A DNA stretch of 64,000 bases from Halorussus amylolyticus (GTDB lineage: Archaea > Halobacteriota > Halobacteria > Halobacteriales > Haladaptataceae), in NCBI RefSeq assembly GCF_004143485.2, contig NZ_ML974134.1, positions 181,262 to 245,261 of the forward strand. Direction: 5' to 3'. Shown here one piece after another: positions 1 to 64,000 of the stretch. The position numbers were made by a program, and so were the translations under genes. The notes beneath the pieces are model-generated. The model searched no databases. It saw only the letters and a list, made by a program, of their open reading frames with translations, and was not told the DNA's origin. Position 1 is the stretch's first letter, and each line of letters begins with the position of its first letter.

Positions 1-1
1 C

Positions 2-403
2 GATGCCCGCGACTGTATCCTCGGTCGCGTGGCGAGTCAGGTCGCACAGCGCGCCCTCGACGGCGAGCGCGTCGCGGTCGTCAACGCCGAAGACGCAATC
101 ATCACGGGGAGCAAAGACGACGTGATGGAGACGTACGAGACCCGCGCCAACCTCGGTTCGGACCGCGGTCCGTACTACCCCAAGCGCCCCGACATGATAT
201 TCAAGCGAGCGATTCGCGGCATGCTTCCCTACAAGAAGGCCCGCGGGCGCGAGGCGTTCGAGAACGTCCGCGTCTACGTCGGCAATCCCTACGACGACGA
301 CGGCGAGATACTTGAGGGAACGTCGCTCGACCGACTCTCGAACATCCGATTCGTCCAACTGGGCGAAGTCAGCGAAAACTTAGGTGCTAACGTCACATGG
401 TAA
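2..403 (+). CDS. rpl13: 50S ribosomal protein L13 (uL13), 5' end outside window
   Basis: This is large-subunit ribosomal protein uL13. The reading frame is already open at base 2, starting with residues [15 protein letters not shown], so only a short N-terminus is missing; the GTG at 29 is internal and not the start. Family signatures include ILGRVAS, the central [20 protein letters not shown] segment and [16 protein letters not shown]. The gene ends in TGG-TAA, and that stop overlaps the start of rps9. It opens the conserved archaeal L13-S9-RpoN-RpoK-enolase-S2 operon, which places the window in a normal chromosomal core region. Identification is secure; only the true start is unseen. Confidence 0.97.
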
Positions 404-795
404 CGAACACCAGTGGAAAGAAGAAGACGGCCATCGCCCGCGCCACCGTCACCGAGGGCGAGGGTCGCGTGCGAATCAATTCCCGACCAGTCGAACTCGT
501 CGAACCCGAGATGGCCCGCCTCAAGATGCTCGAACCGTTCCGCATCGCGGGCGACGACCGGCGAGACGCCGTCGACGTCGAAATCGACGTGCAGGGCGGC
601 GGCATCAGCGGGCAGGCCGACGCGGTCCGCACCGCCATCGCCCGCGGGCTGGTCCAGCACAGCAACGACGCCGAACTCCGTGACGCGTTCATCGAGTTCG
701 ACCGCTCGCTGCTGGTCAACGACTCCCGGCGCTCCGAGCCCAAGAAGTGGGGCGGCCCCGGCGCTCGCGCTCGATACCAGAAGTCTTACCGTTGA
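397..795 (+). CDS. rps9: 30S ribosomal protein S9 (uS9)
   Basis: Small-subunit ribosomal protein uS9, 132 residues, the usual archaeal length. The N-terminal [12 protein letters not shown] and the C-terminal [14 protein letters not shown] tail, which reaches the P-site tRNA in the ribosome, are family hallmarks. The ATG at 397 lies inside the last codons of rpl13 and overlaps it by 7 bases, a layout that implies coupled translation within one operon. There is no competing start in frame. Confidence 0.98.
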
Positions 796-842
796 TTACC
801 ATGACAGGAAACCCGAACTCGATTACGGAGGCACGATAACCC

Positions 843-1043
843 ATGATGGTACCAGTCCGCTGTTTCACGTGCGGTAAAGTCGTCGGGGAGTACTGGGAGG
901 AGTTCAAGGCGCGCTCCGAGACGAAAGAGGGCGACGAGGACCCCGATAAGGTCCTCGACGAACTCGGCGTCGAGCGTCAGTGCTGCCGTCGGATGCTCGT
1001 CTCGCACAAGGACCTCGTGGACATCGTCTCACCCTACCAGTAA
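843..1043 (+). CDS. rpoN: DNA-directed RNA polymerase subunit N (Rpb10 homologue)
   Basis: The 66-residue subunit N of archaeal RNA polymerase, homologous to eukaryotic Rpb10. The zinc-binding cysteines are visible in the N-terminal [11 protein letters not shown] motif and in the later CCRRML motif, the typical CX2C...CC arrangement. Two adjacent ATG codons (843 and 846) could both start it; 843 is used because the family normally begins [14 protein letters not shown] at about 826-830 precedes the start, one of the few Shine-Dalgarno-like sites here. Its TAA overlaps the rpoK start by one base. Confidence 0.97.
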
Positions 1044-1222
1044 TGGCTCAGCAACGTTACTCCCGATACGAGAAGGCACGCATCATCGGGTCGCGCGCCC
1101 TGCAAGTGTCGTACGGCGCGCCCGTGCTGGTCGAGACCGACCAGACCGAACCCATCCTCATCGCGGCCGAGGAGTACGACGCTGGCGTCCTTCCGTTCAC
1201 GGTTCGACGAGGCCAGCGATGA
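1043..1222 (+). CDS. rpoK: DNA-directed RNA polymerase subunit K (Rpb6 homologue)
   Basis: A 59-residue RNA polymerase subunit K, homologous to Rpb6/omega, which helps assemble and stabilise the enzyme. The sequence [20 protein letters not shown] is the family signature; the tail [10 protein letters not shown] is also typical. The frame stays open upstream to 980, but the ATG at 1043 is chosen because it overlaps the rpoN stop by one base and gives the normal short haloarchaeal length. The 3' end overlaps enolase by 4 bases (ATGA). Confidence 0.95.
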
Positions 1223-2424
1223 CGTTGGTCAGCGACGTTCGACTCCGCCAGATTCTCGACTCGCGCGGGAATCGCACTGTTGAAGCCGACGTCGTGACCG
1301 AGAGCGGCGGATTCGGCCGGGCGGCCGCACCCAGCGGCGCTTCGACCGGCGAGTACGAGGCAATCGAACTCGACCCCGGCCAAGCCATCGCTTCGGCCCG
1401 CGAACACGCTGTCCCTCGCTTAGAGGGGAAGGTGTTCGTCGGCGACCAGCGCGACGTGGACCGCACGCTTCGGGCGGCCGACGCCACCGACGATTTCTCT
1501 GAAATCGGCGCGAACAGCGCTGTCGCCATCAGCATGGCCGCCGCGAAGGCCGCGACCGACGTGCTCGGCACGCCGCTGTACCAGCACCTCGGCGGCGCGT
1601 TCCGCGGGGACTCGCTCCCGACGCCGCTGGGTAACGTCATCGGTGGCGGTGAACACGCCGCGGACGCGACCGCGATTCAGGAGTTTCTCGCCGCGCCGGT
1701 CGGCGCGCCGAACGTCCAAGACGCGGTGTTCGCGAACGCCGCGGTCCACGCCGAAGTCGGCGACCTGCTCGACGAGCGAGGAATCGCCGCCGGGAAGGGC
1801 GACGAAGGCGCGTGGGCACCCTCTATCGACGACGCCCAGGCGTTCGAGTTGATGGCCGAGGCGACCGACGCGGTCGAAGACGAGTTCGGCTTCGAAATCC
1901 GATTCGGTCTCGACGTGGCCGCCTCCGAGATGTTCGAGGACGGCGAGTACCACTACCGAGACGAGACGCGCGACACCGACGAGCAAATCGCGCACATCGC
2001 CGACCTCACAGACGAGTACGACCTCGCGTACGTCGAGGACCCGCTCGACGAGGACGACTACGACGGCTTCGCCGAACTCACCGAGCAGGTCGGCGACCGG
2101 ACGCTAATCTGTGGCGACGACTTGTTCGTCACCAACGTCGAGCGACTTCGAACGGGCATCGAGCGGGGCGCGGCCAACTCGATTCTGGTCAAGCCGAATC
2201 AAATCGGCACGCTGTCGGACGCCTTCGACGCCGTGGAACTCGCGGTCGAGAACGGCTACCAGCCGGTCATCTCCCACCGGAGCGGAGAGACCGAGGACAC
2301 AACCATCGCACACCTCGCCGTGGCGACCGCCGCGCCGTACATCAAGACGGGCACGGTCGGCGGCGAGCGAACCGCCAAGCTGAACGAACTCATTCGCATC
2401 GAGCAGAACGTTTCACAACTATGA
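1219..2424 (+). CDS. eno: enolase (phosphopyruvate hydratase)
   Basis: Cytosolic glycolytic and gluconeogenic enzyme interconverting 2-phosphoglycerate and phosphoenolpyruvate; 401 residues, slightly shorter than bacterial enolases as usual in haloarchaea. Visible motifs include the substrate loop [10 protein letters not shown], metal-ligand regions [14 protein letters not shown] and GDDLFVTN, the catalytic lysine region [12 protein letters not shown], and [18 protein letters not shown]. It overlaps rpoK upstream and rps2 downstream by ATGA junctions, so it belongs to the ribosomal/RNA polymerase operon, a standard archaeal arrangement. The identification leaves little doubt. Confidence 0.98.
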
Positions 2425-3218
2425 GCGAAAACGAGAGCGAACAGGTAGAAGAAGAAGGCCTCGAAGCCGCCGAATCGGAGACCGACCTCGAACCCGAGGG
2501 CGAATCCGGTGCGGAGCCGTCGGTAGACCCCGACGACGACGTGGCGGCACAGGCTGACGAGGAGGAAACGACGGCGGCCGACGAGGCCGAAGACGAGGGA
2601 CCGAACCTCGACGAGAACGTGATGGAAAACCAGGAGGAAGCCGACCTCCTCATCCCGGTCGAGGACTACCTCGGCGCTGGCGTCCACATCGGTACTCAGC
2701 AGAAGACCCAGGACATGGAGCGGTTCATCCACCGCGTTCGAACCGACGGTCTCTACGTCCTCGACGTGTCGAAGACCGACGAGCGAATCCGCATCGCCGC
2801 GGACTTCCTCGCGAACTACAACCCCGAGCAGGTGCTCGTCACCTCCTCGCGCCAGTACGGTCGGTTCCCGGCCGAGAAGTTCGCCGAGGCCGTGGGGGCT
2901 CGCGCCCGCACGGGACGGTTCATCCCCGGTACGCTCACCAATCCGAAGTACGACGGCTACATCGAACCGGACGTGCTGGTCGTGACCGACCCCATCGGCG
3001 ACGCACAGGCCGTCAAGGAGGCCATCACGGTCGGCATCCCGGTCATCGCGATGTGCGACTCGAACAACAACACCAGCAACGTGGACCTCGTGGTCCCGAC
3101 GAACAACAAGGGTCGCAAGGCGCTGTCGGTCGTCTACTGGCTACTCGCCAACGAGACGCTCGACCGCCGCGGTGCAGAGCCGACCTACGGTCTCGACGAC
3201 TTCGAGAGCGGCATCTGA
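2421..3218 (+). CDS. rps2: 30S ribosomal protein S2 (uS2) with acidic N-terminal extension
   Basis: Small-subunit ribosomal protein uS2, 265 residues. The S2 core begins near residue 76 ([20 protein letters not shown]) and includes [28 protein letters not shown] and PDVLVVTDP. The first 75 or so residues are almost wholly Asp, Glu, Ala and Ser, an acidic extension seen in haloarchaeal S2 proteins and probably a salt adaptation. The ATG at 2421 overlaps the enolase stop by 4 bases. It is the last gene of the operon: a 679-base gap follows. The mevalonate kinase gene often found next in other haloarchaea is not here. Confidence 0.98.
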
Positions 3219-3897
3219 GTTGGGTTGTTGGAATTTTGGAGCGGGCGTTTTTGTAGGGTGTTTTCGTGAGGTGTTTCGGTTTTGCGTAGTCGTGGCTGTG
3301 TTCTGAGTGGTCGTGGGATTCTGTACGAAGCCAGCTACTTCCGATACGGGTAGTAGAACCTCATCTTTCGAAAACTGGGAGAGTATACGTGGAGCTTCGG
3401 ACACTGGGAGAGAATACGTGAGGCTAGCTACTCCCGGTACCTATGAGGACCGCACCGCGACAGCCACACGCCTCCCCAACCGATTCCTTCGTTCGCGCCT
3501 TCGGCGCGTCACTCAGTCATCCCTCGCGCGTCTCGGCGCGCTACGAGAGCGCGCCGGCACGCGCCGTGACCCACGGACGAGGATTCGCGTGATTCGACTG
3601 ATTTCGTGGCGCGTGCGGTCGCACCCCTCGTGGGTGCGACAAACCGCGCGAGGGATGACCGAACGAGTGAAACGAGTGAGGAAATCGGTTGGGGAGGGTG
3701 TGGCTGTCGCGGTGCGGTTTCCCCGAGGTACCGGAAGCAGGTCGATTCGTACTGAATATCGCGACTGCGGCGCGGCTGACCGAGACGTAGTCGTGTACCC
3801 GGAGTAGGTAGCTTCGTACTGAATATCCTCGAACCTCCACCGCGACCGAAACTCCTGCTGTTACTGATACCGACCACCGAAAACAGACGCATCCAAA
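3219..3897. other. intergenic region dominated by a nested inverted-repeat element
   Basis: No credible gene lies in these 679 bases. The stretch between about 3323 and 3827 consists mostly of nested inverted repeats and short direct repeats (annotated separately). All open frames here are accidental: they read across palindromes on both strands. The first 100 bases after rps2 are T-rich, with runs such as GTTTTTGTAGGG near 3246, which could include the rps2 operon terminator, but no single hairpin stands out there. Confidence 0.7.
3428..3740. repeat. dispersed inverted-repeat element, copy 1 (about 313 bp)
   Basis: The left end (3428-3487) is a near-perfect inverted copy of the right end (about 3681-3740), with roughly 60 bases in each arm. 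Shared blocks include CGGTACC, CCGCACCGCGACAGCCACA and CCTCCCCAACCGATT. Between the arms lies a 9-bp perfect hairpin, GTCGCACCC/GGGTGCGAC with loop CTCGT (3618-3640). Outside the arms, the 15-mer TTCGTACTGAATATC occurs twice (3746-3760 and 3813-3827), and a looser outer inverted pair lies at 3323-3344 and about 3797-3818. There is no transposase. Related copies lie near 5.5, 29.6 and 50.9 kb. Confidence 0.8.
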
Positions 3898-4971
3898 TTA
3901 CGAGTCGTCCAGACACCCTTCGAGCGGGTCGATGACTTCGTCGGCAACCGAGTAGGGGTCGGTCTCGCGGGCCATCACGCCCGCGACGAGTTCCGCCATC
4001 CCGCCCCGTCGCTCGATTTCGTCCTCCAGCAGTTCCCCCACATCGTCGCGCAGCAGATTTCGAATCTCCTCGGCGTACCGCGTTCGGGCCTTGGCTTCGA
4101 GGCGACCCGAGCGTTCGAGATACGCGCGATGGTCGGCGAGCGTCTCCACGAACTCCGGAACGCCGTCGCCGTCTTTGGCGACCGTCTCGACGATTCGAGG
4201 GTCCCAGCGTTCGCGCTCGTCGTCGCCGTCTTCGCTGTCTTCGCTTCCGCCCTGACTCCGACTCGCGCCGTGGTGGCCCGTCGAGAGGGTCGCGGCGCGG
4301 TCGTCGCGCATGTGGAGCATCTCGCGGAGTTCTTGGACCGTGCGGTCCGCGCCGTCGAGGTCGGCCTTGTTGACCACGAACACGTCGCCGATTTCGAGGA
4401 TGCCCGCTTTGAGCATCTGGACGTTGTCGCCCGATTCGGGCGGGACGAGGACAGCGACCGTGTCGGCGGTCTTCACGACGTCTATCTCGTTCTGGCCCGC
4501 GCCAACGGTCTCGATGAGAATCTTGTCCTTGCCGAAGGCGTCGAGCGCCTTGACGGCGTCGGTCGTCGCGGTCGAGAGGCCGCCGAGCGTCCCGCGGGCA
4601 GACATCGACCGGAAGAACACGTCCATGTCGCCGACGTTGCTCGCCATCCGGATGCGGTCGCCCAGCACCGCGCCGCCGGTGAACGGTGAGGAGGGGTCCA
4701 CCGCGATGACGCCGACGGTCTCGCCGCGCTCGCGGTAGTAGTTCGCCACCTTGTCCACCAAGGTTGATTTGCCAGCGCCCGGACTCCCGGTGATGCCGAC
4801 GACTTCGCTACTGCCGGTGTGGTCGTGGAGCGCCGAGACGAGGTCGCGGTAGCCGGGGTCGCGGTTCTCGATTTTGGTGATGACCCTGGCGAGCGCGCGG
4901 TGTTTGCCCGCGAGCAGGTCGTCCAAGAGGTCGGCGTGTTCGCCGCCGATGCGTCCGGTGTCGCCGGTCAT
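3898..4971 (-). CDS. meaB: MeaB/ArgK-type GTPase, methylmalonyl-CoA mutase chaperone
   Basis: G3E-family GTPase that protects and reactivates adenosylcobalamin-dependent methylmalonyl-CoA mutase (older name ArgK); 357 residues. The P-loop GITGSPGAGKSTLV lies near residue 60, followed by DPSSPFTGGAVLGDRIRM, the switch-like ETVGAGQNE and the guanine-specificity NKADLDGAD. A hydrophilic Ser/Asp/Glu-rich insert occurs near residue 240. The open frame extends far upstream, but the ATG at 4971 is chosen because it overlaps the stop of the upstream B12-binding subunit gene by four bases and gives the family length. The large catalytic mutase subunit is not in the window. Confidence 0.95.
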   Translation of the reverse strand: MTGDTGRIGGEHADLLDDLLAGKHRALARVITKIENRDPGYRDLVSALHDHTGSSEVVGITGSPGAGKSTLVDKVANYYRERGETVGVIAVDPSSPFTGGAVLGDRIRMASNVGDMDVFFRSMSARGTLGGLSTATTDAVKALDAFGKDKILIETVGAGQNEIDVVKTADTVAVLVPPESGDNVQMLKAGILEIGDVFVVNKADLDGADRTVQELREMLHMRDDRAATLSTGHHGASRSQGGSEDSEDGDDERERWDPRIVETVAKDGDGVPEFVETLADHRAYLERSGRLEAKARTRYAEEIRNLLRDDVGELLEDEIERRGGMAELVAGVMARETDPYSVADEVIDPLEGCLDDS

Positions 4972-5384
4972 CGTCGCGGGGCGTTCTCGCGGACGAACTC
5001 GATGGTCTCTTCCATCGGCGTGCCGGGGCCGAACACCTCGGCGACCCCCATCTCCTTGAGTTCGGCCTTGTCGTCGTCCGGAACGACCCCGCCGACGAGG
5101 ATGAGAGTGTCTTCGAACGCGTCGTACTCCTTGAGACCCTCGATGACCTTCGGGACGAGGGTGTTGTGTGCGCCCGAGAGGATGGAGATACCGAGCACGT
5201 TCACGTCCTCTTGGACCGCGGCCTGCACGATTTCGTCCGGCGCGTTGTGAAGCCCCGAGTAGATGACTTCGAATCCGGCGTCCCGGAACGCGCGAGCGAT
5301 GACGTGCGCTCCCCGGTCGTGGCCGTCGAGACCGACCTTGGCGACGAGGCATCGAATCGACTGCTGGTCCGAATCTGCGCTCAT
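4968..5384 (-). CDS. mcmA2: methylmalonyl-CoA mutase small (B12-binding) subunit
   Basis: A 138-residue cobalamin-binding domain protein, the separate C-terminal subunit of archaeal methylmalonyl-CoA mutase, which interconverts succinyl-CoA and methylmalonyl-CoA. The cobalamin motif DxHxxG is seen as KVGLDGHDRGAHVIARAF, followed by GLHNAPDEIVQAA, ISILSGAHNTLVPKV and LVGGVVPDDDK, all typical of this fold. The frame is open upstream to 5570, but the start MSADSDQQSIRCLVAKVGL at 5384 fits the family and avoids the repeat sequence further upstream. It overlaps meaB by ATGA, so the two are co-translated. Confidence 0.95.
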   Translation of the reverse strand: MSADSDQQSIRCLVAKVGLDGHDRGAHVIARAFRDAGFEVIYSGLHNAPDEIVQAAVQEDVNVLGISILSGAHNTLVPKVIEGLKEYDAFEDTLILVGGVVPDDDKAELKEMGVAEVFGPGTPMEETIEFVRENAPRR

Positions 5385-5499
5385 ACCCCACAGTTCCGTC
5401 CGTTCGCGTTTCACTTTAACGGAAATATTTGCCAACTTCGGTTGGACTCCTGCAAGTGGATTTGGAGACGACTTGTGCTGGTGTCCTTCCGAATCGGCG

Positions 5500-5645
5500 C
5501 GCGCTGGCGCGACCTCGTGTCGCGCCACCGTCGCGCGAGGGACGAGTAGCGCAGGCCTCCGGCCGAGCAACGCAGGAGGCTGGGGAGGTGTGAGGCCTGC
5601 GGTCGCGGTGCTGTGCGGTTCTCAGAGGTACCGGGAGTAGCTAGC
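5500..5645. repeat. dispersed inverted-repeat element, partial copy 2 (right end only)
   Basis: The right part of the element described at 3428-3740. Shared blocks are CGCGCGAGGGA, GAGGCTGGGGAGG, GGTCGCGGTGCTGTGCGGTT and the end GAGGTACCGGGAGTAGCTAG. A 9-bp perfect hairpin TGGCGCGAC/GTCGCGCCA with loop CTCGT sits at 5505-5527. It has the same loop as copy 1 but an unrelated stem. The matching left terminus is absent, so this copy looks degraded. Confidence 0.65.
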
Positions 5646-5669
5646 CGCAAAAGGGAACTCACTATTTTT

Positions 5670-5729
5670 CCGTCTCCGTCTCCGTCTCCGTCTCCGTCTC
5701 CGTCTCCGTCTCCGTCTCCGTCTCCGTCT
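5670..5729. repeat. perfect hexanucleotide tandem repeat, (CCGTCT) x 10
   Basis: Ten uninterrupted copies of CCGTCT, 77 bases upstream of the DUF420 gene start. No other simple-sequence tract of this kind was seen in the window. Tracts like this can change length by slippage; whether this one affects transcription of the downstream gene is unknown. Confidence 0.95.
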
Positions 5730-5806
5730 CCCCGCAACCCCACCGCTGATAGCCCTGCAAGCACCAGACAGGAACGCACTTACGAAAGTAGTCCCAACCT
5801 CGAATT

Positions 5807-6424
5807 ATGGCAACTGCAACCGCGAAGCGCCGGGTCAAGGACAATCCGCGCGCCGCGACCGTCGTCCTCTCGGTCATCGGCTACGTCCTCGTCCTCGGGA
5901 CGTTCGCAGGCCTGCTTCCCATCTACCCCGAACTCGACCGGGCGACCGTGGACCTGCTGAGTCACGCCATCGCGGTCGTGAACACGGTCGCGCTGACCGC
6001 GCTCCTGCTCGGGTGGCGGTGGATTCGTCAGGGCGAGATTCGCAAGCACCGGGCCGCGATGCTCACCGCGTTCTCGCTCATCCTCGCGTTCCTCGTCATC
6101 TACCTCGTGAAGGTGGGCGGGGGCGGCGAGAAGTCCATCGACGTGACCGGACTCGTCTACTACGCCTACCTCCTGATGCTCGCGATTCACATCTTCCTCT
6201 CGGTCGTCTCCGTTCCCGTGGTGGTGTACGCCGTCGTGCTCGGCCTGACCCACACGCCCGAGGAGCTACGGGACACCGCCCACGCTCGAATCGGTCGCAT
6301 CGCGGCCGCGGCGTGGAGTCTGAGCCTCGCCCTCGGCATCGTGACGTATCTCATGCTCAACCACATCTACGGCGTCGACGAGTACATGGCTGCGCTCGTG
6401 CCCGTCCTCGCGCTCCGGCGATGA
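5807..6424 (+). CDS. DUF420 (YozB/CtaM-like) membrane protein, oxidase biogenesis
   Basis: An integral membrane protein of 205 residues with about five to six hydrophobic segments by eye, matching the DUF420 family. In Bacillus and Staphylococcus, relatives (YozB, CtaM) are needed for heme-copper oxidase maturation. Conserved histidines sit in transmembrane context, for example in VDLLSHAIAVVNTVAL, LMLAIHIFLSVVSVP and LMLNHIYGVDEY; such histidines suggest metal or heme contact. The presence of ctaB, coxB and coxC further downstream supports a role in cytochrome oxidase assembly. ATG at 5807 gives a clean start; the stop overlaps the next gene by ATGA. Confidence 0.88.
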   Translation: MATATAKRRVKDNPRAATVVLSVIGYVLVLGTFAGLLPIYPELDRATVDLLSHAIAVVNTVALTALLLGWRWIRQGEIRKHRAAMLTAFSLILAFLVIYLVKVGGGGEKSIDVTGLVYYAYLLMLAIHIFLSVVSVPVVVYAVVLGLTHTPEELRDTAHARIGRIAAAAWSLSLALGIVTYLMLNHIYGVDEYMAALVPVLALRR

Positions 6425-7296
6425 CCGAGAACGGCAATTCTCTCCGTTCCCAAGTGGCCGACGCGCTCGGATGCCCGGTCGAGTCCGCCCGCGAACTCGA
6501 CGGCGGGGAGGTCGGCCGGGTGGTCCGCGTGACGCTGGCTGACGGCCGCCGCGTCGTCGCCAAGACGAGCGACACGCCCCTCGACGTGGAGGCCGACATG
6601 CTCGAATTCCTCGGAAGGCGCGGCCTCCCGATTCCGGAACTCCACCACCGGAGTGCGGACCTGCTCGTGATGGCGTACGTTGAGGGCGATGGGAATCTCA
6701 CGCCGAGCGCGGAGGCCGACGTGGCCCGTCACCTCGCGGCGCTCCACGAGGAGCGACCCGAAAACCCCGCGAACTGCGGCGACTTCGGCTTCCCGTTCGA
6801 CACGCTCGACGGCCCGTACCGCCAGCCGAATCCGTGGACCGACTCGTGGGTCGCGTTCTACCGTGACCACCGACTCCGCCGGATGGCGGAGAAGGCCCGA
6901 AACGCGGGCCTCCTCTCGGCCGACATCGCCGAGCGAATCGAGCGCCTCGCGGGAAATCTCGATTCGTGGCTCCCCGAGTCGCCACCCGCCGCCCTGCTCC
7001 ACGGCGACGTGTGGGCCAACAACGTCGTCGTGCGAGACGGGGCGATCCGGGCGTTTCTCGACCCGGCGTGTTACTTCGGACACGCCGAAGTCGAACTCGC
7101 GTACGTGGACTTCGGGAGCGCGCTCGGCGACACCTTCTTCGAGACCTACCGCGAGGAGTGCGGCATCGACCCGGGGTTCTTCGATGGTCGATGCGAAATC
7201 TATCAGCTCTATCCCCTGCTTGTCCACCTGCTGTACTTCGAGGACGAGGGCTACGCCTCCGAAATCGACCGCACACTCGACGCGGTCGGGTACTGA
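6421..7296 (+). CDS. fructosamine kinase / aminoglycoside phosphotransferase-like kinase
   Basis: A 291-residue small-molecule kinase of the fructosamine-3-kinase family within the APH/protein-kinase-like fold. An N-lobe lysine is seen in GRRVVAKTSD, the Brenner-type catalytic motif in LLHGDVWANNVVV and the metal-binding Asp in AIRAFLDPACYFGHAEVELA, all in the expected order. Bacterial and eukaryotic relatives phosphorylate ketoamine adducts on proteins so that they fall off; the substrate in haloarchaea is inferred only. The start ATG overlaps the DUF420 stop by four bases, so the two are co-transcribed, but no functional link between them is obvious. Confidence 0.88.
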   Translation: MTENGNSLRSQVADALGCPVESARELDGGEVGRVVRVTLADGRRVVAKTSDTPLDVEADMLEFLGRRGLPIPELHHRSADLLVMAYVEGDGNLTPSAEADVARHLAALHEERPENPANCGDFGFPFDTLDGPYRQPNPWTDSWVAFYRDHRLRRMAEKARNAGLLSADIAERIERLAGNLDSWLPESPPAALLHGDVWANNVVVRDGAIRAFLDPACYFGHAEVELAYVDFGSALGDTFFETYREECGIDPGFFDGRCEIYQLYPLLVHLLYFEDEGYASEIDRTLDAVGY

Positions 7297-7343
7297 AATA
7301 CAAAACCACTAACACGTCTCGTCCCGAACGGTTTATTCGACAG

Positions 7344-7880
7344 ATGCTCGACGAATGGGAGTTCCGGACCGACCGCGGTCGCGGCGAAGTCTCCGGCGGT
7401 GCGCTCCGAGTCGAGAACTCGCTCGTGGGGGTGGCCCGAAAGCGGTTGCGTGACCGGAACGGATTCTTTGTCGTCTTCTCGACGCTCACGACGCTCGTGG
7501 GAGTCCCGCGAATCCTCGACGCCGGGCGAAGTCTGATTGCAGGGAACCTCGGACTCCCCGAGGGGCTCCTGCTCGTGGGCCTCGCCGTCGCCGTACTCGC
7601 GCTGGCTTGGCGGGTTCGCTGGTCCACGACCGTTCCCCTCCATCGAGTCCAATCTGCCGAGCGCGTCGATGACGAACGGATTCGCGTGACCTACACCGAC
7701 GGCGGCGACGCCGACGACACCGACAACTTCGAAATCGAGACGCCGACCGAAGACGACGCCGACGAGGCCCTCGAAATTCTCCGGCTGAAGGGCGTCGACG
7801 GTGAGACGGCGGCCGAATCCGACGGGCCGAACTCCCGCTACGCCGCCGTCCGAGAGCGACTTTCGAAGCTTCGCGAGTGA
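7344..7880 (+). CDS. conserved haloarchaeal membrane protein with cytosolic tail
   Basis: A 178-residue protein of unknown function. A hydrophobic hairpin lies between about residues 41 and 92 (FFVVFSTLTTLVG and LLLVGLAVAVLALAWRVRW), flanked by a hydrophilic N-terminus and an acidic C-terminal domain rich in Asp and Glu. The ATG at 7344 is chosen over upstream in-frame codons because TTTATTC at about 7332 could act as a leaderless promoter element and the sequence before it overlaps the kinase gene. No enzymatic motif is visible. Confidence 0.75.
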   Translation: MLDEWEFRTDRGRGEVSGGALRVENSLVGVARKRLRDRNGFFVVFSTLTTLVGVPRILDAGRSLIAGNLGLPEGLLLVGLAVAVLALAWRVRWSTTVPLHRVQSAERVDDERIRVTYTDGGDADDTDNFEIETPTEDDADEALEILRLKGVDGETAAESDGPNSRYAAVRERLSKLRE

Positions 7881-7908
7881 CCTCCTCGCGAGTGAGTCGG
7901 TCAGTCGC

Positions 7909-8667
7909 TCAGTCGGTCTCGGGAATCGCGTAGGCTCCGGCCGCGAAGAACGCGAGCGCTAACCCCGCGAGAACGAGCAGGTCGCCGCCGAACGCGCCAC
8001 CCGAGAACGTCAACTCCCGGACCCCGCGAGCGAAGTACGTCAGCGGCGAGAGGTCCATCGCAGGTCGGAACCACGCGGGCAGGAGGTCGGGAGTCACGAA
8101 CGTCTCCGAGAGGAACAGAAGCGGGAGCGCGATGGCGTTGCTCGCGGCGATGACGCCGTCTTGGGAATCGGCCGTGCTTCCGAGAACCGCGCCGAGTCCG
8201 CAGAACACGACGGACGCGAGCGCGACGAACGCCGCGACGAGCAGGAGGCTGACCGGCCCGAGCGTGAGCGTCGCGTCGGTCACGAGCGCCATCAGGCCGA
8301 GGATGATGAGTCCCGCGAGACCGATGATGGCGGCGTTGACGAGCGTGTGAGCCAACAACCACTCAGCGCGCGTCAGCGGCGTGGTCGCGAGTTTCTCGAA
8401 GCGGTTGCCCTCGCGGTGGCGCGCCACCGTGCTTCCGACTCGCGAGAGCGGCGTGAACAGCACGACCACCGCGAGGTAGCCCGGCAGGTAGTAGCCCGCA
8501 GGCTCGGCGAACAGGCCGCCGCCGCCGGGGTTCGTCCCGACCAGCACCGCGAAGATGAGGATGAGGATGACCGGGAAGAAGAACGTGAAGAACACCGCGG
8601 TCCGCCGCCGGACGAACGAGTGCCACGCCGCGGTCGCCTCCGCCCGGACCCGACTCGCGGCCGTCAT
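7909..8667 (-). CDS. ABC-2 type transporter permease
   Basis: A 252-residue integral membrane permease with about six transmembrane segments, partner of the ATPase encoded directly upstream. Features include the N-terminal segment TAVFFTFFFPVILILIFAVL, the ABC2 signature-like region REGNRFEKLATTPLTRAEW and the C-terminal run LLVLAGLALAFFAAGAYA. ABC-2 exporters move drugs, lipids, heme or polysaccharides outward. The position between oxidase biogenesis genes makes a heme or copper maturation role possible but unproven. The start at 8667 overlaps the ATPase stop by ATGA. Confidence 0.92.
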   Translation of the reverse strand: MTAASRVRAEATAAWHSFVRRRTAVFFTFFFPVILILIFAVLVGTNPGGGGLFAEPAGYYLPGYLAVVVLFTPLSRVGSTVARHREGNRFEKLATTPLTRAEWLLAHTLVNAAIIGLAGLIILGLMALVTDATLTLGPVSLLLVAAFVALASVVFCGLGAVLGSTADSQDGVIAASNAIALPLLFLSETFVTPDLLPAWFRPAMDLSPLTYFARGVRELTFSGGAFGGDLLVLAGLALAFFAAGAYAIPETD

Positions 8668-9668
8668 CGGTCGCCCTCCGCGACGGCGGTCTCGCCGTGG
8701 TTTTCGCCCACGTCGTCGTTCATTCCGGCGAGGGCGGTCGGGTCGCCGTCGGCGACCGACCGCCCGGCGAGTTCGAGGAAGGCGTCTTCGAGGTCGGGTT
8801 CCGTCCAGGCCAGCGCGTCGTACGCGACCGCCTCGGCGTCGAGCGCGGCGACGACTTCGCCGATGTCCTCGGGGGAGACGCCCCGGACCACGAGACTGTC
8901 GTCGGTCGTCTCGACCTCGAAGCCCGCGTCGGCGAGCGCGGACGCCGCGGCGTCCGCGCTCGCGGGGATGTCGGTGGTATCGGTCGTTAGGTCCACCACG
9001 ACCCGTGTTCGCCCGCCGAACTCGGCCACGAGTTCGGCGGGCGACCCGACCGCGACGAGGCGGCCGTCGGCGAGCAGGCCGACCCTGTCGGCGAGTCGCT
9101 CGGCTTCGGCCATGTCGTGGGTCGTCAGGAACACCGTCGTTCCGCTCGCGGCGAGGTCCTCGACGAGGCTCCACAGCGCGCGCCGCCCCGCGGGGTCGAT
9201 ACCGGTCGTGGGTTCGTCGAGAAATAGCACGTCGGGGTCGTTGACGAGCGCGGTCCCCACGCAGGTCCGGCGCTGCTGGCCGCCCGAGAGCTTCTCGTAC
9301 CACGTCGCGTCGTCGTCCATCCCGACCGATTCGAGGACCGAACCGGGGTCCCGGGCCTCGTCGTACAGTCCCGCGTAGTACGCCACGAGTTCGCGCGCGG
9401 TCAGGCGCTCGGGCGGGTCGAACGACTGTGGGAGCAAGCCGAGTCGGGACCGGTCGAGGTTTCGGGGGTGGTCGCCGAGCACCGACACCGACCCCGAATC
9501 GAGCGTCGTCGTGCCCGTGAGCGCCCGGACCAGCGTGGTCTTGCCCGCGCCGTTCGGGCCGACGAGCGCGAACACCTCGCCCGCGCCCACCGAGAGCGAG
9601 ACGCCGTCGAGCGCCGCGGTGTCGCCGTACTCTCTGCGGAGTCCCTCGGCGACGATTGCGTCGGTCAT
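8664..9668 (-). CDS. ABC transporter ATP-binding protein
   Basis: A 334-residue ATPase with all nucleotide-binding motifs: Walker A VGPNGAGKTTLVRAL, Q-loop region LLPQSFDPPERLT, signature LSGGQQRRTCVG, Walker B PDVLFLDEPTTGIDP and the H-loop TTHDMAEA. The C-terminal third after about residue 215 is an acidic DUF4162-like extension often seen in ABC-2 exporter ATPases. It forms a two-gene operon with the permease. The substrate cannot be read from sequence. Family members include drug, sodium and heme exporters; the cytochrome oxidase neighbourhood mildly favours a respiratory maturation role. Confidence 0.95.
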   Translation of the reverse strand: MTDAIVAEGLRREYGDTAALDGVSLSVGAGEVFALVGPNGAGKTTLVRALTGTTTLDSGSVSVLGDHPRNLDRSRLGLLPQSFDPPERLTARELVAYYAGLYDEARDPGSVLESVGMDDDATWYEKLSGGQQRRTCVGTALVNDPDVLFLDEPTTGIDPAGRRALWSLVEDLAASGTTVFLTTHDMAEAERLADRVGLLADGRLVAVGSPAELVAEFGGRTRVVVDLTTDTTDIPASADAAASALADAGFEVETTDDSLVVRGVSPEDIGEVVAALDAEAVAYDALAWTEPDLEDAFLELAGRSVADGDPTALAGMNDDVGENHGETAVAEGDR

Positions 9669-9724
9669 AATCGAGGGTTAGTCGGTTCGCAGGTAAGGAG
9701 TTCGGTTTCGGAGCTATTCGTCCA

Positions 9725-10348
9725 TCAACCCCTCCTTCCGGCGCTCGAACTCCTCGGTGTCGATGAGGCCGCGCGCGCGTGGGCTTCGCCGAGTCGTTCG
9801 AGTCGCTCGCGCTGGCTCTGCGAATCGCTCGCGGTCTCCTCGGAGTCCATCCCGTCACCCCCGGTGTCGGGCGTCTCCTGCTTGTGACGGTACGTCGCGT
9901 ACTCGACCGCGCGCTCGACCGCGTCCCGGTCGAACTTGGTCGGTGTCCAGAGATGGTAGCTCGTGCCCTCGAACGCGAGTTCGACCCGGTGGCGGCGGAC
10001 GGCCCGGTGGTAGCTCGCGGACGAAACCGATTCGTACGCCAGACTGAGCGTCTTGTCCTCGTCGCCGACGCCGACGACGAGACACACTCGGAGGTCGGTG
10101 AACAGGAACACGCCGCCGCGGTCGGGCGAGACGGTCGCTTCCGGGCCGCCGATACCGACGCCTTTCTCGTCGGCGTCGAACAGGAATTTCGGCTCCTCGC
10201 CGCGCACGAGGCGTCCGACCACCGGCGTTCGGAGACCGGAGACCGCGTCGGCACTCCCGGAGAGGCGGTCGGCGGTCACCGAGTCGTGGTCGGCCCGCGA
10301 CGCGAACATCGACGCCAGTCCGCGGGCGTCCTCGCCAGACGGTGGCAT
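9725..10348 (-). CDS. SHOCT-type protein with frameshifted C-terminal SHOCT domain
   Basis: A protein of about 207 residues in the current frame. The middle (about residues 38-150) resembles the bacterial PH-like domain of membrane-associated haloarchaeal proteins: FLFTDLRVCLVVGVGDEDKTLSLAYESVSS. The N-terminus could begin at GTG 10363, but ATG 10348 (MPPSGEDARG) is preferred. At about 9771-9780, in a CG-dinucleotide run, the frame leaves the expected SHOCT domain. Two bases later in phase, the minus strand reads HARGLIDTEEFERRKEGLMD and stops at 9714, which is an excellent SHOCT motif. Either a 2-base insertion (or 1-base loss) truncated the domain, or this is a sequencing error. Confidence 0.75.
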   Translation of the reverse strand: MPPSGEDARGLASMFASRADHDSVTADRLSGSADAVSGLRTPVVGRLVRGEEPKFLFDADEKGVGIGGPEATVSPDRGGVFLFTDLRVCLVVGVGDEDKTLSLAYESVSSASYHRAVRRHRVELAFEGTSYHLWTPTKFDRDAVERAVEYATYRHKQETPDTGGDGMDSEETASDSQSQRERLERLGEAHARAASSTPRSSSAGRRG

Positions 10349-10461
10349 GGCGACTCGACGCACAGTTCGGCGTCCGACCGCATGTATCTATCTCGAATTA
10401 TCATCTGGAATAATGACCGACGGCGCGGCCGACTCCGACGCTGGCGGTCGATTTCTCTCGG

Positions 10462-11127
10462 TCACTTCCCCACGGTCGGCCGCCAGTACAGCAGCCCGAC
10501 GGTGAGGACGAACACGACGGTTCCGAGCGCGTACGACCACTCGTTGGCCGCCGTGGCGACCGCACTGCCAGCGCCCGCGACGCCCGTGAAGACGGTCGCC
10601 AGTACGGGCCACGTACAGCTCACGCACGACAATAGCCCTAGCGCTCCAGAAATCGCCGACCCCGCCGCGTCGAGGACCGTGGCGTAGACCAGATACGCGA
10701 GCGCGGCGTAGCCCACCAGATTGTACGGCATCAGCGCGAGCGTCACCGTCTCGCCCGCGTAGGTCAGCGCGGGACCCCATCCCGGCGGGAGCCACGCGAC
10801 CCGCCACCCGAGCGCGTGGTGACTGCCGAAACCGACGATTCCGCCGGCGTACGCGAGAACGAGGAAGTAGCCGACCGCGAGCGCGCCGCCGAGGTAGCGC
10901 GCGCGGGTCGAACGAGCGACCGGATTCGTTCGAACGAGCGCCCAGACGCTCACGTTCAGCCAGACGAACGGGTAGACGAGGTAGCGAAACTCATCGACCT
11001 GCACGTCGGCGAGGAGGAGGTACGCGATGGTGACGACGAGTTCGGTGTTGACGAGTAGGCCCGCCCAGAGGAGCGTGTCTCGGCTCGGGCGAAATCGGCC
11101 GAGGTCGAAGTCGATGGTTCGGGTCAT
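10462..11127 (-). CDS. haloarchaeal membrane protein of the oxidase assembly region
   Basis: A polytopic membrane protein of 221 residues with about six hydrophobic segments by eye. It follows the ctaB fusion gene by only four bases, so it shares its transcript. A CxxC pair in LGLLSCVSCTWPVLATVF lies at a membrane segment and could bind metal or form a disulfide. That and its position suggest a role in cytochrome oxidase or heme/copper maturation, but the family has no known function. Start MTRTIDFDLGRFRPSRD is at ATG 11127. Confidence 0.78.
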   Translation of the reverse strand: MTRTIDFDLGRFRPSRDTLLWAGLLVNTELVVTIAYLLLADVQVDEFRYLVYPFVWLNVSVWALVRTNPVARSTRARYLGGALAVGYFLVLAYAGGIVGFGSHHALGWRVAWLPPGWGPALTYAGETVTLALMPYNLVGYAALAYLVYATVLDAAGSAISGALGLLSCVSCTWPVLATVFTGVAGAGSAVATAANEWSYALGTVVFVLTVGLLYWRPTVGK

Positions 11128-11131
11128 GGGC

Positions 11132-12541
11132 TCACAGCACGAGCGCGTCGGCGACGATGGCGAGCAAGAGCGCGCCGAGGTACGCGTTCGACGCGTGGAA
11201 CGACCGGAAGGCGGCCTCCTCGGTCCGCTCGTAGTGGAGGCGGACGACCGCCCAGAGGAACACGCCGCCGAACGCCACGCTCGTCAGCGCGTAGAGCCAC
11301 CCGAGGGTCGTGACCGTTGAGAGCGCGCCAGCCGCGAGGAGGGTCGCGCCGAGGTACCAGAGGATGTGCTTGCGCGTGACCGCTTCGCCGCGGACGACCG
11401 GCATCATCGGGAAGCCGCCACGCGCGTAGTCGTCCTTGTACGCGAGCGCGAGGTTGTAGAAGTGGGCGGGCGTCCAGAGGAAGATGACCCCCGCGAGCAC
11501 TATCGCGGGCAGACCGATATCGCCCGTGACCGCGGCCCAGCCGATGAGCGCGGGGAGCGCCCCGGCGAAGCCGCCGATGACGGTGTTCTGAACCGTGTTG
11601 GGTTTGAGCAGGAGGGTGTACACCACGCTGTAGAAGACGATGGCGAACAGCCCCAGCACCGCGGCCAGCACGTTCACCGAGAGGAACGCAGCGAGCGAGA
11701 GCGCGGCCAACAGCAGGCCGAACGCCATCGCGTTTCGAATCGGAATCTGGTTGGTCGCCGCCGGTCGGTCGGCGGTCCGGGCCATCTTGCGGTCCACGTC
11801 GCGTTCGAACACGTGGTTGAACGTGCCCGACGCGCCGATGGAGAGGACTCCGCCCGCGAGCGTGGCGAGGACGGTGGTCACTCGGAGGCTGGGACCCGCC
11901 GCGAGCGCCATCCCGGCCGACGCGACCAGACACAGCAGCCACATCAGCCGGGGCTTCATGAGTCGGAAGTAGGCGTTCGCGGTGCGGGCGGCGCGCGCGA
12001 GCGGGTCGTCCGATAGCTCGCGGGCCGGGGCGGGAGTCTCGCTGGCGGGCGGGAGTTCGTCGGGGTCCTCGACGCCCCGGGGTTCGTCGTGGGTGTCGGG
12101 TTCGAGCGTCCACGCGAGCGCGAGGACGACGCCCGAGAAGATGCCCATCCCGGCGAGCAAGTGGACTGCAGACAACAGCGCGGGGGTACCGGTCGTCGCG
12201 GCGAACGCGCCGAGCGCGACCTGCACGGGGTAGAGCGCGGCGGCGACGCCGACCGCGGCCCTGATGCGCCGGGAGGTTCCGGACGCGAGCCACGCGAAAA
12301 TCGCGGTCGCGGCCAGCAGGAGGCCGACCGCGAGCGCGGCGACCCGGTGGCCCCAGGCGACCGCGAGCATCGGGTCGTCGAGCGGGACGACCCACTGGCC
12401 GTGACACGCGGGCCACGTCTGACACGTCGCGGCGGCGTCGGTCAGCGCGGTGGTCGCGCCCACGACCACCAGCAGGTAGACGCCCATCGCGGTCGCTGCG
12501 AGCAAGGAGACGAACCGCCGGGAGTGGCTCTGTTCGGTCAC
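11132..12541 (-). CDS. ctaB: fused CtaA-half domain and protoheme IX farnesyltransferase (heme O synthase)
   Basis: A 469-residue membrane protein with two parts. Residues 1-150 carry four hydrophobic segments of the COX15/CtaA heme A synthase type, with TCQTWPACHGQWV and a histidine in WGHRVAAL and in SAVHLLAGMG. After an acidic linker (about 150-180), residues 185-469 form UbiA-family heme O synthase: MKPRLMWLLC, the prenyl-diphosphate-binding FNHVFERDVDRKMARTADRP, and YKDDYARGGFPMMPVVRG. It makes heme O and possibly heme A for the oxidase encoded alongside. The fusion is known in haloarchaea. Start ATG 12541 is followed by a twin-Arg-like SRRFVSLLA that is here just a membrane anchor. Confidence 0.93.
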   Translation of the reverse strand: MTEQSHSRRFVSLLAATAMGVYLLVVVGATTALTDAAATCQTWPACHGQWVVPLDDPMLAVAWGHRVAALAVGLLLAATAIFAWLASGTSRRIRAAVGVAAALYPVQVALGAFAATTGTPALLSAVHLLAGMGIFSGVVLALAWTLEPDTHDEPRGVEDPDELPPASETPAPARELSDDPLARAARTANAYFRLMKPRLMWLLCLVASAGMALAAGPSLRVTTVLATLAGGVLSIGASGTFNHVFERDVDRKMARTADRPAATNQIPIRNAMAFGLLLAALSLAAFLSVNVLAAVLGLFAIVFYSVVYTLLLKPNTVQNTVIGGFAGALPALIGWAAVTGDIGLPAIVLAGVIFLWTPAHFYNLALAYKDDYARGGFPMMPVVRGEAVTRKHILWYLGATLLAAGALSTVTTLGWLYALTSVAFGGVFLWAVVRLHYERTEEAAFRSFHASNAYLGALLLAIVADALVL

Positions 12542-12622
12542 GCGAATCGTACTCGGAGCTTGTATCTCGCCGTATTTAGTAGAACCGAAATCGGGGTCGG
12601 ACGGCCCGGAAGTCAGTAGGTA

Positions 12623-12628
12623 TTTATG
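12623..12628 (+). promoter_or_regulatory. TATA-like promoter box for coxB
   Basis: TTTATG sits 26-31 bases before the coxB ATG at 12654. That spacing puts the expected transcription start at or next to the start codon, the usual haloarchaeal leaderless arrangement. Purine-rich bases directly upstream could serve as the BRE. Confidence 0.5.
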
Positions 12629-12653
12629 GAAATCACCCTAAGCCCGAAGTAGC

Positions 12654-13382
12654 ATGAACTCCAAGCGGACAGCGTTCGCAACGCTTCTGGGCGTCGGGGC
12701 GCTCGCCCTGTTCGCCGACCCGGTACTCGCCCAGGGCTACGACTCCACGACCGAAGAGCTGATTCGGGGACTCAACACCCAGCTCCTCTACATGGCGATT
12801 CCCATCACCGTGCTGGTCGAGGGAATCCTCATCTACACGGTGTGGAAGTACCGCAACAACGACGACCCGAAGCCGACGAAGGAGAACCGCCGTCTCGAAA
12901 TCTCGTGGACCATCGCGACCGCGCTCGTCCTACTGGTGGTGGGGTACGCCTCCTACGGCGTGATGGCGAACGAGTACGTCGCGACCACCGGCGACGACCT
13001 GAACCCCGGCGAAGACGCGGTGGAGGTCGAGGTCGTCGGCGAGAAGTACCTCTGGAACTACAACTACGAAGGTGAGAACGTCTCGACGCAGGGCACCCTC
13101 GTCTTGCCGAGTAACACCGACATCTACCTCCACGTCACCTCCACCGACTGGATACACGCGTTACACGTTCCCGAACTCGGGCTGAAGCAGGACGCGATGC
13201 CCGGCCAGCACAACACCATCAAGACGCAGATAAACTCCAGCGCCGAGGGCGAGACCTACCAGCTCTACTGCGCGGAGTACTGCGGTGTCGGCCACTCGAA
13301 GATGCTCGGTGAGGTCGAAGTCGTCTCCGAAGACGAGTACCAGGACTGGCTCGACGAACAGAGCGGCAACGCTTCGAGCTAA
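12654..13382 (+). CDS. coxB: cytochrome c oxidase subunit II (CuA subunit)
   Basis: Subunit II of an aa3-type heme-copper oxidase, 242 residues, anchored in the membrane with its domain facing outside. An N-terminal signal-like segment ends near VLAQGYD, followed by two transmembrane helices (about 42-66 and 84-104). The cupredoxin domain carries the complete CuA site: His in WIHALHVPEL and the cluster CAEYCGVGHSKM with two Cys, Glu, His and Met. Electrons probably arrive from a halocyanin rather than cytochrome c. Subunit I is not adjacent; subunit III is about 2 kb downstream on the opposite strand. Confidence 0.96.
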   Translation: MNSKRTAFATLLGVGALALFADPVLAQGYDSTTEELIRGLNTQLLYMAIPITVLVEGILIYTVWKYRNNDDPKPTKENRRLEISWTIATALVLLVVGYASYGVMANEYVATTGDDLNPGEDAVEVEVVGEKYLWNYNYEGENVSTQGTLVLPSNTDIYLHVTSTDWIHALHVPELGLKQDAMPGQHNTIKTQINSSAEGETYQLYCAEYCGVGHSKMLGEVEVVSEDEYQDWLDEQSGNASS

Positions 13383-13602
13383 CGCCGCTGGCTGTCTCTC
13401 TTTTCTCTCCGCGACTCTTACACCGATAGCGAGCGATGCGAGTCGGCTGGCAGGCGCGTTCGGTGGCGCGCCGCTCGGTGACCCATCGGCTTTCAAGAAT
13501 CGGCCGGTGACGCATCCACCGGGAATCGCTCGGTGAACCGTCCGCTAGAAAACCCGGACGTGGAGTTTCCGACGCCACGGTCCGGCCGGACCTCTCGACC
13601 GC

Positions 13603-14262
13603 TCAGACCGCACAGATTTGGTGGAGGTCGTCGAGCGAGTCGATGTCCCACGTGGGCCAGACGTTGAGGTCCCAGTCGCGGCGGTGGGGCCGGCGGATGA
13701 ACGCCGAATCGACGCCAGCGTTCTCCGCCGCTCGGATGTCGGATTCGTTGTCGCCGACGAACAGCACCGAGTCGGCCCCGAGGTCGGCGACCGCTTGGTC
13801 GATGTAGTAAGAGTTGGGCTTGCGCCGCTGGAGGCTCTGGACCGTGGGTTCGCGGCCGTAGGCGGTGTCGAAGAGGTCCGACACGCCGAGGTGGTCGAGC
13901 ACGAAATCGACCGTGGCCTGTTGGTTCGAACTCACGATGCCCATCGGCACGTCGAGGTCTCGGAGCGTGTCGAGGTCGTCGTAGAGCGCCTTCCGGCCGG
14001 TGCGAATCTCGACCTGTTGGGCGCGGGTCAGCGTCCGGTCACGCGCGGCGAAGAACTCTGCGATGTCGAGACCGTAGGTGTCGCACACGTCCCCGACCGA
14101 TTCGGGGGTCGCGCCGATGGTCATTCCCTCGACGTGGTCGGGGTCGGGGTCGGTAATGTCGAACTGCGCGAAGGTGTCCTGCACGGCCTCGTGAAGTACG
14201 TCGTAGCTCGTACGGCCGACGAGGACACCGTCGTTGTCGAAAACGACGGCGTCGTAGCTCAT
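13603..14262 (-). CDS. HAD-superfamily phosphatase (phosphoglycolate phosphatase-like)
   Basis: A 219-residue HAD hydrolase. Motif I is VVFDNDGVLVG (nucleophile Asp), motif II GIVSSNQQ, motif III the lysine in RRKPNSYY and motif IV FVGDNESDI. The four-helix cap between motifs I and II is of the C1 type typical of phosphoglycolate phosphatases and beta-phosphoglucomutases. The exact substrate is unknown. TTTATG at 14286-14291 (minus strand) lies about 26 bases before the start, consistent with a leaderless message of its own. The gene sits between coxB and coxC without obvious functional link. Confidence 0.9.
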   Translation of the reverse strand: MSYDAVVFDNDGVLVGRTSYDVLHEAVQDTFAQFDITDPDPDHVEGMTIGATPESVGDVCDTYGLDIAEFFAARDRTLTRAQQVEIRTGRKALYDDLDTLRDLDVPMGIVSSNQQATVDFVLDHLGVSDLFDTAYGREPTVQSLQRRKPNSYYIDQAVADLGADSVLFVGDNESDIRAAENAGVDSAFIRRPHRRDWDLNVWPTWDIDSLDDLHQICAV

Positions 14263-14285
14263 ACCGGATATGTGGTGCTCGGACT

Positions 14286-14291
14286 CATAAA
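14286..14291 (-). promoter_or_regulatory. TATA-like promoter box for the HAD phosphatase
   Basis: TTTATG on the minus strand, centred about 26 bases upstream of the ATG at 14262. The spacing predicts a leaderless transcript beginning at the start codon. Confidence 0.4.
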
Positions 14292-14402
14292 TGTTTCACA
14301 CGGCCGGACGCGACCGTAACGAAGCGACCCGTTCGAATCTCACGAGATTTTCGACTCGGCGACCCACGAGGGTAATCAATAGTAGTTTCGGCAAAGGTAT
14401 TT

Positions 14403-14422
14403 TATAACCTGATACGGTTATA
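14403..14422 (+). promoter_or_regulatory. palindromic operator overlapping the tungstate-binding gene promoter
   Basis: TATAACC-TGATAC-GGTTATA is a perfect 7-bp inverted repeat with a 6-base spacer, ending six bases before the ATG at 14429. It lies partly within the TATA-like TTTTATAA (14399-14406), so a bound repressor would block promoter use. By position it is a good candidate for an oxyanion- or metal-responsive regulator site; the regulator itself is not encoded nearby. Confidence 0.6.
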
Positions 14423-14428
14423 TCGTTC

Positions 14429-15319
14429 ATGAATCGACGGCGATGCGTACAGGCGCTCGGACTCGGAGGAGTCCTGTCGCTCGCCGGGTGCGTCGGCGAC
14501 CCGCCGTCGGACCGAGACGAGCGGCCGACCGACCGCGACCTGACCCTCGCGACCGCCACGACCGTTCACGACAGCGGTCTGCTCGGGGATATCGTTCCGG
14601 AGTTCGAGGACGCGTTCGGCGTGACGATGAAGACGGTTGTACGCGGAACCGGCGGCGCGCTCCGAACGGCGCGGGACGGCGACTGCGACGTCGTCCTCGT
14701 CCACGCCCGACCGTTGGAAGACGAGTTCATTCGGGCGGGACACGGCGTCAACCGCCGGTCGGTCATGGTCAACGACTTTCTGGTGGTGGGACCGCCCGAC
14801 GACCCAGCGGGCGCGGCCGGGCGCGACCCCGTCTCGGCGTTCCGCGCGATTGCCGACGCGGAGGCGACGTTTTTCTCGCGCGGCGACCGGTCCGGAACCC
14901 ACGTCCGCGAGCGGCGAGTGTGGGACGAGGCGGGACTCGACCCTTCGGGGTCGTGGTATCGCGAGACGGGTCAGGGGATGGGCGACACCCTCGTCGCCGC
15001 CGGGAGGTCGGACGCGTACACGCTGACCGACCGCGGGACGTTCCTCACGGTGAGCGACGACGCGCTTGCGACTCACGTCGACCGCGGCATCGACGACCCG
15101 CCGTCGCTCCTCCGAAACGAGTACGCGGTCGTCCCCGTCAACCCGGCGCGACACGACGTGGCGTATCCGCTCGCGCTCGGGTTCGTCGGCTATCTCACGG
15201 GTCCCGGCCGGTCGCAGGTTCGAGGGTTCCGAGTGGACGGCGACCGGGCGTTCCGCCCGCTCGACTCCTCGGGCGAACCGAACTTCGAGCAGTACGTTCC
15301 CTCCGACTGGTGCGCGTGA
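14429..15319 (+). CDS. tupA: TupA-like tungstate/molybdate-binding lipoprotein (orphan)
   Basis: A 296-residue extracellular binding protein. The N-terminus has two arginines (MNRRRCVQALGLGG) and a lipobox LSLAGC, so it is probably exported and lipid-anchored at about residue 22. The mature part follows the PBP-like family of TupA: LATATTVHDSGLLGDIVPEF, VVRGTGGALRTARDGDCDVV, FFSRGDRSGTHVRE and YTLTDRGTFL. Tungstate is the likeliest ligand by family; molybdate is possible. No permease or ATPase gene is adjacent; coxC follows on the other strand. A palindrome over its promoter suggests regulation. Confidence 0.88.
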   Translation: MNRRRCVQALGLGGVLSLAGCVGDPPSDRDERPTDRDLTLATATTVHDSGLLGDIVPEFEDAFGVTMKTVVRGTGGALRTARDGDCDVVLVHARPLEDEFIRAGHGVNRRSVMVNDFLVVGPPDDPAGAAGRDPVSAFRAIADAEATFFSRGDRSGTHVRERRVWDEAGLDPSGSWYRETGQGMGDTLVAAGRSDAYTLTDRGTFLTVSDDALATHVDRGIDDPPSLLRNEYAVVPVNPARHDVAYPLALGFVGYLTGPGRSQVRGFRVDGDRAFRPLDSSGEPNFEQYVPSDWCA

Positions 15320-15373
15320 GGACCGGCGCTCTCGGACTGCTTCGGACGAATCGTTACTGCGAAAAAGAGTCGC

Positions 15374-16231
15374 TTACAGCGTAATCGCAGCGCCCGCGTA
15401 CAGCACGACGACGAGGAAAATCCACACCGCGTCCACGAAGTGCCAGTACATCGACACCGTCGAGACCGATACGTCGCGTTCGGCGTTGTACTGCCCGTAC
15501 AGCGCGCGGACGAACACGATGCCGATGAGGACCGCCCCCAGCGAGACGTGAAGCCCGTGAAGACCGGTCAGTCCGAAGAACGCGCTACTGTAGATGCCCG
15601 ACGTGAGCGTGAAGCCCTCGTGGACGATGAACTCGTAGTACTCCAGTATCTGTCCGCCGATGAACACGATGCCGAGCAGGAGGGTTGCCGCGAGTCCGAC
15701 GATGAAGTTCCGTCGGTTGTCCTTGTGGAGTTCGACGTGCGCCCAGTGAAGTGTGATACTCGACAGCACCAACAGCAGGGTGTTGGCGAGCACGAGCGAA
15801 CTCAGGAGCGGCGGGAGTTCCGCCCCCGTCGGCGGCCACGTGCCCACCCGGATGAAGAAGAAGTACACGAAGCCAGCGCCGAACGTGGCGACTTCCGTCC
15901 CGAGGAACAGTATCATCCCCCACCGGAGCGCACTCCCGCCGTGTCCGTCGCTGGTCCAGTACGCCTTGACGAAGGCGTGGTACACCCACCCGTACAGGCC
16001 GACGAGGAACACGCCGACCGACCCGGCGAACACCCCCGCGCCGTAGATGGTGTCGAGTATCGGTTGGTCGCCCATCGCGAGCACGAACAGGGCGGCCCCG
16101 ACGTACACGCCCGCCGCGCCGACGGCGGTGATGAAGGGCCACCAGCTCGCCTCGCCGAAGCCGCGAGGCCAGTCCTCGACCGCCGGGAGGTGGTGGCCGT
16201 GCTCTTCTGCTGAGTCGTCCGCTACTGTCAT
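15374..16231 (-). CDS. coxC: cytochrome c oxidase subunit III
   Basis: Subunit III of a heme-copper oxidase, 285 residues, with about seven transmembrane helices. Recognisable family segments are FLGTEVATFGAGFVYFFFI, SSITLHWAHVELHKDN, FGLTGLHGLHVSLGAV and MYWHFVDAVWIFLVV. It starts at ATG 16231 with a hydrophilic His/Glu-rich leader. It is transcribed toward the tungstate-binding gene, opposite to coxB. Together with coxB and ctaB it defines an aa3-type oxidase whose catalytic subunit I must be elsewhere in the genome. Confidence 0.96.
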   Translation of the reverse strand: MTVADDSAEEHGHHLPAVEDWPRGFGEASWWPFITAVGAAGVYVGAALFVLAMGDQPILDTIYGAGVFAGSVGVFLVGLYGWVYHAFVKAYWTSDGHGGSALRWGMILFLGTEVATFGAGFVYFFFIRVGTWPPTGAELPPLLSSLVLANTLLLVLSSITLHWAHVELHKDNRRNFIVGLAATLLLGIVFIGGQILEYYEFIVHEGFTLTSGIYSSAFFGLTGLHGLHVSLGAVLIGIVFVRALYGQYNAERDVSVSTVSMYWHFVDAVWIFLVVVLYAGAAITL

Positions 16232-16388
16232 ACCTGCCAGTTGCGGGTCGAATAGTAAAAAGCCACCTGAACGCGTCCGTGGTCGGAGACGTTCGATATG
16301 ATGTCTTTCTTGAAAACTTTGCTTAGCCGCTTTGAGCTGTGAGGTCCAACTCTAACAACAGCCAGAAAGCCCCCGCCCGGTCGCCACT

Positions 16389-16409
16389 GGCGGACAAACC
16401 GCGTCCGCC
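16389..16409. repeat. conserved-loop hairpin, GGCGGAC stem with AAACCGC loop
   Basis: A perfect 7-bp stem, GGCGGAC/GTCCGCC, encloses AAACCGC. The same loop occurs with a GGAAGAC/GTCTTCC stem at 29706-29728 and three times at 47363-47623. Loop conservation with compensating stem change is described under the findings. Confidence 0.8.
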
Positions 16410-16654
16410 AAGCCCTCGTTCGCTTCGCTCACGAGGAGGCCGTTGTTCGGCATATCTCGGCCTCTCCGCACAACCCGGCCGAGATAGTGGCCGAGCAAGC
16501 GACCAAGCGTTGCGCGACCGGGCGGCCCCTTTCAATCCCGTGAGGAACGAACGGGATGTCGAAAGACGAGTGAAACGAAGTCTTTCGGAATCCCACCCAT
16601 CGAACGCGTCACCGGCTGATTCCGGCGGACGACTATCCGAGCGCTGCGTTCGAA

Positions 16655-16694
16655 GTCGGCTTTTTCGGCGGCGTTCGCCGCCGAAAAAGCCGAC
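16655..16694 (-). terminator. 19-bp perfect hairpin after pdhA
   Basis: A 19-base arm (16655-16673), a TT loop and a perfectly complementary arm (16676-16694). It starts seven bases beyond the pdhA stop in the direction of transcription. It contains T5/A5 tracts inside the stem rather than after it, so it may act as a 3'-end stabiliser or processing site as much as a terminator. Confidence 0.5.
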
Positions 16695-16701
16695 GCTCAG
16701 T

Positions 16702-17772
16702 TCATCGCTCGACTTCGGGGTTTTCGGGGACTTGCTCGCGCTGGCGGCGGAGCTTCTCGGGCGTCTGGGCGTAGACGTGCTCGAAGATGTCGTCGGCGTC
16801 GAGTCCGGTTCGCTCCTCGGCGGCCACGACCGCCTCGGCCACCCGGTCGTCGGCCCACTCGCGGAGGTGGTCCTCGTCGGTGTCGGTCCAGCCGTGGGCG
16901 TCTTCGAGGTACTCCCGGGTGCGGTCGACCGGGTCCTTTTCGGCCCACTCGGCGACCTCCTCGTCGTCGCGGTACTTCGAGGGGTCGTCGGTCGTCGTGT
17001 GAGCGCCCTGCCGATACGTGACCGCCTCGATGAGTCGCGGGCCCTCGCCGTTTTTTGCGGCGTCGAGGGCGTCCCGGACCGCGCCGTACACTGCCAGCAC
17101 GTCGTTTCCATCGACGCGCACGCCGTCGAATCCGTAGGCGTGGGCCTTCTGGGCGATGGTCGCGCTCGCGGTCTGGCGCTCGCGCGGGACCGAAATCGCC
17201 CACTGATTGTTCTGACAGAAGAATACGGTGGGCGCGTCGAACACGCCCGCGAAGTTCATCCCCTCGTGGAAATCGCCCTCGCTGGTCGCGCCGTCGCCGA
17301 AGCTGACCAGCGCCGCGCAGTCGTCGCCCTTGTAGTCGGCCGCCATGCCAACACCGACCGCGTGAGGCAGTTGGGTGGCGATTGGAATCGCGGGCGGGAA
17401 CGTCCGGAGGTCGGCCGGGTCCTCGCGGTCCACGTAATTGCCCTCACCGAGCAGGTACACCAGCACGTCTTCGAGCGGAAGTCCGCGCGCGAGGTACATC
17501 GCGTGGTCGCGGTACGTCGGGAAGCAGTAGTCCGACTCAGCGAGCGCGTACGCCGCGCCGACCTGCGCGGCCTCTTGACCCTGAAGCGGCGCGTACGTCC
17601 CGATGCGACCCTGCCGGTGGAGTTTGACTGCCTTCTCGTCGAACGTCCGGGCGAGTACCTGCAGTCGGTAGAGGTCCTCGACCGCCGACCCCGAGAGGTC
17701 GGGAGCGGCGCGTTCGTCCACGGTCCCGTCCGGAGCGACGATGCGGTTCACGTCGGGTGCCTGTATTGCCAT
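16702..17772 (-). CDS. pdhA: E1-alpha subunit of a 2-oxoacid dehydrogenase (pyruvate dehydrogenase-like)
   Basis: A thiamine-diphosphate-dependent E1-alpha subunit, 356 residues. The cofactor motif begins at SFGDGATSEGDFHEGMNFAG and ends with FCQNNQWAIS; substrate and phosphorylation-loop-like regions are TYRQGAHTTTDDPSKYR. GRIGTYAPLQGQEAAQVG and YRDHAMYLARGLP are also classic. The frame is open far upstream, but MAIQAPDVNRIVAPDGT at 17772 is the natural start. Genes for E1-beta, E2 and E3, which normally follow, are absent: downstream is a hairpin-rich gap and coxC. Haloarchaea carry several such paralogues of uncertain substrate, so pyruvate is not assured. Confidence 0.93.
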   Translation of the reverse strand: MAIQAPDVNRIVAPDGTVDERAAPDLSGSAVEDLYRLQVLARTFDEKAVKLHRQGRIGTYAPLQGQEAAQVGAAYALAESDYCFPTYRDHAMYLARGLPLEDVLVYLLGEGNYVDREDPADLRTFPPAIPIATQLPHAVGVGMAADYKGDDCAALVSFGDGATSEGDFHEGMNFAGVFDAPTVFFCQNNQWAISVPRERQTASATIAQKAHAYGFDGVRVDGNDVLAVYGAVRDALDAAKNGEGPRLIEAVTYRQGAHTTTDDPSKYRDDEEVAEWAEKDPVDRTREYLEDAHGWTDTDEDHLREWADDRVAEAVVAAEERTGLDADDIFEHVYAQTPEKLRRQREQVPENPEVER

Positions 17773-17979
17773 GTCGTCAATCACCGACTTCCTACCGATT
17801 AAACGGGACGAACCGTTATAAAGTGTCGCTGACTCTGAAAAATCCCGAAAGTTGCCTACTTCACTTAAAAAGGATGTTCCCAATCGTTCGTGAGAGTCGC
17901 GGCAAAACGCTCCGCAACTGAAGAATCGTCGGCCCTTCGATTCGAAAGGCTTACGCGCGGCCGAGGTGCACGAGAGCGT

Positions 17980-19293
17980 ATGACACAGTGGATTGGCGAG
18001 ACGTTCACCAGTGACGCCGGGTGGTCGCACCTCGAAGACCTCGTGGACCTCGAAAACCGGATGGCCGGGAGCGAGGGCGAGCGCGAGGGGGCCGAACTTA
18101 CCCGCGACGCGCTCGAATCGGTCGGCGCACGAGACGCTCGCGTAGAGGAGTTCGAAATTCAGGGCTGGACCCGAGGCGACAGCGGGATTCGCGCGGGCGA
18201 CACCACCCAAGACTGCATCGCGCTCCCCCGGAGTCCGGCGGGAACCGCGGAGGCGGAACTCGTGGACCTCGGCTACGGACTTCCCGAGGACTTCGAGGAG
18301 AACGACATCGAGGGGAAGGTCGTGATGGCGGCCTCGAACGTGCCCAGTTACTACGACCGATTCATCCACCGCCGCGAGAAGTACTACTACGCGGTCGACG
18401 GCGGCGCGGCGGCGTTCGTCTTCAAGAACCACGTCGAGGGGTGTCTGCCGCCCACGGGGAGCGTCGGGACCGAGGACGACCCAATCGGGGACATTCCCGC
18501 AGTCGGCGTCTCCAAGGAGGTCGGCGCGCGCCTCGCGCGCCGATTCGACGGCGAAGACATCGCAGTCGAGGTGGACGCCGAGATTCACGACGCGACGAGC
18601 CAGAACGTCCACGCTGAACTCGGACCGGACACCGACGAGGAGGTCCTCGTGACGAGCCACATCGACGCCCACGACATCGCGGAAGGAGCCGCCGACAACG
18701 GTGCCGGAACCGCGATGGTCGTGGAGATGGCGCGCGCGCTCGCCGCGCGCGAGGACGAACTCGACACGAAGGTCCACCTCATCGCCTACGGCTCGGAGGA
18801 AGTGGGTCTCGTGGGGTCGGGTTACGACGCGGAGCGCACCGACTTCGATTCCGTGAAGGCCGTCCTCAACAACGACGGGGTCGCGCGCGGGCGCACGCTG
18901 TCGTTCTACACGCACGGGTTCGACGCGCTCGACGACGCCGCCGAAGCAGTCGGCGACGACTTCGGCCACCCGGTGAAGACTATCCCCGAGCAGGGACCCC
19001 ACAGCGACCACTGGCCGTACGTCAAGTGGGGCGTCCCCGGCTACCACGTCATGAGCGAGACGGGTGACGAGGGCCGCGGCTGGGGCCACACCTTCGCCGA
19101 CACGCTCGACAAGGTCGAGGCCCGGGACCTCCGCGAGCAGGCAATTCTGCTGACCGAGCTCTCGGTTCGACTCGCGAGCGACGAGTTCGAAGTCGAGCAC
19201 AAAGACCCCGAGGAAATCGCGGCCGCCCTCGAAGCCGAAGACCAGGCCGCGGGCATGAAAATCATCGGCGACTGGCCGTACGACGAGTCGTAG
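17980..19293 (+). CDS. M28-family zinc aminopeptidase
   Basis: A 437-residue peptidase of the M28 family. Two-zinc ligands are apparent: VTSHIDAHD, AADNGAGTAMV, YGSEEVGLVG, LNNDGVARG and WGHTFADT. A PA-type insert lies before the catalytic domain (about residues 95-190, with VVMAASNVPSYYDRF). There is no signal peptide, so it should act in the cytoplasm. The frame is open from 17890, but ATG 17980 (MTQWIGETFTSDAGW) is chosen because it avoids an atypical basic leader. No operon partner is evident. Confidence 0.92.
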   Translation: MTQWIGETFTSDAGWSHLEDLVDLENRMAGSEGEREGAELTRDALESVGARDARVEEFEIQGWTRGDSGIRAGDTTQDCIALPRSPAGTAEAELVDLGYGLPEDFEENDIEGKVVMAASNVPSYYDRFIHRREKYYYAVDGGAAAFVFKNHVEGCLPPTGSVGTEDDPIGDIPAVGVSKEVGARLARRFDGEDIAVEVDAEIHDATSQNVHAELGPDTDEEVLVTSHIDAHDIAEGAADNGAGTAMVVEMARALAAREDELDTKVHLIAYGSEEVGLVGSGYDAERTDFDSVKAVLNNDGVARGRTLSFYTHGFDALDDAAEAVGDDFGHPVKTIPEQGPHSDHWPYVKWGVPGYHVMSETGDEGRGWGHTFADTLDKVEARDLREQAILLTELSVRLASDEFEVEHKDPEEIAAALEAEDQAAGMKIIGDWPYDES

Positions 19294-19385
19294 CCGTTCG
19301 AGCCCGCGGCCGACTGCGGAACGCTCGTCCGAACCACTCACCGAACTCCGTATCCTTTTCACGGATGGGGCGCAAGACCCAACTA

Positions 19386-20147
19386 ATGGGAGGCGACCGT
19401 ACAGAGAGTTCGACGGGGCTGGGAGTGGTCGGCGAGGGGTCGCTCGCCGAACGTATCGCGACCGCGGCCCCGGCCGAGTCGGTGGTTCAGGGTTCCGCGA
19501 CCGACGCGCTCGCGGCCGCCCCCGAGGCGGTCGTCGCGGTCGGCGAGTCGGCGCTGTTCGAACTGGTCCGCGAACGCGTCTCCGTCCCGGTCCTGCCGGT
19601 CGCGGCGGGACCGGGCTACTGCGCGGTCCCCGAACCTGACGCGGTTGCAGGCGTCGAATCCCTGCTCGGCGACGAGTTCGACACCGTCTCTCGGATGGTG
19701 GTCTCCGCCTCGGTCGGTCGCGAGCGCGCGGGCCGCGCGCTCGCCGACGTGATGGTGGTCACGTCCGAGCCCGCGCGCATCTCGGAGTACGCGGTCCGGT
19801 CGCACGGCGAGGAAGTCGGATGCGTCCGCGCGGACGGCGTGGTGGTCTCGACGCCGGTCGGAAGCCACGGCTACGGACGGAGCGCGGGCGGACCGCTCCT
19901 CGAACCCGGAACCGACGCGCTCGGCGTGGTTCCCGTCGCTCCGTTCGCGGTGAACGTCGATTCGTGGGTGCTCGACGCGACCGACCGAGTCGAACTCACG
20001 GTCGAGCGCGACGAGGGCGAGGTGTCGCTCCTGCTCGACGACCGAATCGTCCGACCCGTGCCGATAGACACTCCGGTCGAAGTGGTTCGCGACGGGGCGA
20101 TTCGATTGGCGCGGGTCGCGGAGACCCGGTCGTTCTTCGCGCGGTAG
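19386..20147 (+). CDS. NAD kinase-like protein with degenerate catalytic motif
   Basis: A protein of 253 residues matching the C-terminal beta-sandwich of ATP-NAD kinases: VVVSTPVGSHGYGRSAGGPL corresponds to the TPTGSTAYSLSAGGP signature, followed by LGVVPVAPFAVNVDSWVL. The usual GGDGT motif is replaced: VVAVGESALFELV stands where it should be. It may therefore be a non-canonical or inactive paralogue of NAD kinase. ATG 19365 would add seven residues; 19386 (MGGDRTESS) is slightly preferred. It stands alone between an M28 peptidase and a small membrane protein. Confidence 0.78.
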   Translation: MGGDRTESSTGLGVVGEGSLAERIATAAPAESVVQGSATDALAAAPEAVVAVGESALFELVRERVSVPVLPVAAGPGYCAVPEPDAVAGVESLLGDEFDTVSRMVVSASVGRERAGRALADVMVVTSEPARISEYAVRSHGEEVGCVRADGVVVSTPVGSHGYGRSAGGPLLEPGTDALGVVPVAPFAVNVDSWVLDATDRVELTVERDEGEVSLLLDDRIVRPVPIDTPVEVVRDGAIRLARVAETRSFFAR

Positions 20148-20205
20148 CCCGAGACACCGCGCGTGGAAATCAAGGTTTAATACGACGCCTTCACGAGTAT
20201 TCGGT

Positions 20206-20646
20206 ATGGAATCGCTGTCTATGTTCGGACCGGTGGACGCCGTCGTGGCACCCGTCATCGAGTACGTGGTGCTCGCGCTCGTGCTGGTCAACATGGGGAC
20301 TCGGCTGTTCGCCTACCGGAGCTACCGTAAACAGGCCCGAAGCGACGACTACGAGGACAATCTGAGCCGGAATCTCGTTCACGAGGCGTCGAACGTGTTG
20401 CTCGTCCTCGCGTCGTTCTACCTGCTGACCATCCACTTCCACGCCGGAATGGTGCTCTCGACGCTGGTACTGGGGCTGTTCATCACCGACTTCTTCGAGT
20501 TCGAAGCGCGCGAGGTCGAACTTCGAAAGGACGAGAAGCTGGGGACGCCGAGCGGCGCGCTCGCCGCCTCGGTCCTCGTGTTGCTCTACGCGGCCTACCA
20601 GAGCTTCTTCTTCCTCATCGAACCGTACTGGAACGCCATCGTCTGA
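20206..20646 (+). CDS. small haloarchaeal membrane protein near the complex III operon
   Basis: A 146-residue membrane protein with three to four hydrophobic segments: APVIEYVVLALVLVNMG, LLVLASFYLLTIHFHAGMV, STLVLGLFITDFF and AASVLVLLYAAYQSFFFL. It resembles a conserved haloarchaeal protein family found beside cytochrome b/Rieske genes (by recollection one of the consecutive DUF7313-7321 families; check by search). Function is unknown. It is on the plus strand and separated from the complex III operon by an S41 peptidase gene. Confidence 0.75.
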   Translation: MESLSMFGPVDAVVAPVIEYVVLALVLVNMGTRLFAYRSYRKQARSDDYEDNLSRNLVHEASNVLLVLASFYLLTIHFHAGMVLSTLVLGLFITDFFEFEAREVELRKDEKLGTPSGALAASVLVLLYAAYQSFFFLIEPYWNAIV

Positions 20647-20683
20647 ACGCGCGACTCTTTCGTTTGCAGTTTTCGACTGGTAG

Positions 20684-22294
20684 TCACGGCTCCTCGTCGT
20701 TCACGTAGTCGAGCGCTAGCCGAAGACTCGCATCGCCCGCGTAGCCGTACGACTCGAATCGCTCCGGTGTGAGTTCACAGTCCGGGACGAGCACGTCGCC
20801 CTCGATGTCGGGATGCCAGCAGAGATACTTCCCGGCGACCCGCAGTTCGAGACCGGTGTTCGGGAGTGGTTCGCGGACGGGTTCGCCGAAGAGAGTCGGG
20901 GCCTGCCCGGAGGGAACACCGACGATGTCGTCGCCGAGTCTCGATAGCTGGAGCGCCGGTGCGAGTCCGGAGCTGAAAGTCCGGGCGGACGTGACTGCGA
21001 CGACTCGGTCGGGTGCGTAGTAGCCCGCGTGAGTCCCGTCAGTCGCTTCCTTGGCGAACGTCTCGACGTGCTGCGTGAGTTGCTCGCGGGTCGTTGCAAT
21101 CCGGTCGTCGTGGTTGCGGTCGGTCGCGGCGAAGTAGGGCCCGAAATCGAAGTCGGCCGGATTGTCGGCCGCGGTATCGACCCTCGTCTCGAGACTTTTA
21201 CCGTCGCCGTATCGTCGCCGGTGAGCGTCGGTTCGCCGCGGGATTTCGTAGGCCTGCTTGGCGCGACCGATACCGTCCCAGCCGTAAAGAACGTAGGTCA
21301 GCAGGTCGGCGTACACCGAATTTCCACCGGGATTGTCCCGGAGGTCTACGAGTAGCGTTTCGGTTCGCGACTCGTCCATCTCTCGGACAAGTCGAGTCAG
21401 TGTCTCGGTCATCGACGGGAGTTCCGAGATGGCCGCCTCGAGGTCGTCGGGAGTCTCTCCGCCCACCGTTCGCTCGTGAGCGTCACGCACGATATCGAAG
21501 GTGTCCTCGCTTCCGAGGCTCGCTACCACTTCACAGTGTTCCCGATAGCCTTGGAGGTCTCCGGGGACGAACAGCGCGACGCGGCCGCCGTCGAGGAGTC
21601 GGTATCTCGGCCCGGTGCCCGACGGGCGTTCGACGGCGGTCGAAAGGCATTCGACCGCAGAGGCGTCGCTATCGATAGGTGTCAACGTACACGTCTCCGC
21701 GGTGCCCTCGTCGGTTCGAAACGTTACAGTCGGTTTCGACGGTGATTTTTGTGTGTCGAGCAGATGTCGAAGCATCTCTGGCGCTTCCAACGACTGGCAC
21801 AGAAATGCCAACGCGCAGTATCGGTTATCGACACCTCTGAGTTCGGCCTGCCGGTCGGCGAGCGCGTCTACGTCTCGACCTTCGACGTGCGTGAGTCGGG
21901 AACCGAGGAGGTCGGTACGCGTCTCGTCGTAGACCGCATCGACGTAGAGTTCCGTCCCGACGACTCGAAGTGATATTGGAAGTCGTCGGTCGTCGTGTGC
22001 GAGGTTGTCGTCCGGGGCAATCAGTCGCGTGTGACCGTCCGCGACTTTGGCGGCCAACGGTGCCGCGCGTCGATAAAAATCGCCGGTGGTCGTCTCCTCG
22101 GGGAGGTTGCGTATCGTCTCCTCCAATCGACAGTGGAGTTTGATGCGTCCGCCGTGGCCAACGTAGGGGTCCGGGTGAACCCGTTCGAGCGCCTCGACGA
22201 GTGCCCGAGCGTCCTCGGCCAGCGCCGCCCGCGAATGCGTTTCGCGTCTCGTCTCCGTCGCTCCGGATTCGGCCGCCGCCGTTTCGTCGGTCAT
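20684..22294 (-). CDS. S41-family peptidase-like protein
   Basis: A 536-residue protein of the C-terminal-processing/tricorn-core peptidase family (S41). The conserved strand-turn TLLVDLRDNPGGNSVYADLL and the serine region AVTSARTFSSGLAPALQL, where the nucleophile Ser is expected, both lie in the second half. The N-terminal half resembles the all-helical and beta parts preceding the catalytic domain: ALERVHPDPYVGHGGRI and KVADGHTRL. There is no signal peptide or PDZ region obvious to the eye. ATG 22294 (MTDETAAAESG) is preferred over 22315. It interrupts a set of respiratory genes and may be a later insertion. Confidence 0.82.
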   Translation of the reverse strand: MTDETAAAESGATETRRETHSRAALAEDARALVEALERVHPDPYVGHGGRIKLHCRLEETIRNLPEETTTGDFYRRAAPLAAKVADGHTRLIAPDDNLAHDDRRLPISLRVVGTELYVDAVYDETRTDLLGSRLTHVEGRDVDALADRQAELRGVDNRYCALAFLCQSLEAPEMLRHLLDTQKSPSKPTVTFRTDEGTAETCTLTPIDSDASAVECLSTAVERPSGTGPRYRLLDGGRVALFVPGDLQGYREHCEVVASLGSEDTFDIVRDAHERTVGGETPDDLEAAISELPSMTETLTRLVREMDESRTETLLVDLRDNPGGNSVYADLLTYVLYGWDGIGRAKQAYEIPRRTDAHRRRYGDGKSLETRVDTAADNPADFDFGPYFAATDRNHDDRIATTREQLTQHVETFAKEATDGTHAGYYAPDRVVAVTSARTFSSGLAPALQLSRLGDDIVGVPSGQAPTLFGEPVREPLPNTGLELRVAGKYLCWHPDIEGDVLVPDCELTPERFESYGYAGDASLRLALDYVNDEEP

Positions 22295-22388
22295 CCAAAT
22301 CGTATTTCGGCCCAATTGACAAAAATCTTTCAGTTACTCGCACGAGCATTCGACTGAAAGACGTGAAAACACAAAAAGCAGCCGACGA

Positions 22389-22637
22389 CTACGCTTCTCG
22401 AAGCTGCTGGAACGCCGGGATGACCACCCAGAATACCAGCACGCCGATGATGGTGAACCAGAACAGCGCGTCCCGGAGCACTATCGCGGCCTGTCCATAC
22501 GTTCCGAGGCCGCTCGGAATCTCTCCGAACAGTTGGGTGCTCTCGAACCCCTCGTTGGTGTACCACCCCGAGAGCACCATCCACACCAACCCGCCGCCCG
22601 TGAGGATACCGAGTCCCTTTGCGAATTCGTCAGCCAT
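22389..22637 (-). CDS. small membrane protein of complex III-like operon (82 aa)
   Basis: An 82-residue protein with two membrane segments (about residues 8-25 and 58-75). It is the last gene of the cytochrome b/Rieske/halocyanin operon and overlaps the preceding 101-residue membrane protein by eight bases. Conserved aromatic residues (GLVWMVLSGWYTN, LFWFTIIGVLVFWVV) suggest a structural subunit or assembly factor of the complex. No cofactor motif is present. The function is inferred only from the operon. Confidence 0.8.
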   Translation of the reverse strand: MADEFAKGLGILTGGGLVWMVLSGWYTNEGFESTQLFGEIPSGLGTYGQAAIVLRDALFWFTIIGVLVFWVVIPAFQQLREA

Positions 22638-22935
22638 TGTTTGATGGTTCGTCGCTGCCGTCTTTAGGTTTTCCCATTCCTTCGGCGCGGAACCGAGTCG
22701 CGAACGCGTACACCATCGCCCCCGCCGCAATCATCGCCACGCCGAGGATGGCGAGCGGGACGTCGGCGTCCGAAATCGAGAGACTCGCGCGTTGAGTCGC
22801 GGTGTCGAGGACGATGAAGCCGCCGACCACGAACGCCACCGCGAACATCGTCGAGAAGACGGTCACGACTTTGTAGAGGCGTAACGGAACCACGACCTCG
22901 CGCGCGCCAGCGTCGTCCGAGTCGGAGTCGGGCAT
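22630..22935 (-). CDS. small two-helix membrane protein of complex III-like operon (101 aa)
   Basis: A 101-residue protein with an acidic N-terminus (MPDSDSDDAGAREVVVP) and two hydrophobic segments (about residues 23-45 and 60-82). It lies twelve bases after the cytochrome b C-terminal subunit gene and overlaps the next gene by eight bases, so it belongs to the same transcript. It has no recognised catalytic residues. A small subunit or assembly role in the cytochrome b/Rieske complex is the best inference. Confidence 0.8.
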   Translation of the reverse strand: MPDSDSDDAGAREVVVPLRLYKVVTVFSTMFAVAFVVGGFIVLDTATQRASLSISDADVPLAILGVAMIAAGAMVYAFATRFRAEGMGKPKDGSDEPSNNG

Positions 22936-22947
22936 AAAAGAGGTGAC

Positions 22948-23721
22948 CTACTTCGGCGGCCGAAGCCGGTAGTACCGACGGTTGAGGTCGTACATGTAGC
23001 CTTCCTGCATCGACTTCAGCAGCGCGTAGCTGATGGTCCCCGCCACGATGGGCAGCAGGAACGTCAGGTCGAACAGGAGGTTGGTGTCCATCGGGACGAG
23101 GTTCTGAACCGCGAGCACGCTGATGGTGAGCGCGAACACCACGCCGCCGACGCCGACGCTCGCCCAGAACGGCTGCTCGACCGGTCGCCGCGCGCTCCCC
23201 TTGTTGAGGAACGGCACGACCGCGATTGCGCCGACGATGACGCCGTTTGCGAGCACGCCGTACGTCCGGTCGGCCATCAGCTTGTCCCCGCCGAGGATGG
23301 CGAGGTCGGGGTTGAGCGGACCGAGCTTCAACAGACCGAACGACCAGTAGAGATACCAGTCGGGCAGGATAATCGCCGGGGTCGAACTCGGGTCGGCGGG
23401 CGGCCCGAGGTGGGGCGGGAGCGTCGCCGAGAGGAAGATAATCATCCCGACGAAGAAGCTCGTGAGCGAGAGATTCCGAATCATCTCGTGGGGCCACGTC
23501 GGGAACGCCAGCACGTCGCGCTCGACGTAGCTCGACTCCTGACGGAGGTCCTGGTCTTCACGTCGCGACCGCTCGAAGTACTCGTAGGTCAGCCGGGAGA
23601 GACCCTGCGTGCGAGCCTTTCGCTCGCTCCACGTCGGGGTCTCGTCGTCCGGCGGGACGATACCCGTACCGCCGCCGTCCGTCTGTGCTTCGCCGCTGTC
23701 GGTTTGTTGTTCGTCTGTCAT
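22948..23721 (-). CDS. petD: cytochrome b C-terminal subunit (subunit IV-like)
   Basis: A 257-residue subunit corresponding to the C-terminal part of cytochrome b (PetD/subunit IV type). The quinol-oxidation-site PEWY motif is seen as LPDWYLYWSFGLLK (PDWY variant), after the FFVGMIIFLSATLPP helix. Several transmembrane helices follow, ending in a conserved tail LNRRYYRLRPPK. A long hydrophilic N-terminal extension of about 85 residues precedes the first helix. It acts with the N-terminal subunit encoded immediately upstream, the Rieske protein and a halocyanin to pass electrons from menaquinol. Confidence 0.93.
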   Translation of the reverse strand: MTDEQQTDSGEAQTDGGGTGIVPPDDETPTWSERKARTQGLSRLTYEYFERSRREDQDLRQESSYVERDVLAFPTWPHEMIRNLSLTSFFVGMIIFLSATLPPHLGPPADPSSTPAIILPDWYLYWSFGLLKLGPLNPDLAILGGDKLMADRTYGVLANGVIVGAIAVVPFLNKGSARRPVEQPFWASVGVGGVVFALTISVLAVQNLVPMDTNLLFDLTFLLPIVAGTISYALLKSMQEGYMYDLNRRYYRLRPPK

Positions 23722-23727
23722 GGTTCT

Positions 23728-24522
23728 TTAGTGGGGTTCCGCGATGCCCTGAATCCACACGATTGCGATGTGGACGCCGATGACGGCGGTCACCACGAAC
23801 GGGAGCAGGAACACGTGCAGGATGTACATCCGTTGGAGCGTGGCCTGTCCCAAACTGAAGCCGCCGAACACGAGCTGTGCGACCCACTCGCCCGCGAGCG
23901 GTATCGAGAGGCTCATCTCGACGCCAATCTGTCCGGCCCAGAACGCGAGCTGGTCCCACGGGAGCAGGTAGCCGGTGTAGCCGAACACCATCGTGAGGCT
24001 GATGAGGATGATGCCGATAATCCAGTTCAGCTCGCGCGGCTCCTTGTACGCTCCGGTGAAGTACACGCGGAGCATGTGGAGGAACACCGCGGCGACCATC
24101 ACCTGCGCCGCCCATCGGTGGATGGACCGGAGCATGAACCCGAAGTTCAGGTCGGTCATGATGAACGCGAGTTGGTTGTACGCAGACGACGGGTCGCCGG
24201 TCGTGGCGGGCGCGTAGTAGAATCCGAGCAGCGCTCCGCTGAGCGCCGCGACCACGTACGCGATGGTCGAGAAGCTCCCGAGCGCGTACAGCGGGTACCA
24301 GTACCAGAACTTGTTGTCGAGGTTGTACTGCTCGGTGTGGCTCTTGGGCATCTGGAGGTTGACCCGGTAGTAGAGGGTCTCCAGAATTTCGAGGTAGTCC
24401 ACGATGCGGAAGCGCTTGTCCATCCAGATGAGCGTCATCAGGAACGTCTGCTCGACCGGCGTCAGTTCCTTTTCTCGCATCCACTCGCCGTGGTCGTACT
24501 CGTCTTTGCGTTCGAGACTCAT
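23728..24522 (-). CDS. petB: cytochrome b N-terminal subunit (b6-like, binds two b hemes)
   Basis: A 264-residue diheme cytochrome b. The two histidine pairs are clear: one in SIHRWAAQVMVAAVFLHMLR with 13 residues between histidines and one in ILHVFLLPFVVTAVIGVHI with 14. The 13/14 spacing is that of b6-type cytochromes rather than mitochondrial cytochrome b. FGYTGYLLPWDQLAFWAG is the quinone-site region. The C-terminal part of cytochrome b is encoded by the next gene, six bases away, so the protein is split as in b6f complexes. It starts one base after the Rieske gene ends. Confidence 0.95.
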   Translation of the reverse strand: MSLERKDEYDHGEWMREKELTPVEQTFLMTLIWMDKRFRIVDYLEILETLYYRVNLQMPKSHTEQYNLDNKFWYWYPLYALGSFSTIAYVVAALSGALLGFYYAPATTGDPSSAYNQLAFIMTDLNFGFMLRSIHRWAAQVMVAAVFLHMLRVYFTGAYKEPRELNWIIGIILISLTMVFGYTGYLLPWDQLAFWAGQIGVEMSLSIPLAGEWVAQLVFGGFSLGQATLQRMYILHVFLLPFVVTAVIGVHIAIVWIQGIAEPH

Positions 24523-24523
24523 C

Positions 24524-25375
24524 TCAGTCGTCCTCCGTTCTCGGGAGCGCGACGAACGATTCCTGGATGATGCTGAACGGGTCGTACACCGACTGGTGGC
24601 ACTGACAGTAAATCTTGTCCTCGCCGCCCACGCTAGCCGACCCGGAGAGTCCCTTGAACGTCGGCACGCAGCAGAAGTGCGTACACTTGTTCAGATTGGC
24701 CATGAACCCTTCGTCGGTACTCGCCGAGAGCCACTCGTTGTTCTGCGCCATCTCCTCGACCCGGGTACTTCGGATGACCTGAATCGGCAGCGTCCCGCTG
24801 GCGGGCACGTCTTGGGAGCGCCAACTGCCTTGGGCGGGCTTACCGAGTCCGTCCCGTCCGATGCCGTTGCCCCACGTCTCGTAGTCGCTGAAGTCGTCGA
24901 CGTGGATTTTGTCGCCCTCGCTGACCTCGTCGTTCTGCCAGTCGTACTTCGAGTTGGCCGTGTACCGGAAGAAGTTGTCTTGGTCAGCCTCCGGGTCCAC
25001 ACCGGGGTACGTCTGGACGCCGCAGTACTGGAACCACTCGCTCGAATAGGTGACGCCGCCGAGTTGCATCTCGGCGAGGGTCACTTCTAGACCCTGTACC
25101 GTCTCGGTCTTGGTGTCGGGCCAGATGCCCTTGAGATACCCCTCCGAATCGACTTCGACCGGAATCTGGGGCATCCCGCGCGGAGCGGGGCCCTTGGTGT
25201 TCTCGACGCCGTAGAACTGCGTGATACCGCCGCCCGCGCCGCTCGGCGCGGTCGCGGAGTCGATTCCCGCCGCCGTGGCGGTTCCGACGCCCGCGAGCGT
25301 GGCGCTGCCGACGACGCCCTTCACGAAGCGGCGACGACCTGTGCTTTTCGGATATTTGTCGTCTTCTGCTGGCAT
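24524..25375 (-). CDS. Rieske iron-sulfur protein
   Basis: A 283-residue Rieske [2Fe-2S] protein with a Tat-type N-terminus (TGRRRFVKGVVGSATLAG) that also serves as a membrane anchor. Cluster ligands are in CTHFCC (Cys and His) and YCQCHQS (Cys and His), with the extra cysteines that form the stabilising disulfide. A long insert between the anchor and the cluster domain (about residues 60-210) is larger than in bacterial Rieske proteins. It sits directly between the small DUF protein and cytochrome b genes in the complex III-like operon. Confidence 0.95.
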   Translation of the reverse strand: MPAEDDKYPKSTGRRRFVKGVVGSATLAGVGTATAAGIDSATAPSGAGGGITQFYGVENTKGPAPRGMPQIPVEVDSEGYLKGIWPDTKTETVQGLEVTLAEMQLGGVTYSSEWFQYCGVQTYPGVDPEADQDNFFRYTANSKYDWQNDEVSEGDKIHVDDFSDYETWGNGIGRDGLGKPAQGSWRSQDVPASGTLPIQVIRSTRVEEMAQNNEWLSASTDEGFMANLNKCTHFCCVPTFKGLSGSASVGGEDKIYCQCHQSVYDPFSIIQESFVALPRTEDD

Positions 25376-25378
25376 GGT

Positions 25379-25765
25379 TTATTTCTTGTAGTACGGGTAC
25401 ACTGCGCGCTTGACTTGGTCCCACGCGTTACCGACGGTGTCCACGCCGTGTTGTTGGTCTTCGCGGATGTAGAGGTCCTCCCACTTGCGCCGACGCTTCT
25501 TGACTATCATCACGTCGGGGAGGAACTCCTTGCGGTACAACAGGAGGATGAACGCGAGGTCGATGAAGATGACCGCGAGGATGAACCCGAGGTACATGTT
25601 CCCGACGCCCGTGTATCCCCAGCCGCTCACGAGTCCGTAGGTGAACAGTCCCACGAACACGACTTCGACCACCGTCAACAGGACGATGGCGATGGCCGCC
25701 GCCGTACTCTCTCTGGCGGGTTCGTAGCGGTGAATGTCGCCGTACGTCGAGCCTGTGGATGACAT
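25379..25765 (-). CDS. two-helix membrane protein of complex III-like operon (128 aa)
   Basis: A 128-residue protein with two membrane helices (about residues 23-48 and 56-78) and a basic C-terminal domain (VKKRRRKWEDLYIRED). It is placed between the halocyanin and Rieske genes with gaps of two and three bases, so it is clearly part of the operon. The constant position next to Rieske in haloarchaea, recalled rather than checked here, suggests an integral subunit. No cofactor ligand pattern is evident. The function is unknown. Confidence 0.82.
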   Translation of the reverse strand: MSSTGSTYGDIHRYEPARESTAAAIAIVLLTVVEVVFVGLFTYGLVSGWGYTGVGNMYLGFILAVIFIDLAFILLLYRKEFLPDVMIVKKRRRKWEDLYIREDQQHGVDTVGNAWDQVKRAVYPYYKK

Positions 25766-25767
25766 AA

Positions 25768-26442
25768 TTAGTTACCTCCCTTGGCGTGTGGCGATTCGCC
25801 GTACTTCACGGTGAAGAAGGTGTAGACGAGCGAAACGACGACCATGAGGATGGTCGCGAGACCGACGAAGTGGGCCTGAAACGCCACGCCCATGTGTTCG
25901 GGGTCTTCCTCGGCAGTTCCGCCGCCACCGCCGCCGCCACCACCTTCTTGAACCGTGATGCTGGCGACCATTCCGGCCGTCTCGTGGGGCGTGCAGTAGT
26001 ACTCGTAGTCACCTTCGACCTCGAAGGTGTGTTCGTACTCGTGGCCGGTGTCGTACGTCTGGTCGTCGCCACCTTCGGTCCCGCTCCAGTCGGCGTCGTC
26101 CGGCTGGCTGCTCGGAACCACGTTGTGATTGTCCGAGTCCCAGACCCACTGGACCGTCGTTCCAGGCTCGATGGTCAGTTCGGCAGGCTCGAACACGAGG
26201 CTCCCACCGGGACCGACCGTCACCTCCTCGGTCGGTCCGCCGCCACCGCCACCGCCTCCGGCCCCGGAGTCGGACTCGTTGCCCGTCGCGGTCTCGTTGG
26301 CGGCGGTCGTCGTCTCGTTCCCAGAGGCAGTCGTGGTGTTGCCGTCGGACGTGGTCGTGTCCTGGGCACCCACCGCTTGCGCGCCCGCGGCGGCCCCACC
26401 AGCAACACCGCTGGCTGCCATCAGAAATTCCCGCCTCTTCAT
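25768..26442 (-). CDS. halocyanin-type blue copper protein with C-terminal membrane anchor
   Basis: A 224-residue cupredoxin, probably the electron carrier of the complex III-like operon. A signal with two arginines (MKRREFLMAASG) suggests Tat export. A Thr/Asn/Gly-rich linker, likely glycosylated, leads to the copper domain (about residues 75-165), with ligands His in DSDNHNVVPS and Cys, His and Met in YYCTPHETAGM. A glycine run then leads to one transmembrane helix near residues 190-212, so it is held at the membrane surface. It starts the operon; CTTTAAG at 26469-26475 is a good TATA box. It probably hands electrons to the CuA oxidase. Confidence 0.93.
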   Translation of the reverse strand: MKRREFLMAASGVAGGAAAGAQAVGAQDTTTSDGNTTTASGNETTTAANETATGNESDSGAGGGGGGGGPTEEVTVGPGGSLVFEPAELTIEPGTTVQWVWDSDNHNVVPSSQPDDADWSGTEGGDDQTYDTGHEYEHTFEVEGDYEYYCTPHETAGMVASITVQEGGGGGGGGGTAEEDPEHMGVAFQAHFVGLATILMVVVSLVYTFFTVKYGESPHAKGGN

Positions 26443-26468
26443 ACAGTTCGAACTCAGGGCACGACTTG

Positions 26469-26475
26469 CTTAAAG
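26469..26475 (-). promoter_or_regulatory. TATA-like promoter box for the halocyanin/Rieske/cytochrome b operon
   Basis: CTTTAAG on the minus strand is centred about 30 bases before the halocyanin ATG at 26442. The spacing predicts a start within a few bases of the codon. It suggests the seven-gene operon is initiated here rather than by read-through from the 292-residue gene upstream. Confidence 0.45.
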
Positions 26476-26524
26476 CCACCGATGACGCCGGACTGAGGCG
26501 TCGGGCAGGACACCCCGCGAGGGC

Positions 26525-27403
26525 TCAGTTTTCGTCGTCGGACGGCCCGGACGCGTCGCCGACCCCTTCGACGCCCTCCTCGGCCAGAAACTCGGGGTGG
26601 TCGCCCTTCTCGAGACCGACCGCACGGAGTCGGTTCCGGTACTCCTCGGCCCGGAATCTATCGGAGAGGCGAGCGTTCGCCACCAGCAGGAAGACGAAGA
26701 CGCCGAACAGCAGGAAGCCGAACCCGGCCACGATGGCGATGACGGGGAGTGCGAGCGCGACCGACAGCACGAGAAGCGAAACTCCCGCGAGGACGTGGAC
26801 CGCCGCGATTATCTGCATCAACTGATTCCCGAGTTGCCCCGACCCTTCGGGCACCTCCGCGGGTTCGGGGAGCACGTCGCCGTCGGGCGCGTCGGGCACT
26901 TCGTAGCTCTCCATCGACGCGAGCGCGACCGACGGTTTCACGTCCCGGAGGACGGTCCCCCGTCCCTCGACGGTCCCGTCGGGGTAGACCACGGCGTACC
27001 CCTCGTCGGAGTACGCGAGCAGGTGGGTCTCGCCGTCCTGTTCGATGTACTCCACGACTGCGAACACGTCGCGGTCGGCGACCCGACTCTTGAGGTCCCT
27101 GCCCACCCGGTCGAGGAGTTCGTCGCCCGTAATCCACGAGTCGTGGTCGAACGCGGCGTCCCACTCCTCGTAGCTCATCTCGGCCATCTCCCGCGGGCCG
27201 AACTCCTCGAAGTCGTACTTCTCCTCGACCTCTTGGCGGAGTCGTTCGCGGTCGGCCTCCTCGCGGCCGTCGGACTCGTCGGTCTCTCGGTCGTCCTCGT
27301 CGCGACCGTCAACTTCGCCGCGGGCGTCCGCCGACGCCGCGACTTCGCGTTCGTCGCTGACCTGGGCGTCGTCGCGCGGCGACTCGCTCTCGGGGTCGGC
27401 CAT
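26525..27403 (-). CDS. acidic membrane-associated protein of the complex III region (292 aa)
   Basis: A protein of 292 residues. The first 70 residues are nearly all Asp, Glu, Arg and Ser, followed by a soluble domain (about residues 80-195, with DRDVFAVVEYIEQDGETHLLA), two transmembrane helices (about 212-250) and an acidic tail. The open frame extends further upstream, but the first good start is ATG 27403 (MADPESESPRDDAQ). It lies 82 bases upstream of the halocyanin gene on the same strand. Conservation beside respiratory genes suggests an assembly or regulatory part; function unknown. Confidence 0.78.
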   Translation of the reverse strand: MADPESESPRDDAQVSDEREVAASADARGEVDGRDEDDRETDESDGREEADRERLRQEVEEKYDFEEFGPREMAEMSYEEWDAAFDHDSWITGDELLDRVGRDLKSRVADRDVFAVVEYIEQDGETHLLAYSDEGYAVVYPDGTVEGRGTVLRDVKPSVALASMESYEVPDAPDGDVLPEPAEVPEGSGQLGNQLMQIIAAVHVLAGVSLLVLSVALALPVIAIVAGFGFLLFGVFVFLLVANARLSDRFRAEEYRNRLRAVGLEKGDHPEFLAEEGVEGVGDASGPSDDEN

Positions 27404-27551
27404 TGGTCGAAGGTTTGGTTTCGATGGGCTAAACGCTTCTGTCTCGGACGAGGGTTTCGGGGTCGAGCGAGCGTTTCGGGGCGAGACGAGCGTGCCCGAC
27501 CCCGGCGAGCGTTCCGCACGCCTTAATCCCCCTCGCTCCCAAGCGCCGCGT

Positions 27552-28037
27552 ATGGTCAGCGACGCGATAGTGGCGACCGTGGTCGCGCTCGCCGTCACCG
27601 CGAGTTTTCCGTTCTACCTCTACGGCGCGTGGTACATCCTGAACCAAGAGACGGTGACGTGGGGCGTGCTGACCCACCATCTGAAGTTCATCGCGGTGGG
27701 TCTCGCGCTCACGACGATTCCGGTCGTGACGTGGATGGCCCCGCGGTTCCTGAGCCAAATCGGCGGCCTGACCGCGGTCCACGTTTTTCTCGGCCTGCAG
27801 GCGTACGCGATGTTGCTCCTCGCGCTGACCGGCATCGTCCGCATCTTCCAGGTCAAACACCAACACGACCTGTACCACGACCCCGACGACGACGTGGACA
27901 TCGGGGACCTCCACGAGAACATGGGTGCGTGGCGGAGTCGCCTCCGAATCGGAGTCGTCGGCTACGTCTTCTTCTGGGTGTTGGCGTGGATTATCGGCAT
28001 GGTGCGATATCTCGTGGAGTACGTGCTGTACGCCTGA
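27552..28037 (+). CDS. haloarchaeal four-helix membrane protein next to complex III operon
   Basis: A 161-residue membrane protein with about four helices. Histidines occur near helix ends (LTHHLKFIAVG, LTAVHVFLGLQAYAM, FQVKHQHDLYH), a pattern reminiscent of DUF420-like or small heme-binding membrane proteins, though no family is certain. It is divergent from the acidic membrane protein gene upstream. Start ATG 27552 avoids an open frame running from 27492. It is probably another accessory protein of the respiratory cluster. Confidence 0.75.
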   Translation: MVSDAIVATVVALAVTASFPFYLYGAWYILNQETVTWGVLTHHLKFIAVGLALTTIPVVTWMAPRFLSQIGGLTAVHVFLGLQAYAMLLLALTGIVRIFQVKHQHDLYHDPDDDVDIGDLHENMGAWRSRLRIGVVGYVFFWVLAWIIGMVRYLVEYVLYA

Positions 28038-28119
28038 GAAGCCTGTCGCGTATCTACGCGACCGTCGTATATCTGGACAGCCGTCGCCCTTCTGCGCGAC
28101 TGACGCGGCGCGCGCCGCG

Positions 28120-28692
28120 TCAGTCGCGCTCGGGAGCGAAGTTTCGGAGGAGTCGGTCGCCGAACGCGACGACGAGGAGCGCGCCAACGAGATTGAACAG
28201 TAGGTCGGAGACCGTGTCGCGGGCGCTGTAGGGAACGAGAATCGGTTCGAAACCGAATCGGCGACTCACGGCGTGAATCGCGTACTCCAGCAGTTCCCAC
28301 ACGACCCCGCCGCAGACCACCACCGCGAGGACGCGCGGCCGTGGGTCGCGTCCCCGCCGCCGGGCCGCGGCGTGGGCGACCCCGCCGAGAAGCGACGCCG
28401 AGAGAGTATGCGTGACGTTGTCCCACCGGCCTTGGGCGTCGTACGGCCCGAGCATCCCCACGGCGTGTGCGAGCATCGCGACGCCCGCGTAGAGGCGTTG
28501 CCACGGTCGGAACTTCACACTGTACCGACGTTCGACCAGTCCGGGGAGGTACGTCACGCCGAGCGTGAGGACCGCGTTCACCACCGCGCCGGGGTCTCGC
28601 TGGCGGACGCCGACCCCGAACACGGCGACGATTGCGGCCCGAATCGCGCGCTCGACCGTCCGTGCCGTCGCGACGGGCGCGAGCCGTTTCAT
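28120..28692 (-). CDS. DUF2238/YjdF-like integral membrane protein
   Basis: A 190-residue membrane protein with about five hydrophobic segments. WDNVTHTLSASLLGGVAHA, GGVVWELLEYAIHAVS and ARDTVSDLLFNLVGALLVV match the pattern of DUF2238 (YjdF) proteins, in which a helix with Asp-x-x-x-His, a WEL-E motif and a DT-xDL--N-xG motif recur. The biochemical function is unknown. ATG 28692 begins MKRLAPVATARTVE. It lies downstream of nth on the same strand with a 60-base gap. Confidence 0.78.
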   Translation of the reverse strand: MKRLAPVATARTVERAIRAAIVAVFGVGVRQRDPGAVVNAVLTLGVTYLPGLVERRYSVKFRPWQRLYAGVAMLAHAVGMLGPYDAQGRWDNVTHTLSASLLGGVAHAAARRRGRDPRPRVLAVVVCGGVVWELLEYAIHAVSRRFGFEPILVPYSARDTVSDLLFNLVGALLVVAFGDRLLRNFAPERD

Positions 28693-28752
28693 GCGTCTCG
28701 ACCGACAGTACGGGCCCGACCGAGAAATACGTTTATCTCCACCGGAGGGTGT

Positions 28753-29439
28753 TCACCCCCACGCCTCGCCGCTGGCGAGGTCTACGTCGCTATCGAGTTT
28801 TGAGGACGGACACAGGTCTTCGAGAACGCAGTCCGAGCAGTCCGGATTGCGCGCGGTGCAGGTCGCCCGCCCGTGACTGATGAACAGGTGGGTGTACTGC
28901 TGCCAGTCGTCCTCGGGCACGATTTCCATCAAATCCCGCTCGATTTTCTTCGGGGTGTGCTCTTCGGTAATCCCGAGTCGTCGCGAGATTCGCTGGACGT
29001 GCGTATCGACCACGACGCCCTCCACGATATCGTGGCCGTGCTGGAGGACCACGTTGGCGGTCTTGCGCCCGACGCCCTTCAGTTCGGTGAGGTCGTCCAT
29101 CGTGTCCGGGACTTCGCCGCCGTACTTGTCTAACATCATCTGCGCCGAGGTCACGATGTAGTCGGCCTTGCTGTTGTGGTACGTGATGGAGTTGAGGTCC
29201 TCGGAGAGTTCGTCTTCGTCCGCGTTCGCGTAATCCTCGACGGTGTCGTACTTCTCGAACAGGTCGGCGGTCTCCTTGTTGACGCGCTCGTCGGTACACT
29301 GTGCCGAGAGCATCACCGCGATGAGGAGTTCGAGTCGGTTCGAGAAGTTCAGCGAGATTGTGGAGTCGGGGTAGGCGTCGTACAGGCGTTCGAGGACGGC
29401 TTCGACTTGGTCTTCGCGCGTGTCGCGTGGAGTTCCCAT
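28753..29439 (-). CDS. nth: endonuclease III (DNA glycosylase/AP lyase)
   Basis: Base-excision repair enzyme removing oxidised pyrimidines and cutting abasic sites, 228 residues. The helix-hairpin-helix LKGVGRKTANVVLQ carries the catalytic lysine, VVVDTHVQRISRRLG the catalytic aspartate, and the C-terminal CTARNPDCSDCVLEDLC is the four-cysteine iron-sulfur motif with C-x6-C-x2-C-x5-C spacing. An acidic tail follows. Start ATG 29439 (MGTPRDTRED) fits the family length. Confidence 0.97.
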   Translation of the reverse strand: MGTPRDTREDQVEAVLERLYDAYPDSTISLNFSNRLELLIAVMLSAQCTDERVNKETADLFEKYDTVEDYANADEDELSEDLNSITYHNSKADYIVTSAQMMLDKYGGEVPDTMDDLTELKGVGRKTANVVLQHGHDIVEGVVVDTHVQRISRRLGITEEHTPKKIERDLMEIVPEDDWQQYTHLFISHGRATCTARNPDCSDCVLEDLCPSSKLDSDVDLASGEAWG

Positions 29440-29598
29440 ACGGGAGTGGTCGTGTGGGTCCGGTTTGAATCTTGTTCGTTGTGCGCGTGATGGGGCTACT
29501 TTTCGGCTGTTCGATTTGGCTATCGGGATTAGAACAGCGTCGAAGCGTCTGAGCAGGACGGGAGGTCAGAGTCCGAGGTCGAAGAGGACGATAGAGTA

Positions 29599-29995
29599 GA
29601 AGCTAGCTACTCCCGGTACCTATGAAGACCGCACAGCACCGCGACCGCGGGCCACACGCCTCCCCAGCCGATTCCCTCACTCGTTTCACTCGTTCGGTCA
29701 TCCGCCGGAAGACAAACCGCGTCTTCCGAGCCTGCGGTCGCTTCGCTCCCGCAGACCTCGCGCGCTTTGGGCGCGACCCAAAACCGCCGGGTCGCGCCAG
29801 CGCGCGCCGTGACCCTCGGAGGGGGTTTCGCGTATTTTCACCTCCGGCGTGGCGCGCGGGGTCGCGCCCTTGTGGCGCGACATAACCGCGCGAGGGACGA
29901 GCACCGCAGGGGACGAACGAAGTGAGTCCCCGAGAAGCGCAGTCGGTTGGGGAGGACGTGGTGCGGTCTCATATGTGACGGGAGTAGCTAGCTTC
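29599..29995. repeat. dispersed inverted-repeat element, copy 3 (397 bp, most complete)
   Basis: The ends are perfect 17-bp inverted repeats, GAAGCTAGCTACTCCCG at 29599-29615 and its complement at 29979-29995, extended inwards by imperfect pairing (ATGAAGACCGCAC, CCTCCCCAGCCGATT). The interior holds further hairpins: CGGAAGAC/GTCTTCCG with loop AAACCGC (29706-29728) and GTCGCGCC/GGCGCGAC with loop CTTGT (29861-29881). There is no open frame with transposase features, so it is non-autonomous if mobile. It is related in ends and interior to 3428-3740, and in part to 5500-5645 and 50855-50950. Confidence 0.85.
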
Positions 29996-30081
29996 ACGTC
30001 TGTCCTCATGTCGTTCGCGCTCACTCTCGATTTGGAGGAGGAAACGATAACGTTCGTTCATCGCTGTCGGCGTTTCGAGAG

Positions 30082-30087
30082 TTTTAA
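30082..30087 (+). promoter_or_regulatory. TATA-like promoter box for mvaD
   Basis: TTTTAA centred about 28 bases upstream of the ATG at 30113, consistent with a leaderless transcript and supporting that start over upstream in-frame codons. Confidence 0.45.
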
Positions 30088-30112
30088 CCCCCCGACCCAC
30101 ACCTGTCCACGC

Positions 30113-31093
30113 ATGAAAGCGACCGCGAAGGCCCACCCGATTCAGGGTCTCGTCAAGTATCACGGGATGCGCGACGAGGAACTTCGACTGCCGTACCACG
30201 ACTCCATCAGCCTCTGCACCGCGCCGAGTCACACCAAGACGACGGTCGAGTTCGACCCCGACCTCGACTCGGACACCTTCGTCGTCGGCGGCGACGAACT
30301 CGCCGACCACGAGGCCGACCGGGTGGCGGCCGTCCTCGCCCGCGTGCGCGAACTCGCGGACGCGGACCACGCCCAGTACCCAGTCCACCTCGAAAGCGAG
30401 AACTCCTTCCCGTCGAACGTGGGGCTTGGCTCGTCATCGTCGGGATTCGCGGCGGCCGCGATGGCCCTCACCGAAGCCGCCGACCTCGACCTCACGCGCC
30501 CGGAAATTTCGACCATCGCGCGACTGGGTTCGTCGTCGGCCGCCCGCGCTGTCACGGGCGGCTTCTCGGACCTCCACGCCGGACTCAACGACGAGGACTG
30601 TCGCTCCGAGCGCCTCGACTCGCCGCTCGAAGACGACGTGCGAATCGTCGCGGGCCTCGTTCCCGCCTACAAAGAGACCGAGCACGCCCACCGCGAGGCC
30701 GCCGACAGCCACATGTTCGAAGCCCGACTCGCTCACATCCACGGCCAGCTCGCGGAGATGCGCGACGCCCTGCGCGAGGGCGACTTCGACCGAGTGTTCG
30801 AGACTGCCGAACACGACTCGCTCTCGCTCGCGGCCACCACCATGACCGGCCCGGCGGGGTGGGTGTACTGGAAGCCCGCGACCCTCGAAATCTTCGACGC
30901 GGTGCGCGAGTTGCGAGACGACGGCGTCCCCGTCTACTTCTCGACCGACACGGGCGCGAGTGTCTACGTCAACACGACTGCCGAGTACGCCAAACAGGTC
31001 GAGGAAGTCGTCACCGAACACGCTACCGAGACGATGGTGTGGGAGGTCGGCGGTCCCGCCGAGATTCTGGACGAGAGCGAAGCGCTGTTCTGA
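30113..31093 (+). CDS. mvaD: mevalonate-pathway decarboxylase (phosphomevalonate decarboxylase)
   Basis: A GHMP-family enzyme, 326 residues, catalysing ATP-dependent decarboxylation in isoprenoid (archaeal lipid) synthesis. The N-terminus KAHPIQGLVKYHGMRDE and the GHMP phosphate loop SFPSNVGLGSSSSGFAAAA are diagnostic; RLGSSSAARAVTGGFSDL and YFSTDTGASVYV follow in the normal order. In Haloferax the homologue acts on mevalonate 5-phosphate and not on the diphosphate; the same is inferred here. The frame is open from 29849, but ATG 30113 fits both the family start and a promoter at 30082. Confidence 0.94.
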   Translation: MKATAKAHPIQGLVKYHGMRDEELRLPYHDSISLCTAPSHTKTTVEFDPDLDSDTFVVGGDELADHEADRVAAVLARVRELADADHAQYPVHLESENSFPSNVGLGSSSSGFAAAAMALTEAADLDLTRPEISTIARLGSSSAARAVTGGFSDLHAGLNDEDCRSERLDSPLEDDVRIVAGLVPAYKETEHAHREAADSHMFEARLAHIHGQLAEMRDALREGDFDRVFETAEHDSLSLAATTMTGPAGWVYWKPATLEIFDAVRELRDDGVPVYFSTDTGASVYVNTTAEYAKQVEEVVTEHATETMVWEVGGPAEILDESEALF

Positions 31094-31100
31094 ATCGGCG

Positions 31101-31439
31101 TCACAGCCCCATGTAGTCCACAGCACGCTCGACACAGGCATCGACCGCTTCGGCTTTGAGCGTCCCCTGCCAGCGGTCGTGGTCGAGGTCGTCGTGGGCA
31201 GGCGAAGCGTGGCCCCACGTCACGACTTTGCTGTTCTCAGGCATGCCACCGCGAAGCCAGTGTTCGTCACGGAGTTCGAATCCCTCGTCGTACCACGATT
31301 TCGACGTGAGCGTGAGCGCAATGTACTGCCCTCCGTAGAACGGATGCGAGTCGTCGGAGACGAGTAGCCACGGGCGGGCGTCCGTCCCGTTGTCGAACGG
31401 GTCTTCGCCGTAGACGACATCGCCGCGGTCGTAGTTCAT
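31101..31439 (-). CDS. PemK/MazF-like toxin
   Basis: A 112-residue protein resembling the PemK/MazF (CcdB-fold) toxin family: it begins MNYDRGDVVYGEDPFDN, as such toxins start with a strand containing RGDI/V, and continues with RPWLLVSDDSHPF and YIALTLTSKSW. MazF-type toxins are endoribonucleases. Its start overlaps the upstream helix-turn-helix gene by four bases (ATGA), giving the standard antitoxin/regulator-then-toxin order. Some PemK-like proteins in archaea are not toxins; activity is not shown here. Confidence 0.8.
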   Translation of the reverse strand: MNYDRGDVVYGEDPFDNGTDARPWLLVSDDSHPFYGGQYIALTLTSKSWYDEGFELRDEHWLRGGMPENSKVVTWGHASPAHDDLDHDRWQGTLKAEAVDACVERAVDYMGL

Positions 31440-31816
31440 TCTCTTTCGTCCTCCCGCTCAGCGTTCGGATGCGGTTCGTCCGGCGCGTGGGCGGCCCACT
31501 CCTCGGGGTCTTCCTCGCCGAGTCGCTCGTTGAGCGCCGAAGTCGTCCGAAAGTACGCGCTGAACGATGCGAGTCGTGTCTCCTCGTCGGTGATGGCCCA
31601 GTATGGTCCCTTGTGTCGGACGAGATTTCGGTCTTCGAGGCGCGAGAGGACGTTTCCGATGGAATTTCTGTTCACGTCGGTCTGACTGGCGATTTCGGCG
31701 GGTTTGAACGCGCGGTCGTCGTTGTGCGCGAGAAATCGGAGGACGCGCTCGGCGTTGGTCATGTCCGCGAGTTCGCGTTCGGTCTTCTCCTCGAACGTCC
31801 CGATGTCGATTGACAC
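31436..31816 (-). CDS. winged-helix DNA-binding protein paired with PemK-like toxin
   Basis: A 126-residue protein with a MarR/ArsR-like winged helix in the first 75 residues: LRFLAHNDDRAFKPAEIASQ and the recognition helix region VNRNSIGNVLSRLEDRNLV. The C-terminus is acidic and poorly structured. GTG 31816 (VSIDIGTFEEKTERELAD) is used; the frame continues to 31954 but the upstream part contains a probable operator and reads unlike the family. It probably represses its own operon by binding the inverted repeat at 31822-31858 and may neutralise the toxin. Confidence 0.75.
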   Translation of the reverse strand: MSIDIGTFEEKTERELADMTNAERVLRFLAHNDDRAFKPAEIASQTDVNRNSIGNVLSRLEDRNLVRHKGPYWAITDEETRLASFSAYFRTTSALNERLGEEDPEEWAAHAPDEPHPNAEREDERE

Positions 31817-31821
31817 GGGAG

Positions 31822-31858
31822 TACAGAGTGTACCCAATGTAATAGACGTTACTCTGTA
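31822..31858 (-). promoter_or_regulatory. inverted repeat upstream of the PemK-like module
   Basis: TACAGAGT (31822-31829) and ACTCTGTA (31851-31858) form a perfect 8-bp inverted repeat separated by 21 bases. It begins six bases upstream of the GTG start, right where the promoter should be. It is a plausible autoregulatory operator; the arm centres are about 29 bases apart, close to three helical turns. Confidence 0.55.
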
Positions 31859-31968
31859 AGTGTATACGGGAGGTGTATCGAGTACGCATCTACCAACGAG
31901 ACGGCGGCGGACCGAATCACCGACGATGGCCATACTTCTAAACCCGTTCGCCACCTATCCCCGACCAG

Positions 31969-33132
31969 ATGCGAATCTGCGTCCTCGGCGCGGGCTACGC
32001 CGGACTGACCCTCGCCCGAAAACTCGAACGCACCGTCCCCGACGACATCGACCTCCTCGTCGTCGAGCGAACCGGAAGCCACCTCGTCCAGCACGAGGTC
32101 CACCGGGTCGTCCGCAGGCCGTCGCTGGCCGACGACATCGTGGTCCCGCTCGAAGACGTGCTCGACCGCGCGGAGGTTCGGCAGGCCGAGGTCGCGGACG
32201 TGGACCCCGAAGGAAGCGTCGTCACGCTTGACGGCGGCGAGACCGTCGAGTACGACTACGCCGCGGTGTGCCTCGGCGCAGAGACCGCCTTCTACGACCT
32301 GCCGGGCGTCGAGGAACACGCCGCGCCGCTCAAGACGGTTAGGGACGCCGAGCGCATCCGCGAGGGATTCCTCGACGCGCTCGACCGCGCCGAAAATCGA
32401 GATGCGGAGACCCGCGTCGTGGTCGGCGGTGCGGGACTCTCCGGCATCCAAGTCGCGGGGGAACTGGCCGCGTTCGCCGACGAGGAGAACGCGACCGACG
32501 ACGTGGAAATCACCCTGCTCGAACAGTTCGACTCGGTCGCGCCCGCGTTCCCCGAGAACTTCCAGACTGCGGTTCGCGACGAACTCGAAGCCCGCGGGGT
32601 GGAGATTCTGACGAACGCCACCGTCTCGCGTGCGACCGACGAAACGGTCGAACTCGAATCCGGCGAATCCATCGACTACGAGCAGTTCGTCTGGACCGGC
32701 GGCATCCGCGGCCCGAACGCGCTCGACGGCGAGCGTCCCGAGGTCAGAAACACGCTCCGAGTCTCGGACTCGACGTTCGTGGTCGGCGACGCCGCCCGTG
32801 TCGTGGACGCCGACGGTGAACCCGTTCCGGCGAGCGCGCAGGCCGCGGTCCGGGAGGCCCGAACCGTCGCCGACAATCTCGCCAGACTCGTCGAACACGA
32901 CCGCGAGGACGACGACATCTTCGACCCCCGACTCGACCCGTTCGCGTTCGACTCGCCGGGGTGGCTGGTGTCGGTCGGCGACGGCGCGGTCGCACAGGTC
33001 GGACCGACGGTCGTCACGGGCCGGGCGGCGAAGGCGCTCAAGACGACCGTGGGCGCGGGATACCTCTCGTCGGTGGGTGCGGTCAGAAACGCCGCGGACC
33101 TCGTGGGAGAGGAGTTAGGGTACGAGAAGTAG
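31969..33132 (+). CDS. FAD-dependent pyridine nucleotide-disulfide oxidoreductase (NDH-2-like)
   Basis: A 387-residue flavoprotein. The N-terminal Rossmann motif ICVLGAGYAGLTLARKLE binds FAD, VVVGGAGLSGIQVAGELA binds NAD(P)H, and the C-terminal FVVGDAARVVD completes the FAD site. The closest families are type II NADH dehydrogenase and related membrane-associated quinone reductases; ATAAQ-like residues (PASAQAAVREA) occur at the right place. No transmembrane helix is visible. It starts at ATG 31969 (MRICVLGAG) with no leader. The acceptor (menaquinone or other) is unproven. Confidence 0.9.
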   Translation: MRICVLGAGYAGLTLARKLERTVPDDIDLLVVERTGSHLVQHEVHRVVRRPSLADDIVVPLEDVLDRAEVRQAEVADVDPEGSVVTLDGGETVEYDYAAVCLGAETAFYDLPGVEEHAAPLKTVRDAERIREGFLDALDRAENRDAETRVVVGGAGLSGIQVAGELAAFADEENATDDVEITLLEQFDSVAPAFPENFQTAVRDELEARGVEILTNATVSRATDETVELESGESIDYEQFVWTGGIRGPNALDGERPEVRNTLRVSDSTFVVGDAARVVDADGEPVPASAQAAVREARTVADNLARLVEHDREDDDIFDPRLDPFAFDSPGWLVSVGDGAVAQVGPTVVTGRAAKALKTTVGAGYLSSVGAVRNAADLVGEELGYEK

Positions 33133-33498
33133 CTACATCCCCGGCACGCCGAGCGCGTCGGGCGTCAGGAGGCCGAGCGTGCTGAGCGCGACCAGCACGA
33201 CCCAGACCGAGAGCCACGCCACGAGACCGACGCCGATGGCCTTCACCCACCCGCCGGGGTACCGGACGTTGATGACCCAAATCCACGCGACGAGCGCGAG
33301 GAACGGTCCGAGGAGCGGAATCCAGCCGAGGAACACCGCGACCAGCCACCACACCACCGACCCCACGATGGCGGTGATGACGGCGTACCCGAAGTCCTCG
33401 ATACCCGTGATGACTCGCGCACCGACGTAGATGCCGAACGCCCCGATGAGGAGGCTCACGACGAACCCGATGACGAAGTCGATAGGTCCTGCTACCAT
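33133..33498 (-). CDS. small four-helix membrane protein, function unknown
   Basis: A 121-residue hydrophobic protein with about four transmembrane segments (DFVIGFVVSLLIGAFGIYVG, AVITAIVGSVVWWLVAVFLG, FLALVAWIWVINVRYPG and a C-terminal run). The Trp/Gly pattern is that of conserved haloarchaeal YrvD/DUF-type membrane proteins. Its stop is immediately adjacent to the oxidoreductase stop (convergent, zero gap). ATG 33498 (MVAGPIDFV) is chosen over 33531. Confidence 0.78.
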   Translation of the reverse strand: MVAGPIDFVIGFVVSLLIGAFGIYVGARVITGIEDFGYAVITAIVGSVVWWLVAVFLGWIPLLGPFLALVAWIWVINVRYPGGWVKAIGVGLVAWLSVWVVLVALSTLGLLTPDALGVPGM

Positions 33499-33562
33499 AC
33501 GTCCACTCCGTTCTCCCCGACCTTTTATCACACGGTTCCGACCGACTCGTGAGTCGGCGTTT

Positions 33563-34057
33563 TCACTCGAACTCGCGCTCGGTCGAGCGCGAGTTCGAGT
33601 TGTCTCGGCCGGACCCGTCCTGACCGGACTCGTCTCGGCCGGACCCGTCGCGACCGACGTGCTCGCGGGCGCTCTCTGGCGTCTCGGTTTCGAGCAGGCG
33701 TTCGAGCTTTCGCTCGAAGGCCTCGTCGCTCAGGTCGCCCCGGGCGTAGCGGTCTCGAAGGGTGTCGAGCGCGTCCTGCTTCGACCGGGGGTGTCGGGAT
33801 TCGGTGCGGTCGTTCGGGGTGTCCACACCCGACACGGTCGTCTCGTCGTGGGTTTCGTCGTCGCTCTCGTCGTCCCCGTAGAGGATTTCGACGATAGGGA
33901 CGAGCACCGCGAACCCGATGACGAACACCATCCAGAACCACTCGAACCCGGCGAACAGTCCGAGCAGACCCAGTCCGAGGACGACGAGCGAGACGACCTC
34001 CGTCACCGGGTGGTCGTCGCCCTCGTCCGTCGGATGGGTCGCGTGCGAATCGTCCAT
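33563..34057 (-). CDS. membrane protein with SHOCT domain
   Basis: A 164-residue protein. Two hydrophobic segments (about residues 20-60) are followed by an acidic linker and a SHOCT domain (DALDTLRDRYARGDLSDEAF). A low-complexity tail rich in Gly, Asp, Arg and Ser with repeats of DGSGRDES follows. The family is widespread in haloarchaea; SHOCT domains often mediate oligomerisation, but function is unknown. ATG 34057 (MDDSHATHPTDEG) is used. A 17-bp perfect hairpin (33565-33600) covers the last codons and touches the stop. Confidence 0.82.
   Translation of the reverse strand: MDDSHATHPTDEGDDHPVTEVVSLVVLGLGLLGLFAGFEWFWMVFVIGFAVLVPIVEILYGDDESDDETHDETTVSGVDTPNDRTESRHPRSKQDALDTLRDRYARGDLSDEAFERKLERLLETETPESAREHVGRDGSGRDESGQDGSGRDNSNSRSTEREFE
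33565..33600. repeat. 17-bp perfect hairpin overlapping the stop codon of the SHOCT gene
   Basis: A 17-base arm (33565-33581), a GT loop and a perfectly complementary arm (33584-33600). It spans the last twelve codons of the SHOCT gene and the first base of its stop. In an mRNA it would form a very stable stem at the end of translation; it may act as a 3' end or processing signal. Confidence 0.75.
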
Positions 34058-34165
34058 ATCCGGGCTACTTCGGTCGCCGCCAAAAAGATTGATACCCGAC
34101 GTGTCGGATTCTGTCGTCTTCCCCGCGTCAGTGACTTTAAGGTACTGGCCGAACCTTCGCCGCGC

Positions 34166-34387
34166 ATGGCACGCGAGACTGCGCTGTTGGACAAGGCGCT
34201 CGTCGGGGCGGTCGGCCTCGCCGCGGGAGCGATTATCGGGACGCGAGCGGTACGATACTATCGACAAACGGCGACCACGAGCGTCGTCTGTACTGACTGC
34301 GGCGAATCCATGCCGGTGGACGACGTGCTCGACCCCGCGGTGACGTGTAGCTGTATCACGCCCCGGGACTCTCACGGGCTTCGATAA
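34166..34387 (+). CDS. small membrane-anchored zinc-ribbon-like protein (73 aa)
   Basis: A 73-residue protein. A single hydrophobic helix (about residues 10-27, ALVGAVGLAAGAIIGTRAV) is followed by a short cysteine-containing domain VVCTDCGESMPVDDVL with CxxC and a later CSC, which could coordinate zinc. ATG 34166 is taken as start; the frame is open far upstream but only in the shadow of the opposite-strand gene. The function is unknown; membrane-linked zinc ribbons often serve in protein or RNA binding. Confidence 0.7.
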   Translation: MARETALLDKALVGAVGLAAGAIIGTRAVRYYRQTATTSVVCTDCGESMPVDDVLDPAVTCSCITPRDSHGLR

Positions 34388-34418
34388 CGACTACAACCCG
34401 GGGGCCGTACGAAGTCGT

Positions 34419-34766
34419 ATGGACGCCGACGAACTCCACGACCGACTCGAAGGCCGACTCATGAGCCACGGCGTCTACGTCACGTCGCTCGACCGGACCG
34501 AGAGTGCGCTCCGAATCACCTACGAGACCGCCACGCCGGGCGAGGGCGTCCCGCAACGCGAAATCGGTCGCGTCCTGAATCTCCTGCTCGACTCGGTGGC
34601 CGAGGGGTGGGAGCCGTCCGACGTTCGGGGACGAGTCGAGGACATCGACGGCGACGACCGCGGGACGTGGCGGGCCCAAAGCGAGTGGCTACGCGCCCAC
34701 GCACGCGGTGACATCTCTGATGTGGACCTCTCCCAGCGCGTCCTCGACACGGTCGAGGACGCCTGA
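34419..34766 (+). CDS. conserved haloarchaeal protein, function unknown (115 aa)
   Basis: A 115-residue soluble protein with a mixed alpha/beta composition, beginning MDADELHDRLEGRLMSHGVY and ending with RAHARGDISDVDLSQRVLDT. The acidic surface fits a haloarchaeal cytosolic protein. No catalytic motif is evident. The stop codon's last base is the first base of a 110-bp inverted-repeat element. Confidence 0.7.
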   Translation: MDADELHDRLEGRLMSHGVYVTSLDRTESALRITYETATPGEGVPQREIGRVLNLLLDSVAEGWEPSDVRGRVEDIDGDDRGTWRAQSEWLRAHARGDISDVDLSQRVLDTVEDA

Positions 34767-34875
34767 TAGGGTCGGTTGTAATTCGGTACCGGCCCGCATC
34801 TGTCGCCGGACTGTTTCACGCCAGACTCATCGGAAATAGCGTACGTCTGCTGAAAATGGTTACAACCGACCCTAT
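34766..34875. mobile_element. 110-bp MITE-like element with perfect 16-bp terminal inverted repeats
   Basis: ATAGGGTCGGTTGTAA (34766-34781) and its exact complement (34860-34875) bound 78 bases of non-coding sequence. It fits exactly between two convergent genes, overlapping the stop codon of one by a base and ending nine bases before the other. There is no target duplication apparent. TIRs of this GGGT...TTGTAA sort occur on some haloarchaeal insertion sequences, recalled rather than checked. A bidirectional 3'-end structure is the alternative. Confidence 0.65.
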
Positions 34876-34884
34876 GAGTCCGGC

Positions 34885-36384
34885 TCACGACAGCCAGTAC
34901 GACGGCGTGAGCAGGACCAACACCGGAATGATTTCGATTCTGCCGACCCACATCAGCACCGTCATGACGAGCTTCGTACTCGCGGGAAAATCGACGTAGC
35001 TCCCGAACGGCCCGGCGATTCCGAACCCCGGACCGACGTTGAAGAACGTCGCGGCGGCCGCGCCCATCGCCTCGAACTCCCCGATTCCGAGACCCACCCG
35101 CGAGGTGTCGAGCACCACGAATATCGTGGCCGCGATGAAGAGCACGAGGCTCACGAGCGTGTAGGCGTACATGTCCCGAATCGTCGCCTCGTCCACGACC
35201 CGCCCGCTCAGCCGAACCGGCTGAATCACGTCGGGGTGGCCCGCGACGAACAGGTCGCGTCGGAACGCCTTGAGGACGACCAGCCACCGGAGCGCCTTGA
35301 TGGAACACGTCGTGCTCCCGGCCATTCCGCCGATGAACATGCAGACGAACAGGAGGTTCTTCGCGGACGGCGACCAGAGGTCGAAGTTCGCGCTCGCGTA
35401 CCCCGTCGTGGTCATGATGGAGACCACCTGAAATATCGAGTGCCGAAGCGTGGCCTCGGCGTCTCCGGGGAACGTCGCGTCGAGCCACAGAATCCCAGCG
35501 ACCGAGAGGCTGAAGAAGCCCAGGACCCCGACGTAGAACCGGAATTCGTCGGACCCGGAGAGCCGACGGGTGTTGCCCTGGAGGACGAGATAGATGAGCA
35601 CGAAACTGGTCGCCCCGAGCGCCATGAACGGAATCACGGTCCACTGGACCACCGGCGAGAACGCCGCGAGGCTCTCGGGCCGCGGCGAGAAGCCGCTGGT
35701 CGAGACCGTGGTGAACGCGTGGGCGAACGCGTCGTAGAGGGTCATCTCGGGTGCGAGACCCACCAGCCGAAACGCGTAGAGAATCGCGACCTGCGCCAGC
35801 GTGAGAGCGACGTAGATACCCCAGAGGATGCGCGCGGTCTCGGAGATTCGGGGCGTGAGCTTGTTCACGTCGCGGGTCTGGGTCTCGGTCTCCATGAGCT
35901 GGGCACCCGCGACCGAGAGCTGTGAGAGGACCGCGGTAGCGAGCACCAAAATACCCAAGCCGCCGAGCCACTGGATGAGCGACCGCCACAGCATCACCGC
36001 ACGCGAGTGGACCGAGAAGTCCACCACGACGGTCGCGCCGGTCGTCGTGATGCCGCTCGTGCTCTCGAACAGCGCGTTGACCGGGTCGGCGAGCGTGCCG
36101 TTGCCCGCGAGCACGAACGGAATCGCGCCCACGGCCGCGACCGCAATCCACGTGAGCGACACCATCAGGAACGCCTCCCGGGGGTAGAGGTCGCGGTCCT
36201 CCGACAGCGATTCGAGACCGAACCCGACGACAAGCGTGAGCAGAATCGTCGCGACGAACGGCACCACGTCCACCCCATCGTAGACTGCGATGGCGAGCGG
36301 GACGACGAGCGGAACGCTCAGCCACTTGAGGACGGTCCCGACGAGACTGCAACTGCTCCGCCAGTCCACGTGGATTCTCGTCAT
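34885..36384 (-). CDS. trkH: TrkH-family potassium uptake transporter
   Basis: A 499-residue potassium-translocating subunit with eight membrane segments and four pore-loop repeats. The selectivity glycine motifs are seen in ALFESTSGITTTGATVV, FTTVSTSGFSPRPES, IMTTTGYASANFDLWS and FFNVGPGFGIAGPFGSY. FIGGMAGSTTCSIKALRW is the KTN-partner contact region. Such transporters maintain the molar internal potassium of haloarchaea. No trkA gene is adjacent; it is 9 bases from the MITE-like element at its 3' end. ATG 36384 (MTRIHVDWRSS) is used. Confidence 0.95.
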   Translation of the reverse strand: MTRIHVDWRSSCSLVGTVLKWLSVPLVVPLAIAVYDGVDVVPFVATILLTLVVGFGLESLSEDRDLYPREAFLMVSLTWIAVAAVGAIPFVLAGNGTLADPVNALFESTSGITTTGATVVVDFSVHSRAVMLWRSLIQWLGGLGILVLATAVLSQLSVAGAQLMETETQTRDVNKLTPRISETARILWGIYVALTLAQVAILYAFRLVGLAPEMTLYDAFAHAFTTVSTSGFSPRPESLAAFSPVVQWTVIPFMALGATSFVLIYLVLQGNTRRLSGSDEFRFYVGVLGFFSLSVAGILWLDATFPGDAEATLRHSIFQVVSIMTTTGYASANFDLWSPSAKNLLFVCMFIGGMAGSTTCSIKALRWLVVLKAFRRDLFVAGHPDVIQPVRLSGRVVDEATIRDMYAYTLVSLVLFIAATIFVVLDTSRVGLGIGEFEAMGAAAATFFNVGPGFGIAGPFGSYVDFPASTKLVMTVLMWVGRIEIIPVLVLLTPSYWLS

Positions 36385-36482
36385 CGGAGGCTCCCCCGGT
36401 CTCGGGCGTCTGATTCGGCGATAGCTCGCATGCGACGTTGTCGTTGCCGGGATTTACGGCCGAGACCACTTAAATCGGAGAC

Positions 36483-37019
36483 TCACTCCCCGGCCGAAAT
36501 CGGAAATTCTGCGAGGTCGGGATACAGAAGGTCGTCGGGATGCCGGTCCCACCACTTCGCCTCCGCAATCTCACCCTCGCGCGGGCGTACGTCGCCCGAG
36601 ACGTACTCGGCGTCGAAAATGATGATGAGCCGATAGATTCGCGGTCGCTCGTCGCGGGGTCCTCGAACCGCGATTCGGTGTGCCTGTCGAATCCCCGTCA
36701 GTTCGACCTCGACGCCCGCCTCCTCGCGCACCTCGCGTCGGGCGGTATCTTCGAGCGTTTCGCCCGGTTCGTGTTTCCCGCCGGGGTCCGACCACGCCGT
36801 TGCGCCCTCGTGGCGCACGAGCAGGGCTTCCCCGGCGTCGTTTCGGACCCACGCGCCCGCACCGCCGTGGGTTCCCGCGTCGAACCGGTCGGCGACCGAC
36901 TCGTACGCCTCCGGAGGGTGGTCCCACGTTTTCTCGACCACTTCGAACGCGCCGTACTCGGTTTCGAGGCGGTCGATGGCGTCGGCGACACGGCGGCGCG
37001 AACGCTTGGTGAGCGACAT
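36483..37019 (-). CDS. Nudix hydrolase
   Basis: A 178-residue Nudix-family protein that probably hydrolyses a nucleoside diphosphate derivative. The Nudix box is complete: GGKHEPGETLEDTARREV followed by REEAGVEV. The substrate cannot be read from sequence. Two-thirds of the protein precedes or surrounds the box with an N-terminal helical extension. The frame continues to 37205, but ATG 37019 (MSLTKRSRRRVADAID) is the natural start. Confidence 0.92.
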   Translation of the reverse strand: MSLTKRSRRRVADAIDRLETEYGAFEVVEKTWDHPPEAYESVADRFDAGTHGGAGAWVRNDAGEALLVRHEGATAWSDPGGKHEPGETLEDTARREVREEAGVEVELTGIRQAHRIAVRGPRDERPRIYRLIIIFDAEYVSGDVRPREGEIAEAKWWDRHPDDLLYPDLAEFPISAGE

Positions 37020-37223
37020 GTACTCGTGGTACGCACCCGGCAAAAAAGTCAGTTTTGTTATTCGTTCGTGGATGCCCCGCTGAAGCGAGACCGCGCCCAA
37101 ATTGGACGATAGGCGATGCCTAACGAGCGCCGACCGATATAAGCCGCCCCTAACGTCGAGCCAACCCCTCGCGGCGGCCGACTGTTTCGCCACCTCCCTC
37201 GGCAACCGACTCCCCCCGACCGA

Positions 37224-39029
37224 CTACACGTGTCGGTCGAGGAAGTCGGCGACCGTGGTGTACGCCTCGATGCGATTTTCGAGCTTCGAGAAGCCGTGAC
37301 CCTCGTCGTCGAAGACGAGCTTTTCGACCGGGACGCCCTGCTCGGCCGCCTCGTCGGCGATTTGCTCGGCCTCGCCGACCGGGACGCGCGGGTCGTTCGC
37401 GCCGTGGAGCACCAGCAGGGGTGTCGCGATGTTCTCGACGTTGTTGATGGGACTGATGGATTCGAGGAACTCGCGGTCGTCGGCGAGCGACCCGTACTCG
37501 GCCTCGCGGTGTTCGCGCCGCCAGTCGCCCGTGTTTTCGAGGAACGTCACGAAGTTGGCGATGCCCACGATGTCCACCCCGGCGGCCCACAGGTCGGGGT
37601 ACTCGGTGAGTGCGGCCAGTACCATGAAACCGCCGTACGACCCGCCCATCGCGACGATTCGGTCGGAATCGACCGCCCGCTGGTCGGCGAGCCACGCGAC
37701 CGCCTCGGCGACGTCGCGCACGGAGTCCATCCGCTTTTCCACGTCGTCCAGGTGGGTGTACGTCTTCCCGTAGCCCGACGACCCCCGGACGTTGGGTTCG
37801 AAGTAGGCGTATCCCCGATTCAGGAAGTACTGCTTGACCGGGTGGAACGACGGGCGGCGCTGGCTCTCGGGACCGCCGTGGATGTCCACGATGACGGGCG
37901 TCTCGCCGTCCTCGGCGTCGGCCGGAACCGAGTAGAATCCCGGAATCGCCCGGTCGTCGAACGACTCGTAGCGGACGAGTCGCGGCCGAACGAACGACTC
38001 CTTCGGAAGCCCCGCGGTCGCGGCGTCGGTCCATCGCTCGGCCGCTCCCGTTTCGGCGTCCACGACGTAGACGTTGGTGTTCTCGGCGCTCGCCGTCACC
38101 GTGACCGCGAACCGCTCGGCGTCGGGGTCGAACGCTCCGCCGCCGTAGACGCCCCGCGGGAGGTTCGGCGCGGCGAACTCCCGGACCGAAGTCTCGCCGG
38201 TGAGTTCGCCAGCCGTGAGTTCGGTGTAGCCGTCGACGTTCCGGCCGTAGACGAACCGTCCGGTGTCGTCGTCGAGCGTCAGACTCTCGACGTTCCAGTC
38301 GCCGCCGTCCTCGACGACCTCGACGTCGCCGTCTTCGAGGTCGAGCCGGGCGAAATAGCTGGTGTCGGCGTCCCGGTCGGTGGTGAGATACAGCGCGTCC
38401 CCGTCGGGCCCCCAGTTGACGTTTCGATACCGGGCCTCGCCTTCGTGGGGCGTGACGTGGTCGAAATCCCCCGTTTCGAGGTCCAGCACGTACGCGTCGT
38501 AGTCGAAGCTCGAATGGGCTTCGAGCACGGCGAGGCGGTCGTCGTCGGGACTCCACCCCGCGACAGAGAGCCATCCGTCGCCCTCGTGGACCAGTTCGGC
38601 GTGGTCGCCGACCTCGTCGCGGCCCTGCACGTACACGTCGAAGACGCTCTCTTCGCGTCGGTTCGACGCGAACGCGAACTTCGAGCCGTCCGAGTTCCAC
38701 CCGCCCCAGTAGTGAATCGCGTCGGGCGTGTCGGTCAGCGGGGTGACGGTCTCGCCGTCGCCGTCGAGTCGGAACAGCTGAGTGCGCTCGTTGCCGCCGT
38801 GGTCCATCCCGAAGGCGAGTTCGTCGCGCTCGGGCGACCACGACGCGAACGTGACCCGCTCGTCCTCGAACGTTAGCTGTTGGGGCCACGTCGCCGGGGC
38901 GTCGAGTCGCCACACCTGCGGGACGCCCGTGGTGTCGAGCAGGACCGAGAGTCGGTCGCCGTCTGGGCCGAACGACGGGGAGTGTGCGCTTCTGACGTTG
39001 AGATACCGCTCGAAATCGTACGTCGTCAT
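37224..39029 (-). CDS. S9-family prolyl oligopeptidase/acylaminoacyl peptidase
   Basis: A 601-residue serine peptidase with an N-terminal beta-propeller (WD/PD40-like repeats about residues 20-340, e.g. SWSPERDELAFGMDHGG) and a C-terminal alpha/beta-hydrolase domain. The nucleophile motif is GGSYGGF; Asp lies in LHGANDPRVP and His in DDEGHGFSK, completing the triad. No signal peptide is seen, so it is probably cytosolic and acts on short peptides. ATG 39029 (MTTYDFERYLNVRSAHSP) is used. Confidence 0.95.
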   Translation of the reverse strand: MTTYDFERYLNVRSAHSPSFGPDGDRLSVLLDTTGVPQVWRLDAPATWPQQLTFEDERVTFASWSPERDELAFGMDHGGNERTQLFRLDGDGETVTPLTDTPDAIHYWGGWNSDGSKFAFASNRREESVFDVYVQGRDEVGDHAELVHEGDGWLSVAGWSPDDDRLAVLEAHSSFDYDAYVLDLETGDFDHVTPHEGEARYRNVNWGPDGDALYLTTDRDADTSYFARLDLEDGDVEVVEDGGDWNVESLTLDDDTGRFVYGRNVDGYTELTAGELTGETSVREFAAPNLPRGVYGGGAFDPDAERFAVTVTASAENTNVYVVDAETGAAERWTDAATAGLPKESFVRPRLVRYESFDDRAIPGFYSVPADAEDGETPVIVDIHGGPESQRRPSFHPVKQYFLNRGYAYFEPNVRGSSGYGKTYTHLDDVEKRMDSVRDVAEAVAWLADQRAVDSDRIVAMGGSYGGFMVLAALTEYPDLWAAGVDIVGIANFVTFLENTGDWRREHREAEYGSLADDREFLESISPINNVENIATPLLVLHGANDPRVPVGEAEQIADEAAEQGVPVEKLVFDDEGHGFSKLENRIEAYTTVADFLDRHV

Positions 39030-39368
39030 GGGAGTCGATACCGAGCGGAGCGGGAAAGCGTTTTGGACACCGGAGTCGGTCGCGAGAAACGCCGACCAGA
39101 AAGCCGGTAATCGGCGGTTCCGCGACCGACGCCCGAATCGAGGTCGAAGCCGACGCGTCGGTCCGGACCGCGCCGCGCCGGGCGACTCTCGGATTCCGAA
39201 CCGCCGTCGAATTTAGTCGTCGTCGCCGCGTTTCGTTCCGAGCCAAAGCCCAGTTTCCTCGGCGTGCTCCCGACGCAATTCGGTGTTAAAATCCTGAACG
39301 ATTTTTTCGCGTCCTAAACGTTCGAATCGGTTTATGAACGCTTCTATCTTCCGTTCTCCGAGGTGAGT
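39030..39368. other. divergent intergenic region, no gene seen
   Basis: A 339-base gap between the S9 peptidase (minus) and a DUF7344-like gene (plus). The open frame on the minus strand here reads as an Arg/Ala-rich shadow and has no family features. TTTATG at 39331-39336 lies about 27 bases before an in-frame GTG at 39363 and is probably the promoter of the plus-strand gene. Confidence 0.6.
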
Positions 39369-39932
39369 ATGGCTTCCCAGAGCACACATCCGTCACGAGA
39401 CGAGGTTTTCGACGCCGTGAAGAACCTCCGTCGTCGCTACGTCATCTACTATCTCCAGCGACACGGCGGCCCGGTCGAACTCGGCGACCTCGCCGAGCAG
39501 GTGGCGGCGTGGGAGAACGATACGACGGTCGAGAAGGTGTCACCGAACGAGCGCAAGTCGGTGTACAGCGCGCTCCACCAGACTCACCTCCCGAAGCTAC
39601 AGGCCGCCGGTGTCCTCCGGTACGACGCCGACCGGAGTCTGGTGGCGACCACCGACCACGCCACCCGGATGGACCTCCAACTGGCGAGCGACCCCCACAC
39701 CTCGGTGCCGTGGCATCACCTGTACCTCTCGCTCGCGGGCGCGAGCCTCGTCGTGCTGACCTCGCTCTGGCAGGGCATCTACCCGTTTTCGGCGATTTCG
39801 GGCGTCGAGTTCGCGCTGGCCGTCATCGCGACGTTCGGCGTGACCGCGCTCGGACACACCTACGACCTGCGACGGTGGCGACGGCGGGCGAACGACGCCG
39901 CGCCCGACTTCATTCTCGAACTCGACGACTGA
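39369..39932 (+). CDS. DUF7344-like winged-helix membrane protein
   Basis: A 187-residue protein (189 from GTG 39363, which the TTTATG box at 39331 might favour). The N-terminal half is a winged-helix domain of the type named DUF7344 in haloarchaea: DEVFDAVKNLRRRYVIYYL, ELGDLAEQVAAWEND and SVYSALHQTHLPKLQAAGV. Two transmembrane helices (about residues 115-160) and an acidic tail follow. It looks like a membrane-anchored transcription regulator; target unknown. Confidence 0.85.
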   Translation: MASQSTHPSRDEVFDAVKNLRRRYVIYYLQRHGGPVELGDLAEQVAAWENDTTVEKVSPNERKSVYSALHQTHLPKLQAAGVLRYDADRSLVATTDHATRMDLQLASDPHTSVPWHHLYLSLAGASLVVLTSLWQGIYPFSAISGVEFALAVIATFGVTALGHTYDLRRWRRRANDAAPDFILELDD

Positions 39933-40024
39933 CCGAATTTCCCGAGTCCGATTCGAGACGGTGGCCCGCTCGCCCCCGAAGCCGAAGGGTTGGGTTTTTA
40001 ATGGGGCGCTTCGTGGCGCTTGGT

Positions 40025-41164
40025 ATGCGCGTGGCGTTCGTCTCGGAGGCGGTGGCCCAACACCACGAAACGGGGGCCACCAGGCGCATTCGACGCACCG
40101 CCGAGGCGCTCGCCAGACGGGGCCACGACCCCGTCGTCTGCTGTGCGAAGTGGTGGGACGGCGACCACGCGACCTTCGAACAGGACGACGTCGTCTATCG
40201 CGCGGTCACCGACGAACCGCCCGGCGAGTCCCGACGGTTCGCGCTCTCGCTTCCGGCGGCGCTTCGGGCCGCCGACCCCGACGTGATTCAGGCGACCGGC
40301 GCGGTCGCCTCTCACGTCCTCGCGGCCAAACTCGCGAGCGTCGTTCTCCGGGCGCCCCTCGTCGTGGACTGGTACGACTCGCCGGGACCGAACGACTCCA
40401 ACGAACCCCAGTGGCGACTCGCCGCCACGCTCCCCGACCTCGTTCTTGCGCCCTCCGAGACGATTCGAACCCGCGTCCGGGAACTTGGCGCGGAGGCCGA
40501 CGCGGTCCGGGTCGTCCCGAACTTCATCGACACCGACGCGATTCAGGAGGCCGAACCCCGCGAGGTGGCCGACGTCGTCTACTCGCGGCGACTCGACGAC
40601 GACGCCAACCTCGAAAGCCTGTTGCTGGCGCTCGCCGAACTCCGGGACCGCGAGTGGTCTGCGGTCGTCATCGGCGACGGTCCGGAACGCCACACCTACG
40701 AGCGACAGGTCAAGGACCTGCGAATCGAGGACAGGGTGTCGTTCGCGGGCGAACAGCCGGTCGAGAACCGACTCGCGGCGTTCAAGGGCGCGCACGTCTA
40801 CGCCCAGACCGCCCGGAAGGAGTCGTTCCCGACCGACCTCCTGCGTGCACTCGCGTGCGGGTGTGCGGGCGTCGTCGAGTACCACGTCGATTCGAGCGCC
40901 CACGAACTGGTCGAACAGGAGGACCGGGCGTTCCGAACCACGAGCGAACAGGAACTCACCGACGCGCTCGTGACCGCCGCCGAGATGGAGCGGATGGACC
41001 GCAACGAGAACTTCGGCGAGTACGACGAGCGCGCGGTCATCGAGACGTACCTGAACAGCTACGACGAGGCCCGCGAGCGGATGAGTTGGGTGGAGCCTGC
41101 GATGTTAGTCGGCGGCGCTATCGCGGTGGTCGCGGTGGTCGCGCTGTTGGTCGTGGTGCTGTGA
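40025..41164 (+). CDS. family-4-like glycosyltransferase with C-terminal membrane anchor
   Basis: A GT-B fold glycosyltransferase, 379 residues. MRVAFVSEAVAQHHETGATR starts the N-terminal Rossmann domain, VIGDGPERHTYERQVKDL and VSFAGEQPVENRLAAFKGAH the C-terminal nucleotide-sugar domain. In the EX7E motif of this class the second Glu is replaced by Arg (ESFPTDLLRALACG). A single transmembrane helix at about residues 357-379 anchors it. No cluster of sugar genes surrounds it. The frame is open from 39509; ATG 40025 matches the family start. Confidence 0.88.
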   Translation: MRVAFVSEAVAQHHETGATRRIRRTAEALARRGHDPVVCCAKWWDGDHATFEQDDVVYRAVTDEPPGESRRFALSLPAALRAADPDVIQATGAVASHVLAAKLASVVLRAPLVVDWYDSPGPNDSNEPQWRLAATLPDLVLAPSETIRTRVRELGAEADAVRVVPNFIDTDAIQEAEPREVADVVYSRRLDDDANLESLLLALAELRDREWSAVVIGDGPERHTYERQVKDLRIEDRVSFAGEQPVENRLAAFKGAHVYAQTARKESFPTDLLRALACGCAGVVEYHVDSSAHELVEQEDRAFRTTSEQELTDALVTAAEMERMDRNENFGEYDERAVIETYLNSYDEARERMSWVEPAMLVGGAIAVVAVVALLVVVL

Positions 41165-41321
41165 TTTTCACCCTCGCTGTTTGAGCAGGCTTTCTAGCAG
41201 TTTGGTGTAGTATGCGAGCAACCGTTGAGAATAGAGTCCTAGCGACTGCCCCCAGAGATAGGAAGACGCACCACGAAAATCCGAACGGAAAATATAATTA
41301 TTCATATAATTTTCAGTTAGA

Positions 41322-41330
41322 AAAATATAT
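41322..41330 (+). promoter_or_regulatory. AT-rich promoter of the cysteine-rich precursor gene
   Basis: AAAATATAT, inside a strongly AT-rich stretch (about 41288-41332), is centred about 27 bases before ATG 41353. This spacing fits a leaderless message starting at MMSEREHP and is the reason for choosing that start over 41212 or 41329. Confidence 0.45.
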
Positions 41331-41352
41331 GTTTAGCAGGGTCGGACAGCCA

Positions 41353-42147
41353 ATGATGTCCGAGAGAGAACATCCAAAAGAGAACCGACGGTCGATGTTG
41401 AACAGCGTCCACGAGGGACACAGCATTTTCGAGAACGACGAGAGCGTGTCCTCTGACCGACGCCCTCTACTCAAAGGACTCGCAGTCTCGGTAGGAAGCC
41501 TGCTCGGTCTGGGAGGTACTGCCGCTGCCGGTTCCGACACCGAAGCCGACGAAATACGAAAACAGACCGAAGCCGCGATGGAGGGCTACGATACAGTCGA
41601 AGGAGTAGAAACCGCAGTAGCCAACCACGAGAATGGGCTTTTGAATAAACTAACCGATAGCAGTCTCGTCGCGGCCGTCGATTCGGATACCTTCACCGCC
41701 AACGATGTCCAACTTTGGAAGGCTCCAGCAGAGAACGAACCTACTGACGGGACGTACGTGACTGCCTCCGAACGCGAGGGAACGTTCGCGGCACAGATTT
41801 CCATCGTCCGGAAGACGCCGAACCACATCGTTCGGGTTAATATCGAACCCCAACTCGACCGGAGTTTCGCCACGGTCAGTACGCGTGAGGGTGAGACGAT
41901 AGCCGTTCTCGACCCCAGTCACGACGGTGAATTGTCGGCTCAGACCGGCGAGAGCACCGATGACACGGTTACACCGCAAAAGGAGTGCGGAACCGACGGG
42001 TACACGTGCCCGCCGGGTGCGTGTTGTCTCACCTGTGGAACCCTTCAGACGAAACACGAACGGACGTGTTGCGTTTTTTCCGACGGTTCCACGGATTGTT
42101 ACGAAGAAGCCATCGACAAATGCTGTGACCCGCTCGTTTGCTGTTAG
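41353..42147 (+). CDS. secreted precursor with 12-cysteine C-terminal peptide (bacteriocin-like architecture)
   Basis: A 264-residue protein of unknown function. Residues 1-60 hold a hydrophilic leader and a Tat-like signal (SSDRRPLLKGLAVSVGSLLG, then GGTAAAGS). Residues 61-211 form an acidic, cysteine-free middle domain. The last 53 residues contain all twelve cysteines, including four CC pairs (GACCLTCG, RTCCVF, DKCCDP, LVCC). Halocin C8 precursors share this three-part plan (Tat signal, immunity-like domain, Cys-rich peptide), but the tail sequence here is hydrophilic and not recognisably homologous. A secreted metal-binding protein is the alternative. Codon use is AT-richer than neighbours. 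It overlaps the convergent next gene by 4 bases. Confidence 0.75.
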   Translation: MMSEREHPKENRRSMLNSVHEGHSIFENDESVSSDRRPLLKGLAVSVGSLLGLGGTAAAGSDTEADEIRKQTEAAMEGYDTVEGVETAVANHENGLLNKLTDSSLVAAVDSDTFTANDVQLWKAPAENEPTDGTYVTASEREGTFAAQISIVRKTPNHIVRVNIEPQLDRSFATVSTREGETIAVLDPSHDGELSAQTGESTDDTVTPQKECGTDGYTCPPGACCLTCGTLQTKHERTCCVFSDGSTDCYEEAIDKCCDPLVCC

Positions 42148-43298
42148 GTGGTACAGCCGGCCACGGTCACCGTTTTCTCAGACAGAGCGAGATACCTGCC
42201 CGACTCGTCACACGAGACCGGAGAGAGCGTGGAAACGCGCTCGAAATCGTACACTTCAGCGTACGTATCGACGAATTCGGTTGCCTGACTTGCACGCTCC
42301 CACGTCACTCGCCACGTGACGACGGTCGCGTTACTCGACCGGTAATAGTCCATCCTGTCGTTGGTCCAGCCATCGGTCGCGGCGGTCGCTCGGCTTGGAC
42401 TGATACCTTTACTTTCGAGTGTTTCCCGGAGAAACAGTTCACCGACACGGTCAGTGTGTACGCGTTCGAGCGAAGTCGTGGATACGTTCGGTGACTCCAG
42501 TCGTTCGTCGATAGGTTCGGTCTCGTTCGGATGGAGCAGTTGTGCCGTCGATTCTGGAATATCGGTACCGCGAACGCTCCGCTGGTCCAGTTGCTTGCTG
42601 TATCGGTAGCCCGAGTAGTACATCGACTGGGTTATCTGTCGCTTCCACTGTTGCTCAGGTGCGCTCAGTGCTGAGACGTTCAGATGTCCTCCGTACCGGT
42701 CGATATACACGTCTGCCACGTACAGCGAGACGCCGTTCGAAACGGCTTGTCGAGCAAGCACTTCGTCCGTGGTCTGTGGAGCGGTCGAACGCGAGCCAGT
42801 GGTCGTTCCGTCGTTGGCAGCGGGTATCCCGATGGCGTCGCTGAGTTCGTGAACGACGAGGGCTTCGTAGGACAGCCACGGGACGTTTTCGACGACTGTT
42901 TGATTCGCGAGGAACACCTCTACCGGTCCACCGTCCGGTGAGACCGTCGTATGACCTAGTGATGACCGTTCTGTCGAACTCTCTCTCTCGTCGAGTTCGA
43001 AGAAACGGAGGCCGTCCTCCTCGACGAAAGCGAACTGAGCTTGATTCGGGGTCGTGTCGATTCCACTGTCTGTCCGCTCGACACAAATCGAGAGATTTCG
43101 TTGCAGTTGCTGTCCCGTTATGCGTTCGGTACGGGAGAGCATTCGCTCGAAGTCGTACTCGGGCAGCGATTCGCAGATCTCGACGCGGGCGTTTCGTTCC
43201 TCCTCTACCGAATTCAGGTGACCGTTTGCGTAGACGCCCGTGAGTAGTGCTCCGAAAAGCAACGCAGCGAAAAGTACTCCTCTGCGTCGAGATTTCAT
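42144..43298 (-). CDS. membrane-anchored protein with HExxD protease-like motif
   Basis: A 384-residue protein with an N-terminal signal anchor (RRRGVLFAALLFGALLTGVY) and an extracellular remainder. Around residue 150, LSYEALVVHELSDAIGIP resembles the zinc-protease HExxH helix but with Asp in place of the second His. Similar secreted haloarchaeal proteins carry full HExxH. The rest is Thr/Ser/Asn-rich with several NxT/S sites. It is convergent with the cysteine-rich precursor and overlaps its 3' end by four bases. A processing or immunity role for that precursor is a hypothesis only. Composition is AT-richer than the surroundings. Confidence 0.72.
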   Translation of the reverse strand: MKSRRRGVLFAALLFGALLTGVYANGHLNSVEEERNARVEICESLPEYDFERMLSRTERITGQQLQRNLSICVERTDSGIDTTPNQAQFAFVEEDGLRFFELDERESSTERSSLGHTTVSPDGGPVEVFLANQTVVENVPWLSYEALVVHELSDAIGIPAANDGTTTGSRSTAPQTTDEVLARQAVSNGVSLYVADVYIDRYGGHLNVSALSAPEQQWKRQITQSMYYSGYRYSKQLDQRSVRGTDIPESTAQLLHPNETEPIDERLESPNVSTTSLERVHTDRVGELFLRETLESKGISPSRATAATDGWTNDRMDYYRSSNATVVTWRVTWERASQATEFVDTYAEVYDFERVSTLSPVSCDESGRYLALSEKTVTVAGCTT

Positions 43299-43377
43299 TT
43301 ATCTAAAATAATCTGCCCTCGCTTATATGTTTTTGCCGTACTAGAATGCTTAGAAAATATCAGGGAGGGGGTGTCGG

Positions 43378-45819
43378 CTATTGAGAGTCCTTGGAGTTAT
43401 CTGCAGCCGCCACGACGTTCACTGCCGCGACGTTCTCGGCCACGTCGTGAACCCGAACGATGTCCGCGCCGCGCTCGGCCGCGATTGCGGTCCCCGCGAC
43501 GGTCGCCGCGGTCCGGTCGTCGTCCTCCCCGATGAGACCGAACATCGACTTGTGCGAGTGGCCCACGAGGACCGGACACTCCAGCGCGTGGAACTCGTCG
43601 GTCCGGCCGAGGAGCTCGAAGCTCTCGGCGCTCGCCTTCCCGAAGCCCAATCCGGGGTCCACCACGATTTGCTCGCGGTCGAGTCCGGCCTTCTCGGCCA
43701 GCAGGACCTTCTCTTCGAGTTCGTCGATGACGTCCTCGACCACGTCGTCGTAGTGGACTTGGTTGCTCGGAACCACTGGCGCGTCGATGCTGTGCATCAC
43801 GACCAGCGGCGCGTCGTACTCGGCGGCGACGAACCGCATCTCTGGGTCTTCGAGACCCGACACGTCGTTGAGTACGTCGGCTCCGGCGTCGAGCGCGGCG
43901 CGCGCGACTTCCGCCTTTCGGGTGTCGATAGAGACGAGAGCGTCGAGGTCGGCGATGCGCTCGATGACCGGAACCACGCGCTCGATTTCCTCGGTCGCGG
44001 AAATCTCGTCCGCGCCGGGACGGGTCGATTCGCCCCCCACGTCCACGATGTCTGCGCCCGCTTCGACCATCTCCTCGGCGCGCGCCACCGCGTCCTCGAC
44101 GCGTTCGTACTCGCCGCCGTCGTGGAACGAGTCGGGCGTGACGTTCAGGACGCCCATCACCGCGGTCCGGTCCTCCCACGGGTAGCCCCGCCGGGCCGGG
44201 TCGGTCCGGATGTCGAGCGCCTCGCGGAGTTCGTCGGCGAACACCGACAGGCCGTAGGGCTGGCCGTCGAGTTTCTCGCCGAGGCGCTTGAACTGGGCCA
44301 GCGTGCCCATCAGCACCACGTCGATGTTCTGCTCGTCCTGCTCGTTCAGTCCCGAGAGCGCACACTCCCCGCCGAGTGAGAGCATCTCCTCTTTGAGATA
44401 TCGGGCTTGGCGAACCTGCACGCGGGTCTTGAGGACTCGGTGGACCGCCTTCCCGCGCATCCGCCACACGCCGGGGTCGGTGACGTGCGCGCCCTCCAAG
44501 GCTTCGCGGGCGTCGTCGAGATTCCGGATTCGCTTGGGAATCTCGGCGCGGGTCCACCGCGACCGGGCCTCCGCCACGCCGTAGAGCGACCCCGCGACGA
44601 GGACGAGGTCGTCCGAGTCGGCCGCGTTCAGCGCGTTCTCCAGCGCGCCCTCGACCGAGTTCCGGGTGAGGACCTCGCCAGCGCCCGCCTCCTCGAAGAC
44701 GCGGGCGACGACCGCCTCGTCTTCGGCGCGGTCGAGGTTCGGGTGGGTCGCAACCACGCGGTCGGGCGTGGGTAGGGCCTCGGCCATCCCGCGGAGGTCC
44801 TTGTCGTGCATCGCGCCGAACACGAGGTGGAAGTCGTCGTACGCGCCGTCGAACTCCGCGAGCGTCCGGGCGAGCGCCTCGCACGCGCCGGGGTTGTGCG
44901 CGCCGTCGAGGACCACGAACGGGTCGGTTCCCATCACCTCGAAGCGGCCGGGCCAGTCGGCCTTTCGAAGCCCGCGAGCGAGCGTCTCCTCGCTCACGTC
45001 CGCGACTTGGCGGGCGAGCGCGGCCGCGACTCCGGCGTTCTGCGCCTGGTACTCGCCGAGAAGCGGGATTCGCGTTTCGACGCTCCAATCGTCTCCCGCA
45101 AGCGAAATCGCGGCCTCGGTGTGGTTCGTCCGACCGCCGTAGCTGACCCGAACGTCGGCGGCGTCGTCTTCGCCCACACGAACCACGTCACCGGCCTGTT
45201 CACGGACCGCCGCGAGCGCCTCGTCCGCGGTCGCGGTCACGAGCGGCGCGTCCTCCGGCGCGACGTGGGCCTTGTCGCGGGCGATTTCCTCGATGGTCTC
45301 GCCGATGATGCCGGTGTGTTCGAGCGTGACGCTCGTGACCGCGGCCGCAATCGGGTCCACGACGCTCGTGGCGTCGTACTTCCCGCCGATGCCGACTTCG
45401 AGTATCGCCACGTCCACGTCCTCGCGGCCGAAGTACCAGATGCCGAGCGCGGTCATCGTCTCGAAGAAGGTGGGCGCGTCCCCGTCGGCCGCCTTGTCGT
45501 TGACGTACTCGCGAATCGACTCGACGAACTCGACGATTGCGGCCTCCGGAATCTTCCGACCGTCCACGCGGACGCGCTCGCGCACGTCGTCGAAATGCGG
45601 CGAGGTGTACAAGCCGACGTTCAGTCCGGCGTCCCGCAGGACGCGCTCGGCCATCCGGGCGGTCGAACCCTTCCCGTTCGACCCCGCGACCTGCACGAAA
45701 TCGACCCCTTCGTGGGGGTCGTCGAGGTGAGCCAGCAAATCGGCCGTCGAATCCGTCCCCGGTTTGGGTCGGAAGCGACGGATGTCGAACAGGAAGTTCG
45801 CCGCCTCGTGGTAGTTCAT
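43378..45819 (-). CDS. folCP: fused folylpolyglutamate synthase and dihydropteroate synthase
   Basis: An 813-residue bifunctional folate enzyme. Residues 1-430 are the FolC (Mur ligase-like) domain: P-loop AGSNGKGSTARMAERVL, TVTLEHTGIIGETIEEIARDKA-like active region, and DGAHNPGACEALARTL. Residues 430-535 are a linker with Cys and His (LGGECALSGLNEQDEQNI). Residues 540-813 are dihydropteroate synthase: MGVLNVTPDSFHDGGEY, DVGGESTRPGA, VSIDTRKAEVA and VGHSHKSMFG. The fusion is known in haloarchaea. ATG 45819 (MNYHEAANFLFDIRRF) is used; the frame remains open upstream in a hairpin-rich gap. Confidence 0.94.
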   Translation of the reverse strand: MNYHEAANFLFDIRRFRPKPGTDSTADLLAHLDDPHEGVDFVQVAGSNGKGSTARMAERVLRDAGLNVGLYTSPHFDDVRERVRVDGRKIPEAAIVEFVESIREYVNDKAADGDAPTFFETMTALGIWYFGREDVDVAILEVGIGGKYDATSVVDPIAAAVTSVTLEHTGIIGETIEEIARDKAHVAPEDAPLVTATADEALAAVREQAGDVVRVGEDDAADVRVSYGGRTNHTEAAISLAGDDWSVETRIPLLGEYQAQNAGVAAALARQVADVSEETLARGLRKADWPGRFEVMGTDPFVVLDGAHNPGACEALARTLAEFDGAYDDFHLVFGAMHDKDLRGMAEALPTPDRVVATHPNLDRAEDEAVVARVFEEAGAGEVLTRNSVEGALENALNAADSDDLVLVAGSLYGVAEARSRWTRAEIPKRIRNLDDAREALEGAHVTDPGVWRMRGKAVHRVLKTRVQVRQARYLKEEMLSLGGECALSGLNEQDEQNIDVVLMGTLAQFKRLGEKLDGQPYGLSVFADELREALDIRTDPARRGYPWEDRTAVMGVLNVTPDSFHDGGEYERVEDAVARAEEMVEAGADIVDVGGESTRPGADEISATEEIERVVPVIERIADLDALVSIDTRKAEVARAALDAGADVLNDVSGLEDPEMRFVAAEYDAPLVVMHSIDAPVVPSNQVHYDDVVEDVIDELEEKVLLAEKAGLDREQIVVDPGLGFGKASAESFELLGRTDEFHALECPVLVGHSHKSMFGLIGEDDDRTAATVAGTAIAAERGADIVRVHDVAENVAAVNVVAAADNSKDSQ

Positions 45820-46119
45820 ACCTGCGTGAACAGAGGCGGCGTGCTTTAGATTGTCGGACTCGACCTTTTGCTGCGCTCGCGCCCCGAGAGGCGCTCGCTG
45901 GCAAAACGTCGATGAAAAACCGGCGTCACCTCCTCTCTCGCGGCGGGGCGACTTCGCCGCCCCGCCGCTCGCTCGAAGGTTCCTTGGTCCGCTCCTCGCT
46001 TCGTCTGCGTTCGCAAAGCGAACGCAGACTCGGAAGACTACGTCTTCCGGCGCTCGTCGCGGTACACTCACTTGTACTCGACCGCAGGCGGACGGTCGGC
46101 CAGCACGAAGCGCTCGGCG
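45820..46119. other. 300-base intergenic region with three consecutive perfect hairpins
   Basis: No gene is supported. Perfect palindromes follow one another: an 11-bp stem with a 7-base loop (45940-45968), a 12-bp stem GTCTGCGTTCGC with loop AAA (46003-46029), and an 8-bp stem CGGAAGAC/GTCTTCCG with loop TAC (46031-46049). The last stem repeats the stem used at 29706 and 47363, with a different loop. They could end transcription of the minus-strand gene at 46120-46656. Confidence 0.65.
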
Positions 46120-46656
46120 TCACCGCTCGAACTCGGGGTCGAGGGTTCGCGACGAGCGCCGCGGGCGCTCGTCGCGAACGCCATGTTCGTCGCTCCCACG
46201 ACGCTCGTCCAGCAGGTCCTCCAGTCGTCGTTCGTACTCCAGTTCGCCGATTTCGTCCGCGACGTACTCGCGCTTGAGGTCAGCGATGCGCTCCTCGGTC
46301 GTCGGTTCGAACCGCTCGGCGAGTCCCTTCTCGCGGGCCTGCGGGGAGACGCGCTCGACTCCGCGAGCGACTCGGGCGAGTCGCTCGCTCCGGGGCAACG
46401 ACGCGCGCCGAATCATCGACACCACGAGCGAGACGAGCAGGACGACCGAGAGGAGCGCGACCACCACCGCGCCAGCGAGGTACGGCACAATCGCGTCGAG
46501 GAGGGCGAGGACGAGCGGCACCCCGGCGGTTGGTGTCGCGAGCGCCGAGACGCCCGCGGCGAGACCGAACGCTACCAGACCGACCAGCGCGAACAGCGAC
46601 AGGACGAACCCCGCGAAGAGCGCCTTCACCCGTCCGTCGCGTTGGGAACTCATCAT
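46120..46656 (-). CDS. membrane protein with SHOCT-like C-terminus
   Basis: A protein of 178 residues with two hydrophobic hairpins (about residues 11-40 and 48-80), a basic linker, and an acidic SHOCT-like tail, TTEERIADLKREYVADEIGE followed by LEYERRLEDLLDER. It is similar in plan to the gene at 33563-34057. Adjacent ATGs at 46656 and 46653 (MMSSQRDGR) both fit. It has no obvious partner; upstream, divergent, is a toxin-antitoxin module. Confidence 0.78.
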   Translation of the reverse strand: MMSSQRDGRVKALFAGFVLSLFALVGLVAFGLAAGVSALATPTAGVPLVLALLDAIVPYLAGAVVVALLSVVLLVSLVVSMIRRASLPRSERLARVARGVERVSPQAREKGLAERFEPTTEERIADLKREYVADEIGELEYERRLEDLLDERRGSDEHGVRDERPRRSSRTLDPEFER

Positions 46657-46776
46657 CGACCGTTCGTAGTGAACGTACTTGAATCCGTCTTCGAGCGACG
46701 GCGGAGACCTTTTGTTATCCAAAATCACGGCATTCGGTTCGGGTTCGAACGCTCTGGCTACGTCACTGACGCAACA

Positions 46777-46782
46777 TTTATA
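46777..46782 (+). promoter_or_regulatory. TATA box of the RelB/RelE-like module
   Basis: TTTATA lies 25-30 bases before the antitoxin ATG at 46807, predicting a leaderless transcript that includes both genes. Confidence 0.55.
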
Positions 46783-46806
46783 CGTCGGTCGGCAGAATCA
46801 TTCTTC

Positions 46807-46965
46807 ATGGCAACCGACGGCGACCGCGCTCGACACTCGCCTGAAGCTGATATGCTTCCCGACGAGCGGGAAGTCATCGCCGACCGTATCGAGTCTCTTG
46901 CAGACGAATCGGAGCAGTTGTCTATCGAAGTGGTCGCCGAAGACCTTGGAATCGAACTAGAGTAG
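46807..46965 (+). CDS. antitoxin-like small protein (RelB-type partner)
   Basis: A 52-residue acidic protein, MATDGDRARHSPEADMLPDE and so on. It is translated two bases before a RelE-family toxin gene, the standard antitoxin position. The helix-rich sequence (REVIADRIESLADESEQLS) is compatible with a RelB/ParD-like or toxin-wrapping antitoxin, but it is too short and variable to place in a family. It should neutralise the toxin and perhaps repress the pair. Confidence 0.7.
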   Translation: MATDGDRARHSPEADMLPDEREVIADRIESLADESEQLSIEVVAEDLGIELE

Positions 46966-46967
46966 GT

Positions 46968-47300
46968 ATGCCGCGTGCGCCTTCGACGCTTCGGTTTCTC
47001 CCCGAGGCACGCGACGACCTCGGTACTATCCAGCAGCATAACCCCGACCACGCGGCACGCATTCTCCAAAAAATCGACGATTGGCAGGACAAGATTCAGT
47101 GGGGACGCGTCCCGCAGGAACACCTCACGTATCTTACTGGGTCAGGCACGCGTAATTTCTATCGAGAGCGCGTGGGAAACAGCGGCTACCGCGTTATATA
47201 CGAAATCAGCGACGATACATTGACTGTCGTTGCAATCTTGCCGAAAGGCGACGACACGTACGACTTACAGGAGTTTCGACGCCGGATGGACTCTCGATAA
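46968..47300 (+). CDS. RelE/ParE-family toxin
   Basis: A 110-residue protein of the RelE/ParE superfamily: TLRFLPEARDDLGTIQQHNP starts the first strand-helix, YRERVGNSGYRVIYEISDDTL is the characteristic GxYRVIYxI strand pair, and VVAILPKGDDTYD completes the sheet. RelE members cleave mRNA in the ribosome, ParE members attack gyrase; which applies is not decidable here. It forms a bicistronic unit with the antitoxin. ATG 46968 follows the antitoxin stop by two bases. Confidence 0.87.
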   Translation: MPRAPSTLRFLPEARDDLGTIQQHNPDHAARILQKIDDWQDKIQWGRVPQEHLTYLTGSGTRNFYRERVGNSGYRVIYEISDDTLTVVAILPKGDDTYDLQEFRRRMDSR

Positions 47301-47634
47301 CAGTCTCAGCAAATCGCTATCTTCCACTACTCCTTCACTCCGTTCAGTCGTGTCTGAAACACCGGAAGACAAACCGCGTCTTCCGAGCGTCCGGCACTAA
47401 TCGTGCCGGAAACACCGTCAGAGACAAGCTCTGACGAGCTTCAGACGACTCCTTCACTCCGTTCAGTCGTGTCTGAAACACCGGAAGACAAACCGCGTCT
47501 TCCGAGCGTCCGGCACTAATCGTGCCGGAAACACCGTCAGAGACAAGCTCTGACGAGCTTCAGACGACTCCTTCACTCCGTTCAGTCGTGTCTGAAACAC
47601 CGGAAGACAAACCGCGTCTTCCGAGCGTCCGGCA
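47301..47634. other. intergenic region filled by 119-bp tandem repeats
   Basis: After the RelE-like gene ends, only about 29 unique bases precede the tandem array (47330-47649), which runs into the 3' end of the purN-purH gene. No gene is supported; the array is described separately. Confidence 0.8.
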
Positions 47635-47649
47635 CTAATCGTGCCGGAA
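47330..47649. repeat. 119-bp tandem repeat (about 2.7 copies) with cloverleaf-like pairing
   Basis: Units start at 47330, 47449 and 47568; the first two are identical as far as can be read and the third breaks off in the purH coding end. Each full unit holds an outer imperfect stem (47346-47358 with 47440-47450 in copy 1) enclosing three perfect hairpins: CGGAAGAC/GTCTTCCG with loop AAACCGC, TCCGGCAC/GTGCCGGA with loop TAATC, and CGTCAGAG/CTCTGACG with loop ACAAG. The second hairpin equals the last codons and stop of purH (FRHD-stop), so the array may have arisen by duplication of that terminal region. Confidence 0.9.
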
Positions 47650-49260
47650 GCACCGAGTACCGGTAAACACCATCGCCATGCCGTGTTCGTTCGCGGCTTC
47701 GATAACGTCGTCGTCGTTGACCGACCCGCCGGGCTGAACCACGGCCTCGACGCCCGCCTCGGCGGCGGCCTCGATGGCGTCGGGGAACGGGAAGAAGGCG
47801 TCGGACGCCATCACTGCGCCCTCGGCGGACTTACCCTCGGCGTCGGATTCGGCTTTCATCTTCGCAATCTCGACGGCATCGACTCGGCTGACCTGTCCCG
47901 CGCCGACGCCGACCGTCTCGGTGCCGGTGGCGAACAGGATGGCGTTCGACTTGACGTGCTTGATGGTCCGCCACGCGAACAGCATCGATTCGAGTTGGTC
48001 GTCCGTGGGTTCGGTCTCGGTCACGACTTCGAGGTCCTCGCGGGTCGGGGCTTGGAGGTCGCGCTCTTGGACCAAGGTTCCGCCGACGAGGTCGTTTTCG
48101 GTGGTCGTCTCCGTGATTTCGCCGAAGTCGCTCTCGTCGCCTGCATCGAGGACGCGGAGGTTCTTCTTCTCGCGAAGGGTCGCCAATGCGTCGTCGGTGT
48201 ACCCCGGTGCGACCACGACTTCTTTGAACGAGTCGATAATCTTCTCGGCGGTGGCGTCGTCGCACTTCCGATTCAGCGCGACGATTCCGCCGAACGCGCT
48301 CTTGGCGTCGGTCGAGAGCGCGCGGTCGTAGGCCTCGGCGAGCGACTCGGCGGTGGCGCATCCAGCGGGGTTGGTGTGCTTGATGACCGCGGCCGCGGGT
48401 CGGTCGAACTCCTTGACCAGATTCAGCGCGGCGTCGGCGTCGTTGTAGTTGTTGTACCCCATGCCCTTCGCGCCTTCGTTGAGTTGGGGCGCGGAGACGA
48501 CGCTCGCCTCCCTACTGCTCGCATCGGCGTAGAGCGCGGCGTCCTGGTGGGGGTTCTCGCCGTACCGGAGGTCGTCGGCCTGGTCGGCGGTCTCGACCCG
48601 GCGGGCGGGGAACGTCCCGTCGGTGTCGCCTTCGACTCGGACTTCGTTTGCCTCTTCGTCCACCTCGGCTTGGCCCTCCGCGAACCACTTGACTGCGCGG
48701 GGGTACGCCTTGAACTCGCCCTCGTAGAGCACTCGGTCCTTGAGCGAGTCGGCGTCGTCGCCCTCGTAAATCGGAACCGGCTCTTGGGTCACGATTGGTC
48801 CGCCGTCTACCTTCGACTCGACGACTTCGCCGTCGTCGTCGGTGGCGTCGGTGACGACGTGAACGGTGCATCCCGTGAGGGAGACGCCCGCGTCGAGCGC
48901 GTCGCCCCACGCGTCCATCCCGGGGAACGAGGGAAGCAGGGAGGGGTGGACGTTCAGCGTCGTGGGAGCCGAATCGAGGAACGCGTCAGAGAGGATTCGC
49001 ATGTAACCGTCGAGGCACACCAACTCGAAGTCGTAGTCGGCGAGCGCGTCGAGGACGCGTTTTTCGTGGTCGCGCCGACTCTCGTCGTCGCCGAGTTCCA
49101 CGACTTCGGTCGGAATGTCGCGCTCGGCCGCCGCGTCGAGGACGGGCGCGTCGGCGTCGGTGGTCAGTACGACTGCGAGTTCGCCACCGCCGGGCGTGAG
49201 GTCGGCGATGTGCAGGAGATTTCGACCGCGGTTGCCAGCGAGTCCGGCGATTCGCGTCAT
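47635..49260 (-). CDS. purH: fused GAR transformylase (PurN) and AICAR transformylase (PurH C-terminal domain)
   Basis: A 541-residue purine enzyme. Residues 1-190 are PurN-like: [37 protein letters not shown] and [14 protein letters not shown]. Residues 225-541 are the AICAR transformylase domain of Pur[34 protein letters not shown] and [16 protein letters not shown]. The methylglyoxal synthase-like IMP cyclohydrolase domain is absent, as expected in archaea, where PurO closes the ring. The two transformylases use the same formyl-folate donor. The last codons lie inside the third copy of a tandem repeat. Confidence 0.95.
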
Positions 49261-49428
49261 ACCTCCACGACCGCCCGCCCCGGCAAAAGGAGTTGCGGTT
49301 CCAAATCAGAGAGTATCCATTTCCTTGCATAGGATGCCCGGTTCGAGCGCGAGTATCCGACCACACTATGCACGCCCGTGTGGCTTCCGACCGACACGCT
49401 TTTTGCCCGCGCCCGGACAGTCACGCGT

Positions 49429-50817
49429 ATGAACTCTCTCTACGCAGTATCGCCGCTCGACGGTCGATACGCCGGGCGGACCGAACCCCTGCGCGAGTAC
49501 GCCAGCGAGGCCGCGCTCATGCGCGCCCGCGTGCGAGTCGAAGTAGAGTATCTGGTCGCGCTCGCCGACCTCGACACCACGCCGCTCGAAATCGGCGAGC
49601 GCCACCGCGAGTACCTCCGGACGCTCTACGAGGAGTTCGACGAGTCGGACGCCGAACTGATAAAGCAAATCGAGACCGAGGGGTACGGCGAGTACGACGC
49701 CACGAACCACGACGTGAAGGCGGTCGAGTACTTCGTTCGCGAACGCATCGCCGACCCCAAGCTTGCCCACGCGATTCCGTGGATTCACTTCGCGCTGACG
49801 AGCGAAGACGTGAACAATCTCGCGTACCGCCTGTTGGTGAAAGGCGGGGTCGAGAACGTCCTCTTGCCGAAACTCGAACGCCTTCGGACCGAACTCGCCG
49901 AACTGGCTCGCGAGTACCGCGATGTACCGATGCTCGCCCGGACCCACGGCCAGCCAGCGACTCCCACGACGTTCGGCAAGGAGATGGCCGTCTTCGCATC
50001 GCGACTCGGCCGGGCAATTGGGCGCGTGAAGGACGCCCGCGACGGCCTCCAAGGAAAGCTCGCGGGCGCGTCGGGCACCTACGCCGCCCACGTCGCGGCC
50101 TACCCGGACGTGGACTGGCCGGAGTTCGCCGACTCGTTCGTCGCGGATCTCGGACTCGAACGGGCACCCCTGACTACGCAGGTCAACCCCTGTGACGACC
50201 TCGCGGAACTGTTCGACGCGCTCCGGGGCGCGAACAACGTCCTGCTCGACTTGGACCGGGACGCGTGGCGCTACGTCAGCGACCGCTACCTCGGACAGGA
50301 CGCCGCGAAGGGAGAGACCGGGTCCTCGACGATGCCCCACAAGGTCAACCCCATCGACTTCGAGAACTCCGAAGGAAATCTCTCGAAGGCGAACTCCGAC
50401 CTCGTGTTCCTCGGCGACTACGTCACCGAGTCCCGACTCCAGCGCGACCTCTCGGACTCGACGGTCAAACGGAATATCGGGGCCGCCTTCGCCTACTGCC
50501 TGCTCGGCTACGTCAAACTACAGGCCGGACTCGGCAAGGTCGTCCCGAACGAGCAGGTCATGCGCGACGAACTCGACGCCACGCCCGAAATCATCGGCGA
50601 GGCGGTCCAGACCATCCTCCGGCGCGAGGGCCACGACGACGCCTACGAGCGCGTCAAAGACCTGACTCGGGGCCAGCGCGTCACCCTCGACGACTTCCGG
50701 GACCTGTTCGAAGACCTCGACGTGGACGACGAGACGCGCGAAGAACTGTTGGCGTTGACGCCCGCTGGCTACACCGGGGTCGCGAGCGAGATGGTGGACG
50801 AACTCGGCGCGGAGTAG
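49429..50817 (+). CDS. purB: adenylosuccinate lyase
   Basis: A 462-residue fumarase/aspartase superfamily lyase acting twice in purine synthesis (SAICAR to AICAR, adenylosuccinate to AMP). SPLDGRYAGRTEPL is the N-terminal signature, ARTHGQPATPTTFGKE the catalytic His region and GSSTMPHKVNPIDFENSEGN the lyase signature loop. It is divergent from purH, 168 bases away. The frame is open from 49378, but ATG 49429 (MNSLYAVSPLDGRYAG) is clearly the start. Confidence 0.96.
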   Translation: MNSLYAVSPLDGRYAGRTEPLREYASEAALMRARVRVEVEYLVALADLDTTPLEIGERHREYLRTLYEEFDESDAELIKQIETEGYGEYDATNHDVKAVEYFVRERIADPKLAHAIPWIHFALTSEDVNNLAYRLLVKGGVENVLLPKLERLRTELAELAREYRDVPMLARTHGQPATPTTFGKEMAVFASRLGRAIGRVKDARDGLQGKLAGASGTYAAHVAAYPDVDWPEFADSFVADLGLERAPLTTQVNPCDDLAELFDALRGANNVLLDLDRDAWRYVSDRYLGQDAAKGETGSSTMPHKVNPIDFENSEGNLSKANSDLVFLGDYVTESRLQRDLSDSTVKRNIGAAFAYCLLGYVKLQAGLGKVVPNEQVMRDELDATPEIIGEAVQTILRREGHDDAYERVKDLTRGQRVTLDDFRDLFEDLDVDDETREELLALTPAGYTGVASEMVDELGAE

Positions 50818-50854
50818 GTTCGCCGGATTCCCGCCGGTAAGATTTCGACTTGCG

Positions 50855-50950
50855 GTTCGGCGCGCGAGAAACGCGCGAGGGATGAGGACCGCAACGGAGC
50901 GAAGCGGAGTGAGTAACGCAGGAGGCTGGGGAGGGTCGAGGTGCGGTTTC
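50855..50950. repeat. dispersed inverted-repeat element, partial copy 4
   Basis: A fragment matching the right half of the 3428-3740 and 29599-29995 elements (CGCGCGAGGGATGAGGACCG, GGCTGGGGAGGG, GGTGCGGTTTC). It lacks the CTAGCTAC terminus, so it is probably a decayed copy. Confidence 0.6.
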
Positions 50951-50968
50951 ATTGGCTCAAGTGATTGC

Positions 50969-51040
50969 TCACAGCCCCGACTGTTTTCACAGCCCCGACT
51001 ATTCTCACAACTTCGACTGTTCTCCCAATACCGACTGTTC
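50969..51040. repeat. imperfect 18-bp tandem repeat, four copies
   Basis: Four 18-base units starting at 50969, 50987, 51005 and 51023 share the core CCGACTGTTC (minor differences per copy; the third has TTCGACTGTT). It lies in the 3' gap after purB and the convergent secreted-protein gene. No function is apparent. Confidence 0.85.
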
Positions 51041-51120
51041 GCAGTCAATAGTCTCTACTCCAATCGACCGTCAAATTCGAATGCTGAACTCACAAACCGG
51101 GTCTCCGAATCCACTTCAAC

Positions 51121-52161
51121 TCAGTAGTACACGTCGACGTGGAAGGTGTGTTTCAGGCTGTGGGTGTCCGAGGAGTACCAGTTACTCTTCTCGAACTCGC
51201 CCTCCGCGACGAGGTCCATCAGGTCGTGATAGCCGCTCCCCGCCGCCTGTTGGTCGAGCCACGTCGAACTGCCGGGCTTCATCCCGTTGGTGTTCTGGCG
51301 GGCGTCGGTCATGTTGAACTCCTCGCTCCACTTCGCGTAGTTGCCGCTCGGACTCGACTCGTCGATGGTCGTGACCGCGGGCTGGGTGTACTGCCAGCCG
51401 AGGCTCGCGCTGCTCGTGCCGATGGAGACGCTGATGCTCTGGCTCCCGTCGTTGGTGCCGAGCGGGTCCCACCCGTGGAGGTCCGCCCCGCCCATGCTGT
51501 TTTCGCGCCAGTCGTGCATCGGATAGCCGACGTTGTTCTCCCAGTCGGAGTCGTACTTCTGGACGCCGGGCTCCATCACGAAGACGTGCTTGATGCCGTA
51601 CGCGTCCTGCGCGGCGTCGCCGTCGTCTTCGAGTTCGTTCAGGTCGAAGTTGTTGGTGACACAGCCGTACGGCTCCTCGCAGAAGTCGGCTTCGTCGTGG
51701 AGAATCATGTCCCACGACCCGGCTTGGGCGGTCACGTCGTCGGTCCCGGCGGTGTCGCCGCGCTCGAAGGCCTCCGCTCGACTCGAAACCCGGTCGTGAA
51801 GCCGACCCACCGAGTTGGCGTCGCCCGCGATGCCGGTGTACTGGTGGGGAACGCCGTTCTCGTCGATTCGGTACGCGTACGACACGACGGTTCCGTCCTC
51901 GGGGTCGGGGGTCGAGCGCGCGGGCGGGGCTTCGAGGTCGCCGCCGCGGTCGTTGAACTCCGCGAGCGCGCCCTTTCGGACTTCCTCGATGTGTTTGGTT
52001 CCGACTCCGTTTCCGAATCGACCTTTCGCGACGTGGACGTCGCTCTGTGCCGGACCGCGGGCGCTCACCGTACTCGTGAACGCGCCAGCCGAAAGCGCGA
52101 CGCCGGTCGCGCGCAAAAAGCTTCGTCGGTCGGTGCCAGTCGTGCGTTGGTCGTCCGTCAT
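51121..52161 (-). CDS. Tat-exported protein of unknown function (346 aa)
   Basis: A secreted protein. The N-terminus DRRSFLRATGVALSAGAFTS is a clear Tat signal with cleavage expected after VSARG. The mature part (about 310 residues) is acidic and rich in Gly, Asp, Ser, Trp and Tyr, with a Cys pair in DFCEEPYGCVTNN, and ends in aromatic, strand-like LKHTFHVDVYY. Acidic secreted haloarchaeal proteins of this style include halocins and surface enzymes, but no family is recognised here. ATG 52161 follows an AT-rich stretch (52180-52200), which may be the promoter. Confidence 0.75.
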   Translation of the reverse strand: MTDDQRTTGTDRRSFLRATGVALSAGAFTSTVSARGPAQSDVHVAKGRFGNGVGTKHIEEVRKGALAEFNDRGGDLEAPPARSTPDPEDGTVVSYAYRIDENGVPHQYTGIAGDANSVGRLHDRVSSRAEAFERGDTAGTDDVTAQAGSWDMILHDEADFCEEPYGCVTNNFDLNELEDDGDAAQDAYGIKHVFVMEPGVQKYDSDWENNVGYPMHDWRENSMGGADLHGWDPLGTNDGSQSISVSIGTSSASLGWQYTQPAVTTIDESSPSGNYAKWSEEFNMTDARQNTNGMKPGSSTWLDQQAAGSGYHDLMDLVAEGEFEKSNWYSSDTHSLKHTFHVDVYY

Positions 52162-52247
52162 GACGGCTAGGAATCAAACTACTCTAACTTATATTTAATT
52201 ATTAGAAAGAGGAAAATTACTGGCGGCGATGCCTCCGAACAGTTCCG

Positions 52248-53330
52248 TCACGCGAGCAGGCGCGCGAGCGAGGCGGTCACCGCCTCGCTCGCGCGCTCGA
52301 CTTCCGCGACCGGGACGTACTCGCGCGGCGAGTGGGCGACCGCGCCCTCGTCGTCGGCGAGCGACCCCGGCCCGAACACCACGGTCGGCGCAATCGGCGC
52401 GAAGTACGACGCTTCGGTCGCGGCGTAGAACGGCCGCACGTCGCCGCCGCTCGCGTCCCGGAGCGCCCGGACCACCTCGGCGCTTTCGGACGTCTCGAAC
52501 GCCTCCAGAAACGGCATCTTCCACTCCGGGAGGGTGACCTCGACGCCCACGTCGTCGGGCGCGTGGCTCCGAAGGTGGTCTTCCAGCGCGTCCCGGAACC
52601 CCCTCGCGGATTCGGGCGGGACGCTCCGGCGGTCCACCACGACCGAACACTCCGCAGGCACCTGATTCGCGGTGTCGCCGCCCTCGATTGTGGTCGGCGT
52701 CAGGGTGGGCGCACCGAGCAGGTCCGTCGGGTCCGGCGTGTCCTCGCGGTCGCCGAAGGTGTCGAACGCCGCGAGCAGGTCCCCGGCCGCCCGGACCGCG
52801 TTGACTCCCGATTCGGGTTCGGCGGCGTGGGCGTTCGACCCCGAGACCTCGACGGTCGCCTGAAATCGCCCTTTGGCGGCGTTGCACACGTCGAGTTCGG
52901 TGGGTTCGCCCACGATGAACGCGTCGGGTTCGGGGTCGAAGTCGAGCGCGCGCGCCCCGGCCGTAGCCGTCTCCTCGTCGGGCGTGACCGCGAGCGTGAC
53001 CCGGCCGCGCTCGGGGTCGGTCGCCAGAAACGCCCCCACGAACGCGGCGAGCGGTCCCTTCGCGTCGCACGACCCGCGACCGCGAATCACGTCCCCGTCG
53101 CGCGAGAACGCGACGTGGGGCGGCACGGTGTCGATGTGGGTGTTGAGGACGACGTGCGGCCCCGCCCGGTCGGAGTCCCGGACCGCGATGGTGTTCCCGG
53201 CGTCGTCCACGTGCACGTCGATTCCCGCCGAGTCGATGGTGTCCACGAGCAGGTCGCGCATCTCCGTCACGTCCTCGTGTGAGGGCGTCCGCACTGCGTC
53301 TTCGAGGAATTCGATAGGGTCGAAGCTCAC
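52248..53330 (-). CDS. dapE: succinyl-diaminopimelate desuccinylase (M20 family)
   Basis: A 360-residue zinc amidohydrolase of the M20 family, last gene of the lysine operon. Metal and catalytic residues follow in order: LNTHIDTVPP, GRGSCDAKGPLAAF, VTPDEETATAG, IVGEPTELDVC and VAHSPREYVPV. In the succinylase pathway it frees LL-diaminopimelate. It could also act as an ArgE/LysK-type deacetylase, but its place after dapF with a four-base overlap makes DapE the clear choice. Confidence 0.92.
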   Translation of the reverse strand: MSFDPIEFLEDAVRTPSHEDVTEMRDLLVDTIDSAGIDVHVDDAGNTIAVRDSDRAGPHVVLNTHIDTVPPHVAFSRDGDVIRGRGSCDAKGPLAAFVGAFLATDPERGRVTLAVTPDEETATAGARALDFDPEPDAFIVGEPTELDVCNAAKGRFQATVEVSGSNAHAAEPESGVNAVRAAGDLLAAFDTFGDREDTPDPTDLLGAPTLTPTTIEGGDTANQVPAECSVVVDRRSVPPESARGFRDALEDHLRSHAPDDVGVEVTLPEWKMPFLEAFETSESAEVVRALRDASGGDVRPFYAATEASYFAPIAPTVVFGPGSLADDEGAVAHSPREYVPVAEVERASEAVTASLARLLA

Positions 53331-54169
53331 GCCTGACCCACCCGTCGCGGTTCAGGCGACGACCCGACTTCGCCCTCGAACTCCCGGACGGTCGGGCCGG
53401 TCAGGGTCGCGCCGTCGCCGAGCGTCACGTCGAGGCGACCGCCCGGCGGATGCACCGCGACCGAGTCGTCGTCGAGTCGGCCGAGTTTCCGTGCGACTGC
53501 GGCGATGGCGACCGCGCCAGTGCCACACGACCGCGTCTCGCCCTCGACGCCGCGCTCGAAGGTTCGCTGGTCGAACCCGCCGTCGAGTCGGGGCGACGCG
53601 AGGTTGACGTTCGCGCCCTCGGGGAACGCGTCGGCGCTCCGAATCGCGGGCGCTATCGCTTCGAGGTCGATTTCGTCCACGTCCTCGACGAAGGCAACGG
53701 CGTGCGGGACGCCGGTGTTGACCGCGGTCACCTCGAACCCCTCGACCGTCTCGGTCACGAGGGGTTCCTCGCGCGCGACCGGCACCGCGTCGGGCGCGAA
53801 GGTGGGCTCGCCCATCTCGATGGTGACTTCGTCGCCGTCGATTTCGGCCCGGCGGGTGCCCGCCTGCGTGTCGAGCATGATTTCGTCCGCCCCGGTCCGT
53901 TCGGCCGCCCACTTCGCGGCGCACCGCGCGCCGTTGCCGCACATCGCGGCGGTCGAACCGTCGGGCTGAACCAGCGTCATCACGGCTCTCGGGGGCGAGA
54001 ACCGACCTTCGAGCGCGAGGAAGAGGACGCCGTCCGCGCCCACGCCGTCGGGGGCCTGCGGGTCGCAGACCGCCCGCGCGAACGCCGTCCTGTCGGGGAC
54101 GTACTCGTCCGCGTCTACGATTACGAAGTCGTTGCCGGTGCCGTGGTACTTCTGGTACTGGATGGTCAT
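53327..54169 (-). CDS. dapF: diaminopimelate epimerase
   Basis: A 280-residue PLP-independent epimerase converting LL- to meso-diaminopimelate. The two catalytic cysteines are in MCGNGARCAAKW and in TRSCGTGAVAIAAVA. The N-terminal KYHGTGNDFVIVD is the family signature. Stop and start overlap dapE and lysA by four bases each, so translation is coupled along the operon. Confidence 0.96.
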   Translation of the reverse strand: MTIQYQKYHGTGNDFVIVDADEYVPDRTAFARAVCDPQAPDGVGADGVLFLALEGRFSPPRAVMTLVQPDGSTAAMCGNGARCAAKWAAERTGADEIMLDTQAGTRRAEIDGDEVTIEMGEPTFAPDAVPVAREEPLVTETVEGFEVTAVNTGVPHAVAFVEDVDEIDLEAIAPAIRSADAFPEGANVNLASPRLDGGFDQRTFERGVEGETRSCGTGAVAIAAVARKLGRLDDDSVAVHPPGGRLDVTLGDGATLTGPTVREFEGEVGSSPEPRRVGQA

Positions 54170-55410
54170 CGTCGCTCCTCTACTGCCGTTACGTCCGCCA
54201 TCGTTTCGCGCCGCCGCGCCGGAGTCGCCGAATCGTCGGCCAGGACGACCGACGCCGGGCGGGGGCGGGAGTTGTACTGGCTCGCCATCTCGTAGCCGTA
54301 GGCTCCGGCGTTGCCGATGGCGAGCAGGTCGCCGCGCTCGGGGGCCGGAAGGTCGTGTTCGCCGAATGTGTCCGAACTCTCACAGACCGGGCCGACGACT
54401 GTGACCTCTCGGGTCGGGCGGTCCTCCCATTCGTCCGAGAGGCTCCGAATCTCGTGATGGGCGTCGTAAATCGCGGGCCGCGCGAGGTCGGTCATCCCCG
54501 CGCCGACGCCCACGACGGTCGCGCCGGGAGCCTCCTTGACCGTGTTGACTCGCGTGAGCAGGACCCCGGCGTCCGCGACGAGGTAGCGACCGGGTTCGAC
54601 CGCGAGGGTGGCGTCGATACTGCCCACCGCTTCGCGGGTCGCCTCGGCCACTGCGTCGAGGTTGAGGGGGTCCTCGTCCGGAGAATAGGGAACGCCGAAG
54701 CCGCCGCCTATATCGACGAATTCGAGGTCGATGCCACGATGGGCGACCTCGCGCGCGAGGTCGCCCATCCGCGAGACGAGTTCGCGGTGCGCCGAGAGGT
54801 CTTCGCCCGAGATGCCGCTTCCGGCGTGGGCGTGGATGCCCACGACATCGAAGTCCTCTCGGGCCGAATCGAGCAGGTCCGGAACGTCGTCGTAGGGCAC
54901 GCCGAACTTCGCGTCCGCGCCGGTCGCCACCTTCTCGTGGTGGCCCGCGCCGACGCCGGGATTGACGCGGATACAGAGTCGGCCGTCGTAGCCGCGCTCC
55001 GCGAGTCGGTCCACGGTATCGGCCGCGCCCGCGGTGAACGTGAGTTCGGGCCGGTCGGCCGCGAGTTCGACCGCGCGGTCGAGGTCGCCGTCCGGCGGAT
55101 TGACCGCGGTGTACTGGACGTGTTCGGGCGGAACCTCGGCGTCGAGCGCGCGCTGGAGTTCGCCCGGAGATGCGCATTCGATGCCCGCACCCTCGTCGGC
55201 GAGGGCCTGGAGGACCGGCCGGACGGTGTTTGCCTTCGCGGCGTAGTGAACGTCCGCGTCGGGGAACGCCCGGGCCATCCGGCGGTAGTTCTCGCGCACG
55301 CGGTCCAAATCGAGGACGTACAGCGGTGTGTCGTACTCGTCGGCGAGCGAGTCGAGTCGGTCGGCGGGCCAGTCGGCGAGTCGTCGGACGGGTGGATTGT
55401 CAGCGTTCAT
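54166..55410 (-). CDS. lysA: diaminopimelate decarboxylase
   Basis: A 414-residue PLP enzyme making lysine from meso-diaminopimelate. The PLP lysine is in VHYAAKANTVRPVLQAL, the glycine loop in VDIGGGFGVPYSPDEDP, the phosphate-binding EPGRYLVADAGVLL, and the dimer-contributed cysteine motif in GPVCESSDTFGEHDL. The end NAGAYGYEMASQYNSRPRPA is typical. It follows dapD by three bases and overlaps dapF. Confidence 0.96.
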   Translation of the reverse strand: MNADNPPVRRLADWPADRLDSLADEYDTPLYVLDLDRVRENYRRMARAFPDADVHYAAKANTVRPVLQALADEGAGIECASPGELQRALDAEVPPEHVQYTAVNPPDGDLDRAVELAADRPELTFTAGAADTVDRLAERGYDGRLCIRVNPGVGAGHHEKVATGADAKFGVPYDDVPDLLDSAREDFDVVGIHAHAGSGISGEDLSAHRELVSRMGDLAREVAHRGIDLEFVDIGGGFGVPYSPDEDPLNLDAVAEATREAVGSIDATLAVEPGRYLVADAGVLLTRVNTVKEAPGATVVGVGAGMTDLARPAIYDAHHEIRSLSDEWEDRPTREVTVVGPVCESSDTFGEHDLPAPERGDLLAIGNAGAYGYEMASQYNSRPRPASVVLADDSATPARRRETMADVTAVEERR

Positions 55411-55413
55411 GGA

Positions 55414-56247
55414 TTACTCCCGGAGCGCGTCCTCTCGTTCGACGCCCTCCAGCGTGGTCTCTTGTACGTCCATTGCGACGACCGCGGGCTTGAAAGCTCC
55501 GCCGTCGAACAGGTCGTGGTCGCCGACCGACGACTCCACGAACCGGGTGAACGCCCGGCGGTTCGGCGGGAGGTGGCCGTAGACGACTTCCTCCTCCACG
55601 AGGTCGTAGACCGGGATTCGGGGCGTGAGCAGGGTGTTTTCGGCGACGACGGAGTTCTCGCCCACGACGAATCCCGAGGTCACGCGGCACCCCGCGCCGA
55701 GCGACGCGCCGTCCTCGACCACGACGGGCGCGCCCTCCACGGGTTCGAGGACGCCGCCGATGAGGGTGTTCGCGCCCAGTTTCACGTCTGCGCCGATTTG
55801 GGCGCACGACCCGACCGTGTCGCACGAATCGATGAGCGTCCGGTCGCCGACGTACGCGCCGATGTTGACGAAACTCGGACTCATCATGATGCAGTCCTCG
55901 CCGAGGTAGCTCCCCGGCCGGAGGACGGTGCCGTCGGGCGTGTTTCGGGTGCCGCGCTCGCCCAAATCGTCGGTCCGCCGGAGCGGAAGCACGTCGTAGT
56001 AGGTCGTACCGCCGTACTCGCGGCCTTCGGTCTCGCGCAGGCCGAAGTTCAGGAGGATTCCGCGCTTGACCCACGCGTTGGCCTCCCACTCGTCACCTCG
56101 CTTCTCGGCGGCCCGAATCTCGCCAGATTCGAGCGCGTCGAGAAACGCGTCGAGCGCGTCGTACTCCTCGCGTCCTGCGCTTTCGGCGGACACGTCGCCC
56201 GCGTCGTATCGGTGCCACAGTTCTTCGATTTGTGTTTCCAGACTCAT
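55414..56247 (-). CDS. dapD: tetrahydrodipicolinate N-succinyltransferase
   Basis: A 277-residue acyltransferase with a left-handed beta-helix of hexapeptide repeats (about residues 120-225: SPSFVNIGAYVGDRTLID, GANTLIGGVLEPVEGAP and VGENSVVAENTLL). It commits the operon to the succinylase variant of the diaminopimelate route. The ATG at 56247 (MSLETQIEELWHRYDAG) overlaps dapB by four bases; a longer frame to 56307 is excluded for that reason. Confidence 0.94.
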   Translation of the reverse strand: MSLETQIEELWHRYDAGDVSAESAGREEYDALDAFLDALESGEIRAAEKRGDEWEANAWVKRGILLNFGLRETEGREYGGTTYYDVLPLRRTDDLGERGTRNTPDGTVLRPGSYLGEDCIMMSPSFVNIGAYVGDRTLIDSCDTVGSCAQIGADVKLGANTLIGGVLEPVEGAPVVVEDGASLGAGCRVTSGFVVGENSVVAENTLLTPRIPVYDLVEEEVVYGHLPPNRRAFTRFVESSVGDHDLFDGGAFKPAVVAMDVQETTLEGVEREDALRE

Positions 56248-57020
56248 CGTTCTGCCTCCACTACGTCCGCAAAGTCGTACCAGCCCGGTTCTCGGTCCGC
56301 GAGCCACACCGCGGCGTCGAGCGCGCCCTCGGCGAAGACGCCGCGGTCCTCCGCGCGGTGGGTGAGTCGGACCTCCTCGTGGTTGCCCGCGAGCAGGACC
56401 TCGTGTTCGCCCGTGATGGTGCCCGCCCGACGCGAGTGGACGCCGATTTCGCTCGCCTCTCGCGGAGCCTCGCCCTCGCGCCCGTGGACGAGGCTGGCGT
56501 CTTCACGCCCTTGTTCAATCGTCTCCAGAATCGTCTTCGCGGTCCCGCTCGGCGCGTCGCGCTTCCGATTGTGGTGAGTCTCGGTGACCTCCACGTCGTA
56601 GCCCGGTAAGGCCCCAATTGCCGACTCGACCGCCGACAGCAGGGCTTGGACGCCGCGCCCGAAGTTCGACGCCTTCAGGATTGGCGCGTACTCGGCGAGT
56701 TCGCGGAGGGATGCCTCACTCGCGTCGTCGAATCCAGTGGTTCCGACCACGCTAGCGACACCCGCCTCGGTCGCGACCGCGACGTAGTTCTGACTGCTCG
56801 CTGGCCCGGTGAAGTCCACGACTGCATCGGGGTCGCGCTCGGCCAGCAGTCGGTCGAACTCCCGAGCGGGTTCGACCGGAACTCCGGCGACTTCTGCGCC
56901 CTCTTCGGGGTCACGATTGACTGCGAACGCGACTTCCACATCGTCGCGCGCGCTGGCGGCGTCGATGACCGCCCGGCCCATTTGTCCGGTCGCCCCCGTG
57001 ACGCCGACGGCGACGGTCAT
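56244..57020 (-). CDS. dapB: 4-hydroxy-tetrahydrodipicolinate reductase
   Basis: A 258-residue NAD(P)H-dependent reductase. The Rossmann motif is VGVTGATGQMGRAVID, the substrate motif ETHHNRKRDAPSGTAKTI with the catalytic His and Lys, and VVDFTGPASSQN lies at the nucleotide site. It follows dapA by 25 bases and overlaps dapD by four bases. Confidence 0.96.
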   Translation of the reverse strand: MTVAVGVTGATGQMGRAVIDAASARDDVEVAFAVNRDPEEGAEVAGVPVEPAREFDRLLAERDPDAVVDFTGPASSQNYVAVATEAGVASVVGTTGFDDASEASLRELAEYAPILKASNFGRGVQALLSAVESAIGALPGYDVEVTETHHNRKRDAPSGTAKTILETIEQGREDASLVHGREGEAPREASEIGVHSRRAGTITGEHEVLLAGNHEEVRLTHRAEDRGVFAEGALDAAVWLADREPGWYDFADVVEAER

Positions 57021-57045
57021 GGGTGATTCTCACTCGCGTGTGCGC

Positions 57046-57957
57046 TCATTGTCGTACCACATTCGAGTCTGACGCTAACGTTTCGAGGATACCTGCAAGT
57101 TCTGCCCGATTCTCCGGAGCGAGGCGAGTCAGCGGCGACCGGACCGTTCCGGGACCGTGCCCGCGAAGCTCCATCGCCTCCTTCACCGGAATCGGGTTCG
57201 TCTCGGCGAACAACGCGCGGAACAGCGGCGCGAGTTCCTCGTGAATCTCGCGGGCGCGGCCGAACTCGTCGTCGCGCGCGGCCGACACCATCGCCCCGAG
57301 TCGCTCGGGTTCGACGTTCGCGGCCACGCTGATGGTGCCGGTCGCACCGATTGAGAGCATCGGGAGCGTGAGGAAGTCGTCACCCGAGAGGACCGAGAAC
57401 TCCTCGTCGCGGGTTCGCTCGACGACCTCGCCGATTCGGCCGAGGTCGCCGCTCGCGGCCTTGTAGCCCACGATATTCTCGTGGCTTGCCAGTGCGGCCG
57501 CAGTCCCGACTTCGATGTTGCGCCCCGTGCGCGAGGGGACGTTGTAGAGAATCTGGGGCAAATCCACCTCGTCGGCGATAGTCCGGTAGTGGCGCTCCAT
57601 CCCCTCGGGTTCGGGCTTGTTGTAGTACGGCGAGATGAGGAGCAGAGCGTCGGCCCCGGCCGACGCCGAGCGCCGCGAGAGTTCGACCGCCTCGCGCGTG
57701 GAGTTACTCCCAGCGCCCGCAATCACGGGCACGTCCACGGTTTCTGCAACTGCTTCGACCACTTCGACGTGCTCGTCGTGAGTCAGGGTCGCGCTCTCGC
57801 CGGTCGAACCGACCGGAACGAGACCGTCAACGCCTGCCGTCTCCAAGCGTCGGGCGTCGGCTCGCAGTTGGTCGAAGTCGATGCTGTCGTCGGGTCCGAA
57901 CGGTGTCGTCATCGCGGGGTACACCCCGCTGAACGGTTCATCTGTGTTGTCTGTCAT
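57046..57957 (-). CDS. dapA: 4-hydroxy-tetrahydrodipicolinate synthase
   Basis: A 303-residue aldolase-fold enzyme condensing pyruvate and aspartate semialdehyde, first gene of the lysine operon. STGESATLTHDEHVEVVE is the pyruvate-binding Thr pair region, ILYNVPSRTGRNI has the catalytic Tyr and Arg, and NIVGYKAASGD carries the Schiff-base lysine. An N-terminal MTDNTDEPFSGVYPAMTTPF begins at ATG 57957. Sister aldolases of other pathways share the fold; the operon settles the role. Confidence 0.96.
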   Translation of the reverse strand: MTDNTDEPFSGVYPAMTTPFGPDDSIDFDQLRADARRLETAGVDGLVPVGSTGESATLTHDEHVEVVEAVAETVDVPVIAGAGSNSTREAVELSRRSASAGADALLLISPYYNKPEPEGMERHYRTIADEVDLPQILYNVPSRTGRNIEVGTAAALASHENIVGYKAASGDLGRIGEVVERTRDEEFSVLSGDDFLTLPMLSIGATGTISVAANVEPERLGAMVSAARDDEFGRAREIHEELAPLFRALFAETNPIPVKEAMELRGHGPGTVRSPLTRLAPENRAELAGILETLASDSNVVRQ

Positions 57958-58472
57958 GTATCGGGTGTCGCTACGTCGGGACTGTTAGTGAGCGGTGCAA
58001 AACGAGAATGGCCCGCGACGGGGACGCTACGCCCGCCTCAAGCCGACAGAAAACCGCGTTTTGTGGGTTTCAGCCCCGCGAAAACGGCCGCCCCACCGGC
58101 GACTGGCGAGGTGCGCGTGCCAGCCGCGGCGGCGACGGAGTTCATACACGACGGACGAATTTGTGCGAACTTAGCTCTTGCGCTCCGGAGAACAGTGCCC
58201 GATTCGACACGTGGATTCAAATACCAAAACGCGACCAACTCGCGGCGTGACCTGATAGCCACCGCGGAGCGGCTTGGAGGTGAAGTCCCACGCCTCACCT
58301 CGGACGCGCTCGCAGGCGCATCGCGCCTGCGAGCGCGAGCGCGACACGCCCGCTCCGCGCTCGAACGCCTGCCCGACGGCTGATTGCACAATATCAATCG
58401 CGCCGAACGCGTGTCGCCTGTTCGCCACCCCGCGAGTAAGCTTCAAACCCTTCGGGTCCCAAGCAGAGTCGA
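57958..58472. other. divergent intergenic region with a 15-bp perfect hairpin
   Basis: A 515-base gap between dapA and nreA, which are transcribed apart. No gene, tRNA or riboswitch was recognised; the open frames are Arg/Ala-rich shadows. The one strong structure is a hairpin at 58305-58337 with 15-bp arms and loop ATC. Promoters for the lysine operon and for nreA must lie here but no strong TATA box was found. Confidence 0.6.
58305..58337. repeat. 15-bp perfect hairpin between dapA and nreA
   Basis: CGCGCTCGCAGGCGC and its exact complement are separated by ATC. It sits about 136 bases before nreA and 348 bases before dapA, far from any stop codon, so it is not a terminator of either gene. 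Confidence 0.8.
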
Positions 58473-59732
58473 ATGCGGCTCGACGAGTACATCGAGGACC
58501 TCGAACCCGACGAAGATCAGCGTCGCCGCCGTCTCGCCGAGCAGAAGTCCTACGAAATTCTCGACTACGTGGACGAGGTGAAAGACCGCTTCTCCGAGGT
58601 CACGCAGGGCGACACGATGGTCGGCAGCACCTCGCCGTCGGTGTTCGTCGGCCGGTCGAACTACCCCAACGTTTCGACAGGCATCCTCTCGCCGGTCGGT
58701 GCCGAGGAGCGCGCGGCCGAGTTCTCGGTCTCGGGCGAGTGGTACCAGCGCGGCCTCGGTATCGATGACGTGCTCCAGTACCGGACGGGCCTGCTGAACT
58801 CGAATCGGGGGGCCAACGTCGGGAACGTCTCGGACGCGTGGGACGGCTTCCTCGGCACTCAGCGCGAGGTCGCCATCGCCGACCGGCCCGTGGACGTGGA
58901 AATCGGCCTCTCGAACTCGCTCGACCTCGATTTGAGCGTTGACGACGTGACCTCGCCCACGGGTCCGGCGGCGCGCGCGACCTCCGCCGACCTCACCGAG
59001 AACCCCCACGTCCCGCGCCCGGTCAAGAAGACGCTCGAAGACGACGACTGGCAAGCGCAGGGCGCGATGACCTACCTCTACCGGAGAGGGTTCGACGTGT
59101 ACGACATCAACGACATCCTCTCGGCTGGCGCGCTCGGCCGCGGCGAGAACCGCCGACTCGTTCCGACTCGATGGTCGATTACCGCCGTGGACGACACCAT
59201 CGGGAAGTTCCTCCGCGGACAGATTCGGACGAACCCGAGCGTGAACGAGACGCAGGTCTGGATGAACGAGTACGTCGGCAATCGCTACTGGGTGATTCTC
59301 ACGCCGGGCCAGTGGGAGTTCGAACTGGTCGAGATGAAAGCCCCGGGAAGCATCTGGAATCAGGACCCCAACGGCGAGACGTGGATGGGAAGCGCCTCCG
59401 AGGGGTTCGAGGGCCGGACCAAGTACGTCGAGGAGACGGCTGGCGCGTACTACGCGTCCCGACTCGCCGCTCTCGAACACCTCGAGTCCGTGGGGAGACA
59501 GGCGAAGTGTCTCGTCCTCCGGGAGGTGTCCGACGATTACTGGGCACCCGTCGGCGTCTGGCAGATTCGCGAGAGCGTCCGCAACGCCTTCGACGGCGAA
59601 TTTGGCGAAGCCGAGACGTTCCACGGCGCGGTCCGAGAAATCGTCCCCCAGCTCCCGGTGTCGCTCGGCGACCTCCGCCGGAAGTCCGACATGCTCTCTG
59701 GCCTGCAGGCGAATCTCACCGACTTCTCGTAG
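58473..59732 (+). CDS. nreA: NreA-type DNA repair protein with PCNA-interacting motif
   Basis: A 419-residue protein of the archaeal Nre family, involved in repair of DNA damage in Haloferax and Sulfolobus relatives. SPSVFVGRSNYPNVSTGILS and GLGIDDVLQYRTGLLNSN are family hallmarks, and the middle has VPTRWSITAVDDTIGKFLR. The last eight residues QANLTDFS form a PIP box for binding the sliding clamp PCNA. An N-terminal zinc-finger seen in some Nre proteins is absent. It is transcribed away from the lysine operon. Confidence 0.93.
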   Translation: MRLDEYIEDLEPDEDQRRRRLAEQKSYEILDYVDEVKDRFSEVTQGDTMVGSTSPSVFVGRSNYPNVSTGILSPVGAEERAAEFSVSGEWYQRGLGIDDVLQYRTGLLNSNRGANVGNVSDAWDGFLGTQREVAIADRPVDVEIGLSNSLDLDLSVDDVTSPTGPAARATSADLTENPHVPRPVKKTLEDDDWQAQGAMTYLYRRGFDVYDINDILSAGALGRGENRRLVPTRWSITAVDDTIGKFLRGQIRTNPSVNETQVWMNEYVGNRYWVILTPGQWEFELVEMKAPGSIWNQDPNGETWMGSASEGFEGRTKYVEETAGAYYASRLAALEHLESVGRQAKCLVLREVSDDYWAPVGVWQIRESVRNAFDGEFGEAETFHGAVREIVPQLPVSLGDLRRKSDMLSGLQANLTDFS

Positions 59733-59809
59733 CGTCGGTGTCACCGGGGAGAGGGGGAGCCTCACGTCAGCCACACAAGACTTATTCGCTCGCTCGCGCC
59801 AGTTCCGGT

Positions 59810-60037
59810 ATGGTCCCGCTGTTCGGTCCCGTCCCCGGCGGCTTAGAGCTGATCATCATCTTCTTCGTCGTGGTCTTGATGTTCGGACTCCCGCTCGCAC
59901 TGCTCGGCGGCGGCTTCTTCGTCTACCAGCGCTCGAAGCCCGAGGCTCCAGCGGACGACGAACTCCGCGCGCTCCGCCGGGAAGTCGAGGCGCTCCGCGA
60001 GGAAATCGAGCGACTGGACGACGACGAAAACGAGTAG
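59810..60037 (+). CDS. TatA-like small membrane protein with coiled coil (75 aa)
   Basis: A 75-residue protein: a short N-terminus MVPLFGPVPGGLELIIIFF, one long hydrophobic segment to about residue 40 and an acidic coiled coil (ELRALRREVEALREEIERLD). The N-terminus resembles TatA (GLELIIIF..LMFG), but the typical amphipathic helix is replaced by a second hydrophobic run and coiled coil, so it is probably not the Tat pore subunit. Function unknown. ATG 59810 is used. Confidence 0.72.
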   Translation: MVPLFGPVPGGLELIIIFFVVVLMFGLPLALLGGGFFVYQRSKPEAPADDELRALRREVEALREEIERLDDDENE

Positions 60038-60048
60038 GCGAGAGGTCG

Positions 60049-60498
60049 CTACTCGGCGTCGAGATTCGCCCACGCCTCCTCGACGAACTCACCGGTATCC
60101 GCCACGATGTCGGCCCACTCGTCGTCGTCGGGAGCCATCCCGGCGAGTCGCGCGATTCGCATGATGCTGACGTGGTACACTTTCTGGCGCCCCGGTTCCT
60201 GCTCCCAGACCACCACGTTACACGGGAACAGCGCGCCGATTCGGTTCTCGCTCGCGTCGAGTGCCCGGTCGGCCATGTTCGGATTGCACGCGCCGAGCAC
60301 GTAGTACGGGTCGCGGCCCGCATCGACCTTCTCGTTGAGCATCTCCGAAGCCGAGAACTCGACCGCGACGCCGAACCCGGCGTCGGTGAACGCCTCGCGA
60401 ACGTGTTCGACCGCTTTGTCGTGGTCCATCTCGAGGGTCGCTTCCTTCTCGCCGATGTCTCCGGCGGCGAGTGCTGTGGGGTCGATTGGAAGAGTCAT
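60049..60498 (-). CDS. DUF302-family protein
   Basis: A 149-residue soluble protein of the DUF302 family: EMDHDKAVEHVREAFTDAGF opens the fold, followed by YYVLGACNPNMADRALDA and FPCNVVVWEQEPGRQKVYHV. DUF302 proteins form small alpha/beta domains of unknown biochemical role, often near redox or sulfur genes. Two cysteines (ACN, PCN) are conserved in the family. It follows the CPBP gene on the same strand by 45 bases. Confidence 0.87.
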   Translation of the reverse strand: MTLPIDPTALAAGDIGEKEATLEMDHDKAVEHVREAFTDAGFGVAVEFSASEMLNEKVDAGRDPYYVLGACNPNMADRALDASENRIGALFPCNVVVWEQEPGRQKVYHVSIMRIARLAGMAPDDDEWADIVADTGEFVEEAWANLDAE

Positions 60499-60543
60499 AC
60501 AAGACTTCCTTCGCGCCCAATCGTGAAAAACTCACCCGTCGGC

Positions 60544-61224
60544 TCAGAGCGGAATCGGGAGCCACGAGAGCAACCGGAGGACCAGTTCGGGCGGCACGAC
60601 CGGCGGGTGCAACACCAGCCAGTCGAGCGCGGCCAGTCCCAGCCCGTGGGCGACCACCGACGGGAGGATGGACTCGCTCTTGTAATCGACCGCGCCGAAC
60701 AGCACGTCGGTCGGTCCCGACAGCGCCAGTTCGATTGGCGGTTTGTAGAGGTGGTGGAACGCGTACACCACGGGGCTGATGAACACGCTCTTGAACCCGA
60801 TTTCGCGCACGCCGACACAGAGCAGTCCCCGGTAGTACGTCTCGGCGGCGACCGCGACGATGAACTGCTTGAGCGCGTGGGGGAGAAACTCCCCGAGCGC
60901 CGCGCCGGTCTCCCACATCGGGTAGTACGCGCGAATCGTGGGGAGCGACGACCCCACGACGTAGAACGGGAGGACGAACAGCGACAGCAACACGGTGTTT
61001 CGAATCGCGGTCCGATTCACTCGATAGCCGATGTGGCGGCCGTGGGTGAGTGCCAGCGCGAGCGGCGCGAGAATGTACACCACCACGTCGCGGACGAGTC
61101 GCTCGTTCAGGCCGCTCACGTCCCACGACATCCAGACCGCGGTCAGGACTGCGCCCGCGAGGAGCGACCGCTGAACCCAACTCAGTCGAGCGAGTCCCCG
61201 GCGGACCGACCGCGCGACCGACAC
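60544..61224 (-). CDS. CPBP-family intramembrane protease-like protein
   Basis: A 226-residue polytopic membrane protein of the CPBP (Abi/CAAX-protease) family, with about six helices. Motif 1 is AAETYYRGLLCVG, where the usual EE pair is ET. Motif 2 is VYAFHHLYKPP (FxxxH), and motif 3 lies in LPSVVAHGLGLAAL. The ET substitution leaves activity uncertain. It is followed one base upstream by a DUF5789 gene, so the two form one transcript. Confidence 0.85.
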   Translation of the reverse strand: MSVARSVRRGLARLSWVQRSLLAGAVLTAVWMSWDVSGLNERLVRDVVVYILAPLALALTHGRHIGYRVNRTAIRNTVLLSLFVLPFYVVGSSLPTIRAYYPMWETGAALGEFLPHALKQFIVAVAAETYYRGLLCVGVREIGFKSVFISPVVYAFHHLYKPPIELALSGPTDVLFGAVDYKSESILPSVVAHGLGLAALDWLVLHPPVVPPELVLRLLSWLPIPL

Positions 61225-61225
61225 G

Positions 61226-61516
61226 CTACTCGTCGGCGGTCGGTACCGGTCCCGTCCCGACGACCTCGCGGACGTTGCGGAGGAACTCCTGGCGACTCTC
61301 GAAGTACGTTTCGTCCACGTCGTCGAGCAGGTCGGTCAGCGTCTGGGGTCCGTCGGGCGTCCGAACCGTCTCCTCGCCCACCTTCCGGACGACTTCGCTC
61401 TTTTGAATCGGCCAGTGGAGTCGCGAGGCGACGCGCGCGAGCGGCGCACCCTCGACGGAGTCGCCCTCGCCGAGTTCCACGGCAGGTTCCTCGTCGTCTT
61501 CGTTTTCGTCGGCCAT
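61226..61516 (-). CDS. DUF5789-family haloarchaeal protein
   Basis: A 96-residue acidic protein. VELGEGDSVEGAPLARVASR and RLHWPIQKSEVVRKVGEETV match the haloarchaeal DUF5789 family, short proteins of unknown role. ATG 61516 (MADENEDDEEPAVELGEG) is used; the longer open frame to 61612 runs into an intergenic hairpin. It is in one operon with the CPBP protein. Confidence 0.85.
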   Translation of the reverse strand: MADENEDDEEPAVELGEGDSVEGAPLARVASRLHWPIQKSEVVRKVGEETVRTPDGPQTLTDLLDDVDETYFESRQEFLRNVREVVGTGPVPTADE

Positions 61517-61616
61517 GACGCGACCTTCGAAACCCTCCGGATTAGAGCTTTCGGAACGACCTCTCGGCGTGCGCTGAATCGCGGCGCGGGCGCGATTCTC
61601 CGGGAGAAACACCCAC

Positions 61617-61658
61617 GCGAAAACGCGGCGTCGCTCACGAGCGACGCCGCGTTTTCGC
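61617..61658 (-). terminator. 19-bp perfect hairpin downstream of the HalOD1 gene
   Basis: Two 19-base arms (61617-61635 and 61640-61658) with loop CACG. On the minus strand it lies 70 bases after the stop of the HalOD1 gene. It also lies about 100 bases upstream of the DUF5789 start. The stem contains A4/T4 tracts. It may be a 3'-end structure for the HalOD1 gene. Confidence 0.45.
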
Positions 61659-61728
61659 CGGGAGTTCCCAATCGGGGAAATTCAGGCACTGCGGGCACGG
61701 TGGGGTCGTCTCCGTTCCAAATCTGTTC

Positions 61729-62043
61729 TCACTCGCGGACGACGACGTGGCCGTCGCTGTACACCGTTATTTCGTATCCGAGAAGGCTGAATACCACGTG
61801 GCCGCTGCCGCGCGGAATACCGTTGTGTCGGTCGCTGAAAAGGTTGTCGAGCGCGTCGGGGTCTATCTGGTCGTAGAGCGATGCACCGAGTTCGGCGGGT
61901 TCGACGTCGGCGGCGTCGGCGACTGCGTCGATGACCGCCGTGCTGAGCGGTTCGGTCTGGCCGTAGGGCACGGTCGATTCCGCGCCACCGATACTATCGC
62001 CGTGAGTCGTGTCGTGGGGGTTCTCGCTCAGATTTTCAGTCAT
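61729..62043 (-). CDS. HalOD1 output-domain protein
   Basis: A 104-residue protein of the haloarchaeal HalOD1 family, thought to be a small signalling output domain, usually paired with histidine kinases or receiver proteins in haloarchaea. Key segments are LSTAVIDAVADAADVEPAEL, LYDQIDPDALDNLF and GHVVFSLLGYEITVYSDGHV. It stands alone here, with no sensor gene adjacent. ATG 62043 is used. Confidence 0.88.
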   Translation of the reverse strand: MTENLSENPHDTTHGDSIGGAESTVPYGQTEPLSTAVIDAVADAADVEPAELGASLYDQIDPDALDNLFSDRHNGIPRGSGHVVFSLLGYEITVYSDGHVVVRE

Positions 62044-62154
62044 CTAGTATCTTCCTCCGTGAAGTACGGGAGTGGTTACGAGTGCTCTCGCTATCTATAA
62101 AAGTTCTCCGCATCACATTGAATAAGATGGTTTTTAATTGCGAATACGGGCGAC

Positions 62155-62742
62155 TCACTCCTCCCCGTAATCGCCGCCGTACTTGAGCAGGAAGTACGCG
62201 AGACCGACGATTGCGACCATTGCCGAGACCGTGGCGACCGCGACCAATCGCGCGCTCTCGGGAATCGCGGGGGTCCCACCGTCGTTGTCGCCTCCGTTGC
62301 CGTCCCCGTCGGCCGAGACGGTGAGTTCGGCGACCATGCCCGCGGTCTCGTGGGGAATACAGAAGTAACCGTAGGTGCCCTCGACCTCGAAGGTGTACTC
62401 GTAGCTTTCGCCGCCAGGGATGTCGCCCTGGTCCGGGTAGGCGTCCCGAGCCGCCTGTTCGCTGTCGAACCCGCCCGACGCGAAGTACTCGGCATCGTCC
62501 GGAATCTCGTCCTCGTAGGCGGTCACCGAGTGACCGACGTTCCCGACGTTCTCCCAGACGACGGTGGTGCCCGGCGTGACAGTGGTCGCGTCCGGGTCGA
62601 ACACGAGACCGTCGGTCATGTCTATCGTGGTCTGGTCCTGCGCGCTCGCCTCGTTCGAGGCGAGCGCAGCCGCGGCGGTCGCACCCCCCGCGGTGCGAAG
62701 GAACTCCCTGCGCGAAACGTCGGCCGATTGGTCCCCCATCAT
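62155..62742 (-). CDS. halocyanin-like blue copper protein with C-terminal membrane anchor (second copy)
   Basis: A 195-residue cupredoxin. The N-terminus SRREFLRTAGGATAAAALAS is a Tat signal. The copper domain has His in NVGHSVTAYE, and Cys, His and Met in YFCIPHETAGMV. A Gly/Asp-rich linker leads to one transmembrane helix near residues 167-190. ATG 62739 is an alternative start. It differs from the halocyanin of the complex III operon by an insert after the first His (about residues 75-105). It probably carries electrons at the membrane surface. Confidence 0.9.
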   Translation of the reverse strand: MMGDQSADVSRREFLRTAGGATAAAALASNEASAQDQTTIDMTDGLVFDPDATTVTPGTTVVWENVGNVGHSVTAYEDEIPDDAEYFASGGFDSEQAARDAYPDQGDIPGGESYEYTFEVEGTYGYFCIPHETAGMVAELTVSADGDGNGGDNDGGTPAIPESARLVAVATVSAMVAIVGLAYFLLKYGGDYGEE

Positions 62743-62795
62743 CCCCTCGGGGTTCGACCCCCTACTTGAAAACGATTGGCTCGGGAGCGGTCGGC

Positions 62796-64000
62796 TCAGG
62801 GCCGTCGGTCGGCTATCTCGGCGATGGCGTCGACCAGCACGTCGATTCCGAGCGGAATCGACGCCTCGTCCACGTCGAACGTCGCGGTGTGGTGGCCGCC
62901 GGGGTGGTCGGTGCCGACGCCGACGTAGGCCGCGAGACCGCCGTTTCGCTGGACCGCGCGCATCAGGTACGCGGCGTCTTCGCTCCCGCCGAGGGTCGCG
63001 CGCTCGACGACGTTCTCCACGTCGTCGTTCCCATCGGCCACGTCGCCGACGAGGTCCGCGAGTGGGTCGTCGCTGTCGGCGCTCGGGGCCTCGCTGTCGG
63101 TTGTGATTTCGACCTCGCAGCCGTGCATCTCGGCCGCGTTCTCGACGGTTCGCGTGCCGCGGGCCTTCATGTACTCCATGAGTTCGGTCGTCTCGCCCCG
63201 GACCTCGGCCTCCACGAACGCCTCGTCGGCGATGATGTTGGTCGCGGTCCCGCCGCCGATTCGTCCGGCGTTGATTCGGGTCGCGCCGTCCTCGTGGCGC
63301 GGGATGGCGTAGAGGTTCTGAATCGCAGTCGTGACCGCCTGTATCGCGTTGTCGCCCTCGTTGGGTTGGCCTCCGGCGTGGGCGGGCGACCCCTCGAACT
63401 CGGCGAGCAACTGGCTGACCGCGAGGAAGCCGTCGAGACCCGCGATGACCTCGCCCGTCGCGTGGTCGAGACCGACGTGAACCGCGAGCAGGTAGTCCAC
63501 GTCGTCGATGTGTTCGCTCTCGGCCATCGGCTTGCCGCCCGCGCTCATCTCCTCGCCCGGTTGGAAGAACACCTTGAGCGTCCCCTCGAAGTCGGTGTCG
63601 GCTATCGCGTCGATGACGCCGAGACCGATGGTCGCGTGGGCGTCGTGGCCGCAGGCGTGCATCGCGCCCTCGCGCTCGGACCGGAACCCCTCGGCCGCGG
63701 GAACGTGGTCGTCGTCGGTCGATTCCTCGCGGAGCAGGCCGTCGATGTCCACCCGGAGCGCCACGGTCGGTCCGTCTCCCTGTTCGACCACGGCGACCGC
63801 GCCCGTGTAGCCGCCTTCGAGTCGTTCGAGGATGTCCGGGTCCGCACCGGCGTCGAGCGCGTCGTCGTACCACGCCCGGATTTCGTCGTCGCCGGGGACC
63901 GACATGCGCTCGTCTTCGGCGAGCGCGTCCCGGCCGACGTGGAGTTCGTCCACGCCGAGTCCTTCGAGTTCCTCGACGATTCGGGCCGTGGTGTAGAACT
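62796..64000 (-). CDS. M20D-type amidohydrolase, 5' end outside window
   Basis: A metallo-amidohydrolase of the M20D (AbgB/hippurate hydrolase) type, at least 401 residues; the frame is open to the window edge with FYTTARIVEELEGLGVDELH, so the true start lies beyond 64000. Metal motifs are MHACGHDAHATIGLGV, VAVHVGLDHATGEV and GTDHPGGHHTATFDVDEASI. Substrates of the family are N-acyl amino acids, auxin-conjugate-like amides or p-aminobenzoyl-glutamate; the actual one is unknown. It is 53 bases from the second halocyanin, without functional link. Confidence 0.9.
   Translation of the reverse strand, partial: FYTTARIVEELEGLGVDELHVGRDALAEDERMSVPGDDEIRAWYDDALDAGADPDILERLEGGYTGAVAVVEQGDGPTVALRVDIDGLLREESTDDDHVPAAEGFRSEREGAMHACGHDAHATIGLGVIDAIADTDFEGTLKVFFQPGEEMSAGGKPMAESEHIDDVDYLLAVHVGLDHATGEVIAGLDGFLAVSQLLAEFEGSPAHAGGQPNEGDNAIQAVTTAIQNLYAIPRHEDGATRINAGRIGGGTATNIIADEAFVEAEVRGETTELMEYMKARGTRTVENAAEMHGCEVEITTDSEAPSADSDDPLADLVGDVADGNDDVENVVERATLGGSEDAAYLMRAVQRNGGLAAYVGVGTDHPGGHHTATFDVDEASIPLGIDVLVDAIAEIADRRP

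Follow-up and report, generated by a model that had tools for sequence, protein, structure and literature searches.

The precursor gene and its locus

The window, a 64,000-nucleotide stretch of the Halorussus amylolyticus genome, contains a gene, P0001, whose product is built of three consecutive parts, namely a Tat signal, a middle domain and a short C-terminal tail (Table 1). The hydrophobic region of the signal is rich in Ala, Gly and Leu and is located between the RRPLLK motif and an AxA-type end (TAAA-G). Translation of 41353-42147 confirms the 264-residue Tat-type precursor described in a first-pass annotation: residues 1-211 are devoid of cysteine and all twelve cysteines, including the CC pairs, are found in residues 212-264, a clustering within the last 53 of 264 positions for which simple counting gives a chance of about 1e-9. 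The start at 41353 or 41356 is backed by the orthologues, which likewise begin with MMS; a longer in-frame start exists at 41212 and finds no support in these orthologues.

P0001 converges on a partner gene, and the stop codons of the two overlap. The partner matches the NF038145 model with an E-value of 5e-11 and a score of 42.4 bits, below the cut-off of 200, and on this sequence match it is best described as a divergent relative of the Hvo_1808 family of surface proteins. Its zincin motif is degenerate (HELSD) in the window; some copies retain HExxH, the H. ruber one reading HELNH. Both genes belong to an island of low GC content; the island had been noticed at the precursor and is indeed present, its extent being wider than first described and including the convergent neighbour.

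Table 1. Features of the P0001 locus (positions within the window)
Feature	Position	Strand	Basis
Low-GC island with precursor and partner	41000-43499		54-58% GC vs about 60-72% around
AT-rich stretch with TATA-like sequence, presumed archaeal promoter of P0001	41285-41345	+	Sequence; inference
P0001 precursor gene, 264 aa	41353-42147	+	Open reading frame; same start and end in orthologues of H. aquaticus (59%) and H. ruber (56%)
Tat signal of P0001: RRPLLK (residues 36-41), h-region, TAAA (residues 56-59)	41458-41529	+	Sequence; family-wide Tat motif
Middle domain of P0001 (about residues 60-190), helices then β-sheet (predicted)	41530-41922	+	AlphaFold2 model; conservation
Junction motif VTPQ (residues 206-209), proposed processing region	41968-41979	+	VSIQ in orthologues; motif enrichment
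53-aa tail with 12 Cys and four CC pairs	41986-42144	+	Sequence; 75% identity to both orthologues
Convergent partner, 384-aa Hvo_1808-like exported surface protein (predicted)	42144-43298	-	NF038145 match; similar genes beside other family members

The middle domain

Searches of Pfam and NCBIfam with P0001 and 22 relatives return only Tat-signal models and isolated weak matches; for P0001 itself, NCBIfam gives a weak Tat model and no match to TIGR04449, and sequence searches of the PDB give no significant match. AlphaFold2 modelling of residues 60-264 from a 32-row alignment reaches a mean pLDDT of 77 and a pTM of 0.75, with values above 90 (maximum 97) in several middle-domain blocks and a low-confidence prediction for the tail. 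With an input of only three sequences the pLDDT was 37. A fold search with the model of the mature protein retrieves nothing from the PDB at E<0.1 and nothing from BFVD at 0.001 or better. By the Pfam, NCBIfam and PDB searches, the middle domain is undescribed and its family previously unmodelled. A match of the whole protein to a known enzyme or structural family, which the first-pass annotation had set against its own reading, is thus found in none of the Pfam, NCBIfam, PDB and fold searches. A survey of archaeal antimicrobial peptides, reportedly that of Makarova and colleagues in mBio in 2019, may already mention the family.

Relatives and distribution

The orthologue search covered 28 genomes of the same taxonomic family. 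A scan of genome contigs with the single P0001 sequence gave no match, and a contig scan with three orthologues named both Halorussus species: in Halorussus aquaticus and H. ruber the orthologues share the gene order glycosyltransferase, P0001, partner and folate genes. In a fourth Halorussus (G015), P0001 and its partner both persist only as remnants, side by side. Two weak matches in the window's own genome (L002 and L003) have the appearance of chance frames and were rejected.

More distant members were collected in two steps: a profile of the Tat signal plus middle domain was first applied to 392 Halobacteria genomes, and a model of the middle domain only was then used; P0001 matches the middle-domain profile. 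In this particular draw of genomes, to which the counts are specific, 50 genomes from six families contain at least 90 frames of the family (88 usable), a lower bound with only nine candidates scored per genome. At the level of the phylum, a profile of the mature region has matches in only 2 of 197 genomes, a result that may depend in part on the genomes drawn. No relatives were found in the phage collection. The Tat motif and hydrophobic region are present in 87 of the 90 members and complete homologues retain the Cys tail; homologues devoid of tail or signal, to which the first-pass annotation had pointed as contrary evidence, were not found, and the plan that it proposed to look for in other genomes recurs in about 90 haloarchaeal relatives. 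The plan of Tat signal, middle domain and Cys tail is well supported at the sequence level. An [RK]xxLL motif upstream of the Tat signal is limited to 12 members.

The tails borne by the common middle domain are hypervariable, 23-85 residues long, with 4 to 22 cysteines of unrelated spacing; one genome (G002) encodes six members whose tails are unlike each other. Plasmid pHME505 of H. mediterranei bears a member annotated as “hypothetical protein” (WP_014732775.1, locus tag E6P09_RS17015, L225:5872-6570) with a 12-Cys tail. A Halorussus member (L123) has a tail with 78% identity to this one, whereas the pHME505 protein shares only 26.5% identity with P0001, over only 65% of its length, and its tail sequence is different.

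Cysteine parity and divergence of the tails

The number of cysteines following the Tat motif is even in 84 of 88 members, and in 70 of 72 once similar tails are removed (binomial p 5.6e-19), as compared with 77 of 138 neighbouring genes with at least four cysteines. In the odd-count members, one cysteine lies in the middle domain and the tail itself is even. Because even counts across tails of unrelated spacing are what pairing predicts, the cysteines of the family tails are probably engaged in disulfides.

Both orthologues of P0001 keep all twelve cysteines, and their tails are 75% identical to that of P0001 vs 49-53% for the middle domain, so that the tail appears to be under selection; in most close orthologous pairs, conservation of the tail is equal to or above that of the middle domain. 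Tandem paralogues behave in the opposite manner, with 61% identity in the middle domain vs 35% in the tail, and 60% vs 38% in a second pair. Conservation among orthologues together with divergence among paralogues makes the tail look like the functional part of the precursor, the one that diversifies after duplication.

Partner genes and recurrent neighbours

Hvo_1808-like genes are found directly beside family members in five independent loci (the window, G149, G346, G022 and G287), and a membrane protein with CxxC and zinc-ribbon motifs directly beside members in seven. One halocin C8-type gene likewise has a gene for this membrane protein at a distance of 4 bp, and a damaged copy is found near another. 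Since a genome holds about two copies each of the Hvo_1808-like and CxxC membrane proteins, arithmetic gives a chance expectation below 0.1 for each partner over some 65 loci. An unannotated family of about 280 residues with the motif FLPKR adjoins members at seven loci (L188, L189, L192, L196, L209, L215 and L218); further recurrent neighbours are PQQ-type β-propellers and pairs of ABC transporter genes. Partner genes nevertheless vary among loci, most loci lack any of them, and two genomes (G014 and G017) have an Hvo_1808-like gene but no precursor. Such variation lends no support to the idea of a single self-contained system.

As a separate observation, secD/secF-like genes stand beside four members in four genomes (L053, L169, L174 and L176).

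A candidate precursor of a secreted disulfide-rich peptide

The reading that we favour, at a probability of roughly 55%, is that P0001 encodes a precursor from which a secreted, disulfide-rich and probably antagonistic peptide derives, within a haloarchaeal family that combines a common Tat signal and middle domain with differing Cys tails. The precursor would be exported by the Tat pathway and its tail cysteines would pair into disulfides, six in P0001. We infer from the sequences that the tail is cleaved and released: an extracellular protease would cleave in the region of the V(S/T)xQ-type junction, freeing a peptide of about 53-55 residues that, like halocin C8, may act against competing haloarchaea. 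A role of the middle domain could be to hold the tail in an inactive or folded state. Protection or maturation could be provided by neighbouring partners, in the case of the window by the Hvo_1808-like surface protein. Several features make antagonism the likeliest function: a plan like that of halocin C8, diversified tails, a patchy distribution, the location in a low-GC island and the linkage to partner genes. Antagonistic activity, like a protective or maturation role of the partner, stands as a hypothesis only, and the same holds for immunity conferred by the middle domain or the partner. Counting against antagonism, the P0001 tail is acidic, with a net charge of about -5, in contrast with typical cationic antimicrobial peptides.

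The variability of the tails raises the question as to whether they are released at all. Hypervariable tails on a common domain would also suit a recognition protein, and several neighbours (the β-propellers and Hvo_1808-like proteins) are themselves predicted to be secreted or surface proteins; the tail could then remain part of a secreted or surface protein as a variable module for binding or adhesion, stabilised by disulfides and serving the recognition of kin, surfaces or viruses rather than killing. However, the plan and junction motif of the family resemble those of halocin C8-type precursors, and one neighbour family is common to both, which leaves such a permanently attached module unlikely, if still to be reckoned with.

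The density of cysteines, the CC pairs and the CxxC and zinc-ribbon motifs of some neighbour proteins would be compatible with a secreted metal-binding or redox module, either metallothionein-like or a metal scavenger. The near-universal even number of cysteines with unrelated spacing fits pairing better, as odd counts and His ligands would be acceptable in metal sites, and Pfam, NCBIfam and the PDB give no match to a metal-protein family or structure; this reading is improbable.

More doubtful again is an antagonistic protein in which activity resides in the middle domain or its N-terminus and the tail serves only to stabilise or target. The middle domain is predicted by AlphaFold2 to fold well and HmHapP offers a precedent in which an N-terminal fragment is active (PMC12893001), but tail conservation equals or exceeds that of the middle domain in most orthologous pairs. 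A ribosomal peptide with cysteines modified by a dedicated enzyme, for instance into thioether rings, would follow the general pattern of a conserved leader with a variable Cys-rich core, but this is the least probable reading of all, as no RiPP or lanthipeptide modification enzyme is recognised among the genes of the window locus or the recurrent neighbour families, a Tat signal and a folded domain of 130 residues are unlike RiPP leaders, and even cysteine numbers fit disulfides.

Comparison with halocin C8 and other known systems

To our knowledge, few halocins are known at the sequence level. Halocin C8-type precursors (TIGR04449), which 43 genomes of the 392-genome set encode and of which the window's genome has one, consist of a Tat signal, a domain of about 150-200 residues mostly without cysteine, and a C-terminal Cys-rich peptide; P0001 likewise unites a Tat signal and a Cys-rich C-terminus on one precursor. 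Halocin C8-type precursors also carry a V(S/T)xQ-type junction motif, as in the P0001 family. Ahead of the first tail cysteine, the motif occurs in 14 of 77 sequence segments of the P0001 family (mean 1.9 and maximum 11 in 1000 shuffles), its strict form being absent from the other 63, and in 11 of 31 segments of halocin C8-type precursors (shuffled mean 1.4, maximum 6). In the precursor whose tail matches what we take to be mature halocin C8 (DIDITGCSACKYAAG), the site of the motif is the junction of both parts, the mature start being assumed in the same way. The P0001 tail differs from halocin C8 in being hydrophilic and in having no match to TIGR04449, which bears out the dissimilarity pointed out in the first-pass annotation.

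The halocin C8-type precursor of the window's genome, its sole TIGR04449 match and above the cut-off, is located at G000:C2:201184-201978 (L040, L244). In two other genomes, Tat proteins of about 685 residues (L044 in G024 and L046 in G021) end in a halocin C8 domain preceded by an N-terminal part far longer than usual.

No homology is detectable between the middle domain and the HalI-like N-domain of halocin C8 precursors (hhalign, 83 vs 35 N-domains, probability 1.6%). A weak profile match of the halocin C8-like protein in the window's own genome (E 1e-5), which had suggested such kinship, vanishes without the Tat part and was rejected.

On a broader scale, the family may represent, with slightly less than even odds, a class-wide haloarchaeal system in which one exported carrier domain serves dozens of unrelated disulfide-rich peptides, several per genome, with locus-specific genes for protection or maturation, and thus a second solution unrelated to halocin C8. 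It supplies about 70 distinct candidate peptides on a uniform carrier, a testable even-cysteine rule and candidate partner genes.

In Haloferax mediterranei, HmHapP (HFX_0892) is an exported precursor from which extracellular proteolysis generates an antagonistic peptide (PMC12893001). By comparison with the P0001 family, its active part is a helical N-terminal fragment, and cysteine is unmentioned in the main text of that paper (PMC12893001). Further antagonistic precursors of H. mediterranei are reported as still to be identified (PMC12893001), and one member of the P0001 family is found in a tractable strain of this species, ATCC 33500.
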